DNA from: Armatimonadota bacterium
GTDB lineage: Bacteria; Armatimonadota; Fimbriimonadia; Fimbriimonadales; Fimbriimonadaceae
Assembly: GCA_017303935.1 (NCBI GenBank)
Contig: JAFLBD010000001.1
Span: 372,001 to 436,000 of the forward strand
Direction of reading: 5' to 3'
Length of the DNA: 64,000 nucleotides
The notes under the pieces were generated by a model. That model searched no databases. It was given only the letters and a program-made list of their open reading frames with translations, and was not told the DNA's origin. A program made the translations under genes and the position numbers. Each line of letters begins with the position of its first letter. Within the stretch, counting starts at the first letter, position 1. Below are positions 1-64,000 of this stretch, one piece after another.

Positions 1-29
1 CCGAGCGAAGGAAATACTTTCCAAGCGCG

Positions 30-641
30 TCAGCTCTGATCCTTCGACTTCTTGAAGCTAAACTTTCGCTCGGTTCCAGCTTTGAGCCGGGCGATATTCT
101 CTCTGTGCCGGTACACAATGAAGACCGCCATCACAGCATAGGCTCCGATCACAAACGCTGGCATGTGAAAGGCAATTCCCAGCCCAACCAGCGAGATCAC
201 GGCGATGATGCTGCCGAGGCTAATGTAGCGGGTCAGTGCGACGATCAGCGCAAAGATCGCGAACACGATGCCTGCAATAATGGGTGCGCTTCCGACCAAT
301 GCGCCGAAAGCGGTTGCGACCCCTTTGCCCCCTTTGAACTTCAAAAACGGGGAAAAGGTGTGTCCGATGATGGCCAAAATTCCAGCGACCAAGCCGAAGC
401 TCGCATCCTTTGAGAGCCACAAAACGATCGCTGCCGGAACAGCGCCTTTGAGCGTGTCCGTCAGAAAGACTGTAAATCCTGCCGCTGGCCCGAGCGTCCG
501 CCAGACATTCGTCGCGCCGGGATTCCCGCTGCCGACGCTCATGATGTCGACCCCCTTGGCTTTCGCGATGAGCACGCCAAACGGAATCGAGCCGCACAAG
601 TAGCTGGCAATTGCAGCTATCGCAAGTTCAATCGGAGTCAT
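30..641 (-). CDS. plsY: Glycerol-3-phosphate acyltransferase PlsY
   Basis: Inner-membrane enzyme that transfers an acyl group from acyl-phosphate to glycerol-3-phosphate, the first step of phospholipid synthesis. The 203-residue protein has the family length and the three PlsY signature regions: YLCGSIPFG near residue 14, GSGNPGATNVWR near 37, and GHTFSPFLKFKGGKGVATAFG near 93. Several hydrophobic membrane segments alternate with these loops. The start is well supported by a strong purine-rich ribosome site (AAGAGGAGAGG) just upstream. Its first codons overlap the end of glnE by 14 bp, so the two are probably cotranscribed with glnE upstream. The bases 1-29 beyond the stop hold nothing recognisable. 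Confidence 0.96.
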   Translation of the reverse strand: MTPIELAIAAIASYLCGSIPFGVLIAKAKGVDIMSVGSGNPGATNVWRTLGPAAGFTVFLTDTLKGAVPAAIVLWLSKDASFGLVAGILAIIGHTFSPFLKFKGGKGVATAFGALVGSAPIIAGIVFAIFALIVALTRYISLGSIIAVISLVGLGIAFHMPAFVIGAYAVMAVFIVYRHRENIARLKAGTERKFSFKKSKDQS

Positions 642-3201
642 GGACGACCTCTCCTCTTAGCTTGTTCATCTTTCGTTCGAAGATACCGCGAACTCCAAGA
701 ATGGTTTCCGTAAAAGTCACACGATCAATCTTTCCAGGCAGTTGATCGAGCATCAGATCAAACTTGTCATCCGCATCTGGAAGGAGGTTGTGTTCCCATC
801 CGTGGAGTTCGATGATCCATCGTGATCGGTGATAAATCTGGTGCGCATCGGCAAGTATGGCGTGCTCATCGTTCGAAAGCGCACCGCTCTCTCGTAGCCC
901 GGCGAGCTTCTGTTGAGTGGTCAACGCGCCAGGTCTGATCGCCTGATTTTGATGGGCTTCCAGCAAGTAAATCAGCCAATGGATATCATCCAGCATCCCC
1001 TCGCTAAATTTCAGATGCCGACCAAATTGAGATGACGGCACTCGTTCACGGACGACCCGGTTTCTCATCTCGATCAAGCTGACCAGCCGTTCGTAGTTGA
1101 GCGGAGTCCCGTATGCGGCATCGCGAACCAGTTCCAACGATTGTGGCGATCCGAAAATCAATCGGTGGCGACTGCACGCAAGGCGCTCCCAAGGATCCAT
1201 GTCCTTCTGGATGTAGTTCGAGAATCCGCTGTGGGTGCGAGCCAGGAGTCCGCTTCTTCCTTCCGGCCTGAGGCGCAAATCGACACGCAATCCAGAACCT
1301 TCTTGAGCCAGCGAGTCGATATGCCGGATGAACTCTTGTGCGGCTTGCTCGGCTTCAAGATGGCGAATTCCTTCCGGACAGAACAGGACGAGGTCGCAAT
1401 CGGATGCCGGGGTGGTTTCATGGGAAGCATAGCTCCCCATCGCAACGCATTCCAACGGAAATCCCCCGAGCAGAGTTCGTAGCAATTTATCCGTGATTGA
1501 ATCGAGGTTATTGCTGGGATTGCCGTTCGGATCGAGGCTCCAGCGAGTGATGTGGGCCAACTTTGCTCGGCGGTACCTCTTGCCAGCATCGGGTCCGAAC
1601 TGGACGTCTCGCGCCTCGGCTTCTTCCAAAATCTCGCCAGTCAAGATCAATTCTGAGATTGAAATCTCGTTTTTGAATTCTGGAATCAACGCCGGAGAGC
1701 GACCGCACAACGTCCGAATTCGAGCTTGAGACTCCGGATTTTGATCGATCGCGGCGATGAACGATTCCGCTTCCGGAAGAGAATTGATCCAATCCTTAGC
1801 AAGTTCCGGCAGCATCGCGAATCCGCTGATGCTATGACCGTCCTCGGGTGAAGAGGGGAGCACCGAATTGAAAATCGCCCGAATCGAAGCACGATGCCGG
1901 TTGAGCTCGGTTACAAACAATTCATATGAATCAAACCCCAATGACCTTGCGAGCCTGAGCTGATCGTCAGGCGAATCTGGGAGGCTGTGACGCTGCTGGT
2001 TACCTTCGAGCTGAATTCGATTTTCGACTCGCCGGAGGAAAGAGTAGCCTTGATTGAGGGTCGCCAAATCGCCGCTAGTGATGCCGCCAAGCGAACCCAA
2101 ATGCTCCAGCGCATCGAGGGTTTGGAGATGCGATGAGCCGTACAACAACTGGAGAATTTGAGTTAGAAATTCAACGTCTCTAATGCCGCCCGGCCCGCGC
2201 TTGAGATCGTCACCCGTTGCGATTGTTTCGATCATGCTCCGTTGGCTCAAGAGCTGCTCGATCTCAACACCACTTGGTGGCCTCGCAAAGCAAGTTTGTT
2301 GCCGAAGTGCCTCCCATCTCTCTTCGCCTTCGCCGGCCACAACTCGCGAGCGGATCAGGGCTTGGCGCTCCCAAGGCTCGGCATAGCGTTGGTAATAAGC
2401 CTCCACGCTCCGCCACTTGTTGACGATCGCTCCGGAATTTCCGAATGGCCTGAGCCGGAGGTCCACCCGGAAGAGCGCGCCGCGTCCCATCCTCTCTTCC
2501 ATTCCTCGGCCGAAGATCACTGCGGCGCGATCCGCAAGCTTTTCGAGCTGTTCGGAGGCATCGTCGGCGAGCACATAGACTAGATCAATATCTGACGAGA
2601 AATTGAGTTCGCTTCCGCCGAGTTTCCCAAATCCGACAATTGTGAGCGGGCAAGGTGGTATCGGGGTGATCAACTCGCAAGCGGAGTTCCATGCCAGCTC
2701 AAGTGAGAGTTGAATGATGGCAGTTGCAAGCTCCGAGACTCCCAGGCATGTCGTCAGAGGATCGATCCCGGCGATCTCATCGAACGCGATCCTTAGCAGA
2801 TTCCGTTGGTTGAGAAGCCGAAGCCGGTCTTGCCTGTGCGATTGGCTGCTCGCGGCGGAAAGGAGTCGCCGTCCTTCTTCGATCAGCTGGTGACTGCGGT
2901 GAACCGAAGTTGAACCTGGCTCGAACAAGAGACTCACCATTTCAGGGTTCTGGATGCAGAGATCGCCCATTTGGTGACTCGCGCCGAGAAGCCGGAAGAA
3001 GTTCTCGGTGATGGCCCCCGATTGCGCCACGATTTGAAGCACTTGGGCCGGGTTTGCCATTGCTGCTAGCCAACGCAAGAACTGGGTACTAGCACGCTCA
3101 GGATCAGGGCTGCTTTCCGCAAATCTGGCGAGCGAATCCGGCGGAACGAGGCCCGTTAGTCCTCGAATTTCGTCGCTGAATCTCGCTGGATCAAATGCCA
3201 T
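628..3201 (-). CDS. glnE: Glutamine synthetase adenylyltransferase/deadenylase GlnE
   Basis: Bifunctional regulator that adds AMP to, or removes it from, glutamine synthetase according to nitrogen status. The 857-residue protein has the tandem nucleotidyltransferase layout: the N-terminal domain carries GGSELNFSSDIDLVYV with the DxD metal site around residues 190-210, followed by RVDLRLRPFG, and the C-terminal domain repeats the pattern as MGSYASHETTPASDCDLVLF and RVDLRLRPEG. It is somewhat shorter than the E. coli enzyme (about 946 residues). No PII (glnB) or glnA gene is in the window. Its 3' end overlaps plsY by 14 bp. The start has no clear ribosome site. Confidence 0.95.
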   Translation of the reverse strand: MAFDPARFSDEIRGLTGLVPPDSLARFAESSPDPERASTQFLRWLAAMANPAQVLQIVAQSGAITENFFRLLGASHQMGDLCIQNPEMVSLLFEPGSTSVHRSHQLIEEGRRLLSAASSQSHRQDRLRLLNQRNLLRIAFDEIAGIDPLTTCLGVSELATAIIQLSLELAWNSACELITPIPPCPLTIVGFGKLGGSELNFSSDIDLVYVLADDASEQLEKLADRAAVIFGRGMEERMGRGALFRVDLRLRPFGNSGAIVNKWRSVEAYYQRYAEPWERQALIRSRVVAGEGEERWEALRQQTCFARPPSGVEIEQLLSQRSMIETIATGDDLKRGPGGIRDVEFLTQILQLLYGSSHLQTLDALEHLGSLGGITSGDLATLNQGYSFLRRVENRIQLEGNQQRHSLPDSPDDQLRLARSLGFDSYELFVTELNRHRASIRAIFNSVLPSSPEDGHSISGFAMLPELAKDWINSLPEAESFIAAIDQNPESQARIRTLCGRSPALIPEFKNEISISELILTGEILEEAEARDVQFGPDAGKRYRRAKLAHITRWSLDPNGNPSNNLDSITDKLLRTLLGGFPLECVAMGSYASHETTPASDCDLVLFCPEGIRHLEAEQAAQEFIRHIDSLAQEGSGLRVDLRLRPEGRSGLLARTHSGFSNYIQKDMDPWERLACSRHRLIFGSPQSLELVRDAAYGTPLNYERLVSLIEMRNRVVRERVPSSQFGRHLKFSEGMLDDIHWLIYLLEAHQNQAIRPGALTTQQKLAGLRESGALSNDEHAILADAHQIYHRSRWIIELHGWEHNLLPDADDKFDLMLDQLPGKIDRVTFTETILGVRGIFERKMNKLRGEVVHDSD

Positions 3202-3281
3202 TTGACGGTGCTCAGCAGTAGAGACGTAGCCGAGTCAGATTCCAAACCTGGAAATGCGGGGATGATCTGCCGATAATCTGG

Positions 3282-4790
3282 ATGATGTCTTCGGCGGCCA
3301 GAAACCTTAATAGGGAACTGCTGACCTTGTTTGCGATGGAGCAAGCAGGGTCCAAAGAAGGTCTTCAGGTCTATCTGAGCCGGGTTTTGGAGCAATGCTG
3401 CGACTGGTTCCGAGCTTCAGGGGCGTCGATTTTTCTTCGAGAATCGGTGGGAGATCGGTTCATTCTGAACGCAAAGTTCGGCCCGAGCGTTCGGACACCT
3501 GACGGAGCAACTATCGAATTTGGAGTTGGGCTAGCAGGCGCAGCTCTGGCGGAAGGAAAGCCGACCATCATCAAAGGATCGCGCCGCCGCGACGATATTG
3601 GAAGCTCGATCATTGTGCCGTTGATCCATCACGGTGTCGATGGTGATGAAGTCAAGGCAATCGGCGTTTTGAACCTGGCGCGCTCGACAAGCGAACCCCA
3701 CTTCGATCAGCAAGACCTCGAATTTGCAGAAGGAATTGGAAATCAGATCGCACTCGCCGTGGACAATGCGACGCTGTTTGCTGATTCAAAGCACTTGGCC
3801 GAAACGTTAAAGACGGTGCTGATGAACCTCGGTTTTGGCTTGCTGAGCTTGAACCGGGAAGGGCAGATCACGCATTCGAATCCTGAAGTCGTGATGATGC
3901 TCGGCAGGGTGCCGGGGCACTTGGAAACGCTCCAAAAGTACATCAATTCCTGCCACGAAGAATTCGTACCGTTTGTGACTGCTGCCGCAAGCGATGGATT
4001 GCACCGGAAGCGTCACCGGGCGAGATTCAACTTTGGCAACCGGGTGATGACAGTTTCCAGCACGCCGTTGCCGAGCAGCGGTTGCACCATCATTTTGCAA
4101 GACGTCACCGAACTCGAATCCGCGCAACGCGAATACGAGCGACTGCGACGACTGGCCGAAGTTGGGCAGATGACGGCGACCATCGCGCATGAAATTCGGA
4201 ATCCATTGACCGGTGTTCGAAGCGCAGCCAAGATGATCCGCGAGACTCCAGAGCTTGCGGATGAGTTTGCCGAGATTATTGAAGTTGAAGCCGTCAAGCT
4301 GAGCAAACTTTGTGACGAATTCCTCGAATTTGCAAGGCCGCTCAAGCTTGAGCTGAGCGAAGGTGACCTGGCTCGGGTCGTCGAGTATGTCGCTGAAAGA
4401 CTGCGGGACGACTTCGCCACTGCGGAAGTCAACCTTGAGGTCATCGGAACAAGTGGGCCGATGGTAGTTTGGCTCGACGAAAGGCGAATGGAGCAGGTGA
4501 TCCGAAATCTGCTCATCAATGCATTGCATGCGACCGCAAAAGGTGGAACAGTAAAAATAGGGGTTCAGCCGGGCGCGGTTTTTGTCGAAGATACAGGGTG
4601 TGGGATGGACGAAGAAACAGTGGCTCGATTGTTCTCGCCGTTCTTTACTACCAAGCCAAAGGGCACCGGCTTGGGATTAAGCATGGTTCGCAAGATCATC
4701 GACGCGCACGAAGCCACGATTGGCGTGCATTCGGTTTTGGGTGAAGGCACCCGTTTTGAAATTCGGTTTAACCAGGAACAAAGAAAGTGA
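3282..4790 (+). CDS. Soluble GAF-PAS sensor histidine kinase
   Basis: NtrB-like sensor kinase for the response regulator that follows. There is no membrane segment or signal peptide. An N-terminal GAF domain (about residues 15-165, ending in a helix with FAEGIGNQIALAVDNATLF) leads into a PAS-like domain (about 180-280), a HisKA dimerisation domain with the phospho-acceptor His303 in TIAHEIRNPLTG, and a HATPase_c domain with N box NLLINALHA, DTGCGMD and TGLGLSM. The last codon overlaps the GTG start of the regulator (GTGA), so the pair is translationally coupled. A GATAAT hexamer ends 7 nt before the second ATG (3285), which may be the true start of a leaderless mRNA. The signal sensed is unknown. 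Confidence 0.93.
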   Translation: MMSSAARNLNRELLTLFAMEQAGSKEGLQVYLSRVLEQCCDWFRASGASIFLRESVGDRFILNAKFGPSVRTPDGATIEFGVGLAGAALAEGKPTIIKGSRRRDDIGSSIIVPLIHHGVDGDEVKAIGVLNLARSTSEPHFDQQDLEFAEGIGNQIALAVDNATLFADSKHLAETLKTVLMNLGFGLLSLNREGQITHSNPEVVMMLGRVPGHLETLQKYINSCHEEFVPFVTAAASDGLHRKRHRARFNFGNRVMTVSSTPLPSSGCTIILQDVTELESAQREYERLRRLAEVGQMTATIAHEIRNPLTGVRSAAKMIRETPELADEFAEIIEVEAVKLSKLCDEFLEFARPLKLELSEGDLARVVEYVAERLRDDFATAEVNLEVIGTSGPMVVWLDERRMEQVIRNLLINALHATAKGGTVKIGVQPGAVFVEDTGCGMDEETVARLFSPFFTTKPKGTGLGLSMVRKIIDAHEATIGVHSVLGEGTRFEIRFNQEQRK

Positions 4791-5965
4791 AGGAAAAAGC
4801 ACCGCTATTGATTGTTGACGACGAACAAAACATTCGTCGAATTTTGCAAGTCGCCTTTGAAAAGGTCGGCTATGAGGTGCTGACCGCCGAAAACGGACTT
4901 GACGCCCTTCGTGTGCTCGAATCTACTCCGGTTCAGTGCATCTTGTCGGACGTCACGATGCCCGAGATGACCGGATTCGAGCTTCACGACGCCGTTTGCG
5001 AGAAGTACCCCGACACACCGTTTATCATCATGACGGCGTATGGCACCATCCCTCAGGCCGTCGCGGCAATTCGGAAGGGCGCATTTGAGTTCATTACCAA
5101 GCCATTCGATCTTGATTCGCTCAAGAAGATTGTTGCGGCAGCATGCGGAGACGCTGGTGCCCAGTCGCAGAAACCAAAAAAGGGAAGCGTCCGTGCTTCT
5201 GGCACGTCGTTCATCGCTGAATCGCCTCAGATGGTTGAGATTTTGGAGACCGTTCGACGAGTCGCCGATGCTCGGGCGAGCGTTTTGATCACCGGCGAAA
5301 GCGGTACAGGAAAAGAAGTCGTTGCAAAGCTCCTTCACGAGTTTTCACCACGAGCAGGTGCACCGTTTGTCGCGGCTTCGTGCGCCGCAATTCCAGAAAG
5401 TCTCCTCGAAAGTGAACTCTTCGGCTATGAGAAAGGTGCTTTTACTGGTGCCCAAAATTCCAAACCGGGACGATTTGAACTCGCACATGAAGGAACGCTG
5501 TTCCTTGATGAAATCGGCGACGTTCCTCCACTTATTCAGGTGAAGCTGTTGCGCGTTTTGCAAGAGCGGGAGTTTGAGCGACTTGGGGCGACAAAACCCA
5601 CCAAGGTAGATGTTCGACTCATCACGGCGACTAATCGCGATTTGTACAAGATGGTCGAAGAAGGGTTATACCGATTGGACCTTTTGTATCGATTGCAAGT
5701 CGTTGAAATCCATCTTCCGCCGCTACGCGAACGGATCGAAGACATTCGCCCGCTCGCCGAGCACTTCTTGGCAAAGTTTGCGGCCGAAAATGCCCGCAAC
5801 TTGAAGGCACTCAGCCCGATAGCTTTGGCGACGCTGGAATCTGGAAGCTGGCCCGGCAACGTGCGAGAGCTTGGAAACGTGATTGAGCGCGCGGTGGTCA
5901 TGGCTGGAAAGGACGAAGAGATTCTTGACCTGCATCACTTGCCGAATGCTCTCCGAGCGGCATAA
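4787..5965 (+). CDS. NtrC-family sigma-54 activator lacking a DNA-binding domain
   Basis: Response regulator partner of the kinase just upstream. The receiver domain (residues 5-120) has the acidic pair in IVDDEQ and phospho-acceptor Asp55 in SDVTMPEMTG. A full AAA+ sigma-54 interaction domain follows: Walker A GESGTGKE near residue 170, GAFTGA at 217-222, Walker B TLFLDEIGD, the R-finger region and WPGNVREL. The protein then ends within about 30 residues (HHLPNALRAA), where NtrC relatives normally carry a Fis-type helix-turn-helix; 392 residues against 440-480 is consistent with its loss. The next gene starts 2 bp after the stop, so no frameshifted HTH can follow. It probably activates sigma-54 polymerase from solution, as FlgR and Chlamydia CtcC do. 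Confidence 0.93.
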   Translation: MKEKAPLLIVDDEQNIRRILQVAFEKVGYEVLTAENGLDALRVLESTPVQCILSDVTMPEMTGFELHDAVCEKYPDTPFIIMTAYGTIPQAVAAIRKGAFEFITKPFDLDSLKKIVAAACGDAGAQSQKPKKGSVRASGTSFIAESPQMVEILETVRRVADARASVLITGESGTGKEVVAKLLHEFSPRAGAPFVAASCAAIPESLLESELFGYEKGAFTGAQNSKPGRFELAHEGTLFLDEIGDVPPLIQVKLLRVLQEREFERLGATKPTKVDVRLITATNRDLYKMVEEGLYRLDLLYRLQVVEIHLPPLRERIEDIRPLAEHFLAKFAAENARNLKALSPIALATLESGSWPGNVRELGNVIERAVVMAGKDEEILDLHHLPNALRAA

Positions 5966-5967
5966 CC

Positions 5968-7305
5968 ATGAGTAGCGCTTCAATTCTCCTCTCTGCCCTA
6001 GGCACTTACGGTGACATCTATCCTGTCATCGGCCTGGCGCTGGAGCTTAAGAAGCGCGGTCATCAACCCACCTTGGCGCTGCCGGGTTGTTTCGAGAATC
6101 TGGTTGATCGAAACCAATTCGAATTCATCGCTCTGACGGCGGATTACGATGCGTTTGGTGGTCGAAATGTCGCCATCGGCAAAATCGGACATCCAGAGAC
6201 CGGTGCCCCATTTTTGTGGGAGAACATGATCTTGCCCAACCTTCAATCTGACTTTGAGGCACTGGGTAAAGGGGAAAAATTCAAACTCGTGGTGACCCAC
6301 GGTTCGGCGGTAGCAGCGCAAGTTTTCGCTCAAGTGAATCGTATTCCGTGGAGCAGTGTGGCACTTGCCCCAAGCGCGATGCACTCGAAGTTCCAAGCTC
6401 CGGCCTGGCCAGGAGTTTTGGGTGGGCTCAACCTTTTCGGCGGGTTCGACAAGGCGTGGGAATCCGCTCGAAACCTGACTTCAGGATATCTTGAGAGCAT
6501 CAAAACCTTCTGCTGGAATGTGGGATTGCCGGTCGACGACGATCACGATTTTTTCACTCGGCAGCACTCTTCGCAACTGCATTTGGGGTTGTTCAGCAGA
6601 ACCTTGGTTGAACCCAAAGAGGACTGGCCAAAGAACTCGCTTATTGCCGGCTTTCCCCGCGCCGCCGACGCTGGGAGCACAGATTCTGAGACGTTGCAGT
6701 GGCTCGCTAAAGGGGATCCTGCCATCGTGTTTACGATGGGATCGAGCGCGCTGCACAGTCCGAACCACTTCTTCAAGCAAGCGATCGATTTTGCTCGTCG
6801 AACAGGGTTGCGTTCGATCATAGCCGCCGGGCCAAATTGCGACGATTGGAACGAATGGCTTCCTGACCACATCCGCGCGGTGGCATCCATAAATCTTGAA
6901 TCTGTTTTTGAATTTAGCCGAGTCGTCGTGCATCATGGCGGAATTGGCACGACGGCTGAGACCATGCGTGCGGGATTACCGATGGTGGTCATTCCAGGCG
7001 ACTACGCAGAGGCGGATTTGGCCTCGCGGCTGAGCGCACTTGAGCTAGCGATCGAAATCCCGCGTTCGGGACTAACTGAATATGCGCTCGAAGAAGCGGT
7101 CATGAAGATCCTTACAACGCCGGAATATGACGCAATGGCGAAACTCGCAGTGAGCCAAATGCGGTACGAAAGCGGTACTCAAGTTGCCGCCGATGCTCTG
7201 GAATGCCTGGCGTTTGGAGCCGAGCTAGAATCGAGGCTTCCTTCGGACGTGCCGCACGTCCATCCGCAGATCATCAAGCAAATGTTTGAAGATCAAGCCG
7301 CGTAG
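5968..7305 (+). CDS. GT1-type glycosyltransferase (UGT-like)
   Basis: Member of the MGT/UGT family (glycosyltransferase family 1), which moves a sugar from a nucleotide donor to a lipid or small-molecule acceptor. The N-terminal Rossmann half begins ILLSALGTYGDIYPVIGLA, the usual acceptor-side opening with the GxxGDxxP pattern. The C-terminal half has the donor-binding signature VVHHGGIGTTAETMRAGLPM followed by VIPGDYAEADLASRL. At 445 residues it is a normal size. The acceptor cannot be read from sequence; sterol glucosyltransferases and RhlB-like rhamnosyltransferases are the closest types. It starts 2 bp after the regulator stop, so it may belong to the same transcript. Confidence 0.85.
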   Translation: MSSASILLSALGTYGDIYPVIGLALELKKRGHQPTLALPGCFENLVDRNQFEFIALTADYDAFGGRNVAIGKIGHPETGAPFLWENMILPNLQSDFEALGKGEKFKLVVTHGSAVAAQVFAQVNRIPWSSVALAPSAMHSKFQAPAWPGVLGGLNLFGGFDKAWESARNLTSGYLESIKTFCWNVGLPVDDDHDFFTRQHSSQLHLGLFSRTLVEPKEDWPKNSLIAGFPRAADAGSTDSETLQWLAKGDPAIVFTMGSSALHSPNHFFKQAIDFARRTGLRSIIAAGPNCDDWNEWLPDHIRAVASINLESVFEFSRVVVHHGGIGTTAETMRAGLPMVVIPGDYAEADLASRLSALELAIEIPRSGLTEYALEEAVMKILTTPEYDAMAKLAVSQMRYESGTQVAADALECLAFGAELESRLPSDVPHVHPQIIKQMFEDQAA

Positions 7306-7353
7306 GCTTCGATCCTCGGGGCATGCGGAAAATTCTGTCACACTGTTGGCAGA

Positions 7354-9522
7354 ATGCCGAACCGACTTGCCAAAAGCAAATCTCCCTATCTGATGCAGCA
7401 CGCTCACAATCCGGTGGATTGGTACGAGTGGGGCGAGGAAGCGTTCGCTGAGGCGAAGAAGCAAGATAAGCCGATCTTTCTGAGCATCGGATATAGCTCC
7501 TGCCATTGGTGCCATGTCATGGCGGAGGAAAGCTTCGAAAACGAGCAGATCGCCGCGATTCTGAATCGTGACTATATCAGCATCAAGGTGGACCGCGAAG
7601 AGCGACCCGATGTGGATGAGACCTTCATGCTGGCGGTCCAGATGATCAGCAAGCGAGGCGGATGGCCGATGAGCGTTTTCCTAACGCCAGACAAGAAGCC
7701 GTTTTTCGCCGGAACCTATTTCCCGCCGGTGGACCAAGGTCAGTATCCGGGTTTTGCAACGATCCTGGTGAAGCTTGGGCAGATGTGGCGCACCAGCCGA
7801 AAAGACGTTCTGGACAGTGCCAATCAGATTGCCGCACACTTAACCCAAGCCGCTGGCAGGACGTTGGGGTCCTTGACAAGCAAAATCGATCCACAACTGT
7901 TCAAGGATTGCTTCAATGCGCTCAAATCCGATTTTGACGGCAAGAATGGAGGGTTTGGCGAGGCACCGAAGTTCCCACAGCATTCTTCGCTCTCGTACTT
8001 ACTAGACTACGCGGCGGTAAATCCCGATGACGCGCCCGAAGCACTTTCTATGGTGTTTCAGAGCCTTCAGGCGATGTCGATGGGTGGAATTTTTGACCAA
8101 GTCGAAGGCGGCTTCCACCGCTATTCCACCGACGCCTTTTGGCACCTGCCGCACTTCGAAAAGATGCTGGTCGACAACGCGTTGCTGGTCGATTTGTATC
8201 TCCGTGCAACAGAAATCGCGTATGCCATCGACGCACCATTTGCAGACGCCATCGAACTCACCGCGATCAAGACGCTGAGTTGGCTGAAGTCGAAGATGAT
8301 GAGCGAGGATGGGCTGTTCTATTCCGCGATCGACGCAGATACCGATGGAATGGAAGGCTTCACCTATCTCTGGACCAAGCAAGAAATTGAGGCTGCGCTT
8401 GGTGATGCTGCTGATTCGTTCTGCGAACTGTACAGCGTCATGGAGGATGGCAATTATCTGGACGAGGCGACCCAACAGAAGACGGGTTTGAACGTACTGC
8501 ATCGACTTGGCGGAAATGGTGACGAGTTTGCCGCGCAGCTTTCCACGCTGTACCAGATTCGGGAATCGCGGCCCCAGCCGATGGTGGACTTTAAGGCCGT
8601 TGCGAGTTGGAATGGCCTGGTGTTGCGAGCCTTGGCTTCATCGGGCGATTCGATGGTAGCCGAACGCTGTTCGAGTTCCTGGATCGCTGCTCACAAAGAG
8701 TTTGGTGCCTTGCCCCACCAGATCACAGATGGCGAACCGAGCGGACACGCATTCCTGGACGATTATGCGGCGCAGATCTTGGGTTTCGTGGCCATCGCGG
8801 AGTCCACGGGTAAGTCCGAGTTCGCCGATTTTGCCCAAGTTCTGAAGTCAGAAATGATCGAGAATTTTCTCGACAAGGAAAAGTTTGGGTTCTTCTTTAC
8901 GAGCGAGAAGCATGACAAGCTGTTTGGCCGGAGTAAGCCTTGTCTCGACCAGAGCGGCCCAAGCGCGAACGCGTTGGCTATCCAAGCACTTTTGGCAACC
9001 AATGAAATTGAGTTGGCTGAACAGTGCCTGATGGCGGTTCTAGGATGGGCTCAAAAGATGCCTCGGGCATGCGAAGCCATGATCTCTTGTGCTCTGAATC
9101 TTGTGAATTTGAAATCAGAGATCAGTGGGTTGCCAGGAATGGACATTCCAGCTCCTCCCAAACCGATCACCGAAAAAGTGCGGGTCACGCTGTCTCATCG
9201 GGAATTAGAAGCGGGCGGTTCGAACTTGGCCGAGGGCGTCGTGAAGATTTCCATTCCAGAAGGACTGCATTTGAATACCGCTACTCCACCTGCGAGATGG
9301 CTGATCCCGACTGAGGTTAAGTTTGAGGGCGTGCGCGCTCAGGTGGACTATCCGGCAGGTGAGAACGATCGTTACGAAGGAGTCATCGAAATTCCTTTCA
9401 AGATCTCGGTGAAGGCGAATGAAACCCAAGAATTCGAAGTCCGTATTCGATATCAGGCCTGCACTGAGACCGAATGCTTGTCACCCGAAGAAGCGGTTTT
9501 TGATGGCGTCGTCATAGGCTAA
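7354..9522 (+). CDS. YyaL/SSP411-type thioredoxin-domain protein with C-terminal DsbD-alpha-like module
   Basis: The N-terminal 600 residues match the DUF255 (YyaL, SPATA20) family: a thioredoxin fold with [15 protein letters not shown] (Cys50-x2-Cys53), the diagnostic [10 protein letters not shown] and [12 protein letters not shown], and a six-hairpin glycosidase-like helical region ([21 protein letters not shown]). From about residue 605 a different beta-rich domain follows, ending [15 protein letters not shown] with Cys703 and Cys708; this resembles the N-terminal domain of DsbD (PF11412), whose cysteine pair sits in YQgCs..xCyPP. The fusion suggests thiol-disulfide exchange between the two cysteine pairs, which is inference. 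No signal peptide is seen. It is followed 7 bp later by natA. Confidence 0.88.
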
Positions 9523-9529
9523 ATCCATC

Positions 9530-10273
9530 ATGGTACAAGTCAAATCGATTTCGAAGGCATTTGTTGATCACAAAAAGCGGGTCAAGCAGGCGGTTACCGA
9601 CTTCAGTTTTGAAGCAAAACCTGGGCAGATCACCTCATTGTTGGGCGTGAACGGCGCAGGCAAAACCACTACTCTGCGTGTGCTCAGCACGATCCTGAAA
9701 CCTGACACCGGTTCTGCCTCCGTGATGGGATTCGATGTCAAATCTCAGCCGGTCGATGTCCGCAGAAACCTCGGATTCTTGAGCAATTCCACGGCACTTT
9801 ATGGTCGCTTGTCTGCCCGAGAAGTGTTGGAGTACTTTGGGAAGCTGAACGGGATGGGCGCCGAACTGAATGGACGGATCAATCAGATCAGCGAACAGTT
9901 CGGTTTAGGCGAATTTCTGGACCAACTTTGCGACAAGCTCAGCACGGGGCAAAAGCAACGCGTTGGAGTTGCACGGGCCATCTTGCATGACCCGCAGGTG
10001 ATCTTGCTCGACGAGCCGACAGCAGGACTCGATGTGCTCGCGAGTCAAGCGATCATGGAGTTCATTGAATCCTTGCGTGAACAAGGCAAAACGGTCATTT
10101 TCAGCACTCACATCATGAGCGAAGTCGAGCGTTTGAGCGACCATGTCGTGGTGATCCATGCGGGCGGAAATAGTGCATCGGGGACGGTGAACGAGCTCAA
10201 AGAGCGAACAGGTCAACCAACGCTTGAGAAGGCGTTTTTGCAGTTGGTTGGATACAAGAGAGGGGAGAACTAA
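9530..10273 (+). CDS. natA: ABC-2 exporter ATPase, NatA type
   Basis: Cytoplasmic ATP-binding subunit of an ABC-2 exporter. Walker A is GVNGAGKTTT near residue 38, the signature loop is LSTGQKQRVGVARAIL, Walker B is VILLDEPTAGLD and the switch histidine lies in VIFSTHIMSEVERL. Size (247 residues) and sequence resemble NatA of the Na+ efflux pump NatAB, but the substrate cannot be assigned from sequence. The permease starts 3 bp downstream and the thioredoxin-domain gene ends 7 bp upstream, so the three form an operon. Confidence 0.92.
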   Translation: MVQVKSISKAFVDHKKRVKQAVTDFSFEAKPGQITSLLGVNGAGKTTTLRVLSTILKPDTGSASVMGFDVKSQPVDVRRNLGFLSNSTALYGRLSAREVLEYFGKLNGMGAELNGRINQISEQFGLGEFLDQLCDKLSTGQKQRVGVARAILHDPQVILLDEPTAGLDVLASQAIMEFIESLREQGKTVIFSTHIMSEVERLSDHVVVIHAGGNSASGTVNELKERTGQPTLEKAFLQLVGYKRGEN

Positions 10274-10276
10274 GCA

Positions 10277-11440
10277 ATGGCTTGGGTGATTTTCAAGAAA
10301 GAAATTCGAGAAATGCTGCGTGATCGGCGAGTGACCATTGGTGCGTTCGTGATGCCGATGCTCATGGTCATTTTGATGTTCAAATTGATCGGCACCATTT
10401 CGACGAGCGTGGAGTCCAATCGAGCTAGCAAGATCGGGGTTTTGAATGGCACCGAGAATTCGATGGTAAAGATTCTGAAGCAGATTCCTGGTAGCCAGAT
10501 CATATCGGTGAGCAATAAGGCGAAGGGATTGAAGATGCTCGATGATGGTGACCTTCGACTTCTCATTGATCCCGGGAAGGACTTTGATGGTGACCTCCAG
10601 CGGATGGAAGGCTCGGTAAACGCTTACTATTTGAGCGGCGAACCGATGAGCCAAGTCGCTCTTAAGACGGTTTCTGCAACGATTGAGGGGCTGAACAAAA
10701 AGGCAGCCGCTGGAGTTCTGGAAGCCAAGGGGTTGCCTGCCAAAACTCTGGAGCCGATCGCGGTAAAGGAGCACGACCAGACCAAAGAGAGCGCAAAGGA
10801 TTCGATCGGGCTCGTTAGCCTGCTGCCGTACATGATTGTGCTTTGGGCGTTTTACGGAGGGTTCAGCTCGGTTAGCGATATGATGGCGGGAGAGAAAGAG
10901 CGCGGAACCCTTGAGACGCTCCTGATTGCGCCCATCCAACGAAAGGAAGTGGCGAATGGCAAGCTGATCGCCCTGTCTCTGATCTGTTGGCTCAGTAGTA
11001 TTGCCGCGGCACTGGGGATCGTCATTGCGTATGTGACTAGCGGCAAAATGGCCGGATTTCGCGTTGAGCCAGCGAACTTGATTTTGCTGATTCTGGCGGT
11101 TCTGCCGCTCGTTTTCATGTTCGCGGGCCTCCTGCTCAGCGTGAGCACCTGGGCTAAGAATCCTCGCGAAGCACAGACCTATCTTTCGGTCATTAGCTTC
11201 GTCGTGCTCATTCCTGCTGTGATGAGCAACATGATTGGGTTTACGGACCTCGGAAATCAGACTTGGGTCAAGCTGACTCCGGTTCTTGGGACATCAATCG
11301 GTTTGCGCTCGATTTTGCTCGGGAAGATCGATTGGACTGCTATTCTGGGGAGCGCTGGGGTCTGCATGATCTTGGCACTGGTTTTCGTGGTGGTCACGAG
11401 GCGACTGCTCGAACAAGAAAAGGTTCTCGTTAGAATCTAG
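10277..11440 (+). CDS. natB: ABC-2 exporter permease, NatB type
   Basis: Membrane partner of the preceding ATPase. The topology is that of NatB: an N-terminal amphipathic stretch (VIFKKEIREMLRDRR), a first membrane helix near residues 20-42, a long extracytoplasmic domain to about residue 175, then five or six closely packed hydrophobic helices up to the C-terminus. The segment GEKERGTLETLLIAPIQRKE in the first cytoplasmic loop of the helical part is the classic ABC-2 permease coupling motif. A strong palindromic terminator lies directly after the stop. Confidence 0.91.
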   Translation: MAWVIFKKEIREMLRDRRVTIGAFVMPMLMVILMFKLIGTISTSVESNRASKIGVLNGTENSMVKILKQIPGSQIISVSNKAKGLKMLDDGDLRLLIDPGKDFDGDLQRMEGSVNAYYLSGEPMSQVALKTVSATIEGLNKKAAAGVLEAKGLPAKTLEPIAVKEHDQTKESAKDSIGLVSLLPYMIVLWAFYGGFSSVSDMMAGEKERGTLETLLIAPIQRKEVANGKLIALSLICWLSSIAAALGIVIAYVTSGKMAGFRVEPANLILLILAVLPLVFMFAGLLLSVSTWAKNPREAQTYLSVISFVVLIPAVMSNMIGFTDLGNQTWVKLTPVLGTSIGLRSILLGKIDWTAILGSAGVCMILALVFVVVTRRLLEQEKVLVRI

Positions 11441-11462
11441 CCTGGGGCCAATCCCGAAGCAA

Positions 11463-11495
11463 AAAATTGGACTCTGAAATTCAGAGTCCAATTTT
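11463..11495. terminator. Bidirectional hairpin terminator between natB and a dockerin gene
   Basis: Perfect inverted repeat with 16-bp arms (AAAATTGGACTCTGAA and its complement) separated by one base; in RNA the loop would be about 5 nt. The arms end in A-rich and T-rich tracts, so it can act on both the natB transcript and the convergent gene at 11516-12808. Confidence 0.85.
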
Positions 11496-11515
11496 CATTT
11501 TGGGTCCTAGAAGGA

Positions 11516-12808
11516 TTAGTCTCCGGCGAGTCCAAAGTTGAACACGACGACATCGAAGTCATTTGAACCGACTTCGCCATCGTTATCGATATCGCCTGGG
11601 TCTGGAGACGAGTTACCGAAGTTCGCCACGACGGTGTCAAAGTCGCTCGAACCGACTTCATCATCAAAGTCCACGTCGCCATTGATCAGTGTCAAGTTCA
11701 CGCCAGTGGCTCCACTCCGACCGATGTTAACGGTGGTAGCGGTTCGCTTTGTCAAGAAGTGCGTTGTCTTCGCAGCGACATACATGGTGCCTCGCTGATA
11801 AGTCTCGAACGTGTAGGCACCAGTTGGCGACACTGGTACGGTGACGGTGTCAACAACTACGTTGCTGGCGTTTCGCACTTGGAAGACTACGTTGAGAGTA
11901 GATGTCCAGTTGTAGTCTTCGAGGGTGATTGTTCCGCTGACTTTGGCTTTGGTTTCCATCGCCAGTCCGAATCCCTGAAGACCGCTATTTGCTGCAAAAA
12001 TCCCTTTGTATTCGCCGGTAGAAGGCACGAATCTAGCCACGTATTCAGTGCCAGAAGAAAACGATCGAACCAAGCTCCAGCCATTCGGCATTAAGCAACT
12101 CGCATAAATGGATGGTGCGAATCCGCCGGTGGCGTACATCCCTTTGAACGAGGAATCAGCCGAATCAAACTTCATCATCGAACCGTTGAAGTAGCTGCCA
12201 ACGGTAATGATTCCATTGCTATCCAGGTCTAGACCACGGCCACCACTGAAGAAGCCGGTACCGATTGCGCCTTTGTATTCGCCTGTACTGGCAACAAACT
12301 TCTGAACGGCAACGCCGCCTGCACCGATGGCATAGATCATATCGTTCGGGCCGGTCGCGATCGAGATGCCAGAACTAGTAGTTCCCAAGAATCCGTTTCC
12401 GAGGGAACCGAGATATTCTCCCGTCGTCGGGTTGAATCGGAAGATCAGGTTTGATCCGCTTCGAATATCCGAAACGTACATCTTGCCGTCGGCAGAAAAT
12501 GCCACATCATCTGGAGCGGAAAGGAATCCGGTACCGATGGAGCCGGCATACGCTCCGGTGTATGGGTCAAACCGCAGTACTGCGCCGTTCCCTGTAGCGT
12601 AAACGTAGCCATCAAAAGGACTCTGCTCGAGACTGAGGATGTTGGTCAAAAACCCAGCGCCGAACACGCCCATGTACTCGCCAGTTTCCGCGTCGTAGAC
12701 CTTGACGGACTTCGAAGGACTGTCTGTGATGTAGACCCTTGTGCCAAAAGCAAACGTGCTCCCGAGAGCAAGTAAACCAAGGACGATTCCCTTATGTAGA
12801 TTCGTCAT
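11516..12808 (-). CDS. Secreted propeller-like repeat protein with dockerin-like C-terminus
   Basis: Exported protein: residues 1-22 are a signal peptide (MTNLHKGIVLGLLALGSTFA). The body to about residue 290 is a run of roughly 45-residue units with the theme FDPYTGAYAGSIGTGFL, resembling NHL/beta-propeller blades. A beta-sandwich region of about 85 residues (VSGTITLEDYN onward) follows, and the last 55 residues carry two calcium-loop-like segments, GDVDFDDEVGSSDFD and GDIDNDGEVGSNDFD, as in type I dockerins. The same repeat theme recurs in the three PEP-CTERM proteins at 40229-43025. No cohesin is in the window. A TACTAT hexamer (12815-12820) lies 6 nt before the ATG with no ribosome site, suggesting a leaderless mRNA. 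Confidence 0.82.
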   Translation of the reverse strand: MTNLHKGIVLGLLALGSTFAFGTRVYITDSPSKSVKVYDAETGEYMGVFGAGFLTNILSLEQSPFDGYVYATGNGAVLRFDPYTGAYAGSIGTGFLSAPDDVAFSADGKMYVSDIRSGSNLIFRFNPTTGEYLGSLGNGFLGTTSSGISIATGPNDMIYAIGAGGVAVQKFVASTGEYKGAIGTGFFSGGRGLDLDSNGIITVGSYFNGSMMKFDSADSSFKGMYATGGFAPSIYASCLMPNGWSLVRSFSSGTEYVARFVPSTGEYKGIFAANSGLQGFGLAMETKAKVSGTITLEDYNWTSTLNVVFQVRNASNVVVDTVTVPVSPTGAYTFETYQRGTMYVAAKTTHFLTKRTATTVNIGRSGATGVNLTLINGDVDFDDEVGSSDFDTVVANFGNSSPDPGDIDNDGEVGSNDFDVVVFNFGLAGD

Positions 12809-12921
12809 GTTGATATAGTACAGAAAAATTGGAGGAATTGGTAATCAAAACTCGTAATTTGTACGTCAATTTTGCGAATTCCGTCAATTGTGGGAGTTCT
12901 GGAACGGGATGACCCGCCAAA

Positions 12922-13773
12922 ATGAGTGGAACCATGGACGAGATCACTGCCGAATATGTCGTTGCTGAGATAAGAGAAGCTGTCCCTCTGCAGACTCGAA
13001 TTTATACGACCGTTGCCGCAAAAACTGATCTCGGACGTGTGCGCGAAAACAACGAAGATAAGTTCGAATTCTACGAGCCATCCGATGAGAACTTGTTAGC
13101 AACCCGCGGCAAAGTTTACGTCGTTTGCGATGGCATGGGTGGACATAGCGCTGGCCAAATTGCTAGTGAGCTCGCTACCAAGACTTTTCTCGACGTATTC
13201 CTCAACCACCCCAGTCACGAGCCAGAAATTGCCGGAATTTCTGCCGCAAACGCCGCAAACCGGTTTGTATATGACGTGGGTTGCACCGTGCCCGGCAGAA
13301 AGGGCATGGGCACCACCCTGACCGCCCTTGCACTCATCCAGGACCGTGGGCTGGTGATTCAAGTTGGTGACTCTCGGTTGTATCGGCTCCGGCAATCCAT
13401 GCTGGAGCAAATCACAACCGACCACACCTGGGTAGAAGACGTTGTTTCCCAGGGACTACTGACTCGGGAAGAGGCCGAGAATCATCAATATCGTCACGTG
13501 ATCACGAGGGCGATCGGCACTGAAGCTAATGTCCCAGTCGACCATTTCTGGATCGACTTGGAGGTTGGCGATATTTTTCTTCTGTGCTCCGATGGACTGA
13601 CGGGCCACGTCAGTGACGCGGAGATTCATGACACTTTAGAGCGATTTGGGCCCGCAGAATCTTGCTGGCAGCTTGTATCAATGGCGCTTGCCGGTGGCGG
13701 TTCGGATAACTGCACCGTACTCGTCACGCGGGTTGACGATCTTCAGCGCATTGACCAAAGTCCGATAGCCTGA
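12922..13773 (+). CDS. PP2C-family serine/threonine phosphatase
   Basis: Metal-dependent protein phosphatase of the bacterial Stp/PrpC type, which reverses Hanks-type Ser/Thr kinase phosphorylation. All main motifs are present: TDLGRVRENNEDKF near residue 35, VVCDGMGGHSAGQIAS with the metal Asp near 72, GMGTTLTAL, QVGDSRLYRL, TDHTWVEDVV, LLCSDGLTGHV and GGSDNCTVLV. At 283 residues it is a little longer than usual because of about 35 N-terminal residues ahead of the domain. The ATG at 12934 is an equally plausible start. No cognate kinase gene is in the window. The 3' end overlaps the convergent gene by 31 bp. Confidence 0.92.
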   Translation: MSGTMDEITAEYVVAEIREAVPLQTRIYTTVAAKTDLGRVRENNEDKFEFYEPSDENLLATRGKVYVVCDGMGGHSAGQIASELATKTFLDVFLNHPSHEPEIAGISAANAANRFVYDVGCTVPGRKGMGTTLTALALIQDRGLVIQVGDSRLYRLRQSMLEQITTDHTWVEDVVSQGLLTREEAENHQYRHVITRAIGTEANVPVDHFWIDLEVGDIFLLCSDGLTGHVSDAEIHDTLERFGPAESCWQLVSMALAGGGSDNCTVLVTRVDDLQRIDQSPIA

Positions 13774-14615
13774 ATTCCTTGGCGTCGGATCAACGCTGCT
13801 GGAGCTTTGATTCGGCTTAGGCGGCCATCCGCTAAGACGACATGGACAAAGTCGTCGTGCCGCCCCGGAGTTCCCTCGACATACGGCTGACCTTGCGCAT
13901 TTCGAAATGCGAGACGAGTCACCATCTTGGCTTCATTCGCGGCTCCCGAATTGATCACGTCTGGACCCATGAGGTTGGAGTTATCCAGGCCAATGAGGAA
14001 CCCGTCGTGTTGAATCGTTGTTCCGTCCTTGAGTTTGAATGGTAGGGGATTATAGGCTCCGTTCGATCCGCTGCAAGCTGTTTCGCCAATCAAAACCGTC
14101 TCGGCTGGCTGGGCCAAATTCGCCGGAGTTCGCAGGGCCATCGGCGCATACAGCCCGTAGCTGTAGGTTATTTTGTCTTTGCCAATCGCTGGTAGTGCCT
14201 TGCCATTTTCGCCGGGCTTTGAGGTTGGGCAATCGAAATGAAAGCGCTCCGACATCCCTTCTTGGACCAGCGTCACCCAAGAGATCGGTTCGCCATCGAT
14301 GATGACCGGATTCCCATCGTAGTCGGGATAGTAGGCAGGCGGAAATCGCGCATCGAATGTTTCGGAGTACACCAAGAGTGCTTTCGAAATTGCGCCCATG
14401 TTGCCACGGCAAACGGTCGCCTCGCCTTGCTTTTTGAGGTGAATCCAGATCGGAACAAACAGCAGAAAGAGCACGAAAAGTGCTCCACCGATGATCTTGA
14501 TATCTTTGCGCGATAAATAATCGGAACGACCGGTATCGTCGGTCGCTATAGAATTATCGACCTCTGGCAAGAGCTGGTGCCTCCGAATAAACGAGATTTG
14601 ATTCTGAGAACCCAA
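13743..14615 (-). CDS. Membrane-anchored DUF1559/prepilin-like protein without a methylation site
   Basis: A 290-residue protein with one N-terminal membrane segment (about residues 39-57, IIGGALFVLFLLFVPIW) followed by an extracytoplasmic domain similar to the DUF1559/H-X9-DG proteins of Armatimonadota and Planctomycetes: CRGNMGAISKALLVYSETFD after the helix, paired cysteines in FDCPTSKPG, and HVVLADGRLSR near the end (compare FGDGHVK). The usual prepilin cleavage motif GFTLIE is absent, so it is unlikely to be processed by a prepilin peptidase. The predicted start overlaps the upstream LCP gene by 62 bp; a TTG at 14570 would shorten the overlap. Function unknown. Confidence 0.7.
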   Translation of the reverse strand: MGSQNQISFIRRHQLLPEVDNSIATDDTGRSDYLSRKDIKIIGGALFVLFLLFVPIWIHLKKQGEATVCRGNMGAISKALLVYSETFDARFPPAYYPDYDGNPVIIDGEPISWVTLVQEGMSERFHFDCPTSKPGENGKALPAIGKDKITYSYGLYAPMALRTPANLAQPAETVLIGETACSGSNGAYNPLPFKLKDGTTIQHDGFLIGLDNSNLMGPDVINSGAANEAKMVTRLAFRNAQGQPYVEGTPGRHDDFVHVVLADGRLSRIKAPAALIRRQGIQAIGLWSMR

Positions 14616-15543
14616 ATTCGGCCAGAGTTTTCGGCAGATCGCTTTCGTTCAATGTTTGGTGCCAACCATATCCGCCCGTGTTGCCTTGATCGACAACAGG
14701 AATCATGCCCATTTTGATGTTGTCGGGGCGGACCTTGCGTGCGAATCGGGCCAGCGCGCCGATTTCATCTGCTGTGAGGGCCCCACCAAAAAGGGCAATA
14801 CTCTCTTCAAAAACGACTGGTGCCAAATCAAGTCGCTTCATGAGTTGCTTCTTGAAAGCAACCATAAAGTCCTTCTGTCGTTTTTGTCGCTCGTAGTCGC
14901 TGTCGCTGTGGCGATAACGCACAAAGCACATCGAGTTATAACCATTGAGAACTTGTGGCCCTGGCTCCAGGTCAATGTACAGATCGCCCGCTTTGTCGAT
15001 CCACTTCATCTTTTTGGGAACGTCGATCGGCACGCCGCCAATGAGGTTCACCACGCGTTGAAAAGCAGTGTAATCCAGCTCCATCGTCCGGTCGATGTCG
15101 ATTTGAAGCAGCCGTTCGATGACATCTTGGGTGAGTTCCTTACCGCCAACCTCGTGATAGGCATTGATTTTCTTCATCCGGTAGCCGGGGTACTCATAGA
15201 GCATGTCCCGCGGAATCGAAACACCGGTGATCGTGAAATTTCGGAAATCGAAGCGTGCTACGAGCATCATGTCACTTCGCGCTGCCTTCGTCGTCACTTG
15301 CTGATTGATGAAGCTCCTGTTCTCATCACAGCCCAGGAGAAGAACGTAGATGTGGTCTTTATATTCGAACGATTCTTCAACAGGCTTGTCTCTGATTGTG
15401 TCAATGATGAATTCTTTGGTGACGGAGTACTTACCAATCCAACCGGCACCCACGCCGACCGCCAAGAAGATGGCGCACCACAATGCGTAGATCGTGTGAC
15501 CAAAAATGATCTTGAATTTTGAAGGCCGACTCTCGGAAAACAT
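14554..15543 (-). CDS. LytR-CpsA-Psr (LCP) family protein
   Basis: Membrane-anchored enzyme of the LCP family, which transfers undecaprenyl-linked polymers to the cell wall in Gram-positives. One N-terminal membrane helix (about residues 15-35) precedes the LCP domain: YVLLLGCDENR, RSDMMLVARFD, ITGVSIPRDMLYEYPGY, KINAYHEVGG, LIGGVPIDVPKKM, and FVRYRHSDSDYERQKRQKDF with its conserved arginines. Length (329 residues) is normal. The polymer substrate is not visible; the wecA-wecB-uppP run at 47999-50979 is a possible source of lipid-linked glycan. It lies upstream of and overlaps the prepilin-like gene on the same strand. Confidence 0.92.
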   Translation of the reverse strand: MFSESRPSKFKIIFGHTIYALWCAIFLAVGVGAGWIGKYSVTKEFIIDTIRDKPVEESFEYKDHIYVLLLGCDENRSFINQQVTTKAARSDMMLVARFDFRNFTITGVSIPRDMLYEYPGYRMKKINAYHEVGGKELTQDVIERLLQIDIDRTMELDYTAFQRVVNLIGGVPIDVPKKMKWIDKAGDLYIDLEPGPQVLNGYNSMCFVRYRHSDSDYERQKRQKDFMVAFKKQLMKRLDLAPVVFEESIALFGGALTADEIGALARFARKVRPDNIKMGMIPVVDQGNTGGYGWHQTLNESDLPKTLAEFGFSESNLVYSEAPALARGR

Positions 15544-15657
15544 GGAGCAGTAGAACCCAAAGGGTACCCGCTATAAACAACAGGTAATGGGCCAAAATCA
15601 TTCCCTGATTTGAATATGCTGGCTCGTTTGGTACATGAAAAGCGTATACCTATGCAA

Positions 15658-16335
15658 ATGGGAACGCGAAGGAAGGGGTTCACGCTGATCGAGTTGTTGG
15701 TGGTCATTGCGATCATTGCGCTTTTGGCCGCAATCCTGTTTCCCGTTTTCGCACGCGCCCGAGCGAGCGCAAACCAAACCGCTTGTCTTTCAAACTTGAA
15801 GCAGATCGGCGCCGGTATCACGATGTACATGTCGGATAACGACGACCAATTCCCCCATGCGGTCGATGCGAGCGACAAGTTCCGACCAGAGATTTGGGAC
15901 GATGAACCAGAATTTCGGGCAAGAATTCCTGACATGCCTCTCATCTGGGACGCGACGAATCCTTACATTAAGTCGAAAGGAGTCTGGAAGTGTCCATCCG
16001 ACAGCGGCACGGCAATGCTAGATAGCCATTTTGGAATCGAGTTGCGTTCCGCTCCGAGCTTAGCGACCTCGTACGGTGCGAGCTATTTCTTCCGAACCGA
16101 AATTGCGTTCAAATATTTCCAAAGCAGCCAGTTCCAACTACCCGCGCAAGTGAACGTGATCTTCGACGGTGCTGGGCATTGGCACGGGTCGGCCTCCCGA
16201 ATCGAACGCCAAGATAGCCCAGGTCGGTATTTCGAAAAGCTCCAAAAATTCCGCTACAACTGTCTGTTTGGCGACATGCACGCAAAATCGTTGACCTACG
16301 ATCAGCTCCAGACGGCTTGGGGTATCGAGCTCTAA
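15658..16335 (+). CDS. Prepilin-like DUF1559-type protein
   Basis: Type IV pilin-like secreted protein. The N-terminus [20 protein letters not shown] is a canonical prepilin cleavage and methylation site and hydrophobic helix, followed by [19 protein letters not shown], an Armatimonadota-style continuation. The rest is the DUF1559 globular domain, with [11 protein letters not shown], a cysteine near WKCPSD, and [11 protein letters not shown] in place of the H-X9-DG tail. I prefer the ATG at 15658 because the TATACC hexamer at 15645-15650 lies 7 nt before it; ATGs at 15652, 15616 and 15610 are also in frame. No pilus assembly genes are nearby, so it may be a pseudopilin or a surface protein. 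Confidence 0.86.
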
Positions 16336-16350
16336 TCCATAATTCTATTC

Positions 16351-17499
16351 ATGGCTTCGGAACGCGTTGTTCGACCCCAAGGTTTTTGGACCGGCAACCG
16401 TTTTGAACGAGGGCTAGAAGCCGCATTTGTTGACGGGAAACTCGTTGAGCTTCGCCCAACCGTTCACAAGCCTGACCCAGTCTGGATTTCTCCACCGTTT
16501 GCGAACGTGCATTCACACCTCGAATATCGTGGGCTTCAATCCAAGATTCAATCCAGCAACTATTGGGAATGGATTCGCGAGTTGACGGAAAAGAAGGCGA
16601 GCCAAGACCTCGATCAGGTTAAGGCAGATTGCATCCTTGCGGCACAAGAAAACAAGGCGACTGGAGTGGGGCTGATTGGCGAGCACTCGGATCGGCCATT
16701 CAGTGGGGCGGCGCTGGCTGGGGTCGGAATCCGCGGCAAGATCTTCCAGGAAGTGATCACCTTCCTGGAATCGGGTTCGCCTGCTGAGAAACTCGCTCTT
16801 ATAAAGAAGAAGATGGAAGGTCAGCGAGCCGAGGTTCTCGCGGCAGGCGGCGGACTGCGATTGATGCTCGCGCCGCACGCGCTCTATACCGTTGACGAAG
16901 CAACCCTAGCCTCTTTTCAGCCTGGGGCGCCCAGCATTCATTTGGCAGAATCTCCAGTCGAGAACGAGTACTTTGAATCTGGCACCGGACCAATCGCCGA
17001 ACTTTACGCCAAGTTTCAGGTTCAACGAAATCTCTCGAATCGCTCAGCCGTCCGTGAGGCCGTTGATATCGGCGTCGTGGGGAGCGGGACGCAGTGCGTG
17101 CATTGTTGTGCCGTGAGTGACGACGATATCGAACTTCTAGCCCAAGTTGGCGCTGTCATCGCGCATTGCCCGCGGTCGAACATCGCCTTGGGGTGTCCGC
17201 CGGCGCCGATCGAAGAGATGCTAGCTGCCGGATTAAAGATTGGAATTGGGATGGATAGTCCTGCCAGCAGCGGCGAAATCGATTTTTTTGCGGAGATGCG
17301 AGCCGTGACAGGAGTTTCTGCCGAAAAAATTTGGGAAGTGGGCACGACAATGGGAGCGGCGACACTTGGATTTTCGGATTGGGGCGTCCACGATCCAGAG
17401 ACCGCCGCCGATCAACCCTATATCAAAATTCAATCTCCGGCGCTAACCGTCCAAGAACTGATAGAGTTTGGCAATCCGGCCCAGGTGGAATGGCTTTGA
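16351..17499 (+). CDS. Amidohydrolase/deaminase (aminofutalosine- or SAH-deaminase-like)
   Basis: Metal-dependent hydrolase of the amidohydrolase superfamily, closest in layout to the nucleoside-type deaminases (TrzN/MtaD/aminofutalosine deaminase group). Visible active-site elements are the N-terminal metal pair in FANVHSHLEYRG, a substrate-side histidine in LAPHALYTV, a metal histidine in IHLAES, VHC in CVHCCAVSDDD, HCPRSNIALG, and the catalytic Asp in IGMDSPASSGEID. The 382-residue length fits. The substrate cannot be fixed from sequence. A CATAAT hexamer (16338-16343) lies 7 nt before the ATG, with no ribosome site. The last 10 bp overlap the alkyltransferase-like gene. Confidence 0.84.
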   Translation: MASERVVRPQGFWTGNRFERGLEAAFVDGKLVELRPTVHKPDPVWISPPFANVHSHLEYRGLQSKIQSSNYWEWIRELTEKKASQDLDQVKADCILAAQENKATGVGLIGEHSDRPFSGAALAGVGIRGKIFQEVITFLESGSPAEKLALIKKKMEGQRAEVLAAGGGLRLMLAPHALYTVDEATLASFQPGAPSIHLAESPVENEYFESGTGPIAELYAKFQVQRNLSNRSAVREAVDIGVVGSGTQCVHCCAVSDDDIELLAQVGAVIAHCPRSNIALGCPPAPIEEMLAAGLKIGIGMDSPASSGEIDFFAEMRAVTGVSAEKIWEVGTTMGAATLGFSDWGVHDPETAADQPYIKIQSPALTVQELIEFGNPAQVEWL

Positions 17500-17798
17500 G
17501 CGGAATACGAGAAAACTTGTTTGCTGTTGTCAGTGCGATTCCATCCGGCAAAGTGATGGGATACGGTGATGTGGGTTCGAGCCTGGATCGACCCTGCAGT
17601 GGATTGGTCGTCGGAAAGATGATCGCGGATTGTCCGGCTGGGGTCCCGTGGTGGAGAGTGGTCGGCGCGAATGGCGACATCAAGACGGATCGTCGCGATC
17701 CACGGATTGGAATGGAGCAGCGAGCATTGTTGGCAAACGAAGGCGTTCAATTGGAGAACGACCGAGTGCCACGGCGCTACTTTGTTGAACAAGAATAA
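17490..17798 (+). CDS. Alkyltransferase-like (ATL) DNA-binding protein
   Basis: A 102-residue relative of the DNA-binding domain of O6-alkylguanine-DNA alkyltransferase. The family landmarks are present: VSAIPSGKVMGYGDVGSSL (recognition-helix side), RPCSGLVVGKMI, then GVPWWRVVGANGDIK. The alkyl-acceptor cysteine of the PCHR motif is replaced by tryptophan (PWWR), as in ATL proteins such as Atl1 and YbaZ (PWHR), so it cannot transfer the alkyl group and more likely flags alkylated bases for nucleotide excision repair. The ATG used lies inside the end of the upstream amidohydrolase gene (10-bp overlap), giving the normal ATL length; longer in-frame readings start inside that gene and are rejected. 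Confidence 0.87.
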   Translation: MALSGIRENLFAVVSAIPSGKVMGYGDVGSSLDRPCSGLVVGKMIADCPAGVPWWRVVGANGDIKTDRRDPRIGMEQRALLANEGVQLENDRVPRRYFVEQE

Positions 17799-17833
17799 AA
17801 AGAGCCCGGCCAGATTTGACCGGGCTCTTTTTT
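17797..17833. terminator. Bidirectional hairpin terminator
   Basis: Arms AAAAAGAGCCCGG (17797-17809) and CCGGGCTCTTTTT (17820-17832) with a 10-nt loop and flanking T/A tracts. It starts on the stop codon of the alkyltransferase-like gene and lies 4 bp from the convergent E1 gene, serving both. Confidence 0.9.
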
Positions 17834-17836
17834 GGG

Positions 17837-19798
17837 TTAAGCCATCACGGTTTCGACAGCTTCTCTCAATCTCGCAATGTCAGGAAGCGCGGCGTATTCG
17901 TATATCGGGTTGTAACCGATGTGAACATCGTCGCGGCTGACAACTTGTGGCGAGGCTAGTAGTAGACCAAACCAATCTGGGTTGTTGACGAACTCTGCGA
18001 CAACGTTCCCCGCGAAACCGCAGGTTCGAGTGTCTTCCTGCAGAACTATCAATCGTCCGGTCTTTTCGACGGACTTCGCGATCGCTTCGTAATCGCAAGG
18101 GACGATCGAACGAAGGTCAATCACCTCGACCGAATAGCCGCTTGTCTCGGCAACTTCTTCGGCGAGTTCCAGGGTGTTGCCCCAAGTAACGATCGTGACA
18201 TCGGAGCCTTCTCGAACGGTCCGTGCCTTGCCGAATTCGACCGGTTGAACATTGGTCACATCCACTCGCTTTCGGAAGATGTGCTTCGGCACGAGGATGA
18301 AATGTGGATCGTCGCCTTGCATCGCGGTCCAGAACAGGCCAGCGGCGTCTTCAGGAGTCGAGGGAATCGCTACCTTAAGTCCTGGAGTGTGGGCGAGATA
18401 GGCTTCAGCGGACATGCTGTGCCAGAGCGAACCGCCAGGCAAGTAGGCACCGTATGGGGCGTAAACCACCATTGGGCACTTCCATTCGCCGAACGATCTC
18501 CAGCGCAAAGTCGAAATGTTGCTGACGACTTGGTTCCAGCCAGGTGAAATGAAGTCGATGAACTGCAATTCGAACACAGGGCGCATGCCATACGCGGCCA
18601 TTCCGACGGCAACACCCATAATGGTCGCCTCTGCGAGCGGCGCGTTGAAAACTTGCTTTGGATAGTTCTCGCTACAGCCAGCAGTGATTTTGAAAACGCC
18701 ACCTTTGGGGTCCTCAATGTCTTCGCCAAACATGATCACGTTTGGATCGCTTTCAAGGCACTTGTGGAAGACCTTGTTGATGCTATCCACCATGGTTTGC
18801 GGGCCTAGGTCGATGGGTGGGCGTTGTGGCGAAGGAGTCTCGCCCCAGCCGTGGAGCATAACTTCGCCGGCGAGAGGATCAGCGGCGAGTTCGGCGCGGT
18901 CATAGTCTTCGCGCACCAAGATCTCCAACTCCTCGGCCATCTTGTTGAAGGCTTCTTCCGAGAGTTCTCCCGCTGCGATCAATTCATCTTTAAGGAGCTT
19001 GATCGGGTCGCGGTCTGCCATTGCGGCGATGTCATCGGCATCTCGATAAACTCGATGGTCATCGGAACTGGTGTGGCTGCTCAAACGGTCGAGGTCGCAC
19101 CAGAGAATCGTTGGTCCACCACCGGTTCGCGCTTTTTGAATAGCCTCGACCGCGGCCGTTTGCACGTTGTCAATCTTTCGTGCGTCCACTTTGACCACGC
19201 GATCCGTGCTGAGGATTCCGCCGATATTGAACGGCATAAAGTGACCGGTCGGCGTGGAAATCCCGTACTTGTTGTCCTCGATCAAGAACACGACAGGAAG
19301 GTTTTCTTGAATCGCGAAGGCAATCGCTTCATAGAACTCGCCTTGGCGGCTGGCGGCATCACCGACGCTCGCGATACAAACGTGGTTTTTGCCTTGCAAT
19401 TTCATGCCCCAAGCGGTTCCGCAGGCAGGAAGTAGGCTGCCACCGGTGGGTGTGCAAACACTGAAAACGTTGTGTGCTCGGCTGGAATAGTGGCCTGGCA
19501 TTTGGCGTCCGCCGCTACTGCTTTCCTTCTTTGCGTGGTAGGCAAGCGCGAGGTCATAGTTGGAGAGACCCCGTGCGAGCATCAGCGCTCGTGAGCGGTA
19601 GTAAGGGAAGATCCAGTCTTCGGCGACCAGTGATGACTCGATGGCTGAAAGTGCCTCGTGCCCCATTCCGCTGACAGCGAACCAGCCTTTGCTTTGGCGC
19701 AGAAGGATGCCTTCGCGGCGGTCGCCCTCGCGTGAGAGCATCATGAGTCGGAGATAATCGAGCTTGGTGACAGGCTTAGTGATGGGGGCTACAGACAT
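17837..19798 (-). CDS. Fused alpha-beta E1 component of a 2-oxoacid dehydrogenase
   Basis: Thiamine-diphosphate E1 in which alpha and beta subunits are one chain, as in many branched-chain 2-oxoacid dehydrogenases. The alpha half (about residues 1-310) has PGHYSSRAHNVFS, the TPP-binding stretch GDAASRQGEFYEAIAFAIQ ending in EDNKYGIST, and the phospho-loop-like SSHTSSDDHRVYR. The beta half (about 335-650) has VIMFGEDIEDPKGGVFK, FNAPLAEATIMGVAVGMA and the C-terminal VIDLRSIVPCDYEAI. The usual GDG of the TPP motif reads GDA. I start at 19798 because AAGAGG lies upstream of that ATG; an in-frame ATG at 19831 has none. No E2 or E3 gene is adjacent, so the exact substrate is open. Confidence 0.9.
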   Translation of the reverse strand: MSVAPITKPVTKLDYLRLMMLSREGDRREGILLRQSKGWFAVSGMGHEALSAIESSLVAEDWIFPYYRSRALMLARGLSNYDLALAYHAKKESSSGGRQMPGHYSSRAHNVFSVCTPTGGSLLPACGTAWGMKLQGKNHVCIASVGDAASRQGEFYEAIAFAIQENLPVVFLIEDNKYGISTPTGHFMPFNIGGILSTDRVVKVDARKIDNVQTAAVEAIQKARTGGGPTILWCDLDRLSSHTSSDDHRVYRDADDIAAMADRDPIKLLKDELIAAGELSEEAFNKMAEELEILVREDYDRAELAADPLAGEVMLHGWGETPSPQRPPIDLGPQTMVDSINKVFHKCLESDPNVIMFGEDIEDPKGGVFKITAGCSENYPKQVFNAPLAEATIMGVAVGMAAYGMRPVFELQFIDFISPGWNQVVSNISTLRWRSFGEWKCPMVVYAPYGAYLPGGSLWHSMSAEAYLAHTPGLKVAIPSTPEDAAGLFWTAMQGDDPHFILVPKHIFRKRVDVTNVQPVEFGKARTVREGSDVTIVTWGNTLELAEEVAETSGYSVEVIDLRSIVPCDYEAIAKSVEKTGRLIVLQEDTRTCGFAGNVVAEFVNNPDWFGLLLASPQVVSRDDVHIGYNPIYEYAALPDIARLREAVETVMA

Positions 19799-19906
19799 AG
19801 TTTGGAACCTCTTTTCTTCGTTGAAAAGCACCTTCCACTATTGTACCGCTCGCCGGTTGTGGAAGGCGACATTTTTGCACTCCAGAGTCCGACGGTTGAC
19901 GCTGTT

Positions 19907-21337
19907 TTAACTTTTGACCAGCGATCGGCTCTGAAGGGCTTGCATATAAAGTTCCACGTACAACTTGGCGCTCTTATCCCAGCTGAAGTCGGTGTTCATG
20001 CAACGCTGGACCAAGGCCTCCCACTCCGGGCCGCTCTTGTAGACCGACAGCGCTCTTTGGATGGTGTCTAGTAGAACTCTTGCGGATTTCTCTTCGAAAA
20101 CAAATCCGTTTTTGCCATCGAAAATTGAATCGGCGAGTCCACCTGTTTGTCGTACGATCGGCACAGTACCATAGGCGCAAGCGATCATTTGACCCAGACC
20201 ACAAGGCTCAAACGCGCTCGGCATTAAGAACATATCCGAACCTGCATAAATCTTATTGGCTAGCGGAGCATCATATCGCTCAACGAACCTGACTTGGTCC
20301 GGCCAGTCTTCTTGGAGCTGGCGCAGATGTTCGGCGGCCCAAGGATCGCCTGTTCCGAGTGCAAAGAACTGGCAGCCGAGTGCCAACATTCCATAAGCTT
20401 GCTTGATAATTAGGTCAAAGCCTTTTTGATCGCTAAGACGGCTGACAATGCCTAAGAGCGGTGCGCCCGTTTCAGTAGGAAGTCCAAACTCTGTTTGTAA
20501 CGCTTCTTTACATTTTGCTTTGCCAGAAAGATCGTTGCTATTGAACGGAGCGGCGATGACCGGATCTTGGGTGGGATTGAAGAACACGGTATCGATTCCG
20601 TTCAAAATGCCTGAAAGCTTGCCGCTTTTGCGCATGGCACCCATCAATCCCCATTGGCCGGCGCCGTATTCTGGAGTGGTGATTTCGTCGGCATAACTTG
20701 GAGAAACGGTGTTGACCTTATCGGCGTAAACGCATGCCGATTTGATGAAGTTTACGCCTCCAAATGTTTCCAGTTTCTCCATCGTAAAGAGCGATTCCGG
20801 CAATCCAGCCTGACGCAATGTGTCTTTGTCGAATTCGCCTTGATATTTCAAGTTATGGATCGTGAAGATTGACGCAGTGTTATCCCATTTTTGGGATGCT
20901 TTTTCCCGAATGAAGACTGGAAGAAAACCGGTGTGCCAATCGTTAGCATGCACGACATCGGGAATCCAACCTTCTGCTTCGCATTGTTGGATCACTGCCG
21001 CAGAAAAGTAAAGATAGGCTTCTTTTCCGTAGGCATAAAGTTCTTCCGACTTTTGTGTTTGTTTGAAGAACTCATCGCAATTAATCATTACGACCGGCAC
21101 GTCGCCAATCGCGTCCTTATAGACAATTGTTGAATACGAATCGTGAACATTCACGTGAGTTGTAAATGACTCCACTGGCTTGTCATCTGAGCCGACGACC
21201 ATTCCGTATGCGGGCATCACGATGCGGACATCGTGCCCCAAAGCCTTCAGAGCTTTTGGCAATGAGCCAGCGACATCGGCGAGGCCGCCAACTTTCGCGA
21301 AAGGCGCAACTTCAACGGAGACAAACAGAATCTTCAC
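19907..21337 (-). CDS. glgA: Glycogen synthase (ADP-glucose type)
   Basis: GT5 enzyme that extends alpha-1,4-glucan from ADP-glucose. The N-terminus has KILFVSVEVAPFAKVGGLAD, with the ADP-glucose-binding K-V-G-G at residues 15-18 from the chosen start. Later landmarks are HANDWHTGFLPVF, TIHNLKYQGEF, GIVSRLSDQKGFDLI and the catalytic region PSAFEPCGLGQMIACAYGTVP (CGLTQL in E. coli). I use the GTG at 21335-21337, which puts the sequence at the normal 476 residues; an in-frame ATG at 21469 would add 44 unlike residues overlapping pyk. It is divergent from pyk across 83 bp. Confidence 0.93.
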   Translation of the reverse strand: MKILFVSVEVAPFAKVGGLADVAGSLPKALKALGHDVRIVMPAYGMVVGSDDKPVESFTTHVNVHDSYSTIVYKDAIGDVPVVMINCDEFFKQTQKSEELYAYGKEAYLYFSAAVIQQCEAEGWIPDVVHANDWHTGFLPVFIREKASQKWDNTASIFTIHNLKYQGEFDKDTLRQAGLPESLFTMEKLETFGGVNFIKSACVYADKVNTVSPSYADEITTPEYGAGQWGLMGAMRKSGKLSGILNGIDTVFFNPTQDPVIAAPFNSNDLSGKAKCKEALQTEFGLPTETGAPLLGIVSRLSDQKGFDLIIKQAYGMLALGCQFFALGTGDPWAAEHLRQLQEDWPDQVRFVERYDAPLANKIYAGSDMFLMPSAFEPCGLGQMIACAYGTVPIVRQTGGLADSIFDGKNGFVFEEKSARVLLDTIQRALSVYKSGPEWEALVQRCMNTDFSWDKSAKLYVELYMQALQSRSLVKS

Positions 21338-21420
21338 GGGCAGGGGGATTATTCCACTTTTCGAACGTTGTGGCGCGTTGAGCCTAGATTGAACGTCTCT
21401 CGTATGGGAATTTAAGCAGG

Positions 21421-22821
21421 ATGAAGAGACGAACCAAGATTGTGTGTACGCTAGGGCCAGCCACGGCAACCAGGGAGAAAATTGCTGAGTTGATCGCGGC
21501 AGGAATGAATGTCGCGCGGATCAATTGCAGCCACGGCGATTGGGACACACGGCATCAGTGGATTGGCTGGCTACGAGAATTGAGCCCATCCACAAACCCG
21601 GTCGGAATCCTCGTCGATCTTCAAGGCCCAAAGTTTCGGATCGGTGCGTTGCCGAACGGCATCATCGAGGTGACCTCAGGCCAAACCCTAAACATGAGCC
21701 ACGTCGATCCAAACGCAGACCTCTATGTCGGTGGGAAAGAGATTTGGGAGGCGATGGCAACCGGGGATCGGCTCTTGTTTGGCGACGGTGACGTTGAAGT
21801 CAAGCTCGGCGTGAAGCGAGGAGATTCGTTCGACGTTAAAGTGCAAACCTCTGGAGTGATCAAGAGCAAGCAAGGTGTCACTCTGGTTGGGAAGTCGTTC
21901 GAAACTCCTGCGATGACCGAAAAGGACATGATCGACTTGCAGGAAGCGGCACGGGCTGGAGCAGATTTTGTCGCCTTGAGCTATGTTCGACGCGCCGGCG
22001 ATATTCGGGAATTAAAGAGATTTCTAGAAAAATTAGACTTTTCGGTGCAGGTTTGCGCGAAGATCGAGACTCACCAGGCGGTCAAGGAGATCGATGAGAT
22101 CCTGAAAGTCACCGATGTGATCATGGTTGCTCGGGGAGATTTGGGCTTGCAGATGGACATCGAAGATGTGCCGCTAGTGCAAAAGAAAATCATCCGGAAG
22201 TGTAACGAGCAAGGTCGCCCGGTGATCACCGCGACCCAAATGCTGGAGAGCATGATCCAGATCGCCCGGCCAACCCGTGCAGAAGCTACCGACGTAGCGA
22301 ACGCCATTCTCGACGGGACCGATGCGGTGATGCTGAGTGGCGAAACGGCAAGCGGCAAATTCCCAATCGAAGCGGTGAAAACGATGGCCAAAATCGCTGA
22401 AAGCGCGGAAGCCGGATTTGACCACGAGAAGCACTTCGAAAGCATCGAGGCGCTGAAAGACAACACTAGCGCAGTCGCCGAAGCGGCGGTCACTCTCTCA
22501 GCGACGCTAAAGGTTAAAGCGATTGTGACGACCTCGAGCAGTGGACTCACCCCGCGCATGGTCAGCAAATTCCGGCCTAAGGCGCCAATTTTATGTACAG
22601 CTTGGACCGATGAAACTTATAGACAAATGAGTGTGGTCTGGGGCGTTCAAACGATGCGATTGCCGAGCCCTGAGACCACGGACGATGTCGTTCAGCGCGC
22701 AATCGACGGATTTTTGAAGGAACGACTCCTAAAAGTTGGAGATCATGTTATCATTACAGCGGGTGTTCCAGCCGGAAAGTCTGGGCATACCAACCTGATC
22801 ATGGTTGAGACGGTGAAGTAG
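21421..22821 (+). CDS. pyk: Pyruvate kinase
   Basis: Glycolytic enzyme converting phosphoenolpyruvate and ADP to pyruvate and ATP. The A domain opens RTKIVCTLGPATATREKI, with NVARINCSHGD; the B domain starts LVDLQGPKFRIG. Catalytic motifs include VCAKIETHQAVKEIDEI and MVARGDLGLQMDIEDVP, then ITATQMLESMIQ, PTRAEATDVANAILDGTDAVMLSGETA in segments, and a C-terminal regulatory domain with IVTTSSSGLTPRMVSKFRP. The 466-residue length is normal. A GCAGG site precedes the ATG. It shares its upstream region with the divergent glgA, so glycogen storage and lower glycolysis may be coordinately controlled here, which is inference. Confidence 0.96.
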   Translation: MKRRTKIVCTLGPATATREKIAELIAAGMNVARINCSHGDWDTRHQWIGWLRELSPSTNPVGILVDLQGPKFRIGALPNGIIEVTSGQTLNMSHVDPNADLYVGGKEIWEAMATGDRLLFGDGDVEVKLGVKRGDSFDVKVQTSGVIKSKQGVTLVGKSFETPAMTEKDMIDLQEAARAGADFVALSYVRRAGDIRELKRFLEKLDFSVQVCAKIETHQAVKEIDEILKVTDVIMVARGDLGLQMDIEDVPLVQKKIIRKCNEQGRPVITATQMLESMIQIARPTRAEATDVANAILDGTDAVMLSGETASGKFPIEAVKTMAKIAESAEAGFDHEKHFESIEALKDNTSAVAEAAVTLSATLKVKAIVTTSSSGLTPRMVSKFRPKAPILCTAWTDETYRQMSVVWGVQTMRLPSPETTDDVVQRAIDGFLKERLLKVGDHVIITAGVPAGKSGHTNLIMVETVK

Positions 22822-22836
22822 ACGAGGATTGTCAAT

Positions 22837-23097
22837 ATGAATTCAAGCACGAAAAAAGGGCTGGCATTTGCAATTTGCGGTGCATTGGTTGGTGTGGGTT
22901 TGAGCATCAAGCCATGGCAAAAGCTTCAGGACGAGCGGGCCAGTGCATCAAAGGCGAACGCCGAAATGCGCGCGATTGAAAAGGAACGAATCGAGCTTTT
23001 GCGCAATCAAACAAAGATGGAAAGCGCCGCTGGCCGAGAAGATGTCGCCCGTGCGCGTGGCTATAAGAAGCCAGAAGAAATTCCTTGGAATCCCTAA
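22837..23097 (+). CDS. Small membrane-anchored coiled-coil protein, hypothetical
   Basis: An 86-residue protein I do not recognise. It has one N-terminal hydrophobic segment (about residues 8-25, LAFAICGALVGVGLSI), then a highly charged helix (about 27-70) with a heptad-like pattern (QKLQDERASASKANAEMRAIEKER in parts), and a short proline-containing tail PEEIPWNP. The layout resembles small divisome or anchoring proteins, but no specific homology is claimed. A GAGGA site precedes the ATG. It starts 15 bp after pyk and its stop codon directly abuts the ATG of the next gene, so the three may be cotranscribed. Confidence 0.65.
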   Translation: MNSSTKKGLAFAICGALVGVGLSIKPWQKLQDERASASKANAEMRAIEKERIELLRNQTKMESAAGREDVARARGYKKPEEIPWNP

Positions 23098-23784
23098 ATG
23101 ATCTCTGCCCTCGTTTCAATGGCGATCTGCCTTCAAGCCGACGCCGCTCCGCCCCTTCCTACTGAAATCCGGCTGACCAAAGGTTGGACCTGTACGGCAA
23201 AACTGGTGCGCGATTTTTCTGGGGAAGATGACCTCAGTTTGGTGCAAACGGATCGCGTGATTACCGAATTTTTGGGTTCAGATTCCGAGGGCAGGTTGGA
23301 TTTTCGCCACTCGGTGACCCTCGAAAAGGAAGTGTTGGACGGAGCCAATCGTCCACTTCCAGCCGAGAACTTCGCGACGATTTTCGACGAAAAGCGCACC
23401 AAGTATGGCGCGCAGTTTAGGTACACGACGGCAGTAGACGATGCTGATTCGTTGATGCTACTCTCGAGGTTCATCACATCGCCGATTTCGGTCAATCCCG
23501 TGAAAGTTGGCGAGACCTGGCAGTTTAGCGATCGTAGGTTCATGCCATACAGCTACTCCGCTCGGTACCTGCGATACGAGAACGGAATTCATGTTATTCG
23601 GGTCTATTTTGAGAGCCTCGAAGATCCGAATTGGTCGGCTATCGGCGAGGCCAGCGTCCAGCAAAATGGCATGCCTCGGAAGGTGACCTTGACGGCAAAA
23701 AAGGTGCTCATCCCAGGAAGCGAGGTCGGACGAGTCAATTTGAAGCTGAGCTACTCCGTAACCAAGGTCACGGAGTCTCGCTAG
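23098..23784 (+). CDS. Hypothetical secreted protein
   Basis: A 228-residue protein of unknown function. Residues 1-17 (MISALVSMAICLQADAA) look like a short signal peptide. The mature part is beta-rich, with alternating hydrophobic residues and motifs such as LTKGWTCTAKLV and VKVGETWQFSDRRF; the pattern VxVGETW is common in bacterial secreted proteins that report the kinetics of lipid or protein processing, but no named family can be assigned. Its ATG directly follows the stop of the small coiled-coil gene (TAAATG). The last 17 bp overlap the convergent gene. Confidence 0.6.
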   Translation: MISALVSMAICLQADAAPPLPTEIRLTKGWTCTAKLVRDFSGEDDLSLVQTDRVITEFLGSDSEGRLDFRHSVTLEKEVLDGANRPLPAENFATIFDEKRTKYGAQFRYTTAVDDADSLMLLSRFITSPISVNPVKVGETWQFSDRRFMPYSYSARYLRYENGIHVIRVYFESLEDPNWSAIGEASVQQNGMPRKVTLTAKKVLIPGSEVGRVNLKLSYSVTKVTESR

Positions 23785-24493
23785 ATTTGGTCGAAGATCC
23801 GCCGGGCACGGGCTTGGCTCCGGCTGGAGGATTGAACTTGAACGTGGCTGTGTCGGGCAGAATCCCGCGCTGAATTTTCATTCGCCATTGAAGCGAAGAT
23901 GCTCCCCGAGTCTCTGCGTAACCAATTGCTCGCAAGATCGGAAGCTCTGGAGGAGCGGGGAAGCCAAATTCGAACCCATAGACGGTGTGGACAGGGTCGC
24001 CCAGCGAGAGGAGCACAGAATTTCGGTCTACGGACTCGTCTCCGGTCGGTAGCCAAGGTGTCCAGGTTCCAGCCCGGTTTGAATCACGGATGAGCCGAGC
24101 GGCCATCGCTGCGTTTCCGTTGACCAGCGCGCCAAGCCGAGCCATCAACTCATCGGTCGATTTGTATGGCGACAAAACGTAGCGGTTGGTCCTGGCATCG
24201 TACCGACTGAAGTTTTCACCGTCAGCAACCCACATCCGATCTTGAACACCGTCGATTGTGCTGTAGATTTCAACCTTTGGCGGCGTGGTGCCTTGCTGAC
24301 TTCGGAAGTAACAAGTGACCGCAAAATTGTTCTCGGACCTTGGTGTCTTTTGGACGCCGGTGAGGATGAGCGCATAGGTCGGCTCGTGTCCAAGCTCAGC
24401 GATTGAACGCGATACGTCATCGATCGAAAGGGCCGGTAGCCCATACGATGCGGCAGATACCGCTAACAAAAAGCCAATACTCAATCGCTTCAC
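23768..24493 (-). CDS. Hypothetical exported protein, possibly LolA-like fold
   Basis: A 241-residue exported protein with a signal peptide (RLSIGFLLAVSAASYGLPA) starting at a GTG. The mature part contains strands with the pattern VTCYFRSQQGTTPPKVEIYS, MWVADGENFSRYDARTNRYV and FKFNPPAGAKPVPG. The run of target phrases resembles the incomplete beta-barrel proteins of the LolA/LppX type (where DG..W.Y...N.Y and F.F.PP.GA are typical), so a lipoprotein-carrier-like fold is a reasonable guess, not an assignment. It converges on the preceding gene and is divergent from thrS. Confidence 0.6.
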   Translation of the reverse strand: MKRLSIGFLLAVSAASYGLPALSIDDVSRSIAELGHEPTYALILTGVQKTPRSENNFAVTCYFRSQQGTTPPKVEIYSTIDGVQDRMWVADGENFSRYDARTNRYVLSPYKSTDELMARLGALVNGNAAMAARLIRDSNRAGTWTPWLPTGDESVDRNSVLLSLGDPVHTVYGFEFGFPAPPELPILRAIGYAETRGASSLQWRMKIQRGILPDTATFKFNPPAGAKPVPGGSSTKSSETP

Positions 24494-24533
24494 GGAATGT
24501 TTGACGCACCTAAAGTCATTGGTGTTCGGCGGC

Positions 24534-24575
24534 TATAATAAGGGTTCGCACAATTCAATCCCTTGGTGAGGGAGG
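24534..24575 (+). promoter_or_regulatory. thrS promoter -10 and ribosome binding site
   Basis: A consensus TATAAT (24534-24539) lies 45 nt before the thrS ATG; a TTGACG at 24501-24506 is too far away (27-bp gap) to be its -35. GGAGG at 24571-24575 sits 8 nt before the ATG at 24584 and fixes that start. The leader of about 40 nt is too short for a T-box. Confidence 0.6.
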
Positions 24576-24583
24576 AACAACTT

Positions 24584-26458
24584 ATGTTAGAGAAATACGA
24601 AGATTCTTATCTATATCGGTTGCGGCATTCGGCCGCGCACTTGATGGCTCAAGCGGTTCAGGAACTCTATCCTGGCGCGAAGCTCTCCATCGGCCCTCCG
24701 GTCGAAAACGGCTTTTATTACGATATTGACTTCGAAAAGCCGGTCAAGGAAGAAGATCTCGCGGCGATCGAAAAGAAGATGAAGGAGCTGGCCAAAATGG
24801 TCCAGCGGATCGAGCGCAGCGAAGTCAGCCGAGACGAAGCCCGAAAAATGATTCTCGACTCGTCGATTCCTGGAATGGGTGAGGCGGTCGCTGAATATAA
24901 GCTCCAGCTGCTGGATGCAATTCCCGAAGGCGAGACGATCAGCTTCTACAACCAGCAGAGAACTGACCGAGAAGGTGTACTCCACCGGTTCCTTGACCTC
25001 TGCCGCGGCCCGCACGTCGAAACGACCAAGGAAATCAAGCACTTCAAGTTGATGTCGATCGCGGGTGCGTATTGGCGTGGGAACGTCAAGAACAAGCAGC
25101 TCACACGAATTTATGGCACTGCGTTCGAGAGCCAAGAGGAACTTGACGCGCATCTCCACATGCTCGAAGAGGCGAAGAAGCGCGACCACCGAATTCTAGG
25201 CAAAGAACTCGGGCTGTTTATGTTCAGCCCCGTTGTCGGAACCGGACTCGCCCTTTGGTTGCCTAAGGGTGCGACCTTGCGGCAGACAATGGTGGAATTT
25301 TTGCAGCGAGTGCAGGTTGAAAACGGCTACGAACCGGTGATCACGCCGAACATCGCCAGCATCAAGCTGTATGAAAAGAGCGGGCACATCATCAACTATC
25401 GCGACAAGATGTTCCCGTTTATGGAGGACAAGAATGAGGCGGGAGAAGTGGACGACACGTTCATTCTGAAGCCGATGAATTGCCCGTTCCACATCGAAAT
25501 TTATCGTTCGACGATGCGAAGCTACCGCGATTTGCCAATCCGTTACGCTGAATTTGGCACGGTTTATCGGTACGAGCAGAGCGGTGAAGTGGCAGGGATT
25601 CTTCGTGCCCGTGGTTTCACCCAGGACGATGCTCACCTCTTCGTGCGGCCAGATCAACTGCAAGACGAGTTTATCGGCGTCGTGAACATTATCCAGACCG
25701 TGCTCAAGAAGTTGGGCTTAACCAATTTCCGGGTTCGGGTGGGTACGAAGGATCCGAATTCGGACAAGTACATCGGACACGACGATAACTGGACGATTTC
25801 GACCGAAGCGATTATCAACGCGTGTCAAACGCTGGGTCTGGACTACGAACTGTCGCCTGGCGACGCCGCATTTTATGGTCCAAAGCTCGACATCATCATC
25901 AAAGATGCTCTCGGACGCGACTGGCAAATGGGAACGGTTCAGGTTGACTACAACTTGCCGGAGCGGTTTGATCTGGAATACATCGGAGACGATAGTAAGC
26001 CGCATCGCCCGGTGATGATTCACCGCGCGCCGTTTGGATCGTTGGAGCGAATGATCGGGTTGTTGACGGAGCAGTATGCAGGTGCATTTCCGCTTTGGTT
26101 GTCGCCGATCCAGGTGGCGATTCTTCCAATCGCAGACCGCCACGTGGGCTATGCTCAGGCGCTTGCCGCGGCCTTCCAAGGCTTCGAAACTTATGGCTTC
26201 AACTGGGATGGTCCGGTGGAGTGGTCGCCTGTCAATGCTGAACTGCAGCACACCTACCGCGTTACGGTGGATGACAGCCGGGAGACGATTGGCAAGAAGA
26301 TTCGCGAAAACACTCGTCACAAGGTTCCGTACATGTTGATCGTTGGCGACCGGGATATGGAAGCCGGAACGGTTGGCGTTCGATGCCGCGAAAAAGGTGA
26401 CCTCGGCGCAATGTCGATCGCAGATTTCTGCAAGCTGATCGAAGAAGCACACGGCTAA
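24584..26458 (+). CDS. thrS: Threonyl-tRNA synthetase lacking the TGS domain
   Basis: Charges tRNA-Thr. The chain begins straight at the editing domain: RHSAAHLMAQAVQEL with the His15/His19 pair, then the second editing site CRGPHV (Cys140, His144). The class II catalytic core follows with LKPMNCPFHIEIY, ILRARGFTQDDAHLF and MIHRAPFGSLERMIGLL, and an anticodon-binding domain from about residue 505. E. coli ThrS has the same histidines at 73 and 77, so about 58 N-terminal residues (the TGS domain) are missing. An in-frame stop at 24539-24541 shows there is no hidden longer start. Total length (624) is kept up by small insertions, including one in the anticodon domain. Confidence 0.96.
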   Translation: MLEKYEDSYLYRLRHSAAHLMAQAVQELYPGAKLSIGPPVENGFYYDIDFEKPVKEEDLAAIEKKMKELAKMVQRIERSEVSRDEARKMILDSSIPGMGEAVAEYKLQLLDAIPEGETISFYNQQRTDREGVLHRFLDLCRGPHVETTKEIKHFKLMSIAGAYWRGNVKNKQLTRIYGTAFESQEELDAHLHMLEEAKKRDHRILGKELGLFMFSPVVGTGLALWLPKGATLRQTMVEFLQRVQVENGYEPVITPNIASIKLYEKSGHIINYRDKMFPFMEDKNEAGEVDDTFILKPMNCPFHIEIYRSTMRSYRDLPIRYAEFGTVYRYEQSGEVAGILRARGFTQDDAHLFVRPDQLQDEFIGVVNIIQTVLKKLGLTNFRVRVGTKDPNSDKYIGHDDNWTISTEAIINACQTLGLDYELSPGDAAFYGPKLDIIIKDALGRDWQMGTVQVDYNLPERFDLEYIGDDSKPHRPVMIHRAPFGSLERMIGLLTEQYAGAFPLWLSPIQVAILPIADRHVGYAQALAAAFQGFETYGFNWDGPVEWSPVNAELQHTYRVTVDDSRETIGKKIRENTRHKVPYMLIVGDRDMEAGTVGVRCREKGDLGAMSIADFCKLIEEAHG

Positions 26459-26465
26459 AAACAAA

Positions 26466-26489
26466 TTGGCCCCGATGATTCGGGGCCAA
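26466..26489. terminator. Hairpin terminator between thrS and thiolase
   Basis: Arms TTGGCCCCG and CGGGGCCAA with a 6-nt loop, just after the thrS stop and 20 bp from the convergent thiolase gene. Flanking A/T tracts are short, so strength is moderate. Confidence 0.75.
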
Positions 26490-26509
26490 ATTGCGTCTGG
26501 CAGGACCGT

Positions 26510-27688
26510 TTAGAACGCTTCGATCAAGATGGCTGTGGCTTCGCCACCGCCGATACAAGGCGAGCAGATCGCGTACTTGCCACCGCGTCGCTTTAGTTCG
26601 TGAAGCGCGGTTAGAATAAGCCGTGCGCCGGTCATTCCGATTGGGTGTCCGATGGCCACGGCGCCACCATTCACATTGAGTTTCTCGGCCGGAATTCCAA
26701 CCTTTTGGGCTACGATCATCGCGACCACAGAGAAAGCTTCGTTCACTTCAAAGAGGTCGATCTGATCCACGCTCAGTCCAGCCTTGCTCAGGAGTTTTTG
26801 AACAGCAAATGCAGGCGCAGTGGTGAACCATTCTGGTTCTTGAGCGTGCTGTGCGTAGGCGACGATTCGACCGAGAGGTTTGAGACCGTTGCTTGAAGCG
26901 AACTCATCACTGGCGAGCACCATCGCCGCACCACCATCGTTGATGGAACTGGCATTGCCAGCGGTAGTCACTCCTTCTTTGCCGAAGGCGGGCCGAAGTT
27001 CAGGAAGCTTGGCGACATTTCCGCGACCGGGTTCTTCGTCTGACGAGACCATGACTGGATCGCCCTTTCGTTGTGGCACCGCGACAGGAACAATTTCGTC
27101 ATTGAACTTGCCGGCGGTTTGTGCGGCAAGTGCTCGGTTGTATGACTCCGCGGCGAAGGCATCGAGTTGCTCGCGGCTGAAGTTGAATTCTGCCGAAGTC
27201 TTGTCACCGCAGTTCCCCATGTGGACGTTGTGATAAGGATCCCAAAGTCCGTCGTGGATCATCATGTCGATGAGTGTGCCGTTGCCCATCCGGTATCCGG
27301 TTCGCGCCTTTTCTAGGATGTACGGTGCGTTGGACATGCTTTCAAATCCACCAGCCAGCACGACGTTTGCGTCGCCGAGTTTGATCGCCTGGGCCGCCAT
27401 CATGGCAGCCTTCATTCCCGAGCCGCAGACCTTGTTGATGGTCGTGCAAGGAACACCGTTTGGAACTCCAGCACCGAGTGCTGCTTGGCGGGCTGGAGCT
27501 TGTCCGAGTCCTCCTGTCAACACGCATCCCATGAGCACCTCGTCAACTTGGTCGCCTGACACGCCAGCTTTTTCAAGCGCGGCTTTGATCGCGAACGATC
27601 CTAATTGAGGACCAGAGAAATTGGCGAGGGCGCCTTGGAAGGAGCCAATCGGGGTGCGCACACCGGAGAGAATCACAACATCTTTCAT
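26510..27688 (-). CDS. Acetyl-CoA C-acetyltransferase (thiolase)
   Basis: Thiolase that condenses two acetyl-CoA or cleaves 3-ketoacyl-CoA. The 392-residue chain has the nucleophilic cysteine in INKVCGSGMKAAMMAAQ (about residue 88), the conserved NGGAVAIGHPIGMTGAR with its catalytic histidine, and the second cysteine in CSPCIGGGEATA near the C-terminus. A ribosome site AAGGA precedes the ATG by 8 nt. The GHP motif and size fit the biosynthetic thiolase type (AtoB/ThlA), but degradative use cannot be excluded. murJ lies downstream on neither the same transcript nor overlap; the gap is 58 bp upstream. Confidence 0.94.
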   Translation of the reverse strand: MKDVVILSGVRTPIGSFQGALANFSGPQLGSFAIKAALEKAGVSGDQVDEVLMGCVLTGGLGQAPARQAALGAGVPNGVPCTTINKVCGSGMKAAMMAAQAIKLGDANVVLAGGFESMSNAPYILEKARTGYRMGNGTLIDMMIHDGLWDPYHNVHMGNCGDKTSAEFNFSREQLDAFAAESYNRALAAQTAGKFNDEIVPVAVPQRKGDPVMVSSDEEPGRGNVAKLPELRPAFGKEGVTTAGNASSINDGGAAMVLASDEFASSNGLKPLGRIVAYAQHAQEPEWFTTAPAFAVQKLLSKAGLSVDQIDLFEVNEAFSVVAMIVAQKVGIPAEKLNVNGGAVAIGHPIGMTGARLILTALHELKRRGGKYAICSPCIGGGEATAILIEAF

Positions 27689-27746
27689 AGCTTAGTTCCT
27701 TGCCGCCTTTGGCAAGGTGATACGAGAAAGAGGATACCCGCCGGGT

Positions 27747-29339
27747 TTATTTCGGTAACAGTTTTTGAACCTTGTTCATTGCCCGGTCGATGACCGTAAT
27801 CTCTTCGAGTTTTTGCTTTCGAGCGATGACCGTGAACGCAACAGATCCAAACCCAGCGATGAGCGCGAGGCGAAGAACAGAAAGCAAGACATTGCCGGTT
27901 GGGACGAGGAAAGCTGGAATCAGCGCCGCAATCGTCAGGCCAAGTGTGGCAATCGCGGTGCCATCGAGTCCCTTCGCGATGGATTTCAAATCGAGCCCGC
28001 CGACGTCCTTGCTCAAACTGAACAGCATATAGATGCACATCATGATTGCTGCCAGGCTCGATGCAAGCGAGAGGCCGCGCCATTGAAGTGGGCTAGCTTG
28101 GAGAAGAGAGCAAAGAAGGACAAACACGCCCGTGGTGACAGTTCCGACGATCACTGGTTTGAGCGTTTGTTGAATGCTAAAGTAGCCGCGCATCAGAATC
28201 GGGTGGAGACACCAAGCCGGAATTCCGAGGCAGAACAACTGCAGAGAGACTACGATCCCTTCTTGACTCGACGTCTTTGATTTGCCCCAGCTGTACAAAA
28301 CACCACTGATGTCTGGAGCTGCGATGGCCATGAAAACGGCGAGCGGGATGGTGATAAACAGCACCGTGCGAATCGACTTTTCGACTTGGCTGCGGAACAA
28401 GTCCATCCGCTTTTGAGCGTAAAACTGGGCAAGCGCGGGGAAGATGGCAATGGCGAATGATTGTCCAAAAATGCCTAGCGGTGCCTGCATTAGCTTGTTG
28501 GCAAAATCGATGGAAGTGATGATGCCATCGGGGTACCGGCTTGCCAGAGAGCGCATAATGATCGGAAAGACGCCTGGAAGTGATAGCCCGAAGATCACTG
28601 GTGCCATAAGCACAAACACCTTTTTCACTCCAGGGTGTTGGAAATCGAACTTGACCTTGATTTCTCCGCCAAGTTTGCGCATCGCAAAAAACGGGATGAT
28701 CAGATTGCCGAGAAATGCGCCAGATACTGCACCGATCGCCATACCCATGATGCCTGGATGGACAAAGTGCGAGATGACGATTGCGCCAAAAATGATGCCG
28801 ATGTTGTAGATGTTCGGACCTAAACCTGGGATCGAAAAACGCTGGTGCGCGTATAGTGTGCCTACCATCAATCCGCCGATGAAGAAGGCGTATTGGGCAG
28901 GTAAGAGTATTCGGCTGATTTGGGCGATCAGGGCGTAATTCGCTTCTTGCTTGTGGTCGATGATCGCGCTGATGAGCTGAGGGGTGAACGCGAAGACGAG
29001 CAGAATTAGCGCAATCAAAGCCGTGCTCATGATCGTCGCCACTGAGCTGAAAATGTGCCAAGCCTCCTTGCGCCGATCAGTGTGGAGATATTCGCTGAAA
29101 ACCGGAATGAAAGCTGAACTCAATGCTCCGCCGGCAATGAGAAAGAACAACAGGTCGGGAATCATGAACGCCAAGGTGTAGGCGTCAGTGGTGGCGTTTC
29201 TGCCGAACTGCGCGCCCATGATCACATCGCGCAGAATTCCGAGCACTCGGCTCAGGAACAAGCTCAGGCCCATGATGGTGCTGGCGCGCCCAACGTTAGG
29301 TTTTGGTGAAGAATCGTTTTGGACAGTCGCCTCGGTCAT
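27747..29339 (-). CDS. murJ: Lipid II flippase MurJ (MviN)
   Basis: Polytopic inner-membrane protein of the MOP superfamily that flips the peptidoglycan precursor lipid II outward. About 14 hydrophobic helices fill the chain, and the N-terminus has the diagnostic SLFLSRVLGILRDVIMGAQFG with the essential arginines, then DAYTLAFMIPDLLFFLIAGGALSSAFIP in sections and PLGIFGQSFAIAIFPALAQF. Size (530 residues from the chosen start) is typical. I prefer the ATG at 29339; an in-frame GTG at 29390 would add 17 residues that do not look like the family. The 160 bp upstream separate it from the divergent giant repeat gene. Confidence 0.94.
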   Translation of the reverse strand: MTEATVQNDSSPKPNVGRASTIMGLSLFLSRVLGILRDVIMGAQFGRNATTDAYTLAFMIPDLLFFLIAGGALSSAFIPVFSEYLHTDRRKEAWHIFSSVATIMSTALIALILLVFAFTPQLISAIIDHKQEANYALIAQISRILLPAQYAFFIGGLMVGTLYAHQRFSIPGLGPNIYNIGIIFGAIVISHFVHPGIMGMAIGAVSGAFLGNLIIPFFAMRKLGGEIKVKFDFQHPGVKKVFVLMAPVIFGLSLPGVFPIIMRSLASRYPDGIITSIDFANKLMQAPLGIFGQSFAIAIFPALAQFYAQKRMDLFRSQVEKSIRTVLFITIPLAVFMAIAAPDISGVLYSWGKSKTSSQEGIVVSLQLFCLGIPAWCLHPILMRGYFSIQQTLKPVIVGTVTTGVFVLLCSLLQASPLQWRGLSLASSLAAIMMCIYMLFSLSKDVGGLDLKSIAKGLDGTAIATLGLTIAALIPAFLVPTGNVLLSVLRLALIAGFGSVAFTVIARKQKLEEITVIDRAMNKVQKLLPK

Positions 29340-29549
29340 GAATCGTTTTGTTACGGTACCACGGAACCCAATAATTGTGCGAGCAACCACAATCCCGACA
29401 ACAAGGCATAAGAAATTGCGCCAATCTTACATCGTCGAACTTTTATACTGGTAAATTTACTGGGCGAGAATAAGTATTTTTGGTGTAGAGTCTTTGACAT
29501 TGCAATTGCCAGTATTTATTGGCTGTCGTCTTCTATCTGATTTGTTTTT

Positions 29550-32500
29550 ATGCGCAACTCTTCTCCCCGAAAAAGTCTTCGTACTTTTGGGCTTCTAGCT
29601 GCTGGAACCATCTTATGGTCTCCGGCAAGCGCACAGTTTATCTTTTCGAATCCTGCTGGCGGGAACTGGAGTTCAGGTTCAAATTGGACGGCTGGGCTCA
29701 TTCCAGGATCCGCGCCACTTCTTGACGTATATGTCAATTACACACCCTTTTCAATCTCTGGCGCAGTAGTCCCTTTTCCTACGACTATTAATACAACATC
29801 CAGTGTTAGCCGAATGTTCGTAGGTGGAAATGTTTCACATACTCTTTCTACATTAACTCTTAACAATCCTGGTTCAGTTGTCACTGGCTCTTATTTGCTA
29901 AATGGCGCGACACTAACCGGTGCGGGCACGTTACAAATTAACGGATTATTCACGCTGCAATCTGGAACCTTGAGTGGCACCGGATTGATCACAGCCGATG
30001 GTGGCATCCGGGTCATCCCATCGCCAGACATGTCGATCCAACGACCGCTGGTGGTATCGGGCACTTCGAGCTGGGAGTCAGGGACGGTTTACGGCACAAA
30101 TGGCGTCGCGGTCCAGAATTGGGGATCGTTCACCATCTCGAGCCCGACAGACAATGCTGAGTGGACCGGTAATCAGATTTTTGTGAACATGCCGGGTGGC
30201 GTGGTTACCAAAACCAGCGCGGTGAACACCAAAATGTCCGCCACGAACAACGGTAGTTGGAACGTGAACGCCGGGATCATGCGGTTCAATAGCACCGTTT
30301 CCGCGGCGAGCCATGCCGGACAATTTGTGATTGGATCGGGCGCATCGATTCGGTTCACTGGCACGAACGATTTCACGACTGGAAGCGATTTCTCGGGTGC
30401 TGGAACAGCTGTCAATGACGCTGGCACTGTGAATTTCGGGGACGGTTCGAGCGTCTATTCAGGATTCACCGGTTACTACGGCACAACGACATTTGCCGCG
30501 GGCTCCACCATCGGAAATGGCGCAAAGATCATCGGTGATGGCGGCACCATCAACATCAACTCCGGTGTGACTGCGACCCCTTCGAGCTACGCGATTACTT
30601 CCAGCGGTGGAACGAGCACGGTGAATTCCGATATGTCGCTCGGTACCTTCACCATGTCGGGTGGAACATTCACTGGCACCGGAAACACCACCGCTTCCGG
30701 ACTGGTCACGCTCTCCAACGGAACTTTGTCTGGCACAGGAACATTCCTCGCCAACGGTGGCGTGAAGATCAATCCCACCACGGGTCTGACGATTGGAAAG
30801 TCGATTGACGCCAGCTCAAACTCCAGCTGGGAATCGAGCAACATTGTCGGTGCAGGCGGAGCGCTGTTCCGAAACAGCGGCGTTTTTTCGATCACGAATT
30901 CGCTTGATGGCGCGGATTGGTCCGGAACGAGCGTGTTCCAAAACACGGCGCTCGGAACCGTCAATAAGTCGAGTACAGGCTCAACCCGGATGTCAGCCAC
31001 TAACCATGGCGTTTGGAACGTGACCAACGGCATCATGCGCATCAATAACAGCGCTGCTGCCGCATCTCACGCCGGTGACTTTACGGTCGGTTCGGCGGGG
31101 CAACTTCGGTTCACCGGGACAAACGATTTCACTTCAGGATCATCTTTGGCTGGTGCTGGAACCACCTATAACGATGCCGGCGCGCTGAACTTCCGAACAG
31201 GATCTCTGGTCAATGGCAAGCTCAACTCGATTTGGGGCTCGATGACCTTTGATTCCGGCTCGTCGATTGGCACCAGTGCTCAGCTCACATCCGATGGCGC
31301 GACGGTTTTGGTCAACAGTGGAGCTACTGTCTCGGGGTCGAATTACACTGTGACCGCGAACGGTGGCACGAGTACCTTTAATACGAATTCACAGTTCGGC
31401 ACCGTAACTTTGCAGGGTGGCACGCTGACCGGATCGGGCAACTTTACGGTCACCGGGCAATTCCAATTTGCTGGCGGATCGCTGACCGGCACCGGCACTC
31501 TGACGGCGGCTGGTGGAGTTGTAATCAGCGGTACGGGCACCCGCTACATTCAGCGGCCGATGATCGCTCAGGGCAGCTCAACGTGGGGAACAACCAACGT
31601 CAACGCTTATCAAGGATCGTTCGCTCAGAACGGAACGATGACGTTCAACGGCACTGGAGATTGGGCCGAATGTAACTTCACCAACAACGGCTCATTGGTA
31701 AAGCAAGGGCCTGGCACGACCTCCACTCTCAGAGGCGGATCCGGTTTCCGAAACCTGGGCATCGTCAACATTTTCGAAGGAACTCTCTTTGTGCAAACAG
31801 TGCCTGCGACCGGGCACACCGGAACGTTCAATGTCTCGTCTGGAGCCACATTCCAGACCCAGAATAATCCTAATTTCCAATCCGGTTCGAAGCTACAGGG
31901 CGCAGGATTGTGGAAGAGCTTGTTCGGCACGGTCAACTTCAACTCTGGCTCCACCTTCGGGATCAACAGCGTGGACATCGCCTCCACGACGCTCAACATC
32001 AATCCTGGCGCAACTGTCGCCGCCAGCCCGAATATCGTCCTCAACAGCTCGTCAATCCTTTTCAATTCTGGCGCAGCGATGACGGTGGGTTCGATCGATG
32101 GCACGGTCGGTAATTTGAATGCCATTAGCAATATGACCGTGACTGGTCAGATGGCATTCGATGGCACAGTGACTGGAGCTGGGACCTGGACTTTGGACGG
32201 CCTTTTGACGTTCAAGAATGGTCAATTTGCACCGGGTGGCGCGATCTTCGCCAACGGTGGGATTGCCTTCAACACCGCTGGAATCAAAGACATCAAGCGC
32301 GATATCACTGCTGGTGGTTCAAGCTCATGGGGTCAGGGCGAGGTGTTCAATACCAACGCGTTTATCAACAACGGTACGTTGAATATCACCAACAGTGAAA
32401 CTTGGCAGGGTGGCTCGCTAGGCAACACTGGAACGATTTGGAAGCAATCGTCTTCGGGTACGACGCTTTTTTCATCGCTGACAGGGTTCACGAACAGCGG

Positions 32501-35135
32501 ATTTGTCCGAACTGACAGTGGAGATATTGAGTTCGATGGTAGCGGCACCCACAGCGGAAACTTTTTCGCTGCTGACAATACTAATATCGCATTGCGAGGG
32601 GCAGAGACTTTCACTGCGCCATCGCAGAGCTATGGTGGCGGACGGCTCAAATTCTTTACTGGTCCCGTCACTTTCCAGTCAGGAACTACCGTTTCGACTG
32701 ACCTGAGTGCAGATACGGTCGCCTCGCTCACATTTGGCCCCGGTAGCTTCTTGGATTCAACTTCGGACGTTCAACTGGTGACGTCTGGGATGCTGCTGGA
32801 TACCGGGCAATCGATTTCGCTCAGTTCGGTATCTCTAGAGGCCTCTTCGTTGACTTCTAATATCGGACTAGCAGTGACCGGGCAAATCATTTTTGACGGA
32901 GGCAGAATCGCTGGCGCAGGACCGTTTGATTTCCTGGGCGGAATCAACTTCATCAGCGCAAATCTGAAGCAATTTGGATCGAGTTTCAATCTAGGCGGGA
33001 ACTCGAATTGGGCTGACGGAATCATCGAAGCAGATGCGGCCGCCATCGTCAATAGCACCGGCACGTTCACTGTGACCGGCGGAATCCGCTGGTACGGAGG
33101 GGTATTCAAGAACCTCGGAACGTTCAATAAGGCTGGCGGTAACACAATAACTCGCGTCGCGATGCCGTCGGATAACGGATCGGGCGGATTCTATGGTGCT
33201 CAATTCAGTAACTCTGGCCAAGTCAATGTTCAAACCGGAACCTTGATCGTTGGCGGTTACGGCGGACATAGCGGCGACTTCTTGGTCTCAAACGGCGCAA
33301 CGCTGTCGTTTGATTCACCCCAAGTTTTTCAAAGCGGCTCGGCAACGACATCTAACGGTACGACCCGGTTCGAAAGTGGAATCTCTGACTTCGAATCCGG
33401 TTCATCGATTACCGGCAATTTGGTCGTGCAGGGTGGCACAGTCAACTTCCTTTCCGGTTCGAATCCGGACCTTCCACTCGATTTTGTTCATGCCGGATCT
33501 GGGACGATCAATTTTGCTACTGGCTCAACGCGGAATTTCAACAATCTCACCCTGAGCAACGGATTACTGACCGGTCCCGACACAATTCAAGTTGCGAATG
33601 CCTTCAACTTCAACGCTGGGACATTGAGCGGCTCTGGCCCACTCAACGTGACTGGCGGAGTTGTTTTTAGTGGCACTGGAACGAAGACCTTCAGCCGCCA
33701 AATCTCCGCTGCTGGGACTTCACTCGTGAGCAATGGGCTCGTGATGGCCACGGGTGGAACATTCACTAACTCGGGCACGCTCCGGTTTGATAGCGACACC
33801 GACTGGTATCTGGGCACGATCCTGAATTCGGGGACCATCGAGAAGACGGCCGGCTCCGCGTTTACTGACCTTTATCCAAATTCGATAACCAACACAGGAT
33901 TAATCAAGTCTGCCTTTGGCACACTCCGGGTCAATGGTCTCGCAGGATATACCGCAGGTACCAATGAGTTGAATTCGGGTTCATTCCGATCTGAGAACGG
34001 AGGAACTCTTTCCTTCACTGGAATCACCTCGGCGATGAAGATCAACCGATCGACTCTAGAACTGAGCGGCAGCACCAGCAAGCTTCTGGACGCTTCGGGT
34101 GGCAATTTGATCCGGTCGATGAACACAAACTACGGTCAGCTCAAGGTTTTGGATGGGGCGATCGCATCGACGACTTCGAATCTGAGCAACTCTGGACTGA
34201 TCCAAGTTGGCGCCGGATCTTCTTACACCCTGAACGGAATTCTCACCATGTTGAGTGGTCAGCTTCAGGTCGATGGATCGCTCGCCGCGAATAGCTTCAA
34301 TGTCACTGGCGGCGCGATTACCGGTAACGGAGCTTTGAACGGTTCGATTACAAATAACGGTGAGCTTTCGCCTGGAAATCCAATTGGCTTCTTGAATGTG
34401 TCTGGCAACTACACCCAGACTAACACCGGCACTTACCGAGTTGAAATTCAAGCTCCGACGACGAATGCGAGTGATACCATCAACGTTTCTGGAACTGCGA
34501 ACCTCAACGGGACTTTGGCAGTTGACATTCCGATTGGTATGACCATTCCGAATGGGACTCGCTATTCGATCATGAACTCCAACGGAGGAGTGTCTGGAAT
34601 CTTCATCAACGTTCCTCCAGCGAACGAATGGTCGGTCGAATACTTCCCGAACAAGGTTGATATCGTCAAGATCACGAATTCCGCTCCTCTGGTTCCGGTT
34701 TCAGGTCAAATCGTTCTCAGTGGTTGGACGAACTTGCTCAATCTTCCATTGGTCCGGCTAAGGCTAATGCAAGGATCCACCGTTGCCCAAGTTACATCAG
34801 TGACTCCTGGCCCGAACTCGACTTGGACCTACTCGTTCCAGACTCCACAACGCGGAACTTACACCCTTGAAGCGTTTACGGAGCGGTTTTTGGTGCAGAA
34901 GCGATCGATTACGATCGGTGCGAGTGGTGCGACTGCCAGCTTCAACCTGGTCCCTGGAGATGTCGACCTCGATAACGAAATCGGCTCCAGCGACTTCGAC
35001 GCCATTGTCGCCGGATTTGGCACGACAATCAATGAAGGCTCGTACATCCCTAACACGGATTTGGACGGTGATGGTGAAGTTGGCTCCAGCGACTTCGACC
35101 TGGTTGTCCAAAACTTCGGAATGTCCGGCGACTAA
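29550..35135 (+). CDS. Giant secreted beta-repeat protein with dockerin-like C-terminus
   Basis: An 1861-residue exported protein. Residues 1-28 are a signal peptide ending ASA. The body is built of about six large beta-repeat units; unit boundaries marked by (S/T)G(T/A/S)G at nt 29973, 30729, 31485, 32172, 32910 and 33627 give lengths of 252, 252, 229, 246 and 239 residues. Each unit holds an ANGG(V/I) turn, a Trp-containing SSW segment, an N-S-G turn, GHAG/HSGxF, and a F.SGS run, as in parallel beta-helix adhesins. Near residue 1600 lies GELSPGNPIGFLNVSGNY, typical of autotransporter passengers, but no outer-membrane barrel follows; instead a beta-sandwich (1710-1800) and a dockerin-like pair (GDVDLDNEIGSSDFD) end the chain. 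Role as a surface adhesin or matrix protein is inferred. Confidence 0.86.
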   Translation: MRNSSPRKSLRTFGLLAAGTILWSPASAQFIFSNPAGGNWSSGSNWTAGLIPGSAPLLDVYVNYTPFSISGAVVPFPTTINTTSSVSRMFVGGNVSHTLSTLTLNNPGSVVTGSYLLNGATLTGAGTLQINGLFTLQSGTLSGTGLITADGGIRVIPSPDMSIQRPLVVSGTSSWESGTVYGTNGVAVQNWGSFTISSPTDNAEWTGNQIFVNMPGGVVTKTSAVNTKMSATNNGSWNVNAGIMRFNSTVSAASHAGQFVIGSGASIRFTGTNDFTTGSDFSGAGTAVNDAGTVNFGDGSSVYSGFTGYYGTTTFAAGSTIGNGAKIIGDGGTININSGVTATPSSYAITSSGGTSTVNSDMSLGTFTMSGGTFTGTGNTTASGLVTLSNGTLSGTGTFLANGGVKINPTTGLTIGKSIDASSNSSWESSNIVGAGGALFRNSGVFSITNSLDGADWSGTSVFQNTALGTVNKSSTGSTRMSATNHGVWNVTNGIMRINNSAAAASHAGDFTVGSAGQLRFTGTNDFTSGSSLAGAGTTYNDAGALNFRTGSLVNGKLNSIWGSMTFDSGSSIGTSAQLTSDGATVLVNSGATVSGSNYTVTANGGTSTFNTNSQFGTVTLQGGTLTGSGNFTVTGQFQFAGGSLTGTGTLTAAGGVVISGTGTRYIQRPMIAQGSSTWGTTNVNAYQGSFAQNGTMTFNGTGDWAECNFTNNGSLVKQGPGTTSTLRGGSGFRNLGIVNIFEGTLFVQTVPATGHTGTFNVSSGATFQTQNNPNFQSGSKLQGAGLWKSLFGTVNFNSGSTFGINSVDIASTTLNINPGATVAASPNIVLNSSSILFNSGAAMTVGSIDGTVGNLNAISNMTVTGQMAFDGTVTGAGTWTLDGLLTFKNGQFAPGGAIFANGGIAFNTAGIKDIKRDITAGGSSSWGQGEVFNTNAFINNGTLNITNSETWQGGSLGNTGTIWKQSSSGTTLFSSLTGFTNSGFVRTDSGDIEFDGSGTHSGNFFAADNTNIALRGAETFTAPSQSYGGGRLKFFTGPVTFQSGTTVSTDLSADTVASLTFGPGSFLDSTSDVQLVTSGMLLDTGQSISLSSVSLEASSLTSNIGLAVTGQIIFDGGRIAGAGPFDFLGGINFISANLKQFGSSFNLGGNSNWADGIIEADAAAIVNSTGTFTVTGGIRWYGGVFKNLGTFNKAGGNTITRVAMPSDNGSGGFYGAQFSNSGQVNVQTGTLIVGGYGGHSGDFLVSNGATLSFDSPQVFQSGSATTSNGTTRFESGISDFESGSSITGNLVVQGGTVNFLSGSNPDLPLDFVHAGSGTINFATGSTRNFNNLTLSNGLLTGPDTIQVANAFNFNAGTLSGSGPLNVTGGVVFSGTGTKTFSRQISAAGTSLVSNGLVMATGGTFTNSGTLRFDSDTDWYLGTILNSGTIEKTAGSAFTDLYPNSITNTGLIKSAFGTLRVNGLAGYTAGTNELNSGSFRSENGGTLSFTGITSAMKINRSTLELSGSTSKLLDASGGNLIRSMNTNYGQLKVLDGAIASTTSNLSNSGLIQVGAGSSYTLNGILTMLSGQLQVDGSLAANSFNVTGGAITGNGALNGSITNNGELSPGNPIGFLNVSGNYTQTNTGTYRVEIQAPTTNASDTINVSGTANLNGTLAVDIPIGMTIPNGTRYSIMNSNGGVSGIFINVPPANEWSVEYFPNKVDIVKITNSAPLVPVSGQIVLSGWTNLLNLPLVRLRLMQGSTVAQVTSVTPGPNSTWTYSFQTPQRGTYTLEAFTERFLVQKRSITIGASGATASFNLVPGDVDLDNEIGSSDFDAIVAGFGTTINEGSYIPNTDLDGDGEVGSSDFDLVVQNFGMSGD

Positions 35136-35854
35136 GCCCAAGGCTTACGCCAGATCATCGCCACAAAATTCGGGACTCTAGACTCGTCTTCCGCGAGCCG
35201 AGAGTCCCGAGTTGGTTTCGGTTCTTCAAAGTACTCCAGCCTAAATCCATTGAGTAGCAGGGTAGAAAAGATCGAATCGAATGTTCGGTGGTGGTTGATG
35301 ACCTTGATGCCGCACCATTCTGAAAGTACGCCTCTCTGAGTGCGGTAGTCCGCGATTCCGACATGGAGCTTCTTTCCGGAAGCATCTTTGATCCATCCCG
35401 GGCCGATGCTAGCGGTGAAAATCGGGTGGACATTGCTCACGACAATCCTTCCGCCGGGCCGAAGAACGCGATAGGCTTCTTTGATCGTGGAACCCAAATC
35501 GTCGATGTCAACCCAGGTGACATAGTAGACGAGTGTCTGCGCTGAAAAATCGTCGAGTGGCAGCTTCTCCGCGAAGCCAGGAAGGTACTCACCTTCGGGA
35601 TCGCGTTCAATGGCCATTTCGCGCAAAGCCGTCGTGGGTTCGATGCCGATGACCTCGTGGCCTTCGTTCTTGAGCATTCGGCAAAATCGCCCCTCTCCGC
35701 ACCCAACGTCGACGATTGGTCCTGCTGGTTCCATTTCGACCAAGCGCATCATGACCTCATCGAGCATGTCCGTGCGATTGGCGTCGCCGGCATCAACAAA
35801 TCTGATCCATGCTTCGGCGGAATCGTTCCACATCGGGTCGTTTGGGTTGGCCAT
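35132..35854 (-). CDS. Class I SAM-dependent methyltransferase
   Basis: Rossmann-fold methyltransferase of the Methyltransf_11/25 type. Motif I is IVDVGCGEGRFCRML, with the acidic end of strand 2 in VIGIEPTTALRE, and motif post-I/II around DFSAQTLVYYVTWVDIDD, followed by EAYRVLRPGGRIVVSNVHP. The substrate is unknown; UbiE-like and small-molecule methyltransferases share this plan. I start at the ATG 35854, which lies 6 nt after a TACCAT hexamer; a GTG at 35860 is also in frame. The stop overlaps the end of the giant gene by 4 bp (convergent). Confidence 0.87.
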   Translation of the reverse strand: MANPNDPMWNDSAEAWIRFVDAGDANRTDMLDEVMMRLVEMEPAGPIVDVGCGEGRFCRMLKNEGHEVIGIEPTTALREMAIERDPEGEYLPGFAEKLPLDDFSAQTLVYYVTWVDIDDLGSTIKEAYRVLRPGGRIVVSNVHPIFTASIGPGWIKDASGKKLHVGIADYRTQRGVLSEWCGIKVINHHRTFDSIFSTLLLNGFRLEYFEEPKPTRDSRLAEDESRVPNFVAMIWRKPWA

Positions 35855-35956
35855 TGCCACATGGTACCAAGATGGTGGAAAACGTCTGGGAAACTAGTCA
35901 AGAAGCATAGGGAAAGTGGGGGCAAATTGGGGGCAAAAATTGATTCAAAAAATCGC

Positions 35957-36010
35957 TTCCAATCCACATATTGTGCCGTCTATAATCCTCGGATACAAGA
36001 TGTTGTATCC
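35957..36010 (+). promoter_or_regulatory. nrdR promoter flanked by two NrdR-box-like sites
   Basis: TATAAT at 35981-35986 is the -10, with a weak TTCCAA -35 at 35957-35962. On either side are 16-bp sites resembling the NrdR box (ACACWATATATWGTGT): 35961-35976 matches 11 of 16 and 35993-36008 matches 12 of 16. The second lies inside a perfect inverted repeat, GGATACAA and TTGTATCC separated by 4 nt (35991-36010). Their starts are 32 bp apart, about three helical turns, which is the usual spacing of paired NrdR boxes. Confidence 0.7.
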
Positions 36011-36025
36011 ATTTGAGGAATTGCG

Positions 36026-36487
36026 ATGAACTGTCCCTACTGCTGCCACCCCGAGCAAAAAGTGCTTGATTCAAGGCCATGCAGGGACGGGCACGCGATT
36101 CGGCGACGCCGCGAATGTGACCATTGTCACCGAAGATTCACGACGTTTGAAGAGATCGAAAGAGCGCGACTTTTCCTTGTAAAGCGGGATGGTTCGCGCG
36201 AAGAATTTTCGCGTGAAAAGCTGCTGAGCGGGATGTTCCTGGCCTGTCGAAAGAGGCCAGTACCGCATGCGCGAATCGTGGATGTTTCGGTGATGATCGA
36301 GCAGGAGCTTCTGGACGAAGGGGACCTTGAAGTGCCATCCGCGCGCGTTGGAAAGATGGTATTGAATCACCTTTCAGAGATTGATGAAGTCGCCTACATT
36401 AGGTTCGCGAGCGTTTACGAGAAGTTCGAAACGCCAGCGGAATTCAGTCGGTTTGTGGACGTAATCCGAAAAAAGTCCAACGTTTGA
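36026..36487 (+). CDS. nrdR: Transcriptional repressor NrdR
   Basis: Repressor of ribonucleotide reductase genes. It has the N-terminal zinc ribbon, with cysteines 3, 6, 31 and 34 (MNCPYC and RECDHC) and the DSRPCRDGHAIRRRR DNA-contact region, then an ATP-cone (about residues 48-138) beginning LFLVKRDGSREEFSREKLLS. At 153 residues it is full length. A GAGGA site precedes the ATG. It is followed 39 bp later by its expected target, the B12-dependent reductase, and its own promoter carries two box-like sites, so it probably represses itself and nrdJ. Confidence 0.97.
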   Translation: MNCPYCCHPEQKVLDSRPCRDGHAIRRRRECDHCHRRFTTFEEIERARLFLVKRDGSREEFSREKLLSGMFLACRKRPVPHARIVDVSVMIEQELLDEGDLEVPSARVGKMVLNHLSEIDEVAYIRFASVYEKFETPAEFSRFVDVIRKKSNV

Positions 36488-36499
36488 GTAGAATTTCGT

Positions 36500-36515
36500 A
36501 TACTATAAATACGCA
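36500..36515 (+). promoter_or_regulatory. Possible weak NrdR-box-like site ahead of nrdJ
   Basis: The 16 bp ATACTATAAATACGCA match the NrdR box at 10 positions, almost all in the left half. It sits between nrdR and the nrdJ start, upstream of a GAAGAGAAG ribosome site. No partner box is seen, so it may only be an AT-rich spacer. Confidence 0.25.
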
Positions 36516-36526
36516 CGGAAGAGAAG

Positions 36527-39500
36527 ATGAAAGTTGCAAGATATTTTACAAAGGAAGGCACCGGCCCATACGAGGGGATTGTATTTGAGGCCCGGTCCAG
36601 TGAGATTCGAAATCCAGACGGTTCAACCGTTTTTTCGATGAAGGACGTCATGGTTCCGAAGCAGTGGAGCCAGGTCGCCACGGATATTCTTGCCCAAAAG
36701 TACTTCCGAAAGGCTGGATTGCTGGACACTGACAACGGCGAGAAGCACCTGAGCCAATTTGGTGACGACCAAGCCGACCACGAAACCGACAGCCGCCAAG
36801 TATTCCATCGACTCGCCGGATGCTGGATGCATTGGGGTCAGAAGTTCGGCTACTTTGACGCTGAATCCGACGCTCAAGCGTTCTATGACGAGCTCGTGCG
36901 CATGCTCGCATTGCAAATCGCCGCGCCAAACAGTCCGCAGTGGTTCAACACTGGCTTGCACTACGCTTACGGCATCACAGGTACGGCGCAAGGGCACCAT
37001 TACGTCGATCCAGAGACGAATAAGCTAGCCAAGAGCAAGAACGCCTACGAGCGGCCACAGCCTCACGCTTGCTTCATCTTGAGCGTCAAGGACGACTTGG
37101 TGAACGAGGGCGGGATCATGGACCTATGGACCCGTGAAGCACGAATCTTTAAGTACGGCAGCGGTGTGGGGACCAATTTCAGCCGACTCCGCGCCGAAAA
37201 TGAGCGATTGAGCGGGGGCGGCAAGTCCAGCGGACTCATGAGCTTCTTGCGCGTAGGAGATCGAAGCGCTGGCGCGATCAAGAGTGGTGGCACCACCCGC
37301 CGAGCTGCAAAAATGGTCTGCCTCGATATCGATCATCCAGACATCGAAACCTTCATCAACTGGAAGGTGAAAGAAGAGCAGAAGGTTGCCGCGCTCGTGA
37401 CCGGCTCAATTCTAAATCAGCGGCATCTCAATGAGATCATTCGATGCTGCTGGGCGGGCACACGAACCGACGATCAAATGTCGCGAAATGTGCCGAACAC
37501 CGATCCTCGCACCAATCCAGAATTGCGAAAGGCGATCGCAGAAGCAAAGCTCGACGAGATCAGCCCGAACTACATTCAACGGGCCATTCAACTCGCGGGT
37601 AACGGCGCGACATCACTCGACTTCAAATCATTCGACACCGGCTACGAAAGCGAAGCCTACATGACCGTCAGCGGTCAGAACAGCAACAACTCGGTGCGGC
37701 TCAGTAACGAGTTCTTGGAGGCGGTCGAAAAGAATGGCGAGTGGAGTCTGATTGGACGAACAACGGGCAAACCAATTCGCACACTAGAAGCACGAGAATT
37801 GTGGGATCAAGTCTGCGAAGCCGCTTGGCAAAGCGCAGATCCAGGAACTCAATACGACACGACCATCAACGAATGGCACACCTGCCCGGAAAGCGGCCGC
37901 ATCAACGCGAGCAATCCATGCAGCGAGTACATGTTCCTCGACGACACCGCTTGCAACCTCGCCAGCATCAACTTGGTCAGCTTGTTCGACCAGAAAACCG
38001 GCCAATTCGACATTAAAGGTTACGAGCATGCGATTCGGCTATGGACTATGGTGCTCGAAATCAGCGTGCTGATGGCGCAGTTCCCAAGCAAAGAGATCGC
38101 GCAACTCAGCTACGACTTCCGAACCCTTGGATTGGGCTATGCGAACCTTGGCGCGCTCTTGATGCAGATGGCGATTCCTTATGACAGCTCACAAGGATTT
38201 GCGATTGCAGGCGCGCTAACAGCGATTATGGGTGGCGAGAGCTACGCCACCAGCGCTGAATTGGCGCGTGAGCTCGGCACCTTCCCCGGTTACGCCAAGA
38301 ACAAGGCGCACATGCTCCGCGTCATGCGCAACCACCGACGAGCGGCGTACAACGCACCAGATAGCGACTACGAAAAGCTCAGCATCAAGCCGGTTGGGAT
38401 CGATCCAGACGAGTGTCCAACCGATCTTTTGAAGGCGGCAAGGGAAGCTTGGGACCGCGCTGTTGAACTCGGCGAAGCGCACGGCTACCGAAACGCGCAG
38501 GTTACTGTGTTGGCGCCGACTGGCACCATCGGGCTGATCATGGACTGCGACACGACGGGCGTTGAGCCAGATTTCGCCTTGGTTAAGTTCAAGAAACTGG
38601 CCGGCGGCGGATATTTCAAGATCGTCAATCAATCGGTTCCGGTGGCATTGAAGAAGCTCGGCTACAGCAATGAGCAGATCGAGGACGTCGTTGCATACTG
38701 CGTTGGTCGAGGCACATTGAAGGGGGCGCCAGGCGTCAATCATGAAAGCCTGGCTGCTAAAGGTTTCACGCCAGAAATTCTGGAGAAGATCGAAAAGAGC
38801 CTTGACGGCGCGTTTGAGATCCAATTCGCGTTCAATAAATGGACTTTGGGCGAGGATTTCTGCAAGCAGTACCTCGGTTTTACCGACGCACAGCTGAACG
38901 ATTGGTCGTTCAACATGCTGGAATCACTCGGATTCAGCAAGGCCGAAATCGCAGAAGCGAACGACTATGTCTGCGGAACGATGACCATCGAAGGCGCGCC
39001 GCATCTCAACTTCGAGCACTATCCGATCTTTGATTGCGCGAACAAGTGCGGCAAGAAAGGTCAGCGCTACATCCACTACATGGGCCACATCCGAATGATG
39101 GCGGCGGCGCAACCGTTCCTCAGCGGCGCGATCAGCAAGACGATCAACCTTCCATCCGACGCGACCGTGCAAGATATCGAAACCGCGTACATGCAAAGCT
39201 GGAAGCTTGGCATCAAAGCCAACGCGCTGTATCGAGATGGCAGCAAACTCAGCCAACCGCTGAACGCAAGCACCGATGATGCAGCCGCGGCGATCCTTGA
39301 TGCAACACTAGATGACACCCACGAAGAATTCAGCCACCTTTCGCAGGCAGAACGGGTGGAACGAGTGGCAACCAAGCTGGTTTATCGTTATCTGGCCAAG
39401 CGGCGAATGATGCCAACGCGCCGAAAGGGATACACCCAAAAGGCGCGCATCGGCGGGCACAAGGTTTATGTCCGAACCGGCGAGTACAACGATGGAACGC

Positions 39501-40156
39501 TCGGCGAAATCTTCATCGATATGCACCGAGAAGGCGCCGCATACCGGTCGTTGATGAACTGTTTCGCGATCGCTGTGTCGCTCGGTTTGCAATATGGCGT
39601 GCCGCTCGAAGAGTTTGTCGAGGCGTTTGTGTTCACTCGGTTTGAACCGAACGGTCCTGTCACCGGGCACGACAATATCAAGATGTCCACGTCGGTGATC
39701 GACTACATCTTCCGCGAATTGGCGTTCAGCTATCTTGGTCGCAATGATTTGGTGCAGGTTAAACCAGAAGATCTGCGGTCCGATACCACCGGATCGCCGT
39801 CTCAGCTGCCCGATTTTGACGACGAAGAAGAAGGCGACGAGATCGAAGGCATGGTTCCGGGCGCAACTCGGGACGATAACGAGGCGCGAGGGTACAACCG
39901 GTCGCAGAACAGCCTGTTCGGAGACTCAGAACCTGCGCCGATCGTGCAAAGCAAGCAAGAATCGATCGCGCCAGCAAAAGCAGCGAAGGTTGTTGTGGCA
40001 GGGCCGATGGTTCGCACATTGAGCGAGCAACAGCGTGAGGCAAAGCTCAAGGGATACGAAGGAGATCCGTGTTCGGATTGCGGCGCGTTCACGCTCGTTC
40101 GCAACGGCGTCTGCCTCAAATGCAACACTTGCGGCAGTACTAGCGGTTGCAGCTAA
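36527..40156 (+). CDS. nrdJ: B12-dependent (class II) ribonucleotide reductase NrdJ
   Basis: Adenosylcobalamin-dependent reductase that makes deoxyribonucleotides with or without oxygen. Landmarks along the 1209 residues are [65 protein letters not shown], the active-site [18 protein letters not shown], and [20 protein letters not shown] long C-terminal extension ends in a zinc-ribbon-like [18 protein letters not shown] followed by CGSTSGC, which carries the redox cysteines used to re-reduce the active site in this group. There is no nrdB or nrdE/F in the window, consistent with class II. nrdR is directly upstream; a strong terminator follows. Confidence 0.97.
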
Positions 40157-40169
40157 GAATCAAATGACA

Positions 40170-40207
40170 AAACAGGCACGGCGAGTGATCGCCGTGCCTG
40201 TTTCTTT
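40170..40207. terminator. Strong hairpin terminator after nrdJ
   Basis: Perfect 15-bp arms (AAACAGGCACGGCGA and its complement) with loop GTGA, followed by TTTCTTTTT on the plus strand. It separates nrdJ from the convergent PEP-CTERM operon and can serve both. Confidence 0.93.
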
Positions 40208-40228
40208 TTACAACTCAGAAAGAAACGA

Positions 40229-41152
40229 TTACTTGCGGCGCCTTCGCAGCAACAATCCCGCCAATCCGACGCCAAATCCGAGATAAACGCCCGGTTCTGG
40301 AGCGATCATCACCGCAATGTCGCGCGGCTGCTGCAATATCCCGGTTCCGTAGGTACCTAACGTCCCGCCAACGCCAAGCGAACGGCGATACAACGCGCCG
40401 CTCGTATTCCCAAAATTGCGCCCAGAGGCGTAATAGGTGTTGCCGTGAGCAAAAGCAAGGCCCTTAATCACGCTCGCTTCGTCAACAGTATTCCAAGGCA
40501 TAGTGGAACCACTTGCGTACCCGCTGTGCGCGTAATGTACGCGGTTGTTTCCGCCGTCCGCCACTCCAAAATAGGTGCCATTCGCCATCATTTGGCCGTA
40601 TCCACCATTGGTCGTCGTCAAATAAGTGTTGATCACGGTCGCTGTGCCGCCCCAACTGGTCGTCGAATAAGAACGAACGCGCGATCCAGTAATATCTGCG
40701 GCCATCAAATTACCTTGGTACTTGGTGATGCCACCATAAACCGATGACGCAGGCATGAACATGCCGTTGTAGTACCCATCGAAGTTTGGAATAAAGCCGC
40801 CGAACCAGTTTAACGAGCTGGTAAATGTCCCCAAATTTTGTCCGGGCGCATACTCCGTCAAGTGCGTAATGTTGTAAACCCCAATCGCGTTGACCAAAGT
40901 GCCACTCCAGAGGTCAAATTGGAAGAAACCGTTTGCGGCGCCCACAAATAGCCGGTTATTGACCTTATCAATCTGGATGGACTGTGGATCAACCAGCGCG
41001 CCGTTGCCGATTGTGCCCAAATAGACCCCAGAATCGCCATCAAAGCGGTGGATGCTATCCGTGCCAACGTCTGCGACGAAAATCAAATCAAAAGTAGCGT
41101 GCGCTTGGCCAATAATCCCCAAGCTCATCCCAACGAGTAGCGTTCTCTTCAT
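40229..41152 (-). CDS. PEP-CTERM secreted repeat protein, paralogue 1
   Basis: A 307-residue exported protein. Signal peptide residues 1-20 (KRTLLVGMSLGIIGQAHA) are followed by FDLIFVADVGTDSIHRFDGD and SGVYLGTIGNGALVDPQS, an NHL/propeller-like module that tracks a value along a path. The C-terminus is a PEP-CTERM sorting signal: APEPG, a hydrophobic stretch (VYLGFGVGLAGLLL) and RRRRK, the substrate of an exosortase. No exosortase gene is in the window. Last of three tandem paralogues; its ATG overlaps the stop of the preceding gene by 4 bp, so the three form one operon. Ligand and role are unknown. Confidence 0.86.
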   Translation of the reverse strand: MKRTLLVGMSLGIIGQAHATFDLIFVADVGTDSIHRFDGDSGVYLGTIGNGALVDPQSIQIDKVNNRLFVGAANGFFQFDLWSGTLVNAIGVYNITHLTEYAPGQNLGTFTSSLNWFGGFIPNFDGYYNGMFMPASSVYGGITKYQGNLMAADITGSRVRSYSTTSWGGTATVINTYLTTTNGGYGQMMANGTYFGVADGGNNRVHYAHSGYASGSTMPWNTVDEASVIKGLAFAHGNTYYASGRNFGNTSGALYRRSLGVGGTLGTYGTGILQQPRDIAVMIAPEPGVYLGFGVGLAGLLLRRRRK

Positions 41153-42078
41153 GCTTTTTTCCTTTTCTTAAACAAAATACCCAAGATTCCTAACCCGATA
41201 GCGGCGAATTGTGCAGGCTCTGGAGCGGCGATTACGGCGACATCGCGAGGTTGTTGCAAAATCCCCGAGCCATAAGTGCCAAAGGTGCCGGGATATCCAG
41301 AGTTTCTGCGAACTAATAAGCCTGAAGTGTTTGCTGCATTCCTGCCCGAAGCATAATAAAATCCATTATGCGCAAATGCCGCACCCGATACCGAAACAAG
41401 TTCGGTAATTGGATTGAATCCCATAGTAGTGCCATCAGCCCACGCGACGGACGCCGTGTGAAGTCGATTGTTAACTCCGTCTGCCACGATGATTTGTCCG
41501 TTAGAATTAACTGAAAGCTGGCCCGTAATTCCTGTTGAAAACATATTATATGATTTGTTCAGGGTTGCGTTGCCGCCAAATCCGCCATAGTTATAGGTTC
41601 GAAGCCTCCCGTTTGTCGCATCCACGGCTAACAAAAAGTTGCCATACATTCCTATTCCGCCATATAGCGAAGTTGCCGGCATATTTTGTCCAATATATGC
41701 ACCATCAAAACCGAGATACATCCCAGCGAAGAAGTTTTGACTTGTGGAATAAGACCACATCATCTTATTCTCTGCTACATACATTGCATGGTGAGCATTT
41801 CCGGTAGATGTCATGTTCAACAAGTTGCCATTCCAAAGATTCATTTGGAAGACACCATTTCCTGCGGTAACCGTGATGCGATTGTTCGCTTGATCAATCG
41901 CCATGCTCATTGGATCGATCAAGAATCCCGCGCCAAACGAACCTAAATACACACCTGTATCGCCATCAAACCGGTGGATGGAGTCTGTTCCAGTGTCGGC
42001 GACGAAGACCAGATCAAAGCTCGCGAAGGCCGAAGTGCCCAAGCCAAAAACAGCAGCAATAGTCAGTAACCTTTTCAT
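41149..42078 (-). CDS. PEP-CTERM secreted repeat protein, paralogue 2
   Basis: Middle copy of the tandem trio, 309 residues. The signal peptide (KRLLTIAAVFGLGTSAFA) precedes FDLVFVADTGTDSIHRFDGD and TGVYLGSFGAGFLIDPMS, nearly identical to its neighbours, while the central part (residues about 95-250) has diverged. The C-terminal sorting signal is APEPAQFAAIGLGILGILF followed by KKRKK, with lysines in place of the arginine cluster. Base composition is visibly more AT-rich than in the flanking copies. It is 11 bp after paralogue 3 and overlaps paralogue 1 by 4 bp. Confidence 0.86.
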   Translation of the reverse strand: MKRLLTIAAVFGLGTSAFASFDLVFVADTGTDSIHRFDGDTGVYLGSFGAGFLIDPMSMAIDQANNRITVTAGNGVFQMNLWNGNLLNMTSTGNAHHAMYVAENKMMWSYSTSQNFFAGMYLGFDGAYIGQNMPATSLYGGIGMYGNFLLAVDATNGRLRTYNYGGFGGNATLNKSYNMFSTGITGQLSVNSNGQIIVADGVNNRLHTASVAWADGTTMGFNPITELVSVSGAAFAHNGFYYASGRNAANTSGLLVRRNSGYPGTFGTYGSGILQQPRDVAVIAAPEPAQFAAIGLGILGILFKKRKKA

Positions 42079-42089
42079 ATATAACTCGA

Positions 42090-43025
42090 TTATTTCTTAA
42101 CAGATCTGCGTCGGCGCAAAGCCAAACCGGCCAAACCAAGACCAAACGCAACATAAGCACCAGGTTCCGGAGCGGCGATCACAGCGATGTCGCGTGGATT
42201 TTGCAAAATCCCGTTTCCAAAAGTTCCAATAACGCTCGAACCACCCAAAGCGCGACGAGTGAGCAATCCACTCGTGTTAGCAGCATTGCGTCCTGCCGCA
42301 TAATACACAGAATTGTGGCCGAAACCAACACCGTAGACCGTCGAAAACTCTCCTAAAGACTGAGATATCAAAGTCGAACCGTAAGAAGTCGAAAAAGTGG
42401 CGTAGTTGATTTGATTTCCTAAGCCAGAGGCGAGAACAAATCCACCGAAACCGGCCGCAATCTGACCTGTCATTCCGGCTGCCGTTGCATTGTATGTGCC
42501 TAGTGTGGCGGTTGGATTATTAAACGTGTTGGCTAGCAAGGAATAGACAACACCCGTCGTCGAGTTAAGCGCTAAAAGATTTGTACTACTCCGCATCGTA
42601 ATTGCGCCCCACTGCGAACTTGATGGCACTGTCGTGCTCGAACCATAACCGTTAACAGGTTCCGTAAGGCTTCCCAGCCAACTATAATTGCCGTTCCAAG
42701 AAGTTAAGTACTTGCCGGCAGAATATTGGGTCATGTGGTTGGAAACCGTAATGGTGGAATACCCCATCATTGTGCCCGTCCATAGGTCATAAGTAAAAAT
42801 GCCATTAACAGCACCTACAATCAAGCGATTATTGGTTTGATCTACGACCAATGTATTCGGATCCGTAAGAGCACCCGCGCCCATCGAGCCCAGATATACG
42901 CCGCTGTCGGCATCAAATCGATGGATGCTATCCGTTCCCACATCCGCCACAAAAACAAGATCGAAGCTCGCCAAAGCCGCACTCGGCAGCACGCAAGCGG
43001 CACAAGCCAACGCAAAAAATCTCAT
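42090..43025 (-). CDS. PEP-CTERM secreted repeat protein, paralogue 3
   Basis: First gene of the operon on the minus strand, 311 residues. The signal peptide (RFFALACAACVLPSAALA) is followed by the shared FDLVFVADVGTDSIHRFDAD and SGVYLGSMGAGALTDPNT. The C-terminus is APEPGAYVAFGLGLAGLAL with RRRRSVKK. A TATACT hexamer (43034-43039) lies 8 nt before the ATG, so transcription probably starts at or just before the start codon; no good -35 is visible. Upstream, on the other side, is the 21-bp palindromic repeat array. Confidence 0.87.
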   Translation of the reverse strand: MRFFALACAACVLPSAALASFDLVFVADVGTDSIHRFDADSGVYLGSMGAGALTDPNTLVVDQTNNRLIVGAVNGIFTYDLWTGTMMGYSTITVSNHMTQYSAGKYLTSWNGNYSWLGSLTEPVNGYGSSTTVPSSSQWGAITMRSSTNLLALNSTTGVVYSLLANTFNNPTATLGTYNATAAGMTGQIAAGFGGFVLASGLGNQINYATFSTSYGSTLISQSLGEFSTVYGVGFGHNSVYYAAGRNAANTSGLLTRRALGGSSVIGTFGNGILQNPRDIAVIAAPEPGAYVAFGLGLAGLALRRRRSVKK

Positions 43026-43149
43026 ACACCCCTAGTATAAGCCAGTTTTGCTGGATTTGAGAGCCAAATTTTCAGGTTCTCGGTAAGTGCCCCGAGATGC
43101 CGCAAAATTCGCCGCTCGCTGATCAAGTGCAAGTTCGCGGGAACCTGGT
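43026..43149. other. Promoter region between the PEP-CTERM operon and the repeat array
   Basis: No gene is visible. It holds the -10-like TATACT of the PEP-CTERM operon (minus strand, 43034-43039). The short run AAATTCGCCG near 43105 recalls a piece of the repeat unit but is out of phase with the array that starts at 43150. Confidence 0.4.
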
Positions 43150-43527
43150 GAAATGGCCGAAAACGCATTTTGAAAAAAGAAAATATTCAGTGAAATCGCT
43201 CCATTACGATATGAAATCGGAGCAATACAACGTTGTATTAGCGCGTTTTCATATGAAATTGCCGGAAAAACACATGAAATCGCCGCGATTCGATATGAAT
43301 TCGCCGCGGTTTCACATTGAATAAAGAAAAATTTGAGTGAAAACGGAGCATTTTGATATCAAATCGGAGCGATTTTACATCGTATTGGAGCGATTTCATA
43401 TAAAAATGGAGCGATTTGATATAAAACCAGAGCGATTTCAATTCGTATCGCAGACTCTACTATAAGTAACGGACAGTGTTTATATGGAATCGCCGCGATA
43501 CCGAATGAAATGCCTCCAATCCGCAGA
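43150..43527. repeat. Array of about 18 tandem 21-bp palindromic units
   Basis: A diverged tandem repeat with a strict 21-bp period. Unit starts fall at 43150, 43171, 43192, 43213, 43234, 43255, 43276, 43297, 43318, 43339, 43360, 43381, 43402, 43423, 43444, 43465, 43486 and 43507. The consensus is a 7-bp arm GAAATCG, a 3-nt centre (mostly GAG or CCG), the complementary arm CGATTTC, and an ATAT linker, so each unit is an imperfect palindrome and so is the join. Best units are 43276, 43297, 43360, 43381 and 43402; 43171 and 43318 are the most decayed. Because 21 is a multiple of 3, short frames with a heptapeptide theme (MKSPRFD) appear on both strands, but stops and lack of codon bias argue against a gene. 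Function unknown. Confidence 0.9.
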
Positions 43528-43673
43528 ATGTCGGCTCTGCATCTGGCACGCGTCGGGCGTCGATTTCGCTAGTTTCCGAAAATTCCTGGCGGTTCGCCCT
43601 AAAGTACAAGAATAGCCGACCGAAGATATTCATAGCACCCGCAGGATTGTGCGGTGAACAGAGTAAAAGATTC

Positions 43674-44303
43674 ATGTCAAACTTTACACTTCCAACAGCT
43701 GAAGGCAACCTGATCGCCTTCTTCAACAACTTTTCGACCGCGATGGATGCCTACAGCGCCGCGCTCGGCTTTGATGCCGGCGATGAGGCCGCCTGCAAGG
43801 ACGCTTACGACGATTTCTTGGCGGATTTCAATGCTGCTGAAACAGCAAAGGCCGCTTATCGTGGTGCGGTGAGCACTAAATCGAAGCAACGCAAAACCAG
43901 CAGCGACATCGTTCGCGACTACGCCCAGCAGATCAAAAATAACCCTGCAGCGACGCCAGAAATTCTGACCGCGTTCGGCATTTCGACCACTCCTGCGGGA
44001 AGCGGACCAGTGGTGACGCCAACCAACTTTACGCCGAATCCGAGCGCAAATGGCATTTGCAAACTCACCTGGAACAAGGCGGGCAATGCGGCTGGAACGA
44101 CCTATGTGATCGAGTACAGCGCGAACGGATCGAGCTGGAATTTCCTCGGAACCACTACCGCGGCCAAGTTCACCGACACGAACGCGACCGCTGGTGTGGC
44201 ACGGTACTACCGAATTCGCGCGGCGCGATCGGGCAACAACAGCCCTTGGTCGTCCACCATCGCGATTTATCTGGGCGGATCTTCGCTCAGCCTCGCAGCT
44301 TAA
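43674..44303 (+). CDS. Helical N-terminus plus fibronectin type III domain protein
   Basis: A 209-residue protein with no signal peptide. The first about 105 residues are alpha-helical and alanine-rich (AYSAALGFDAGDEAACKDAY and onward), with a central NNPAATPEILTAFGI. After a Pro/Thr linker an FN3 domain follows (about 112-203), with KLTWNKAGNAAGTTYVIEYS, SWNFLGTT, RYYRIRAARS and NNSPWSSTIAI. Similar helix-plus-FN3 proteins of about 210 residues occur in many environmental bacteria with no known role. The ATG at 43674 is preferred over a TTG/ATG-like start 9 codons upstream. It is bracketed by the repeat array upstream and a strong terminator downstream. Confidence 0.8.
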   Translation: MSNFTLPTAEGNLIAFFNNFSTAMDAYSAALGFDAGDEAACKDAYDDFLADFNAAETAKAAYRGAVSTKSKQRKTSSDIVRDYAQQIKNNPAATPEILTAFGISTTPAGSGPVVTPTNFTPNPSANGICKLTWNKAGNAAGTTYVIEYSANGSSWNFLGTTTAAKFTDTNATAGVARYYRIRAARSGNNSPWSSTIAIYLGGSSLSLAA

Positions 44304-44325
44304 TACTTGACATTCACCACTTGGC

Positions 44326-44364
44326 CCCCGCTCGTTTGTTTCTTCGGAGCGGGGGTCCTTTTTA
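44326..44364 (+). terminator. Hairpin terminator after the FN3 gene
   Basis: Arms CCCCCGCTC (44326-44334) and GAGCGGGGG (44348-44356) with a 13-nt loop, followed by TCCTTTTT. It also faces the end of the convergent M14 carboxypeptidase gene. Confidence 0.9.
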
Positions 44365-44377
44365 TCTGTTTTACTAG

Positions 44378-46084
44378 TTAAAGTTGTACAGATTCGCGCA
44401 CTGTGCCCGCGCGCTCGTGCTTGACGACCAGATCATACGTGCCCGAACCGGCGAGAATCCACTCGAAAACCGCGATATCCGAGGTTTCGTCGAGCTGCCA
44501 GCCCCATCCGCCCTTGCTGACGTGGCTCCATCCCGAAAGTTGGCCCGCTTCTTCGCGAAGTTTGCCGCTAATTAGCCAACTTGGAGCCGGAGAACCTGCA
44601 CTTTTGTGCGTGTCGCCTTGCTTACTGATCTCGGCGACCACACCGCGGCAGAGCTTGGCCGATTTGGCGTGGGCGCTGACGTTGGTGGGCAGATATCCGG
44701 TGTTGGCGACCGCCAATCGCACCTTGTGGGTGCCGTCGCCGAGGGGAATGATCTCCAGCGCGCGCTTTTCGAGCTTCGGCGACGCGGCAAGCTGGTAGAT
44801 CGCGAAGTCACCGAGCGGCGCAATCTCTTTTTCCAGGAATTTCAGCGGCGGATTTCGGAACGATGCCATCGCATCCCAGCCTCCAATTTCGACTTCACCA
44901 AGCTGCGGATGGTCGAATTTGTACCAGTCGATGTATCCTTTTCCGTCCAATTCCTTGTCAGACCACTCGAGCATTTTGATGTCGTGCTCGAACGGGTGCT
45001 CGCGGAACCACTCGATATATTTATAGTCGGTGATGCCCGCTTGGCGCGGCGGCGCCCAGATTTCGCAGGTCCACGCAAACACGCCGCGATGCTCGTACAT
45101 CCAATCGTCGAACACCCCGGTGATGACTTCCTTTGGATGATATCGAAACTCGTGGTAATTGCTGATGGCAGGATATCCGGTAAGTTGTTGACAGGTTTCT
45201 CCAAATTCTTTATACAACCAAAGATCTTCGGCGGGGATGTCTTCGTCTGGCTTTCGGCTCGGCGGCCGGAGAAAAACGCCGGAATAAGTGTGGAATGTGA
45301 TCGCGCCGGTGATGTTTGGCCGGTCGGTGATGGTTTGCACCGCCGCCCTGATCTCAGGCTCGCTCGTAGGGTAGGGTCCAGCGCCATATTGCTCGGCTTC
45401 GGGCCGCCATCCTGAAGGGAAATTCCGGTTGAAATCGAGACCTTGTGGCTTGTGGTGCCAGCGAAGCGTGATCCCATCGAAGTTGTGCAGCAGACCTTCG
45501 GGAAGCACGCGATAATAGGTGCCGCCTTCCTCTCCTGGCTTCCTTTTTTCCATCAATCGCGGGTGAGTTTCGCTGATTTTCCATGGTCCGTTCGGGTCTT
45601 TGATGCGCATATTCAAGATCCGCCCATCGCCATCGATGTCTTGCTTATCGAGCCCGGCGATATCCTCTTCGTCGTACGGATAGGGCCTTGTGCCGCTGCG
45701 GACAATGCGCGGAATATCTTCGAGCGCCCATTCTGCTCCGTCCGGATTGAGCCTGGGGACGAGGTAAAACGCCCTGGAATCCAGCAACCTGGTGATCTTT
45801 TCGTCCGTACCGTATTGCGTGACGAGCTTGTTGAGGAGGTGGAGCACGGCGGTGCTTGCGCTAACTTCGCTGGCGTGGATGTTTCCATCGCACCAGAACG
45901 CGGGCTTGTCTTCTGCGGGCCCAGTTTGCAAGTTTGTCGCTGTAATCATCCAAATATCTTTGCCTTCATGGCTCTTTCCGATGGATTGGAGCTGGAGCAG
46001 ATTGGGATATTCGGCGGCAAAATCGTGGAGGAGCTGCGAAAGCTCTTGGTGCTTGTAGTACCTGTTAAAGGCGATTTGCGGCAT
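44378..46084 (-). CDS. M14-family zinc carboxypeptidase
   Basis: Zinc-dependent carboxypeptidase. The metal ligands and catalytic residues are all visible: His70 and Glu73 in GNIHASE, His265 in TFHTYSG, the substrate-binding Asn219-Arg220 in DFNRNFP, and the general-base Glu341 in WTCEIW. Residues 1-380 form the M14 domain; the remaining about 190 residues form a beta-rich C-terminal part with GDGTHKVRLAVANTGYLPTN. No signal peptide is seen, so it may act in the cytoplasm or leave by another route. A TAGAAT hexamer (46091-46096) lies 6 nt before the ATG and no ribosome site is present. Confidence 0.92.
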   Translation of the reverse strand: MPQIAFNRYYKHQELSQLLHDFAAEYPNLLQLQSIGKSHEGKDIWMITATNLQTGPAEDKPAFWCDGNIHASEVSASTAVLHLLNKLVTQYGTDEKITRLLDSRAFYLVPRLNPDGAEWALEDIPRIVRSGTRPYPYDEEDIAGLDKQDIDGDGRILNMRIKDPNGPWKISETHPRLMEKRKPGEEGGTYYRVLPEGLLHNFDGITLRWHHKPQGLDFNRNFPSGWRPEAEQYGAGPYPTSEPEIRAAVQTITDRPNITGAITFHTYSGVFLRPPSRKPDEDIPAEDLWLYKEFGETCQQLTGYPAISNYHEFRYHPKEVITGVFDDWMYEHRGVFAWTCEIWAPPRQAGITDYKYIEWFREHPFEHDIKMLEWSDKELDGKGYIDWYKFDHPQLGEVEIGGWDAMASFRNPPLKFLEKEIAPLGDFAIYQLAASPKLEKRALEIIPLGDGTHKVRLAVANTGYLPTNVSAHAKSAKLCRGVVAEISKQGDTHKSAGSPAPSWLISGKLREEAGQLSGWSHVSKGGWGWQLDETSDIAVFEWILAGSGTYDLVVKHERAGTVRESVQL

Positions 46085-46139
46085 GATAGAATTCTACCGA
46101 TGGATGTTGTGGGGAAGTTGCGGGAAAGGGTGAATTCCT

Positions 46140-46904
46140 TTGGGTAAGACGACGACTGTGTTTTTGATTCAGGGAATTTTCTTCGCTGGATTGATATTGT
46201 TTGGCGTGATCGCTGTGATCATGCGTAATCGCAAGAATCAAGCGATAAAGGAACAAGCAATCGCGCAAGGATTTACTTGGTTTGGCTCTGGTACTGAGCC
46301 TGGATGCAGCAATCTTGGTGGAGACGCGGGCAATTCGTTTGGATACGCGATCGGTAACGATTTAATGACCAAATATCTTGGGATGGTTCCGTTCGGGTTG
46401 GGTAGCTCACGGATCATTAGCTCTTTGTGCGCTAAGCGCGGTAAGTATGGCGTCTGCTATTGCTTTACGTATCAATACAGTACGGGTAGTGGCAAGAATC
46501 GCACGACGCATTATTACTCGCTCCTTTTGTACGAAGGTCCGTACTATTTCCCGCAGCTTTGCATAAGACCTCAAACTTCTATGGAATCCTTGGTGCAAAA
46601 CCTCGGCTTTCGTGATATTCAACTGGAATCTGCCGAGTTTAACAACAGATGGCATATTTCCTGCGCGGATGAGAAGTTTGCCTACGCCTTTATCGACCCG
46701 CAGATGATGGAGTTCATTGATGATTTGCGCGTTGGCAACTTCGCGACGTTCGGACCTGGGATGTTCTTCATCGCGAACGGTACGGAAGCCATGACCCAGC
46801 ATTTACCAATCATGGAAAGTTTGATCGAACACATTCCTGGCTTTGTGGCGAAGGACCATTCTATTGCAAAACCTCAACGACCTTTGGGTGGGGTGAATAT
46901 TTGA
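46140..46904 (+). CDS. LemA-associated membrane protein (DUF3137-like)
   Basis: A 254-residue protein starting at a TTG; an in-frame stop 9 bp upstream rules out a longer start, and GGGAAAGGG precedes it. One N-terminal membrane helix (about residues 8-28, LIQGIFFAGLILFGVIAVIM) is followed by a cytoplasmic-type domain ending with the pattern QLESAEFNNRWHISCADEKF and AYAFIDPQMMEFIDDL, which resembles the DUF3137 proteins that often sit beside lemA. It ends 1 bp before lemA. The role is unknown; LemA-linked pairs are thought to act at the envelope. Confidence 0.7.
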   Translation: MGKTTTVFLIQGIFFAGLILFGVIAVIMRNRKNQAIKEQAIAQGFTWFGSGTEPGCSNLGGDAGNSFGYAIGNDLMTKYLGMVPFGLGSSRIISSLCAKRGKYGVCYCFTYQYSTGSGKNRTTHYYSLLLYEGPYYFPQLCIRPQTSMESLVQNLGFRDIQLESAEFNNRWHISCADEKFAYAFIDPQMMEFIDDLRVGNFATFGPGMFFIANGTEAMTQHLPIMESLIEHIPGFVAKDHSIAKPQRPLGGVNI

Positions 46905-46905
46905 T

Positions 46906-47490
46906 ATGGCACCTTTCTTTGGAGATAATATCGGGGGCTTGCTTGTTTTCGGCTTTTGCTTCTTGGTCTGTCCTATCATTTACTATATTGCAACGTACAA
47001 CCGGTTAATTCGACTGAAGAATCACGTTACTGAGAGTTGGTCGAATGTTGATGTTGTTTTGCGCCGGCGATATGATCTGATTCCAAATCTTGTCGAAACT
47101 GTTAAGGCGTATGCTGCTCACGAAGCCAAGTTGTTTGCCGATATCGCCGCGCTGCGTGAAGCGGCGATGCGATCTGTGACTAGTGGAGTGGTAAAGGCTA
47201 GAGCAGAGACAGCGATGGTAAATGAAGTTAACAAATTGCTTGTTCGAATTGAAGCGTATCCTGATCTGAAGTCAAGCGCGAACTTTCTACAGCTTCAAAA
47301 CGAATTAGTAGAAACTGAAGATCGTATTGCTGCGGCGCGAAGATTTTATAATTCGAACGTCAGAGAATACAATGCGGCGATCGCGTCTTTTCCTTCTTCG
47401 ATCATCGCCAATGCGGGCGGACACGTCGAAGAAGAGTATTTTGAGGTGGATGACATCCGGGTGAGGAATCCGATTCAAGTTCAAATCTGA
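46906..47490 (+). CDS. lemA: LemA family protein
   Basis: Membrane-anchored coiled-coil protein of the LemA family, 194 residues. A hydrophobic N-terminal segment (about residues 10-30, GLLVFGFCFLVCPIIYYIA) precedes the diagnostic RLKNHVTESWSNVDVVLRRR, YDLIPNLVETVKAYAAHE and FLQLQNELVETEDRIAAARR, FYNSNVREYN. The molecular function of the family is not established. It directly follows the DUF3137-like gene, and the deaminase gene begins about 38 bp later. Confidence 0.94.
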   Translation: MAPFFGDNIGGLLVFGFCFLVCPIIYYIATYNRLIRLKNHVTESWSNVDVVLRRRYDLIPNLVETVKAYAAHEAKLFADIAALREAAMRSVTSGVVKARAETAMVNEVNKLLVRIEAYPDLKSSANFLQLQNELVETEDRIAAARRFYNSNVREYNAAIASFPSSIIANAGGHVEEEYFEVDDIRVRNPIQVQI

Positions 47491-47528
47491 ACCGGAATTC
47501 GCTTCACGAGTCGGCCATAATCACAGTG

Positions 47529-48002
47529 ATGAACTCCCGTCCGAGTTGGGATGCCTATTTTATGCAGATCGCGCATTTGGTCAAGACGAGGGCCACTTGC
47601 CCGCGACGCCAGGTTGGTGCGGTGATTGTGCGGGAAAAGAGGATTCTTTCGACCGGATACAATGGCGCACCGCGCGGACTTTCTCATTGTCCCGAAGGCG
47701 GACCCGTGAACGATTGGCCGACCGGATGTATGCGCGCCGGGCACTGCATTCGCAGCCTTCATGCGGAGCAAAATGCATTGCTTCAAGCTGCAATGATCGG
47801 AATTCCTTGTGAAGGGTCGACCATGTATGTGACTTGTCAGCCGTGCAACATGTGCGCCAAGATGGTCATCAATGCGGGAATAGAGCGGGTGATTTATGAA
47901 GGCGATTACCCTGACGAATTCTCCCTGGAACTGTTTCGGGAATCCGAATTGGAAGTATTACGATACACCGAGGGCGGCCTGGAGGTCGTCTTTAAACCGT
48001 GA
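47529..48002 (+). CDS. dCMP/cytidylate deaminase (ComEB type)
   Basis: Zinc-dependent deaminase converting dCMP to dUMP, feeding thymidylate synthesis. The zinc and proton-shuttle site is SLHAEQNALLQ (His-Ala-Glu) with the pair TCQPCNMCAKMV; a further cysteine-rich RHCPEGGP-like loop and RRQVGAVIV fit the family. I start at the ATG 47529, which lies 7 nt after a CATAAT hexamer (47516-47521); a GTG at 47526 adds one residue. The stop overlaps the GTG of the next gene by 4 bp (GTGA), so the two are translationally coupled. Confidence 0.92.
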   Translation: MNSRPSWDAYFMQIAHLVKTRATCPRRQVGAVIVREKRILSTGYNGAPRGLSHCPEGGPVNDWPTGCMRAGHCIRSLHAEQNALLQAAMIGIPCEGSTMYVTCQPCNMCAKMVINAGIERVIYEGDYPDEFSLELFRESELEVLRYTEGGLEVVFKP

Positions 48003-49033
48003 GTTTTGATTGGTTGGCCCAAGTTGTTGAGCAGAGCAAGCCGCTGGCTGGGTACCGCTACCCGCTTCTTTGCTTTGGTGTGGCCCTTTTGGCCAGTTGG
48101 GTATTGACGCCATTAGTTCGAAAGCTTGCCATCGAGAAAGGCGCGGTAGATGATCCAAAGCGCGATGATCGCCGTATTCACAAAGAGCCGTTGCCGCGTT
48201 GGGGCGGATTAGCAATCTATGCCGGCCTCGTGATCGCGTTGCTTGTCATCTTGCCATTCGCCTATCCATACAAGCCATTTCCAGCCTATCTTTTGGGAGT
48301 GCTGGTCGTCGGGGGGATCTTGGTGGTCGCGGGCGCGCTCGATGACCTTTACCAATACTCGGCCAAAGTCCAACTGTTGTTGCTGTTGGGAGCAGGCGTT
48401 GCGGTTCAGTTCGCCTTCGACGGCGTCGGGCGAATCCAGATCAATTCGCTTGGAATCCCATTGGTGGACAACCAATTCATTTCGCTTAAGGAGCAATGGA
48501 TTGCCATTCCGCTGACCGCGATCTATATTTTCGTGATCACGAAAACGATGGACACGATCGATGGCGTGGATGGATTAGCCGCAGGGATCGCGACGATCTC
48601 TGCGAGCACGCTATGCGTCATCGGAACCTACGGCGGACAGCCGCGGGTGGCGTTGATCGCCGCTGCTGTGGCAGGAGCCGCCCTGGGATTCCTGCGCCAC
48701 AACTACAATCCCGCAAAGATTATCATGGGCACCGGTGGAGCCTATATTTTAGGGTTTACACTGTCTTGCCTCAGCATCGTCGGCGCGATGAAAACCGCCG
48801 CTGCGGTCGCTTTGATCATCCCAATCCTCGTGTTCGGCGTGCCTGTGTTCGACGCATTTTTCGTGATGACACGCCGCGCCATCGCCGGGGTTCCGCTCAC
48901 TCAGGCCGACAAACGACACGTCCATCATCAGCTTCTCAGCAGAGGATTGAACCAGCGGCAAACGGTTTGGGTGCTCTACTCTGTGGCGGCCGTGCTTTGT
49001 GCTGCCTTGTTGATTCTGGTTGTCAAACGCTAA
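47999..49033 (+). CDS. wecA: Undecaprenyl-phosphate sugar-1-phosphate transferase (WecA/TagO/MraY family)
   Basis: Polytopic membrane enzyme that starts a lipid-linked glycan by moving a HexNAc-1-phosphate onto undecaprenyl phosphate. Family motifs are DDPKRDDRRIHKEPLPRWGG, the catalytic VDGLAAG inside DTIDGVDGLAAGIATI, GFLRHNYNPAKIIMGTGGA, and HVHHQLLSRGLNQRQ near the C-terminus. About 10 hydrophobic segments are visible. It starts at a GTG coupled to the deaminase. The following wecB and uppP make a coherent lipid-carrier set, so the sugar is probably GlcNAc. Confidence 0.9.
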   Translation: MSFDWLAQVVEQSKPLAGYRYPLLCFGVALLASWVLTPLVRKLAIEKGAVDDPKRDDRRIHKEPLPRWGGLAIYAGLVIALLVILPFAYPYKPFPAYLLGVLVVGGILVVAGALDDLYQYSAKVQLLLLLGAGVAVQFAFDGVGRIQINSLGIPLVDNQFISLKEQWIAIPLTAIYIFVITKTMDTIDGVDGLAAGIATISASTLCVIGTYGGQPRVALIAAAVAGAALGFLRHNYNPAKIIMGTGGAYILGFTLSCLSIVGAMKTAAAVALIIPILVFGVPVFDAFFVMTRRAIAGVPLTQADKRHVHHQLLSRGLNQRQTVWVLYSVAAVLCAALLILVVKR

Positions 49034-49039
49034 TAAATC

Positions 49040-50173
49040 ATGAGTATCCCTAAGGTCGCTTTTATCTGCGGAACACGCCCCGACGCCATCAAGACCGCGC
49101 CAGTTGTCGTGGAGATGCGCAAGTCTTCTGCGATCGAGTCACTCCTGTTTTCGACGGGGCAGCACAGAGAAATGCTCGCGCAGGCACTCGATGCGTTTGG
49201 CTTGAAGCCAGACGAAGATCTTCAGATCATGGCGCATGGACAGTCGCTGGCACAGGTGACCACCCGAGCGCTTGAAGGGCTAGACCAAATGCTCGAACGC
49301 TATAAGCCGGTCATGGTTGTAGCGCAAGGAGACACCACCACCACGTTTGTGGCGAGCTTGGCGGCGTTCTATCGGCAGATTCCTTTCGCCCACATCGAGG
49401 CGGGGCTGCGAACAGATTCTATCGACAATCCTTTCCCGGAAGAGTTCAATCGTCGAGGGACCGCCCTGATCACGAAACTGCATTTTGCGCCGACTAAGAT
49501 GGCGGCGGATAATCTTCGAGCAGAGCGCGTCCCAGAAAATCAGATTTTTGTCACCGGCAACACTGGAATCGATGCGCTCCTGACTGTGGCTACCCACAGC
49601 AAGATGGATTTCGTCGGGGATCATCGCGGGCGGACTGTTTTGTTGACGACCCATCGGCGCGAGAATTGGGGTGAACCGCAAGCTGAAATCGCTCGTGCAT
49701 GCTTGCGCCTCGCGAACGAATTTCAGGACACCTTGTGGATCGTGCCGATGCACAAAAATCCAAAGGTGAGGGAAGTGCTTCAGCCGATTTTGGGTGGTCA
49801 TCCTCGAATTAGATTGATCGAACCGCCGGACTACATGGACTTTGTGCGCCTCGTGCAACAAGCGACGCTAATTCTCACCGATAGCGGCGGCGTACAGGAA
49901 GAAGCGCCTTCATTTGGCAAGCCGGTCTTAGTGCTCCGCGATACTACCGAGCGTCCCGAAGGGGTGAGTGCTGGCGTCGCGAAGCTGATCGGTACCAAAG
50001 AAGACGTTGTTTTTGGCGCCGCATCTGAGTTGCTGAATTCCGATTCGAAATTTGCCCAGATGGCCAACGCCCAGAGCCCATATGGGGACGGCCGGGCATC
50101 TGCACGAATTCGATATCAACTCTTGAAATATTTCGGAATGGATTCCGAAGCAGAAACTGAATGGACATTCTAA
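49040..50173 (+). CDS. wecB: UDP-N-acetylglucosamine 2-epimerase (non-hydrolysing)
   Basis: Converts UDP-GlcNAc to UDP-ManNAc, a precursor for teichoic-acid linkage units, enterobacterial common antigen and capsules. Motifs include FICGTRPDAIKTAPVV at the N-terminus, VVAQGDTTTTFVASLAAF, HIEAGLRTDSIDNPFPEEFNR in part, TTHRRENWG, and DSGGVQEEAPSFGKPVLVLR with ERPEG. The first motif reads PDAIK where PEAIK is usual. Length (377) is normal. It lies 6 bp after the transferase gene, and its end overlaps uppP by 13 bp. Confidence 0.94.
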   Translation: MSIPKVAFICGTRPDAIKTAPVVVEMRKSSAIESLLFSTGQHREMLAQALDAFGLKPDEDLQIMAHGQSLAQVTTRALEGLDQMLERYKPVMVVAQGDTTTTFVASLAAFYRQIPFAHIEAGLRTDSIDNPFPEEFNRRGTALITKLHFAPTKMAADNLRAERVPENQIFVTGNTGIDALLTVATHSKMDFVGDHRGRTVLLTTHRRENWGEPQAEIARACLRLANEFQDTLWIVPMHKNPKVREVLQPILGGHPRIRLIEPPDYMDFVRLVQQATLILTDSGGVQEEAPSFGKPVLVLRDTTERPEGVSAGVAKLIGTKEDVVFGAASELLNSDSKFAQMANAQSPYGDGRASARIRYQLLKYFGMDSEAETEWTF

Positions 50174-50979
50174 AAGCAATCGTATACGGAGCTCTTCAAG
50201 GGCTCACCGAGTTCTTGCCAATCTCGAGCAGCGCGCATATTCGGATCGCACCCGCACTACTGGGTTGGCCCGATCCGGGTGCGGCATTCACCGCGAACAT
50301 CCAACTCGGTACGATCTTGGCGGTACTGATCTACTTCCGATCTGATTTGGCCGCAGCGATCAAAGGTTGGATCGCTGGGCTAACCGATAAATCCAAGCGT
50401 GACACGCCCGAATATCGCCAAGGTTGGGGCATCTTTTACGGTTCGATTCCGATTGTAGTGCTCGGTTTCCTGCTCAAAGACATCATCGAAAACCAACTCC
50501 GATCACTCTACGTTGTGGCAGCGATGCTGATCATCATGGCGATTGTGCTCTGGGTGGCAGACAAATCTGCGGCAAAGGGAAGAGAACTGGATTCCGCGAC
50601 CATCGCCGACGGTGTGATCATTGGACTGTTTCAAGCGCTGGCACTTGCACCCGGTGCGAGTCGTTCTGGAAGCACGATCTCCGGCGCACTGTTTAGAGGT
50701 TTCTCGCGCGAAGCGGCCGCACGGTTCTCCTTTATGCTGAGTGTCCCAAGCATCGTTCTGGCGGCGCTTTATACGGCATTTTCGCACCGACACGAGTTCA
50801 GTGGAATGCTTGTTCCGCTCCTTGTCGCTAATCTGGTTTCGTTCGTGGTTGGCTACGGTTGCATCGCTTTTCTAATGCAGTTCTTAAAGACAAAGTCCAA
50901 CTCGGTGTTTGTGGCCTACCGTATCGTTCTTGGTGTTGCCATTATCGCCTTGATGCAGAGCGGAATCATTAAGAACTAA
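50161..50979 (+). CDS. uppP: Undecaprenyl-diphosphatase UppP (BacA)
   Basis: Membrane phosphatase that recycles undecaprenyl pyrophosphate to the monophosphate carrier used in cell-wall and polymer synthesis. The two catalytic regions are visible: LQGLTEFLPISSSAHI near residue 14 and PGASRSGSTISGALFRGFSR near 170. The 272-residue chain has about eight hydrophobic helices. Its ATG lies inside the end of wecB. It is the last gene of the run, closed by a strong hairpin. Confidence 0.95.
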   Translation: MDILKAIVYGALQGLTEFLPISSSAHIRIAPALLGWPDPGAAFTANIQLGTILAVLIYFRSDLAAAIKGWIAGLTDKSKRDTPEYRQGWGIFYGSIPIVVLGFLLKDIIENQLRSLYVVAAMLIIMAIVLWVADKSAAKGRELDSATIADGVIIGLFQALALAPGASRSGSTISGALFRGFSREAAARFSFMLSVPSIVLAALYTAFSHRHEFSGMLVPLLVANLVSFVVGYGCIAFLMQFLKTKSNSVFVAYRIVLGVAIIALMQSGIIKN

Positions 50980-50995
50980 CCCAAAAGAAGAACAA

Positions 50996-51026
50996 GAAAC
51001 CCCGCGGCAAATTGCCGCGGGGTTTC
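50996..51026. terminator. Palindromic hairpin between uppP and the dockerin gene
   Basis: Perfect 15-bp arms (GAAACCCCGCGGCAA and its complement) separated by one base, giving an effective loop of about 5 nt. The T-tract is short, but position and strength suggest it ends both converging transcripts. Confidence 0.85.
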
Positions 51027-51048
51027 TATTTGATCGAGCTTGCCTAGA

Positions 51049-52392
51049 TTACCAGGTAGCCGATGTTTCGCCGAAGTTAGCAACCACGATGTCAAAGTCG
51101 GAAGAACCAACTTCGAGGTCGAAGTCAACGTCAGCTGGATCGATTGGATCGACATCGAACAGGTAGCTGTTGCCAAAGTTAGCAACCACTGTGTCGAAGT
51201 CAGTCGAACCGACTTCATCGTCGCCATCTACGTCGCCGTTAACCAAGTTATAGACAACTGTCGTGTCGCCGCCAGTCGTCGAGACCTCTGCAACTGTCTG
51301 AAGGAACGGAGCCGCAGGTGCAAATACCGTCTTCAAGCTAGCGTTACCCGTCGTGAACGGCATGGTAATGGTTTCGCTGAATGACGTTTGGTAGGTATTT
51401 GGATTGGCATCGTAGTCTTGCAACATCGTACCGAAGTATCGACCAGCAAGTGCATCCGTGATTGGCACTCCGAGCGGATTGGTTGGGGTGTATCCAGGTG
51501 CGAACCAGCCCATTCGGTAGTAGTTATCCAAGATGTTGTAGTTGGTTTCGCTGTATGGCGCGCCACCTTGACCAACGACATCTTCCCAGTTGAGGGTGAA
51601 GGTCACCTTTCGTGCAGGAAGAGCAGAAGTTCCATAGAGGGTGTAAGCCAGGTTGAACCGTTGGTTCGCGCTGTTTGCAAAGCTCCAGCTGAGCAACTGA
51701 CCAGGCAAGGTCGTTGTGGTCCAAGCTGCAGTTGGGTAGTTGGTGTTTCGAACCAAGTTTGGCATGCTGTTCGCATACGTTTCGCCAACTGCACCGCAGA
51801 ACCATGCAATTCGGGCTTGTTCCAAGGTCAAGGAGTCGCCGTCATCGATGCTTCGGCTTGGCCAGATCGAAATCCAGTAGTCGCCTGCAGGCAGAGTGAA
51901 AGGAGTAAATCCGTTCAACGTGTAAAGGTAGGCATCTTCGCCACCATAGAACGATCGTCGTGGATCGTCAACGTTGCTGTTGGACAAGCAGCTGACTTCG
52001 AGGATGTTCGGAGTTGCGTCCGCATCCAAAGTAACTTCGTTTGCCACTACCGGTGCGCCAAATGCAGTTCGAGTCCAGACTCGTACCGAAATTTGATCCC
52101 ATGCAGTGTTGATACCAGCAGCTGCAGGAGTGAACGCGTCAAAAGTGATCTTGCTGATGGTTGCGCCACCGGCACCGATCGAGAATGGTTGGACGTACTG
52201 TCGCAGTGGAATACCCGCTGAAGTCAAGTTTCCAGAAGTGAGACCGAGGTTGGTGTTTGCAGCAGCGCCTGCACCTGTCCCGTCAGCGTCAAAGGAAACT
52301 GTCCAGTTGACACCATTGTCCCAAACGACATCTTCGGCGAATGCGATGGCATTTGCGCCGACCAAAGTTGCTAAGAGTAAAGCTCGTTTCAT
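51049..52392 (-). CDS. Secreted protein with dockerin-like C-terminus
   Basis: A 447-residue exported protein. The signal peptide is MKRALLLATLVGANAIAFA; GGAG lies 8 nt before this ATG, so I reject an upstream in-frame ATG that would add 29 residues. The body (to about residue 380) is beta-rich, with a choice-of-anchor-like section WTVSFDADGTGAGAAAN and LPAGDYWISIWPSRSI, and a repeat-free ARKVTFTLNWEDVVGQG. The last about 60 residues carry two calcium-loop-like segments, GDVDGDDEVGSTDFD and ADVDFDLEVGSSDFD, as in the proteins at 11516-12808 and 29550-35135. Function unknown. Confidence 0.82.
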   Translation of the reverse strand: MKRALLLATLVGANAIAFAEDVVWDNGVNWTVSFDADGTGAGAAANTNLGLTSGNLTSAGIPLRQYVQPFSIGAGGATISKITFDAFTPAAAGINTAWDQISVRVWTRTAFGAPVVANEVTLDADATPNILEVSCLSNSNVDDPRRSFYGGEDAYLYTLNGFTPFTLPAGDYWISIWPSRSIDDGDSLTLEQARIAWFCGAVGETYANSMPNLVRNTNYPTAAWTTTTLPGQLLSWSFANSANQRFNLAYTLYGTSALPARKVTFTLNWEDVVGQGGAPYSETNYNILDNYYRMGWFAPGYTPTNPLGVPITDALAGRYFGTMLQDYDANPNTYQTSFSETITMPFTTGNASLKTVFAPAAPFLQTVAEVSTTGGDTTVVYNLVNGDVDGDDEVGSTDFDTVVANFGNSYLFDVDPIDPADVDFDLEVGSSDFDIVVANFGETSATW

Positions 52393-52594
52393 TGTGTACA
52401 CTCCAAAATTAGAGAAAGAGATCTCCCGGAGTAGGTTGATCCTACACCGGCTCCCTATAGAATAATCCGAGTTCTTCAAAAATGTATGGATTTTTGAGAA
52501 AATAATCAGAAAATCTTTTCTAGGTAAATGGACTCAGCTTCAAATTTCGTGCCACGCGGGAAAAGTCTGGCAATTGTGCTGGGCTCAAAAAAGA
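52393..52594. other. Intergenic leader of the dockerin gene
   Basis: About 200 bp with no gene. On the minus strand it is the upstream region of the dockerin gene; a small hairpin with arms GTAGG and CCTAC lies near 52430-52446, and an AT-rich stretch with TATTCT near 52459 could hold the promoter. Nothing stronger is visible. Confidence 0.35.
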
Positions 52595-52624
52595 GAATGG
52601 AGGCGGAAAATCCCGCCTCCATTC
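52595..52624 (-). terminator. Hairpin terminator after pckA
   Basis: Arms GAATGGAGGCGG and CCGCCTCCATTC around a 6-nt loop. Read on the minus strand, past the pckA stop, the hairpin is followed by CTCTTTTTT, a proper U-tract. Confidence 0.92.
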
Positions 52625-52643
52625 CTATCTGTCCAAAGTTGGA

Positions 52644-54182
52644 TTACTTGAACTTCGCGTAGTTGGTCTCAAATAGGCCCTTGAGGTGATTGGCCTTTTC
52701 GTCGTACGCAGCCTTATCCGCCCAAGCTTCTCGTGGGTTGAGAATCGATGTCGGCACATCTCCGCAAGACTGCGGGACTTCAAGTCCAAACACTGGGTCA
52801 ACTGTGAAGGTTGCATTGTTCAAGCTACCGTTCAGAGCCGCTGAGAGCAGTGCACGAGTGTGTTTGAGGCTCATTCGCGAACCGACGCCAGGGCCACCGC
52901 CAGTCCAGCCGGTGTTCACGAGCCAGACCATTGCGCCATGCTTCTGCATTTTCTCGGCGAGTAGCGTAGCGTACTTGCTTGGGTGCAGCGGCAAAAACGG
53001 CGCGCCAAAGCAAGTGCTGAAGGTTGTTTGAGGTTCAGTGACGCCTGCTTCTGTGCCAGCAACCTTCGCGGTGTAGCCGTTAAGGAAGTGGAACATCGCC
53101 TGCTCTGGTGTGAGCCGGCTGATAGGAGGCAAAACGCCAAAGGCGTCGCAAGTCAAGAAGAAGATGTTTTGCGGGTGACCGCCGACGCTCGGAATCGCTG
53201 CGCCATCGATAAAATCGATCGGGTACGCGCACCGAGTGTTCTCGGTCAACGAACCGTCGTCGTAGTTTGGCACTCGCTTGTCGTCCATGACGACGTTTTC
53301 GAGGACTGATCCGTACTTGATGGCGTTCCAAATTTCGGGTTCTCCCTCTTTGCTCAAGCGGATGCACTTCGCGTAGCAGCCCCCTTCAAAGTTGAATACA
53401 CCGGTGTCGGTCCAGCCGTGCTCGTCGTCACCGATCAAACTGCGCTCTGGATCAGCAGAGAGAGTGGTCTTGCCCGTTCCGCTGAGGCCAAAGAACAGCG
53501 CGACATCTCCCGATTTTCCGATGTTGGACGAGCAGTGCATGCTCATCACGCCCTTGAGTGGCAACAGGTAATTCAGGATCGTAAAGACCGACTTCTTCAT
53601 TTCGCCGGCGTACATCGTGCCCATGATAATCACCTCTTTGGTGGCGAAGTTGAGCGCGATGACAGCGTCGCGGGATTCACCAGACACTTCGCGATCGTAG
53701 GTCTCTCGGCAGAGATTGATGATAGTCCATTCTGGCGAGAAGTTCGACAGTTCGCTGGCGGTCGGCCGGATCAACAAAGTCTTGATAAACTGCGCGTGGT
53801 AGGCGTTTTCTGTGATCACCCGGACGTTAATTCGATGTGCTGGGTCGGCTCCACCGTAGGCATCAACCACATAGATTCGCTCCTTTGTGGCGAGTGCTTG
53901 ATTAGCCTTCGCGCGGAGAGCATTGAATTCTTCTGGCTCCATTCCGGTGTTGTTGTCCCACCAGATATTGCCTTCACTGCTAGGATCGCGAACAGTTCGC
54001 TTATCCTTCGGAGTTCGACCGGTGTACTTGCCCGTGTAGGCAACAAGTGCGCCATCAGCTGACAGAATTCCTTCGCCGTGCTTGATAGCATGCTCGATCA
54101 GCTCAGGAGTGGTGAGATTACGGAAAATGTTCTTGGCGGCTTCCACATTGAAGCCCGTTTCGTTAGACGTCGTCGCTGCCAT
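52644..54182 (-). CDS. pckA: Phosphoenolpyruvate carboxykinase (ATP)
   Basis: Gluconeogenic enzyme that makes PEP from oxaloacetate and ATP. Motifs are the N-terminal [14 protein letters not shown], the kinase-1a P-loop [11 protein letters not shown] at residues 232-242 with Lys239, the metal-binding LIGDDEHGW at 249-257, [11 protein letters not shown], and the adenine-binding NTGWTGG. Length (512) is normal. I start at the ATG 54182; an in-frame ATG at 54230 adds 16 residues that do not look like the family, and AAAGGA lies 12 nt upstream of the chosen start. Its promoter lies at 54245-54272. Confidence 0.95.
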
Positions 54183-54244
54183 GGTTTTGATAGTTCCTTT
54201 GGGAGTTGCACCCTCGCAACGTGATCCCAAGTTGTCACGGATTC

Positions 54245-54296
54245 ACTATAGGATACCTTTCGACGGCCCCAAGATAGATTCCTACAATTCTAGGAA
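54245..54296 (-). promoter_or_regulatory. pckA promoter and adjacent palindrome
   Basis: On the minus strand TTGGGG (54267-54272) and TATAGT (54245-54250) lie 16 bp apart, about 62 nt ahead of the pckA ATG. Directly upstream, 54279-54296 is an inverted repeat of TTCCTA and TAGGAA with a 6-nt centre, which could be an operator. No T-tract follows, so it is less likely to be a terminator for phhB. Confidence 0.45.
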
Positions 54297-54320
54297 CACC
54301 CCAGCAATTTCACTGGAGTT

Positions 54321-54614
54321 CTAAATCGCAGCGTTGATCTGCCTTGCAAGCTCAAAATCGTATGAAGTGAGCTTGTTGGATGCATCGTGAGTGGTTAGGG
54401 TCACGGTGACTTTGCTGTACGAGAGAAGGATATCCGGGTGATGATTCAACTTCTCAGCCAAATCAGCAATTAGATTCGTGAGCTGAAGATTGCTAAGATA
54501 GCTGCCTGTTTCAAATTCCCGCGAGAGCACTCCGCTCGCGACGTTCCAGTCCGGCACTGTGGCTTGCTGAGCTACGATCTCGTCTTGACTTAAAGCGTCG
54601 TACGAGAGGTTCAT
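54321..54614 (-). CDS. phhB: 4a-hydroxytetrahydrobiopterin (pterin carbinolamine) dehydratase
   Basis: A 97-residue pterin-4a-carbinolamine dehydratase, which recycles the cofactor of aromatic amino-acid hydroxylases or acts in pterin metabolism. The active-site signature is HHPDILLSYSKVTVTLTTHD with its two histidines, and ELARQINA at the C-terminus; PDWNV near residue 21 is also typical. No phenylalanine hydroxylase gene is in the window. Its start codon overlaps the stop of pheT by 4 bp, so it is the last gene of a pheS-pheT-phhB transcript. Confidence 0.93.
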   Translation of the reverse strand: MNLSYDALSQDEIVAQQATVPDWNVASGVLSREFETGSYLSNLQLTNLIADLAEKLNHHPDILLSYSKVTVTLTTHDASNKLTSYDFELARQINAAI

Positions 54615-56650
54615 CGAAGCACTCCGCCAATCTCTTGAATCGCCGCGACAATCTTGTCGCGAAGTTCATTGGCTTCGGCATCTGTGTAGTTCTCGCCCAT
54701 TTTTCGGAACTGCATCGAGATCGCCAGCGAATGGAATCCTTCTTCGATCCCTTTGCCGCTATACACGTCAAACAGATTGACCGTTTCCAAAACGGGGCCA
54801 GCAGCAATGCGAATTGTGGATTCAACTTCGCTATACGGGACCTGCGTCGGAATCACAAAGGCGATATCCCGGCGCACGGCTGGATTTCGGCTAATCTGCC
54901 GTAACTTGACCTCGGTGTTCGGGTTTTGGAAGAACACCAGAAGATCCATCTCGGCCATATATGTCTCTGTTGGGAGTCCGATTTCGATGGCGTAGTCAGG
55001 ATCGATCTTCCCCACCGTTCCGACCCACAGCCGTCCAGAATCGACCATGATTCCGGCTTGGCGAGTCGGGTGGAAGCGGTGGTCTGGAAGCCGCGGGAGA
55101 GCAAATTGGACGTCGTCGCCGACCAGTTTGCCAAGCTCTTCGATGATGCCCTTCACTGTCCAAAAATCAGCCTGTGGGCTGGACTTTTGGGCAAAGTGCT
55201 GATCTTGCATGTCGCCCGTCACCAAGATCGAAAGCTCTGGGCTCTCATCGATCACGTACTCGCCTTGGACGAAGACCTTGCCGATCTCAAACAGCCTGAC
55301 GTTCTTGCCTCCATTCCTCAGCGCGGCGTCGGCGAGGGAAGGCAGCAATGAACTCCGGAGATACTGAAGTTCGGGTGAATGTGGGTTGCGAACCAACACC
55401 CGTCGATCTGGATTGAAATCAAGCCGATGAGCATCGCGCATCGTGTGTGAGATCACTTGATCTAGGCCGCACCGAAGCATCGTCTTTTTGGCGGTGTCGA
55501 TGATCGAGGTCACGCCAAAAACGCCGCCCCGAGGGGTCGTGCCTTGTGGCAATAGCTCTGGAATGTGCTCGTAGCCATAAACCCGACCAATCTCTTCGAT
55601 GACGTCCTCCTCAAGAGTGACATCGGGACGCCAGGTCGGAACGATAACTTCGAATGTATCGGAATTTGGAGTGACGCCGAAGCCCAACTTCTGCAGAATG
55701 GTGAGCATTTCGTTGTCTGAAATCTCCATCCCCCAGAGCTTTCTAGCCCGTGCCGGACGAAGGGCGATCGTTACCTGCTTCGGCTTGGTCGGATACAGAT
55801 CGATGATTTCATTTGGTGCAGGTGCCCCGGAAATCTGAGAATACAATTCGGCAAATCGGTAAAGCGCAGCGAGGACTCCTTCAGGGTCGACGCTTCGCTC
55901 AAATCGGTAGCTTGCTTCGGTATTCAAGCCGAGTTCCTTTCGAGTTTTGCGCACGCTCGAATTATTAAAGTGTGCGCTTTCGATCAGCATCCGCTTGGTC
56001 GAATCGCTGAACTCAGTTTCGACGCCGCCCATGACTCCGGCCGCCGCCACTGGCTTGTCGGAATCACAAATCATCATATGGTGCGCTTTGAGCTCGTGCT
56101 CAACGCCATTCAGCGTGGTGAGCTTTTCACCAGATTTGGCTTGGCGAACAACGATCTTTTGCCCAGAAAGTTGATCCAAATCGAATGCATGAAGAGGCTG
56201 TCCCAACTCAAGCATGACGTAGTTCGTAAGGTCGACGACCAAGCTAATCGATCTTTGTCCTGCCTGGGTCAGTCGCTCTTCAAGCCATTTCGGTGAGGCT
56301 TGTTGAACCACCGATTCATAGACCAGACACGCATAGCGAGAACACGTTTCAGTCTCGATAGTAACCCGATCTGAAGTGCCTGCAGTCGCATTCTCGAAGC
56401 GGCCCGAGACTTTGGTGTAGAGATCGGTAGGCTTGGCACCCGGATCTTTGGCGAGGATTTCTCTCGCGAGTCCAAATGCGCTTAGTCCGTCGCCCCGATT
56501 CGCCATGACTTTGACATCGAGGACCGCGGATTCGTCCTCTCCGGTCAGGTCTTCGAGCTCAAACCCGGCCATCGTCAGCAGATCGCCGATTTCCTGCGCA
56601 TTCAAGGGAGTCGTGACATATTCACGCAGTAGTGAGAGTGGGAGTTTCAT
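54611..56650 (-). CDS. pheT: Phenylalanyl-tRNA synthetase beta chain, short form
   Basis: Beta subunit of the heterotetrameric enzyme, 679 residues against 785-805 in E. coli, B. subtilis and Thermus. It opens MKLPLSLLREYVTTPLNAQE and passes directly from ELEDLTGEDESAVL to DVKVMANRGDGLSAFG, missing the roughly 110-residue EMAP/OB-fold tRNA-binding domain (residues about 40-150 of full-length PheT). The B3/B4 editing and B5 regions follow (NTEASYRFERSVDPEGV, TWRPDVTLEEDVIEEIGRVYG), and a C-terminal FDX-ACB domain ends FRKMGENYTDAEANELRDKI. It is 6 bp downstream of pheS. Confidence 0.95.
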   Translation of the reverse strand: MKLPLSLLREYVTTPLNAQEIGDLLTMAGFELEDLTGEDESAVLDVKVMANRGDGLSAFGLAREILAKDPGAKPTDLYTKVSGRFENATAGTSDRVTIETETCSRYACLVYESVVQQASPKWLEERLTQAGQRSISLVVDLTNYVMLELGQPLHAFDLDQLSGQKIVVRQAKSGEKLTTLNGVEHELKAHHMMICDSDKPVAAAGVMGGVETEFSDSTKRMLIESAHFNNSSVRKTRKELGLNTEASYRFERSVDPEGVLAALYRFAELYSQISGAPAPNEIIDLYPTKPKQVTIALRPARARKLWGMEISDNEMLTILQKLGFGVTPNSDTFEVIVPTWRPDVTLEEDVIEEIGRVYGYEHIPELLPQGTTPRGGVFGVTSIIDTAKKTMLRCGLDQVISHTMRDAHRLDFNPDRRVLVRNPHSPELQYLRSSLLPSLADAALRNGGKNVRLFEIGKVFVQGEYVIDESPELSILVTGDMQDQHFAQKSSPQADFWTVKGIIEELGKLVGDDVQFALPRLPDHRFHPTRQAGIMVDSGRLWVGTVGKIDPDYAIEIGLPTETYMAEMDLLVFFQNPNTEVKLRQISRNPAVRRDIAFVIPTQVPYSEVESTIRIAAGPVLETVNLFDVYSGKGIEEGFHSLAISMQFRKMGENYTDAEANELRDKIVAAIQEIGGVLR

Positions 56651-56656
56651 TAGAAA

Positions 56657-57664
56657 TTAGGCAAACTGATTCAAGAACCGAAGGTCGTTTTCGAGGAAGT
56701 GGCGGAGGTCATCCACGCCGTAGGCCATCATTGGAATTCGCTCCACGCCGAGCCCAAACGCCCAACCAGAGTACTTCTCGGTATCGATGCCATATCGTCT
56801 CAGGATGTTGGGGTGAATCAATCCCGCTCCACCCAATTCGACCCATCGACCGTTGAAGAGCTTCTTAGTTGAGATCGCATAGTCTACGCCTGGTTCAACA
56901 AATGGGAAGAAGTCGGGTCGGAATCGAACCTTGACATCATCACCGAACATCGCTGATGCGAACGCGCGGAGCGTTCCTTTGAGGTGCGCCATCGAGACCC
57001 CTTCATCCACCATGAACGCATCCACCTGATGGAAAGTGTGTCCATGAGTCCGGTCGACAGCTTCATTTCGGAAAGTTCGTCCCACGGTGAATTTGCGCAA
57101 GGGAGGCTGAGTCGTTTCGAACACGTGGCCCTGGAGAGACGTGCACTGGGTCCGCAGTAGCAAGTCGTCGGTCACATAGAATGTGTCTTGCTCGTCCATA
57201 GCCGGGTGGTCCGGCGGATAGTTCAACGCGGAAAAGTTGTAATCGAAGTGTTCGAGTTCTGGAGATTCCATGTACTCGAAACCAAGCCCGATGAATACTT
57301 CTTTGATCTTGTTTGTCGTGAGCTGAAGGATGTGCTCGCGACCAGCCGTTGCGGTACGTCCGGGCATCGTGATGTCGATCCGTTCGGCTTCGAACTGAAC
57401 GGCACGTTCCTGAGCACGCAGGTGCTTTTCTCGCGCTGCAAGTTCAGTTTCCACTCTTGCCTTCGCTTCATTGACCGCCTTGCCAAAAGACGGTCGTTCG
57501 GCTAGATCAATTTGACCCAGCTTCTGCATCAATCCTGAAAGCGAACCTTTTTTCCCAAGAAATGCGGATTCTGCCTCTTTGAGAGCGGCGGTCGTCGCGC
57601 AACTTCCAATAGATTGCAGGGCTTCAGCCTCGATGGCGGCAATGGTGTCCAAACTCGTTGACAT
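56657..57664 (-). CDS. pheS: Phenylalanyl-tRNA synthetase alpha chain
   Basis: Catalytic subunit that forms phenylalanyl-adenylate. The N-terminal coiled coil (about residues 1-85, with FLGKKGSLSGLMQKLG) binds tRNA. The class II core shows GFEYMESPELEHFDYNFSAL, HPAMDEQDTFYV, LLRTQCTSLQ (Ser/Thr substrate side), RTFRNEAVDRTHGHTFHQVD (motif 2 with His) and WAFGLGVERIPMMAYGVDDL (motif 3). Length 335 is normal. AAGGGGAG lies 2 nt before the ATG. The 67 bp upstream show no T-box, so regulation by tRNA-Phe through such a leader is unlikely. Confidence 0.96.
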   Translation of the reverse strand: MSTSLDTIAAIEAEALQSIGSCATTAALKEAESAFLGKKGSLSGLMQKLGQIDLAERPSFGKAVNEAKARVETELAAREKHLRAQERAVQFEAERIDITMPGRTATAGREHILQLTTNKIKEVFIGLGFEYMESPELEHFDYNFSALNYPPDHPAMDEQDTFYVTDDLLLRTQCTSLQGHVFETTQPPLRKFTVGRTFRNEAVDRTHGHTFHQVDAFMVDEGVSMAHLKGTLRAFASAMFGDDVKVRFRPDFFPFVEPGVDYAISTKKLFNGRWVELGGAGLIHPNILRRYGIDTEKYSGWAFGLGVERIPMMAYGVDDLRHFLENDLRFLNQFA

Positions 57665-57731
57665 CTCCCCTTAGGTTGACGCTTAGGAGGCCAAAATTTC
57701 AAGCGGGTGCATACCAGGATACAATGAGAGC

Positions 57732-58301
57732 GTGCCAGCAGTTATTACGCTTCTACGAACGCAATTTAAGGATGATGTCGAATTGGAATCCAGCGGTGGA
57801 TTTCAGGAATTGGAACGCTTGTCCAAATCAGTAGAAGGATCGCATCGCCCCACCGTTTGGAAGCGCGTCACCGGAGCTGGCTACCTGACGATGACCTTGT
57901 TCGACAGCGTCGAGGCGGCTCAACAATTCCAGACCACGTTGACATGCTCACCGGGATTCGAGCAAATGGTTCAGGGTTTGGCGGAGGTGCCTGACTTTGA
58001 CGAATTTGAAGTATTGCTAACCAAAGGCATCGCTCCTGAAGATGTCCCGATCAACGGCTACTGCAGCGTAAACAGCTTAGTCCCAGAACCTGGACACGCA
58101 CAAGAGGAGCTTGTCGAAGCGCGGTATGTGCTCGAATCACTCTTCCAGATCGAAGGATTCTTGGGCGCATTTGTTGGCCGAAGTATGGTCGCGGTCGAGC
58201 GCCTTGACAGTGTGGCGTTTTGGCGCGACGGAGAAGCCGCCGAGAAGGCGATTCCGATCCGAGTCAATACCAACTTGCGGCTGTACCGGCGCGTGCTCTA
58301 A
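57732..58301 (+). CDS. Hypothetical protein, possibly two ferredoxin-like (ABM) halves
   Basis: A 189-residue protein I do not recognise. No signal peptide or membrane helix. The sequence reads as two similar halves of about 90 residues, each with a strand-helix-strand pattern (TLFDSVEAAQQFQTTLTCSP and LDSVAFWRDGEAAEKAIPIR), which recalls dimeric alpha/beta-barrel (antibiotic-biosynthesis-monooxygenase-like) folds, but this is a guess. A TACAAT hexamer (57720-57725) lies 6 nt before the GTG start, with no ribosome site. Its last 4 bp overlap the convergent livG gene. Confidence 0.62.
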   Translation: MPAVITLLRTQFKDDVELESSGGFQELERLSKSVEGSHRPTVWKRVTGAGYLTMTLFDSVEAAQQFQTTLTCSPGFEQMVQGLAEVPDFDEFEVLLTKGIAPEDVPINGYCSVNSLVPEPGHAQEELVEARYVLESLFQIEGFLGAFVGRSMVAVERLDSVAFWRDGEAAEKAIPIRVNTNLRLYRRVL

Positions 58302-59080
58302 ACGGCTTCGCCGAGATACGCTTCGATCACTTTCGGATTGTTGCGGATATCGGCAGGCCCGCCTTGCGCGATTTCCTCGCCGTGGTCAAGCACAAAGATT
58401 CGCTCGCAAAGATTCATCACGAACTTCATATCGTGTTCAATCAGAAGCACGGTCTTATTGAATTCGTCCCGAATCCGGCGAACAGCCATCAGCAGGTCTT
58501 CGGATTCTTGCGGGTTCATTCCGGCGGCGGGTTCGTCCAGCAGCAAGAGTTCTGGGTCTGTTGCCATTGCGCGGGCGATTTCGAGCCTTCGCTGCTTGCC
58601 GTAGGGCAGATCGCAAGACCGCACTTTTGCAAAGTCAGCGAGGTCCATGACCTCGAGCAGTTCCATCGCTCGAAGTCGGATTCGCTCGGTGTCATGGATC
58701 GCGCCCGGTAGGTAGGCGAGCGATGAACCGAGGGTGGTTTTGTTGCGCAAAAATCCACCGATCATCACGTTCTCCAACACGCTTAGTGCGCTGAAAAGCC
58801 GAATGTTCTGAAAAGTTCGGGCGATGCCTCTCTTGGCAATGATATGTGGCGGCAATCCGGCGATCGACTTGCCGCCAAAGTTGATCTGGCCAGAAGTCGG
58901 CTTATAGACTCCAGTGACCATGTTGAAGCACGTGGTTTTGCCTGCTCCATTGGGGCCGATCAACCCAAAGAGGTCACCTTTGTTGATATGGAAGTTGACG
59001 CTGTTGACGGCGACCAAACCGCCAAATCGGATGGTCGCATCTTTGAGCTCCAGTAATACGTTGTTCGACGAAGAATCCAT
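58298..59080 (-). CDS. livG: Branched-chain amino acid ABC transporter ATPase LivG
   Basis: ATP-binding subunit of a HAAT-type importer for branched-chain amino acids or amides. Walker A is [16 protein letters not shown], with [21 protein letters not shown] ahead of it; the signature is [19 protein letters not shown], Walker [15 protein letters not shown], and the LivG-type tail is [19 protein letters not shown]. The LivG subgroup is indicated by the long loop before the signature ([21 protein letters not shown]). Its ATG overlaps the stop of livM (TAATG). No second ATPase (LivF) follows; the next gene is on the other strand. Confidence 0.94.
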
Positions 59081-60231
59081 TACGCGCTAACCTCCCGCTT
59101 TCGTAAAAATGTTGCGAGACCGATTTCCCTGTGGCCAAAAATCCCTTGGGGCCTAAGGAGCATCATGACAATGAGAACAACCGGGAAAATCACCATTCGA
59201 AGATTCGCGCTGGGCACCTGAACACCATTCAGTGCCGGTAGCAAGCTTGACCCGAACCCGAGAACTACTGCAGCTACCAGCGCGATCCCTGCTTTAGGAG
59301 CGAGCGCGGCGTAGCTGAACTTATGATCGTCGATCAGCTTTTTGATCATGCCGACGATGATCCCAAGGAACACAAGCACAGCAATCACGGCGACCAGCGG
59401 GACCGTAGGGCCATCGCGCAAGAGCTCTGGGAGTAAGAAGAGCGTGATGGCAGCCAAAACCGATCCGGTGATGGAACCAGTGCCGCCGAGTACCACCATC
59501 GTCAGCACGATGAACGACAGGTCCATGCTGAAAGAGGTTGGAGTCACGAAGCCTTCAAGGTGCATCAAAAGTGCGCCAGCCATGCCAGCAAACGCCGATC
59601 CGATCACGAATGCCGCGACTTTGACCTTGGTGACGTTCACACCCATCGCGCTAGCTGCGACTTCGTCTTCACGCACACTGAGGAAGGTCAGGCCGTGTGT
59701 TGTCTTGAGCAAGTTTCGGCAGACAGCAATGCAAAGGAATGCGAGCAACCAGATCAGTGGCAACGACCTGAGGGCAGGTGCGCTCATGCCATAGCTTTTG
59801 CCGAGTTCTGGTGTGTTCTGAATGATAATCCGCAAAATTTCGCCAAAACCAAGGGTCACCACAGCAAGGTAGTCGCCTCTCAACCGAAGGGAAGGAAGGC
59901 CGATTACAAAGCCCGCAATCGCTGCTGCGATTCCACCGACGACGATCGATCCGAGAAGGAGCGGAATGCTGTATGTTTGGGTCTTGGCGACATACATCGC
60001 AAATGCGCCCGCACTGTACGCGCCGACTTGGTAGAACGCGGCATGCCCGATCGAAAACTGGCCTGTGATGCCATTGATCAAATTGAGTGATACCGCGAGC
60101 GTGATGTAAAGTCCCGCGAGACCGATCAATCGTTCTGCAGTCGTGCCCATCGCGTGGCCGATCAAACCGACCAGAATTGCGCCAGCGACTGCGACGCCAA
60201 TGGAGCCCAATCGGATGCCCCAGAAGTTCAT
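59080..60231 (-). CDS. livM: Branched-chain amino acid ABC permease LivM
   Basis: Permease of the HAAT importer, 383 residues, about 10 hydrophobic helices. Signature segments are YITLAVSLNLINGITGQFSIGHAAFYQVGAY in pieces, SLRLRGDYLAVVTLGFGEILR and GVNVTKVKVAAFVIGSAFAGMAGAL, with PEPLR-like ATP-ase contact VVLGGTGSITGSV. The C-terminus adds an extra hydrophobic pair (ALAPKAGIALVAAVVLGFG) before RPQGIFGHREIG. It overlaps livG by 1 bp and livH by 4 bp. Confidence 0.93.
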   Translation of the reverse strand: MNFWGIRLGSIGVAVAGAILVGLIGHAMGTTAERLIGLAGLYITLAVSLNLINGITGQFSIGHAAFYQVGAYSAGAFAMYVAKTQTYSIPLLLGSIVVGGIAAAIAGFVIGLPSLRLRGDYLAVVTLGFGEILRIIIQNTPELGKSYGMSAPALRSLPLIWLLAFLCIAVCRNLLKTTHGLTFLSVREDEVAASAMGVNVTKVKVAAFVIGSAFAGMAGALLMHLEGFVTPTSFSMDLSFIVLTMVVLGGTGSITGSVLAAITLFLLPELLRDGPTVPLVAVIAVLVFLGIIVGMIKKLIDDHKFSYAALAPKAGIALVAAVVLGFGSSLLPALNGVQVPSANLRMVIFPVVLIVMMLLRPQGIFGHREIGLATFLRKREVSA

Positions 60232-61418
60232 ACCTTTTCCACCTTGGCCGAACCGAGAATTCCGCCTGGCTTAAACAACAGCACAGCGATCAAAACAACG
60301 AAAGCGATAGCGCGTTGATACTGGCTGAATCCGGCCCAGACAGTGATATTTTCCGCCAAGCCGATGAGGAGCCCGCCAAGCACTGCGCCGGGAATGTTGC
60401 CAATTCCTCCGAGAACCGCGGCGACGAAAGCCTTGATGCCCCACTCGACCCCGAGGAACGTGGTGATCGAGGTTCCGAGGAACGTGGCGCACATCATGCC
60501 GCCAGCACCAGCCAAGGCAGAGCCAATGACGAATGTGATGGTAATAATTTTGTCGACGTTGATCCCCATCAATGCGGCCGAATCAAAGTCGTGAGCCACG
60601 GCTCGCATTTGCCTTCCGACTGGAGTGAAAAGGACGAGGTGCCGCAAGATCATCATCAGCACGACGGTGGTGATGAACATGATCAACTGGCCCTTCGGAA
60701 CCGCGAGAGTGTATCGAGATTTCGCAGCATCTTCCTGTGCTTTTCGCAAGGCGTCGGCAGCGTCAAATCGTGCGTTGCGCACTTTCTGGCCCTCTGCAGA
60801 GAGGTCAAATTCGCTTGAAACTCCCTCGCGCTTGACTTGATCCGCAAGCTTTGTCGCCATTTCCTTGTCCAGCTTGGTCGCCGAATCAAGAGCAGATAAC
60901 TGCTGCGCGGAGGGTTTGATCAAGTCCACTGAAGCTTGACCGACGTACGGATTCACTTCTTCGCGGATGGAGCGTGGAGGAGAAACTGGGAGAACCAACG
61001 CCCCGCCGTATTGGAGGAGCAGCGAAACACCGATCGCGGTAATGAGCGATGCGATGCGCGGTTGATTCCGCATGGGGCGATAAGCGAACCGTTCGATCGC
61101 AATTCCGATGCCTGCGCAAACGACCATCGAGAGGACGAGCATCAGGATGATCGGCAATGCAGAGGTGGCATATGCCGGAGCGGCGCCTCCCGGCGACTGG
61201 TAGAACCCCATCTGCCAGCTAAGGAAAAGCGCAACGTATGCGCCGATCATGAAGACTTCACCGTGGGCGAAGTTAATCAGACGCAACACACCATATACCA
61301 TGGTGTAACCGAGTGCAATCAGCGCATAAATGGCCCCAAACATGAGACCATTGATGAGCTGTTGCGGCAGGGCTGGCCAATCCAGCCCTGCCATCAAGAT
61401 CGAAGGTTCGAACGGCAT
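60228..61418 (-). CDS. livH: Branched-chain amino acid ABC permease LivH with a long insertion
   Basis: Permease partner of livM. It opens LINGLMFGAIYALIALGYTMVYGVLRLINFAHGE in pieces and ends with GIGNIPGAVLGGLLIGLAEN, as in LivH. At 396 residues it is about 90 longer than usual (about 300). The extra part (about residues 150-245) is hydrophilic and charged, with DLIKPSAQQLSALDSATKL and SAEGQKVRNARFDAADALRK, and no membrane helix; it lies between two membrane helices, on the extracytoplasmic or cytoplasmic side depending on topology. The reading frame is continuous and the coding character is normal, so it is not a frameshift artefact. It is 8 bp after livK. Confidence 0.92.
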   Translation of the reverse strand: MPFEPSILMAGLDWPALPQQLINGLMFGAIYALIALGYTMVYGVLRLINFAHGEVFMIGAYVALFLSWQMGFYQSPGGAAPAYATSALPIILMLVLSMVVCAGIGIAIERFAYRPMRNQPRIASLITAIGVSLLLQYGGALVLPVSPPRSIREEVNPYVGQASVDLIKPSAQQLSALDSATKLDKEMATKLADQVKREGVSSEFDLSAEGQKVRNARFDAADALRKAQEDAAKSRYTLAVPKGQLIMFITTVVLMMILRHLVLFTPVGRQMRAVAHDFDSAALMGINVDKIITITFVIGSALAGAGGMMCATFLGTSITTFLGVEWGIKAFVAAVLGGIGNIPGAVLGGLLIGLAENITVWAGFSQYQRAIAFVVLIAVLLFKPGGILGSAKVEKV

Positions 61419-61426
61419 TCTATGTC

Positions 61427-62668
61427 TTACTTGAAGAAGTCGTATGCCTTCCGGAACTCTTGCCCCTTAGCGGTGACTTCGACGACGAGAGCGCGCTTTG
61501 GCGGATTGCCATTCTGGCCCTTCAGAGTGATTGCACCGGAGACGCCAGGGAAGTTTTCAGTGTTCGCAAGTGCGTCGATCAAACTGACCGAGTTCATTTC
61601 CTTGCTTCGCTTCAATGCATCGATCATGAGCGCTGCGGCGTCGTAGCCGAGTGCGCCCATGGTAGTGCCGGGGAGCTTGCCACCGTTTGCGGCCTTCCAT
61701 TTATCGAGGAACGACTTCACTTCTGGTCGGCTTTCGCGATCGTTGTAGTGGTTGCAGAAATAGCCACCGATGATGCCTTCGCCACCGCCACTCAGAAGGT
61801 CGAGGCTGTCCCATCCGTCGCCACCAAGCAGCTTCACATTCATGCCGACTTCCTTCACTGTTCGGGCAATTCGGCCGACTTCGGTGAAGTAGCCGCTGAG
61901 GAACAATCCGTCAGGATTCTTGCCCTTGATGTTGGTCAGCTGCGCGGTGAATTGTTGGTCACCGGAGTTATAGAACTGCTCGTCGATGATCTTTCCACCG
62001 AGTTCGATGTACTTCTTGCGGAACGAATCGCTGAGTCCGGTCGAGTACGGCTGCTTTTGGTCTGTGAGGATCGCGATATTACGAAGTCGCAGCTCTTCAA
62101 AAGCAAATCGAGCCATCACCGGGCCTTGGAAGTCATCGGTGTAGCAAACGCGGAAAATGTTGCTGCCTTTATCGGTCAGGGTCGTCTTTGTGGCACCGAT
62201 AGCGACAACAGGTACGCCAGCTGCAAATGCAGAGTCGGCCATCTGTGCGGTGATACCGCTCGCCACTTCGCCGAGCACACCGAGCACGCCCTTACCAATC
62301 AATCGGTCTGTACCAGTTTTGCCTTGCTCTGGCTTGCTAGCGCTGTCTTCGACGAGCAATTCGATGTTCTTTCCGTTGATTCCGCCTGCTTTGTTGGCTT
62401 CGTCAACCGCGAGCTTTGCGCCGCCAAGGCTGTCGTCACCCCAAGGCTTGAGCTCGCCGTTGAGGCTCGCCACGATACCGATTTTGATGGTGGATCCATC
62501 GGCCTTGTTGCCGGAAGCGGTCGGGGCAGGGCGACTGCTGCTGCTGGTTTCAGCTGGCTTTGTGCCGCCTTCTGTTGGCTTTGTTTCAGTTGGAGTTCCA
62601 CTGTTGCAGCCAATCAACGTGCCCGCTGCCAAGGTCAAAGCAAAAAATAGATTTCGTTTATTCATCAT
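61427..62668 (-). CDS. livK: Branched-chain amino acid-binding lipoprotein (LivK/J family)
   Basis: Periplasmic binding protein of the importer, attached as a lipoprotein. The signal peptide ends in a lipobox TLIGC (Cys21), followed by a Pro/Thr/Ser-rich linker to about residue 60 (PTETKPTEGGTKPAETSSSS). The type I periplasmic fold has IKIGIVASLNGELKPWGDD, GGAKLAVDEANKAGGINGK, VIAIGATKTTLTDKGSNIFR in part, GGDGWDSLDLL and TMGALGYDAAALMIDAL. Length 413 is typical. AAGG lies upstream of the ATG pair at 62668 and 62665. First gene of livKHMG. Confidence 0.94.
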   Translation of the reverse strand: MMNKRNLFFALTLAAGTLIGCNSGTPTETKPTEGGTKPAETSSSSRPAPTASGNKADGSTIKIGIVASLNGELKPWGDDSLGGAKLAVDEANKAGGINGKNIELLVEDSASKPEQGKTGTDRLIGKGVLGVLGEVASGITAQMADSAFAAGVPVVAIGATKTTLTDKGSNIFRVCYTDDFQGPVMARFAFEELRLRNIAILTDQKQPYSTGLSDSFRKKYIELGGKIIDEQFYNSGDQQFTAQLTNIKGKNPDGLFLSGYFTEVGRIARTVKEVGMNVKLLGGDGWDSLDLLSGGGEGIIGGYFCNHYNDRESRPEVKSFLDKWKAANGGKLPGTTMGALGYDAAALMIDALKRSKEMNSVSLIDALANTENFPGVSGAITLKGQNGNPPKRALVVEVTAKGQEFRKAYDFFK

Positions 62669-62726
62669 AACGATCTGCCTTAAATTGAATTCATGCCGGA
62701 TTTCACCGCGCGTTCCACAAGGACGA

Positions 62727-62756
62727 TTGATGCAACCCAGATGCGCCGATTATAAC
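62727..62756 (+). promoter_or_regulatory. Promoter of the TPR membrane protein gene
   Basis: TTGATG (62727-62732) and TATAAC (62751-62756) with an 18-bp spacer, a good sigma-70 match. Transcription would start near 62763, before the two possible start codons of the downstream gene (GTG 62775, ATG 62805). Confidence 0.55.
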
Positions 62757-62804
62757 CTTTAATTTGCTAGGGGCGTGAGGGATAATGGAACAGAGTTTCG
62801 CCTG

Positions 62805-63542
62805 ATGCCAATTCCAAGTGATCTAAATGCCGCCAAAGCCGAGTTGATGGGGGGCCATTTGCAGTCCGCCGTTGAGATTTGTAGCGCGATTTTGGTTCAG
62901 CAACCCGCCAATATCGAAGCTCTGGAACTTCGCGCCGAGGCACACGTTCTCATGGAGAATTTTGAGCTTGCCCGGGCCGATTATCGCCGAATTCTTGCCA
63001 AGTCTCCCGGACATGCCTCGGCTGTAACTGGGCTTGAAAATATGAACTCAATTCTAGGAGAGGAAATCGTTCCTCCTCCAATAGAGCAGCCCGTCCAGAA
63101 CTTTGCGACGCCAGAAGTCCAAGCACAGCCAGTTCCGGTAACCGGTTTTCGACTTGGTTCAGGTTTTTTTGGGCTTGGAATCGGAATTTCGATCATCAGC
63201 TTTGTCACGATGTTGATCGCGATTGGTCGGATTATTCAGGTTGCGCCGGAAATCACGGCGAAGCAGGCGAAGTTGCAAGGTGACCCCGAGGCGATGATGC
63301 AACTCCTGGGACCTCAATTCGTTTCGCTCTTCTATTTGAGTATGGTGGTCTTGTTTGCAACCGGGTTTTGGCTGTTGTTTGACATCATCGATCGCGGTGG
63401 ACCTTATGGCTGGTTTGTCCCTTTGACCATTTTTGGGTTTGTTTGCCTCGTCGGGCCGTACATGGGGCCGGGGTGGTTCCTAATCCCAATCTACATGGCG
63501 GTTGGCAGAAAGAAGTCGCCCCTTGGTCACGGCGCAAAATAG
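62805..63542 (+). CDS. TPR-domain membrane protein, hypothetical
   Basis: A 245-residue protein with a tetratricopeptide-like N-terminus (about residues 5-80: AAKAELMGGHLQSAVEICSAIL, QQPANIEALELRAEAHVLME and FELARADYRRILAKSPGHA, three helical pairs) followed by a Pro-rich linker (VPPPIEQPVQ) and four hydrophobic segments (about 118-230). Such TPR-plus-helix proteins often scaffold membrane complexes. The GTG at 62775 is also in frame and would add 10 residues. Function unknown. It is divergent from livK. Confidence 0.68.
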   Translation: MPIPSDLNAAKAELMGGHLQSAVEICSAILVQQPANIEALELRAEAHVLMENFELARADYRRILAKSPGHASAVTGLENMNSILGEEIVPPPIEQPVQNFATPEVQAQPVPVTGFRLGSGFFGLGIGISIISFVTMLIAIGRIIQVAPEITAKQAKLQGDPEAMMQLLGPQFVSLFYLSMVVLFATGFWLLFDIIDRGGPYGWFVPLTIFGFVCLVGPYMGPGWFLIPIYMAVGRKKSPLGHGAK

Positions 63543-63667
63543 AGCGCAAGCAAACCAATTCAGAGCCAATAACTTGTTTTTTGGTTTTCAAATTCGGTTC
63601 CTGCCACAAAGTGGTAACGGAATTCGGTGCAAACCTGTCTGAACTACTGTAAACTCGCACTACCATC
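63543..63667. other. Intergenic region, no clear feature
   Basis: 125 bp between the TPR gene and the protease-like gene. A TGTAAACT near 63648-63655 could be an extended -10, but its upstream partner is weak. No hairpin terminator is evident. Confidence 0.25.
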
Positions 63668-64000
63668 ATGATTGTCAACGCACTTTTAGCATCGGCCGCC
63701 GTTCTGGGATCAGCGGATAAAGCGGTTGAGGTTCCATTTATCCTTGGCGATGACGCGATCATCGCAAAGGCTGTCGTCAATGGCAGAGAAGTCAGCTGCA
63801 TGTTCGACACTGGGTTCTCTGGCTCGTTCGTGCTCACGGACCAAATCAACATCGGCAAGCCAAGCGGTTCAATGACTCTGCGCGACTTCGTGGGCGAATT
63901 CCAAGCGCAAACCACGCCGATCAAGACATTGGCACTAGGCAGCCAGAAGATCAATTGCGAAGACATGGCCGCGGTTCAACAGCCAGGCAATAGTTACACG
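63668..64000 (+). CDS. Retropepsin-like aspartyl protease, partial at right edge
   Basis: An open frame of 111 codons from ATG to the end of the window with no stop, so the gene continues beyond it. The first about 15 residues (MIVNALLASAAVLGSA) look like a short signal sequence. The pattern VNGREVSCMFDTGFSGSFVL has the catalytic D-T-G of retropepsin-like aspartyl proteases (compare VDTGASGSF), and a strand pair TLALGSQKIN follows, typical of gag-asp-protease-like domains in bacteria. Only the first lobe is visible, so the assignment is tentative. Confidence 0.62.
   Translation, partial: MIVNALLASAAVLGSADKAVEVPFILGDDAIIAKAVVNGREVSCMFDTGFSGSFVLTDQINIGKPSGSMTLRDFVGEFQAQTTPIKTLALGSQKINCEDMAAVQQPGNSYT

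Follow-up and report, generated by a model that had tools for sequence, protein, structure and literature searches.

The hmw genes of Haemophilus carry 7-bp repeats upstream and represent contingency loci of surface families. In Mycoplasma gallisepticum, GAA repeats are located upstream of the promoters of the vlhA genes, and one repeat sequence is common to the paralogues (PMC6258824). Here, we present an analysis of a tandem array of 21-bp units in the genome of a bacterium of the phylum Armatimonadota (Fimbriimonadaceae, assembly GCA_017303935.1). The array is located on a stretch of 64,000 nt, the whole of which is referred to as the window (contig JAFLBD010000001.1, positions 372,001 to 436,000). 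Like the vlhA and hmw loci, a tandem array of this kind occurs once per paralogue, adjacent to its promoter, and stepwise changes in copy number are possible. In contrast to these loci, where a unit of 3 or 7 bp is common to the paralogues, every gene here has a private sequence and only the period of 21 bp is common. Repeat-controlled multigene families such as vlhA are the nearest working analogy.

Other described elements resemble the array in part. Iterons and tandem operators, as found at plasmid origins and partition sites, likewise consist of direct repeats at a spacing of about two turns of the helix, each of which can bind protein on one DNA face. Unlike iterons, the window array has no adjacent replication or partition gene, none being seen among its neighbours (FN3-family, PEP-CTERM, carboxypeptidase-like and ribonucleotide-reductase-like genes), and many arrays of unrelated sequence are present per chromosome. 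REP, BIME and REPIN elements are also short extragenic palindromic units and are sometimes clustered; they consist of one sequence in many dispersed copies, whereas the arrays studied here are phased and single-copy with the exception of one related pair. Phasing at the helical period 5′ of bacterial promoters is known from curved A-tract DNA, but here the full 21-bp unit is repeated, and some arrays are GC-rich and have a low predicted curvature. No description of such arrays was found in the literature searched, which excludes most subscription journals. The name ARRPOF was rejected as an identity, as it denotes an unrelated Fusobacterium plasmid RNA. The window array is one case of a phylum-wide pattern at most genes of an undescribed family and probably a control region of an undescribed kind. 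The features of the locus are listed in Table 1.

Table 1. Features of the array locus (positions in the window).
Feature	Position	Strand	Remarks
21-bp array, in-phase extent	43150..43527	.	18 units, of which several outer ones are decayed
Strong core of the array	43190..43453	.	about 12.5 units; maximal-scoring 21-bp segment, no indel
Sigma-28-like promoter motif CTAAAGTACAAGAATAGCCGACCGA	43599..43623	+	between array and gene; putative promoter
Family gene (209 aa)	43674..44303	+	helical hairpin, FN3 domain and C-terminal LAA; paralogues present in this genome and throughout the phylum
PEP-CTERM gene	42090..43025	-	divergent from array; recurrent neighbour of the family

The core of the window array scored 50.8 at a period of 21 bp and not more than 1.8 at other periods, and identity at lags of 21, 42 and 63 bp exceeded that of shuffled sequences by 9-11 SD. 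An earlier note on this DNA, made from the sequence alone, had described 18 units on a 21-bp grid. The grid is real over the whole extent, but the units starting at 43150, 43171, 43318, 43444, 43465 and 43507 match the consensus at 6-12 of 21 positions, so that the count of 18 is generous and about 12-13 units are clear; the decayed units comprise the outer and some of the inner ones. The description of the unit as an imperfect palindrome was confirmed, the dyad score of the consensus GAAATCGGAGCGATTTCATAT being 5.2 SD above a null obtained by permuting the 21 columns. The GC content of the array is 38%, compared with 53% for the whole window. The units are contiguous and free of spacers, in agreement with the earlier statement that this is not a CRISPR.

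Phase and symmetry were analysed in 45 arrays with a total length of 7,971 bp. Their units deviate from the consensus of the respective array at 2,221 positions and show not a single indel, although indels are undercounted by this approach since array extents were set by ungapped scoring. For this reason, the 63-bp flanks were tested as well: the exact phase is continued in 24 of 60 flanks, while phases shifted by +/-1 and +/-2 show no enrichment. The proposed constraint on the 21-bp phasing is supported by an exact period and the absence of indels. Dyad symmetry of the units exceeds the column-permuted null (mean z 2.2, t 8.2). Compensatory changes between the arms, a check which the earlier note had suggested, are absent from the window array and from the arrays as a whole, where paired positions within units show no co-variation (mean z -0.04); this counts against hairpins and not against a dyad bound by protein. 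In addition, shuffling of the unit order leaves the folding energy of the arrays unchanged (mean z about 0). Dyad symmetry lacking co-variation, together with this indifference to order, is more readily reconciled with binding sites of a symmetric protein than with base-paired RNA hairpins, and a reading as DNA sites is favoured.

The genome contains only one related array (C2:761558-761852, 73% identity over 187 bp). It keeps the 21-bp phase, as do dozens of arrays of unrelated sequence in relatives, which answers the question of whether copies elsewhere are phased. The unit sequence is absent from 112 other genomes of the class, and scans of public genome and viral collections with the unit pattern returned, outside arrays, chance palindromes only. 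A blast match in G010 was discarded as a chance similarity of 25 bp within an acetyltransferase-like coding region. A palindrome dispersed in many copies was not found, and the view that the array is not a known REP or BIME form could be upheld. A scan covering 478 kb of this genome revealed five prominent arrays with a 21-bp period, which are the sole substantial tandem arrays of that size class in the sample. The other periods from 15 to 30 bp gave weak segments only, the strongest at 15 and 18 bp, with the exception of a stretch of Ns and of one harmonic of the arrays with the 21-bp period. A joint search with ten further arrays of this genome located each of them at its own position alone, apart from one weak partial match.

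Three arrays of this genome are distant from family genes, and one of the three is flanked by convergent genes. The related array (L033) and a further one (L134, C2:781236-781443), both away from family genes, have a common 3′ flank, CACT-AATATTTTG...CAATAGGTTCATTTGAACCT, and a similar sequence is present on the minus strand of the window (43192-43130). The idea of a mobile element, based on the terminus AATAGGTTCATTTGAACCT common to array2 and L134, was abandoned: although 8 flanks show enrichment of the core motif, it does not form a consistent end.

The gene downstream of the window array starts 147 bp 3′ of it. The array goes with this gene, and the earlier characterization of the locus as having no gene is therefore unsupported in a functional sense. 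The long helical hairpin of the encoded protein comprises helices 10-31 and 35-88. Neither the whole family protein nor its N-terminal part is recognised by Pfam or NCBIfam, fold searches yielded FN3 domains only among the matches listed, and no relatives were found in plasmids, phages or viral contigs. The family is multicopy and often adjoins PEP-CTERM genes, and both families are repeatedly found side by side in relatives. In the window itself, three tandem PEP-CTERM paralogues with a TDSIHRFD motif are located upstream of the array (40229-43025). Nearly every family member found in the class ends with Ala-Ala, often as LAA, which resembles the end of SsrA-type degrons.

The association with the family was studied at 54 loci from many genera of the phylum, a sample which includes orthologues, so that the loci are not statistically independent. 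A 21-bp array, counted at a score of 7 or more within 760 bp of the gene, is present upstream of the gene at 41 of the 54 loci and downstream at one (Fisher p 3e-17). At the same loci, other periods from 15 to 30 bp gave between 0 and 2 arrays, and with the loci oriented by gene the best period among 18-24 bp was nearly always 21, mostly upstream. Of the 10 family members that searches recovered from this genome, 9 possess an array. The pattern also occurs in other families of the phylum and includes members whose C-terminal part is not matched by the FN3 profile. Unit sequences of paralogues are unrelated; the arrays are gene-private and mostly of unrelated sequence, and the period is always 21. 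Among 26 control loci, one (L077) shows a clear array. A centromere-like or boundary role, as suggested in the earlier note, is unlikely because the arrays are numerous, gene-private and mostly located 5′ of one gene family.

The array of L077 (2559-2673) occupies the syntenic place in a congener, where it follows an NrdJ-like gene and is located 5′ of a PEP-CTERM gene; the 21-bp array is kept there with an unrelated sequence, and no FN3-family gene is present. Two different repeats were observed near family genes: a strong tandem 30-bp/15-bp repeat that lies 600 bp 5′ of a family gene and is distinct from its 21-bp array (L149, 481-867, G028), and a telomere-like array of 7-bp repeats (GGGGTTT variants) adjoining a family member (L114, 1974-2233, G001:C11).

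The sigma-28-like motif CTAAA-N11..19-CCGA is present within 160 bp of the start in 7 of 51 family upstreams compared with 3 of 436 other upstreams (p 9e-6). At the window gene and at a few other members it separates the array from the start codon. A sigma-28 regulon is characterized by TAAA-N~15-GCCGATAA upstream of its genes together with FliA; a FliA/WhiG sigma factor is above cut-off in this genome, which also encodes FlhA, and the motif is restricted to a minority of family members. FlhA is above cut-off in 16 of 19 genomes and missing from some with strong arrays. G222 is such a genome, with a strong array and no FlhA match, and the arrays are therefore not simply flagellar.

Comparison of orthologues revealed an array identity of 96% in one pair, where third codon positions are 78% identical, and of 80-86% in further pairs with 52-76% at third codon positions; these arrays are essentially gapless. 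Copy number is kept between species in L119/L120 and L109/L112, and the arrays of L056 and L057 differ by exactly one 21-bp unit. L056 and L058 have unrelated arrays upstream of genes that are 70% identical. The sequence is thus constrained within a lineage yet replaceable, and the period is kept.

From these data, we propose a model in which a symmetric protein binds one face of the helically phased array of dyad-symmetric sites, located upstream of the promoter, and in which this array controls the adjacent paralogue; we give it tentatively, at slightly less than an even chance. The window array would serve the FN3-family gene as a regulatory array upstream of its promoter, and every unit would be a twofold-symmetric DNA site. 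Since 21 bp correspond to two helical turns, all units would present the same face. The binder may be a dimeric DNA-binding or architectural protein that assembles cooperatively along one side of the array and would in this way determine transcription of the adjacent downstream gene. In some members, control might pass through the sigma-28-like promoter located between the array and the start codon. Arrays could lengthen or shorten in whole 21-bp steps and could be swapped for new sequence, which would keep the helical phase and make the array of every paralogue private. Gene-private sequences would need many binders or one sequence-tolerant binder, which speaks against an operator model, and the array turnover in L056/L058, the three arrays away from family genes and the minority of members with a sigma-28-like motif are also counted against it.

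Among the rivals to an operator array, curvature alone was ranked first, followed by copy-number contingency, then RNA structure and then a selfish satellite. A repeated 21-mer adds small bends in phase and could thereby form a curved segment upstream of the promoter independent of its sequence, which accounts for a fixed period with free sequence. Predicted curvature, calculated with assumed wedge angles, averages 0.92 deg/bp in arrays and 0.43 deg/bp in genome windows. Values above the 95th percentile were obtained for 22 of 45 arrays, the window array reaches the 99.9th, and values are modestly above those of column-permuted arrays (mean z 0.86). Nevertheless, the strong arrays of L056, L111, L159 and L171 have average or low predicted curvature, and bending leaves the dyad symmetry and the sequence conservation between some orthologues without explanation, so we regard curvature alone as unlikely. 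More doubtful is a contingency locus, in which slippage would shift the 21-bp copy number and tune or switch each paralogue in steps that hold the helical phase. It is consistent with a multigene family having one tandem array per gene close to the promoter, with the one-unit difference of L056/L057 and with the vlhA precedent in M. gallisepticum (PMC6258824). However, with a unit identity of about 50% many arrays are too diverged for frequent slippage, copy number is steady between species in the two pairs named above, and the paralogues do not have the same unit upstream.

If the array were a leader or small RNA composed of hairpins, stable folding would be in line with this, and the window array indeed folds better than dinucleotide shuffles (z -6.3 and -6.7 on the two strands), as do arrays in general compared with column-permuted versions (mean z -1.7). 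This stability results from the dyad repeats; neither co-variation within units nor dependence of the energy on unit order was detected, and Rfam gave nothing above threshold for the window array, which leaves a structured transcript improbable. Even less probability is assigned to selfish or neutral quasi-palindromic satellite DNA, generated by template switching and having no host role. Such DNA would agree with the orphan arrays, the terminal sequence common to array2 and L134 and the complete sequence turnover in some orthologues, but not with the placement 5′ of one gene family (41/54 vs 1/54), the evolution of arrays more slowly than third codon positions in several pairs or the lack of indels. 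Finally, a decayed repeat coding for heptapeptides is suggested by 21 being a multiple of 3 and by one stop-free frame in some arrays. It is highly improbable: the window array has stops in all six frames, no ORF through the repeats and no codon-position signal, in line with the earlier view that it is not a clear minisatellite gene; stop counts and codon-position variability of 29 arrays equal expectation; and other multiples of 3 show no upstream enrichment. An intact heptapeptide gene, named beforehand as an observation that would speak against DNA sites, was not found.

Returning to the operator array, we consider it evenly balanced whether such arrays constitute a new class of bacterial cis-elements, in which the helical period of 21 bp and the unit symmetry are conserved instead of the sequence, and in which a private phase-locked array individually addresses the expression of each paralogue throughout the phylum. 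If this is true, it would be a regulatory DNA element defined by its geometry and not by its sequence, which motif and homology searches would miss, and it would be tied to a widespread uncharacterised gene family. A period scan upstream of paralogues offers a way to find such elements. The control of individual members of bacterial multigene families by helical phasing of private repeat arrays would also become directly testable.
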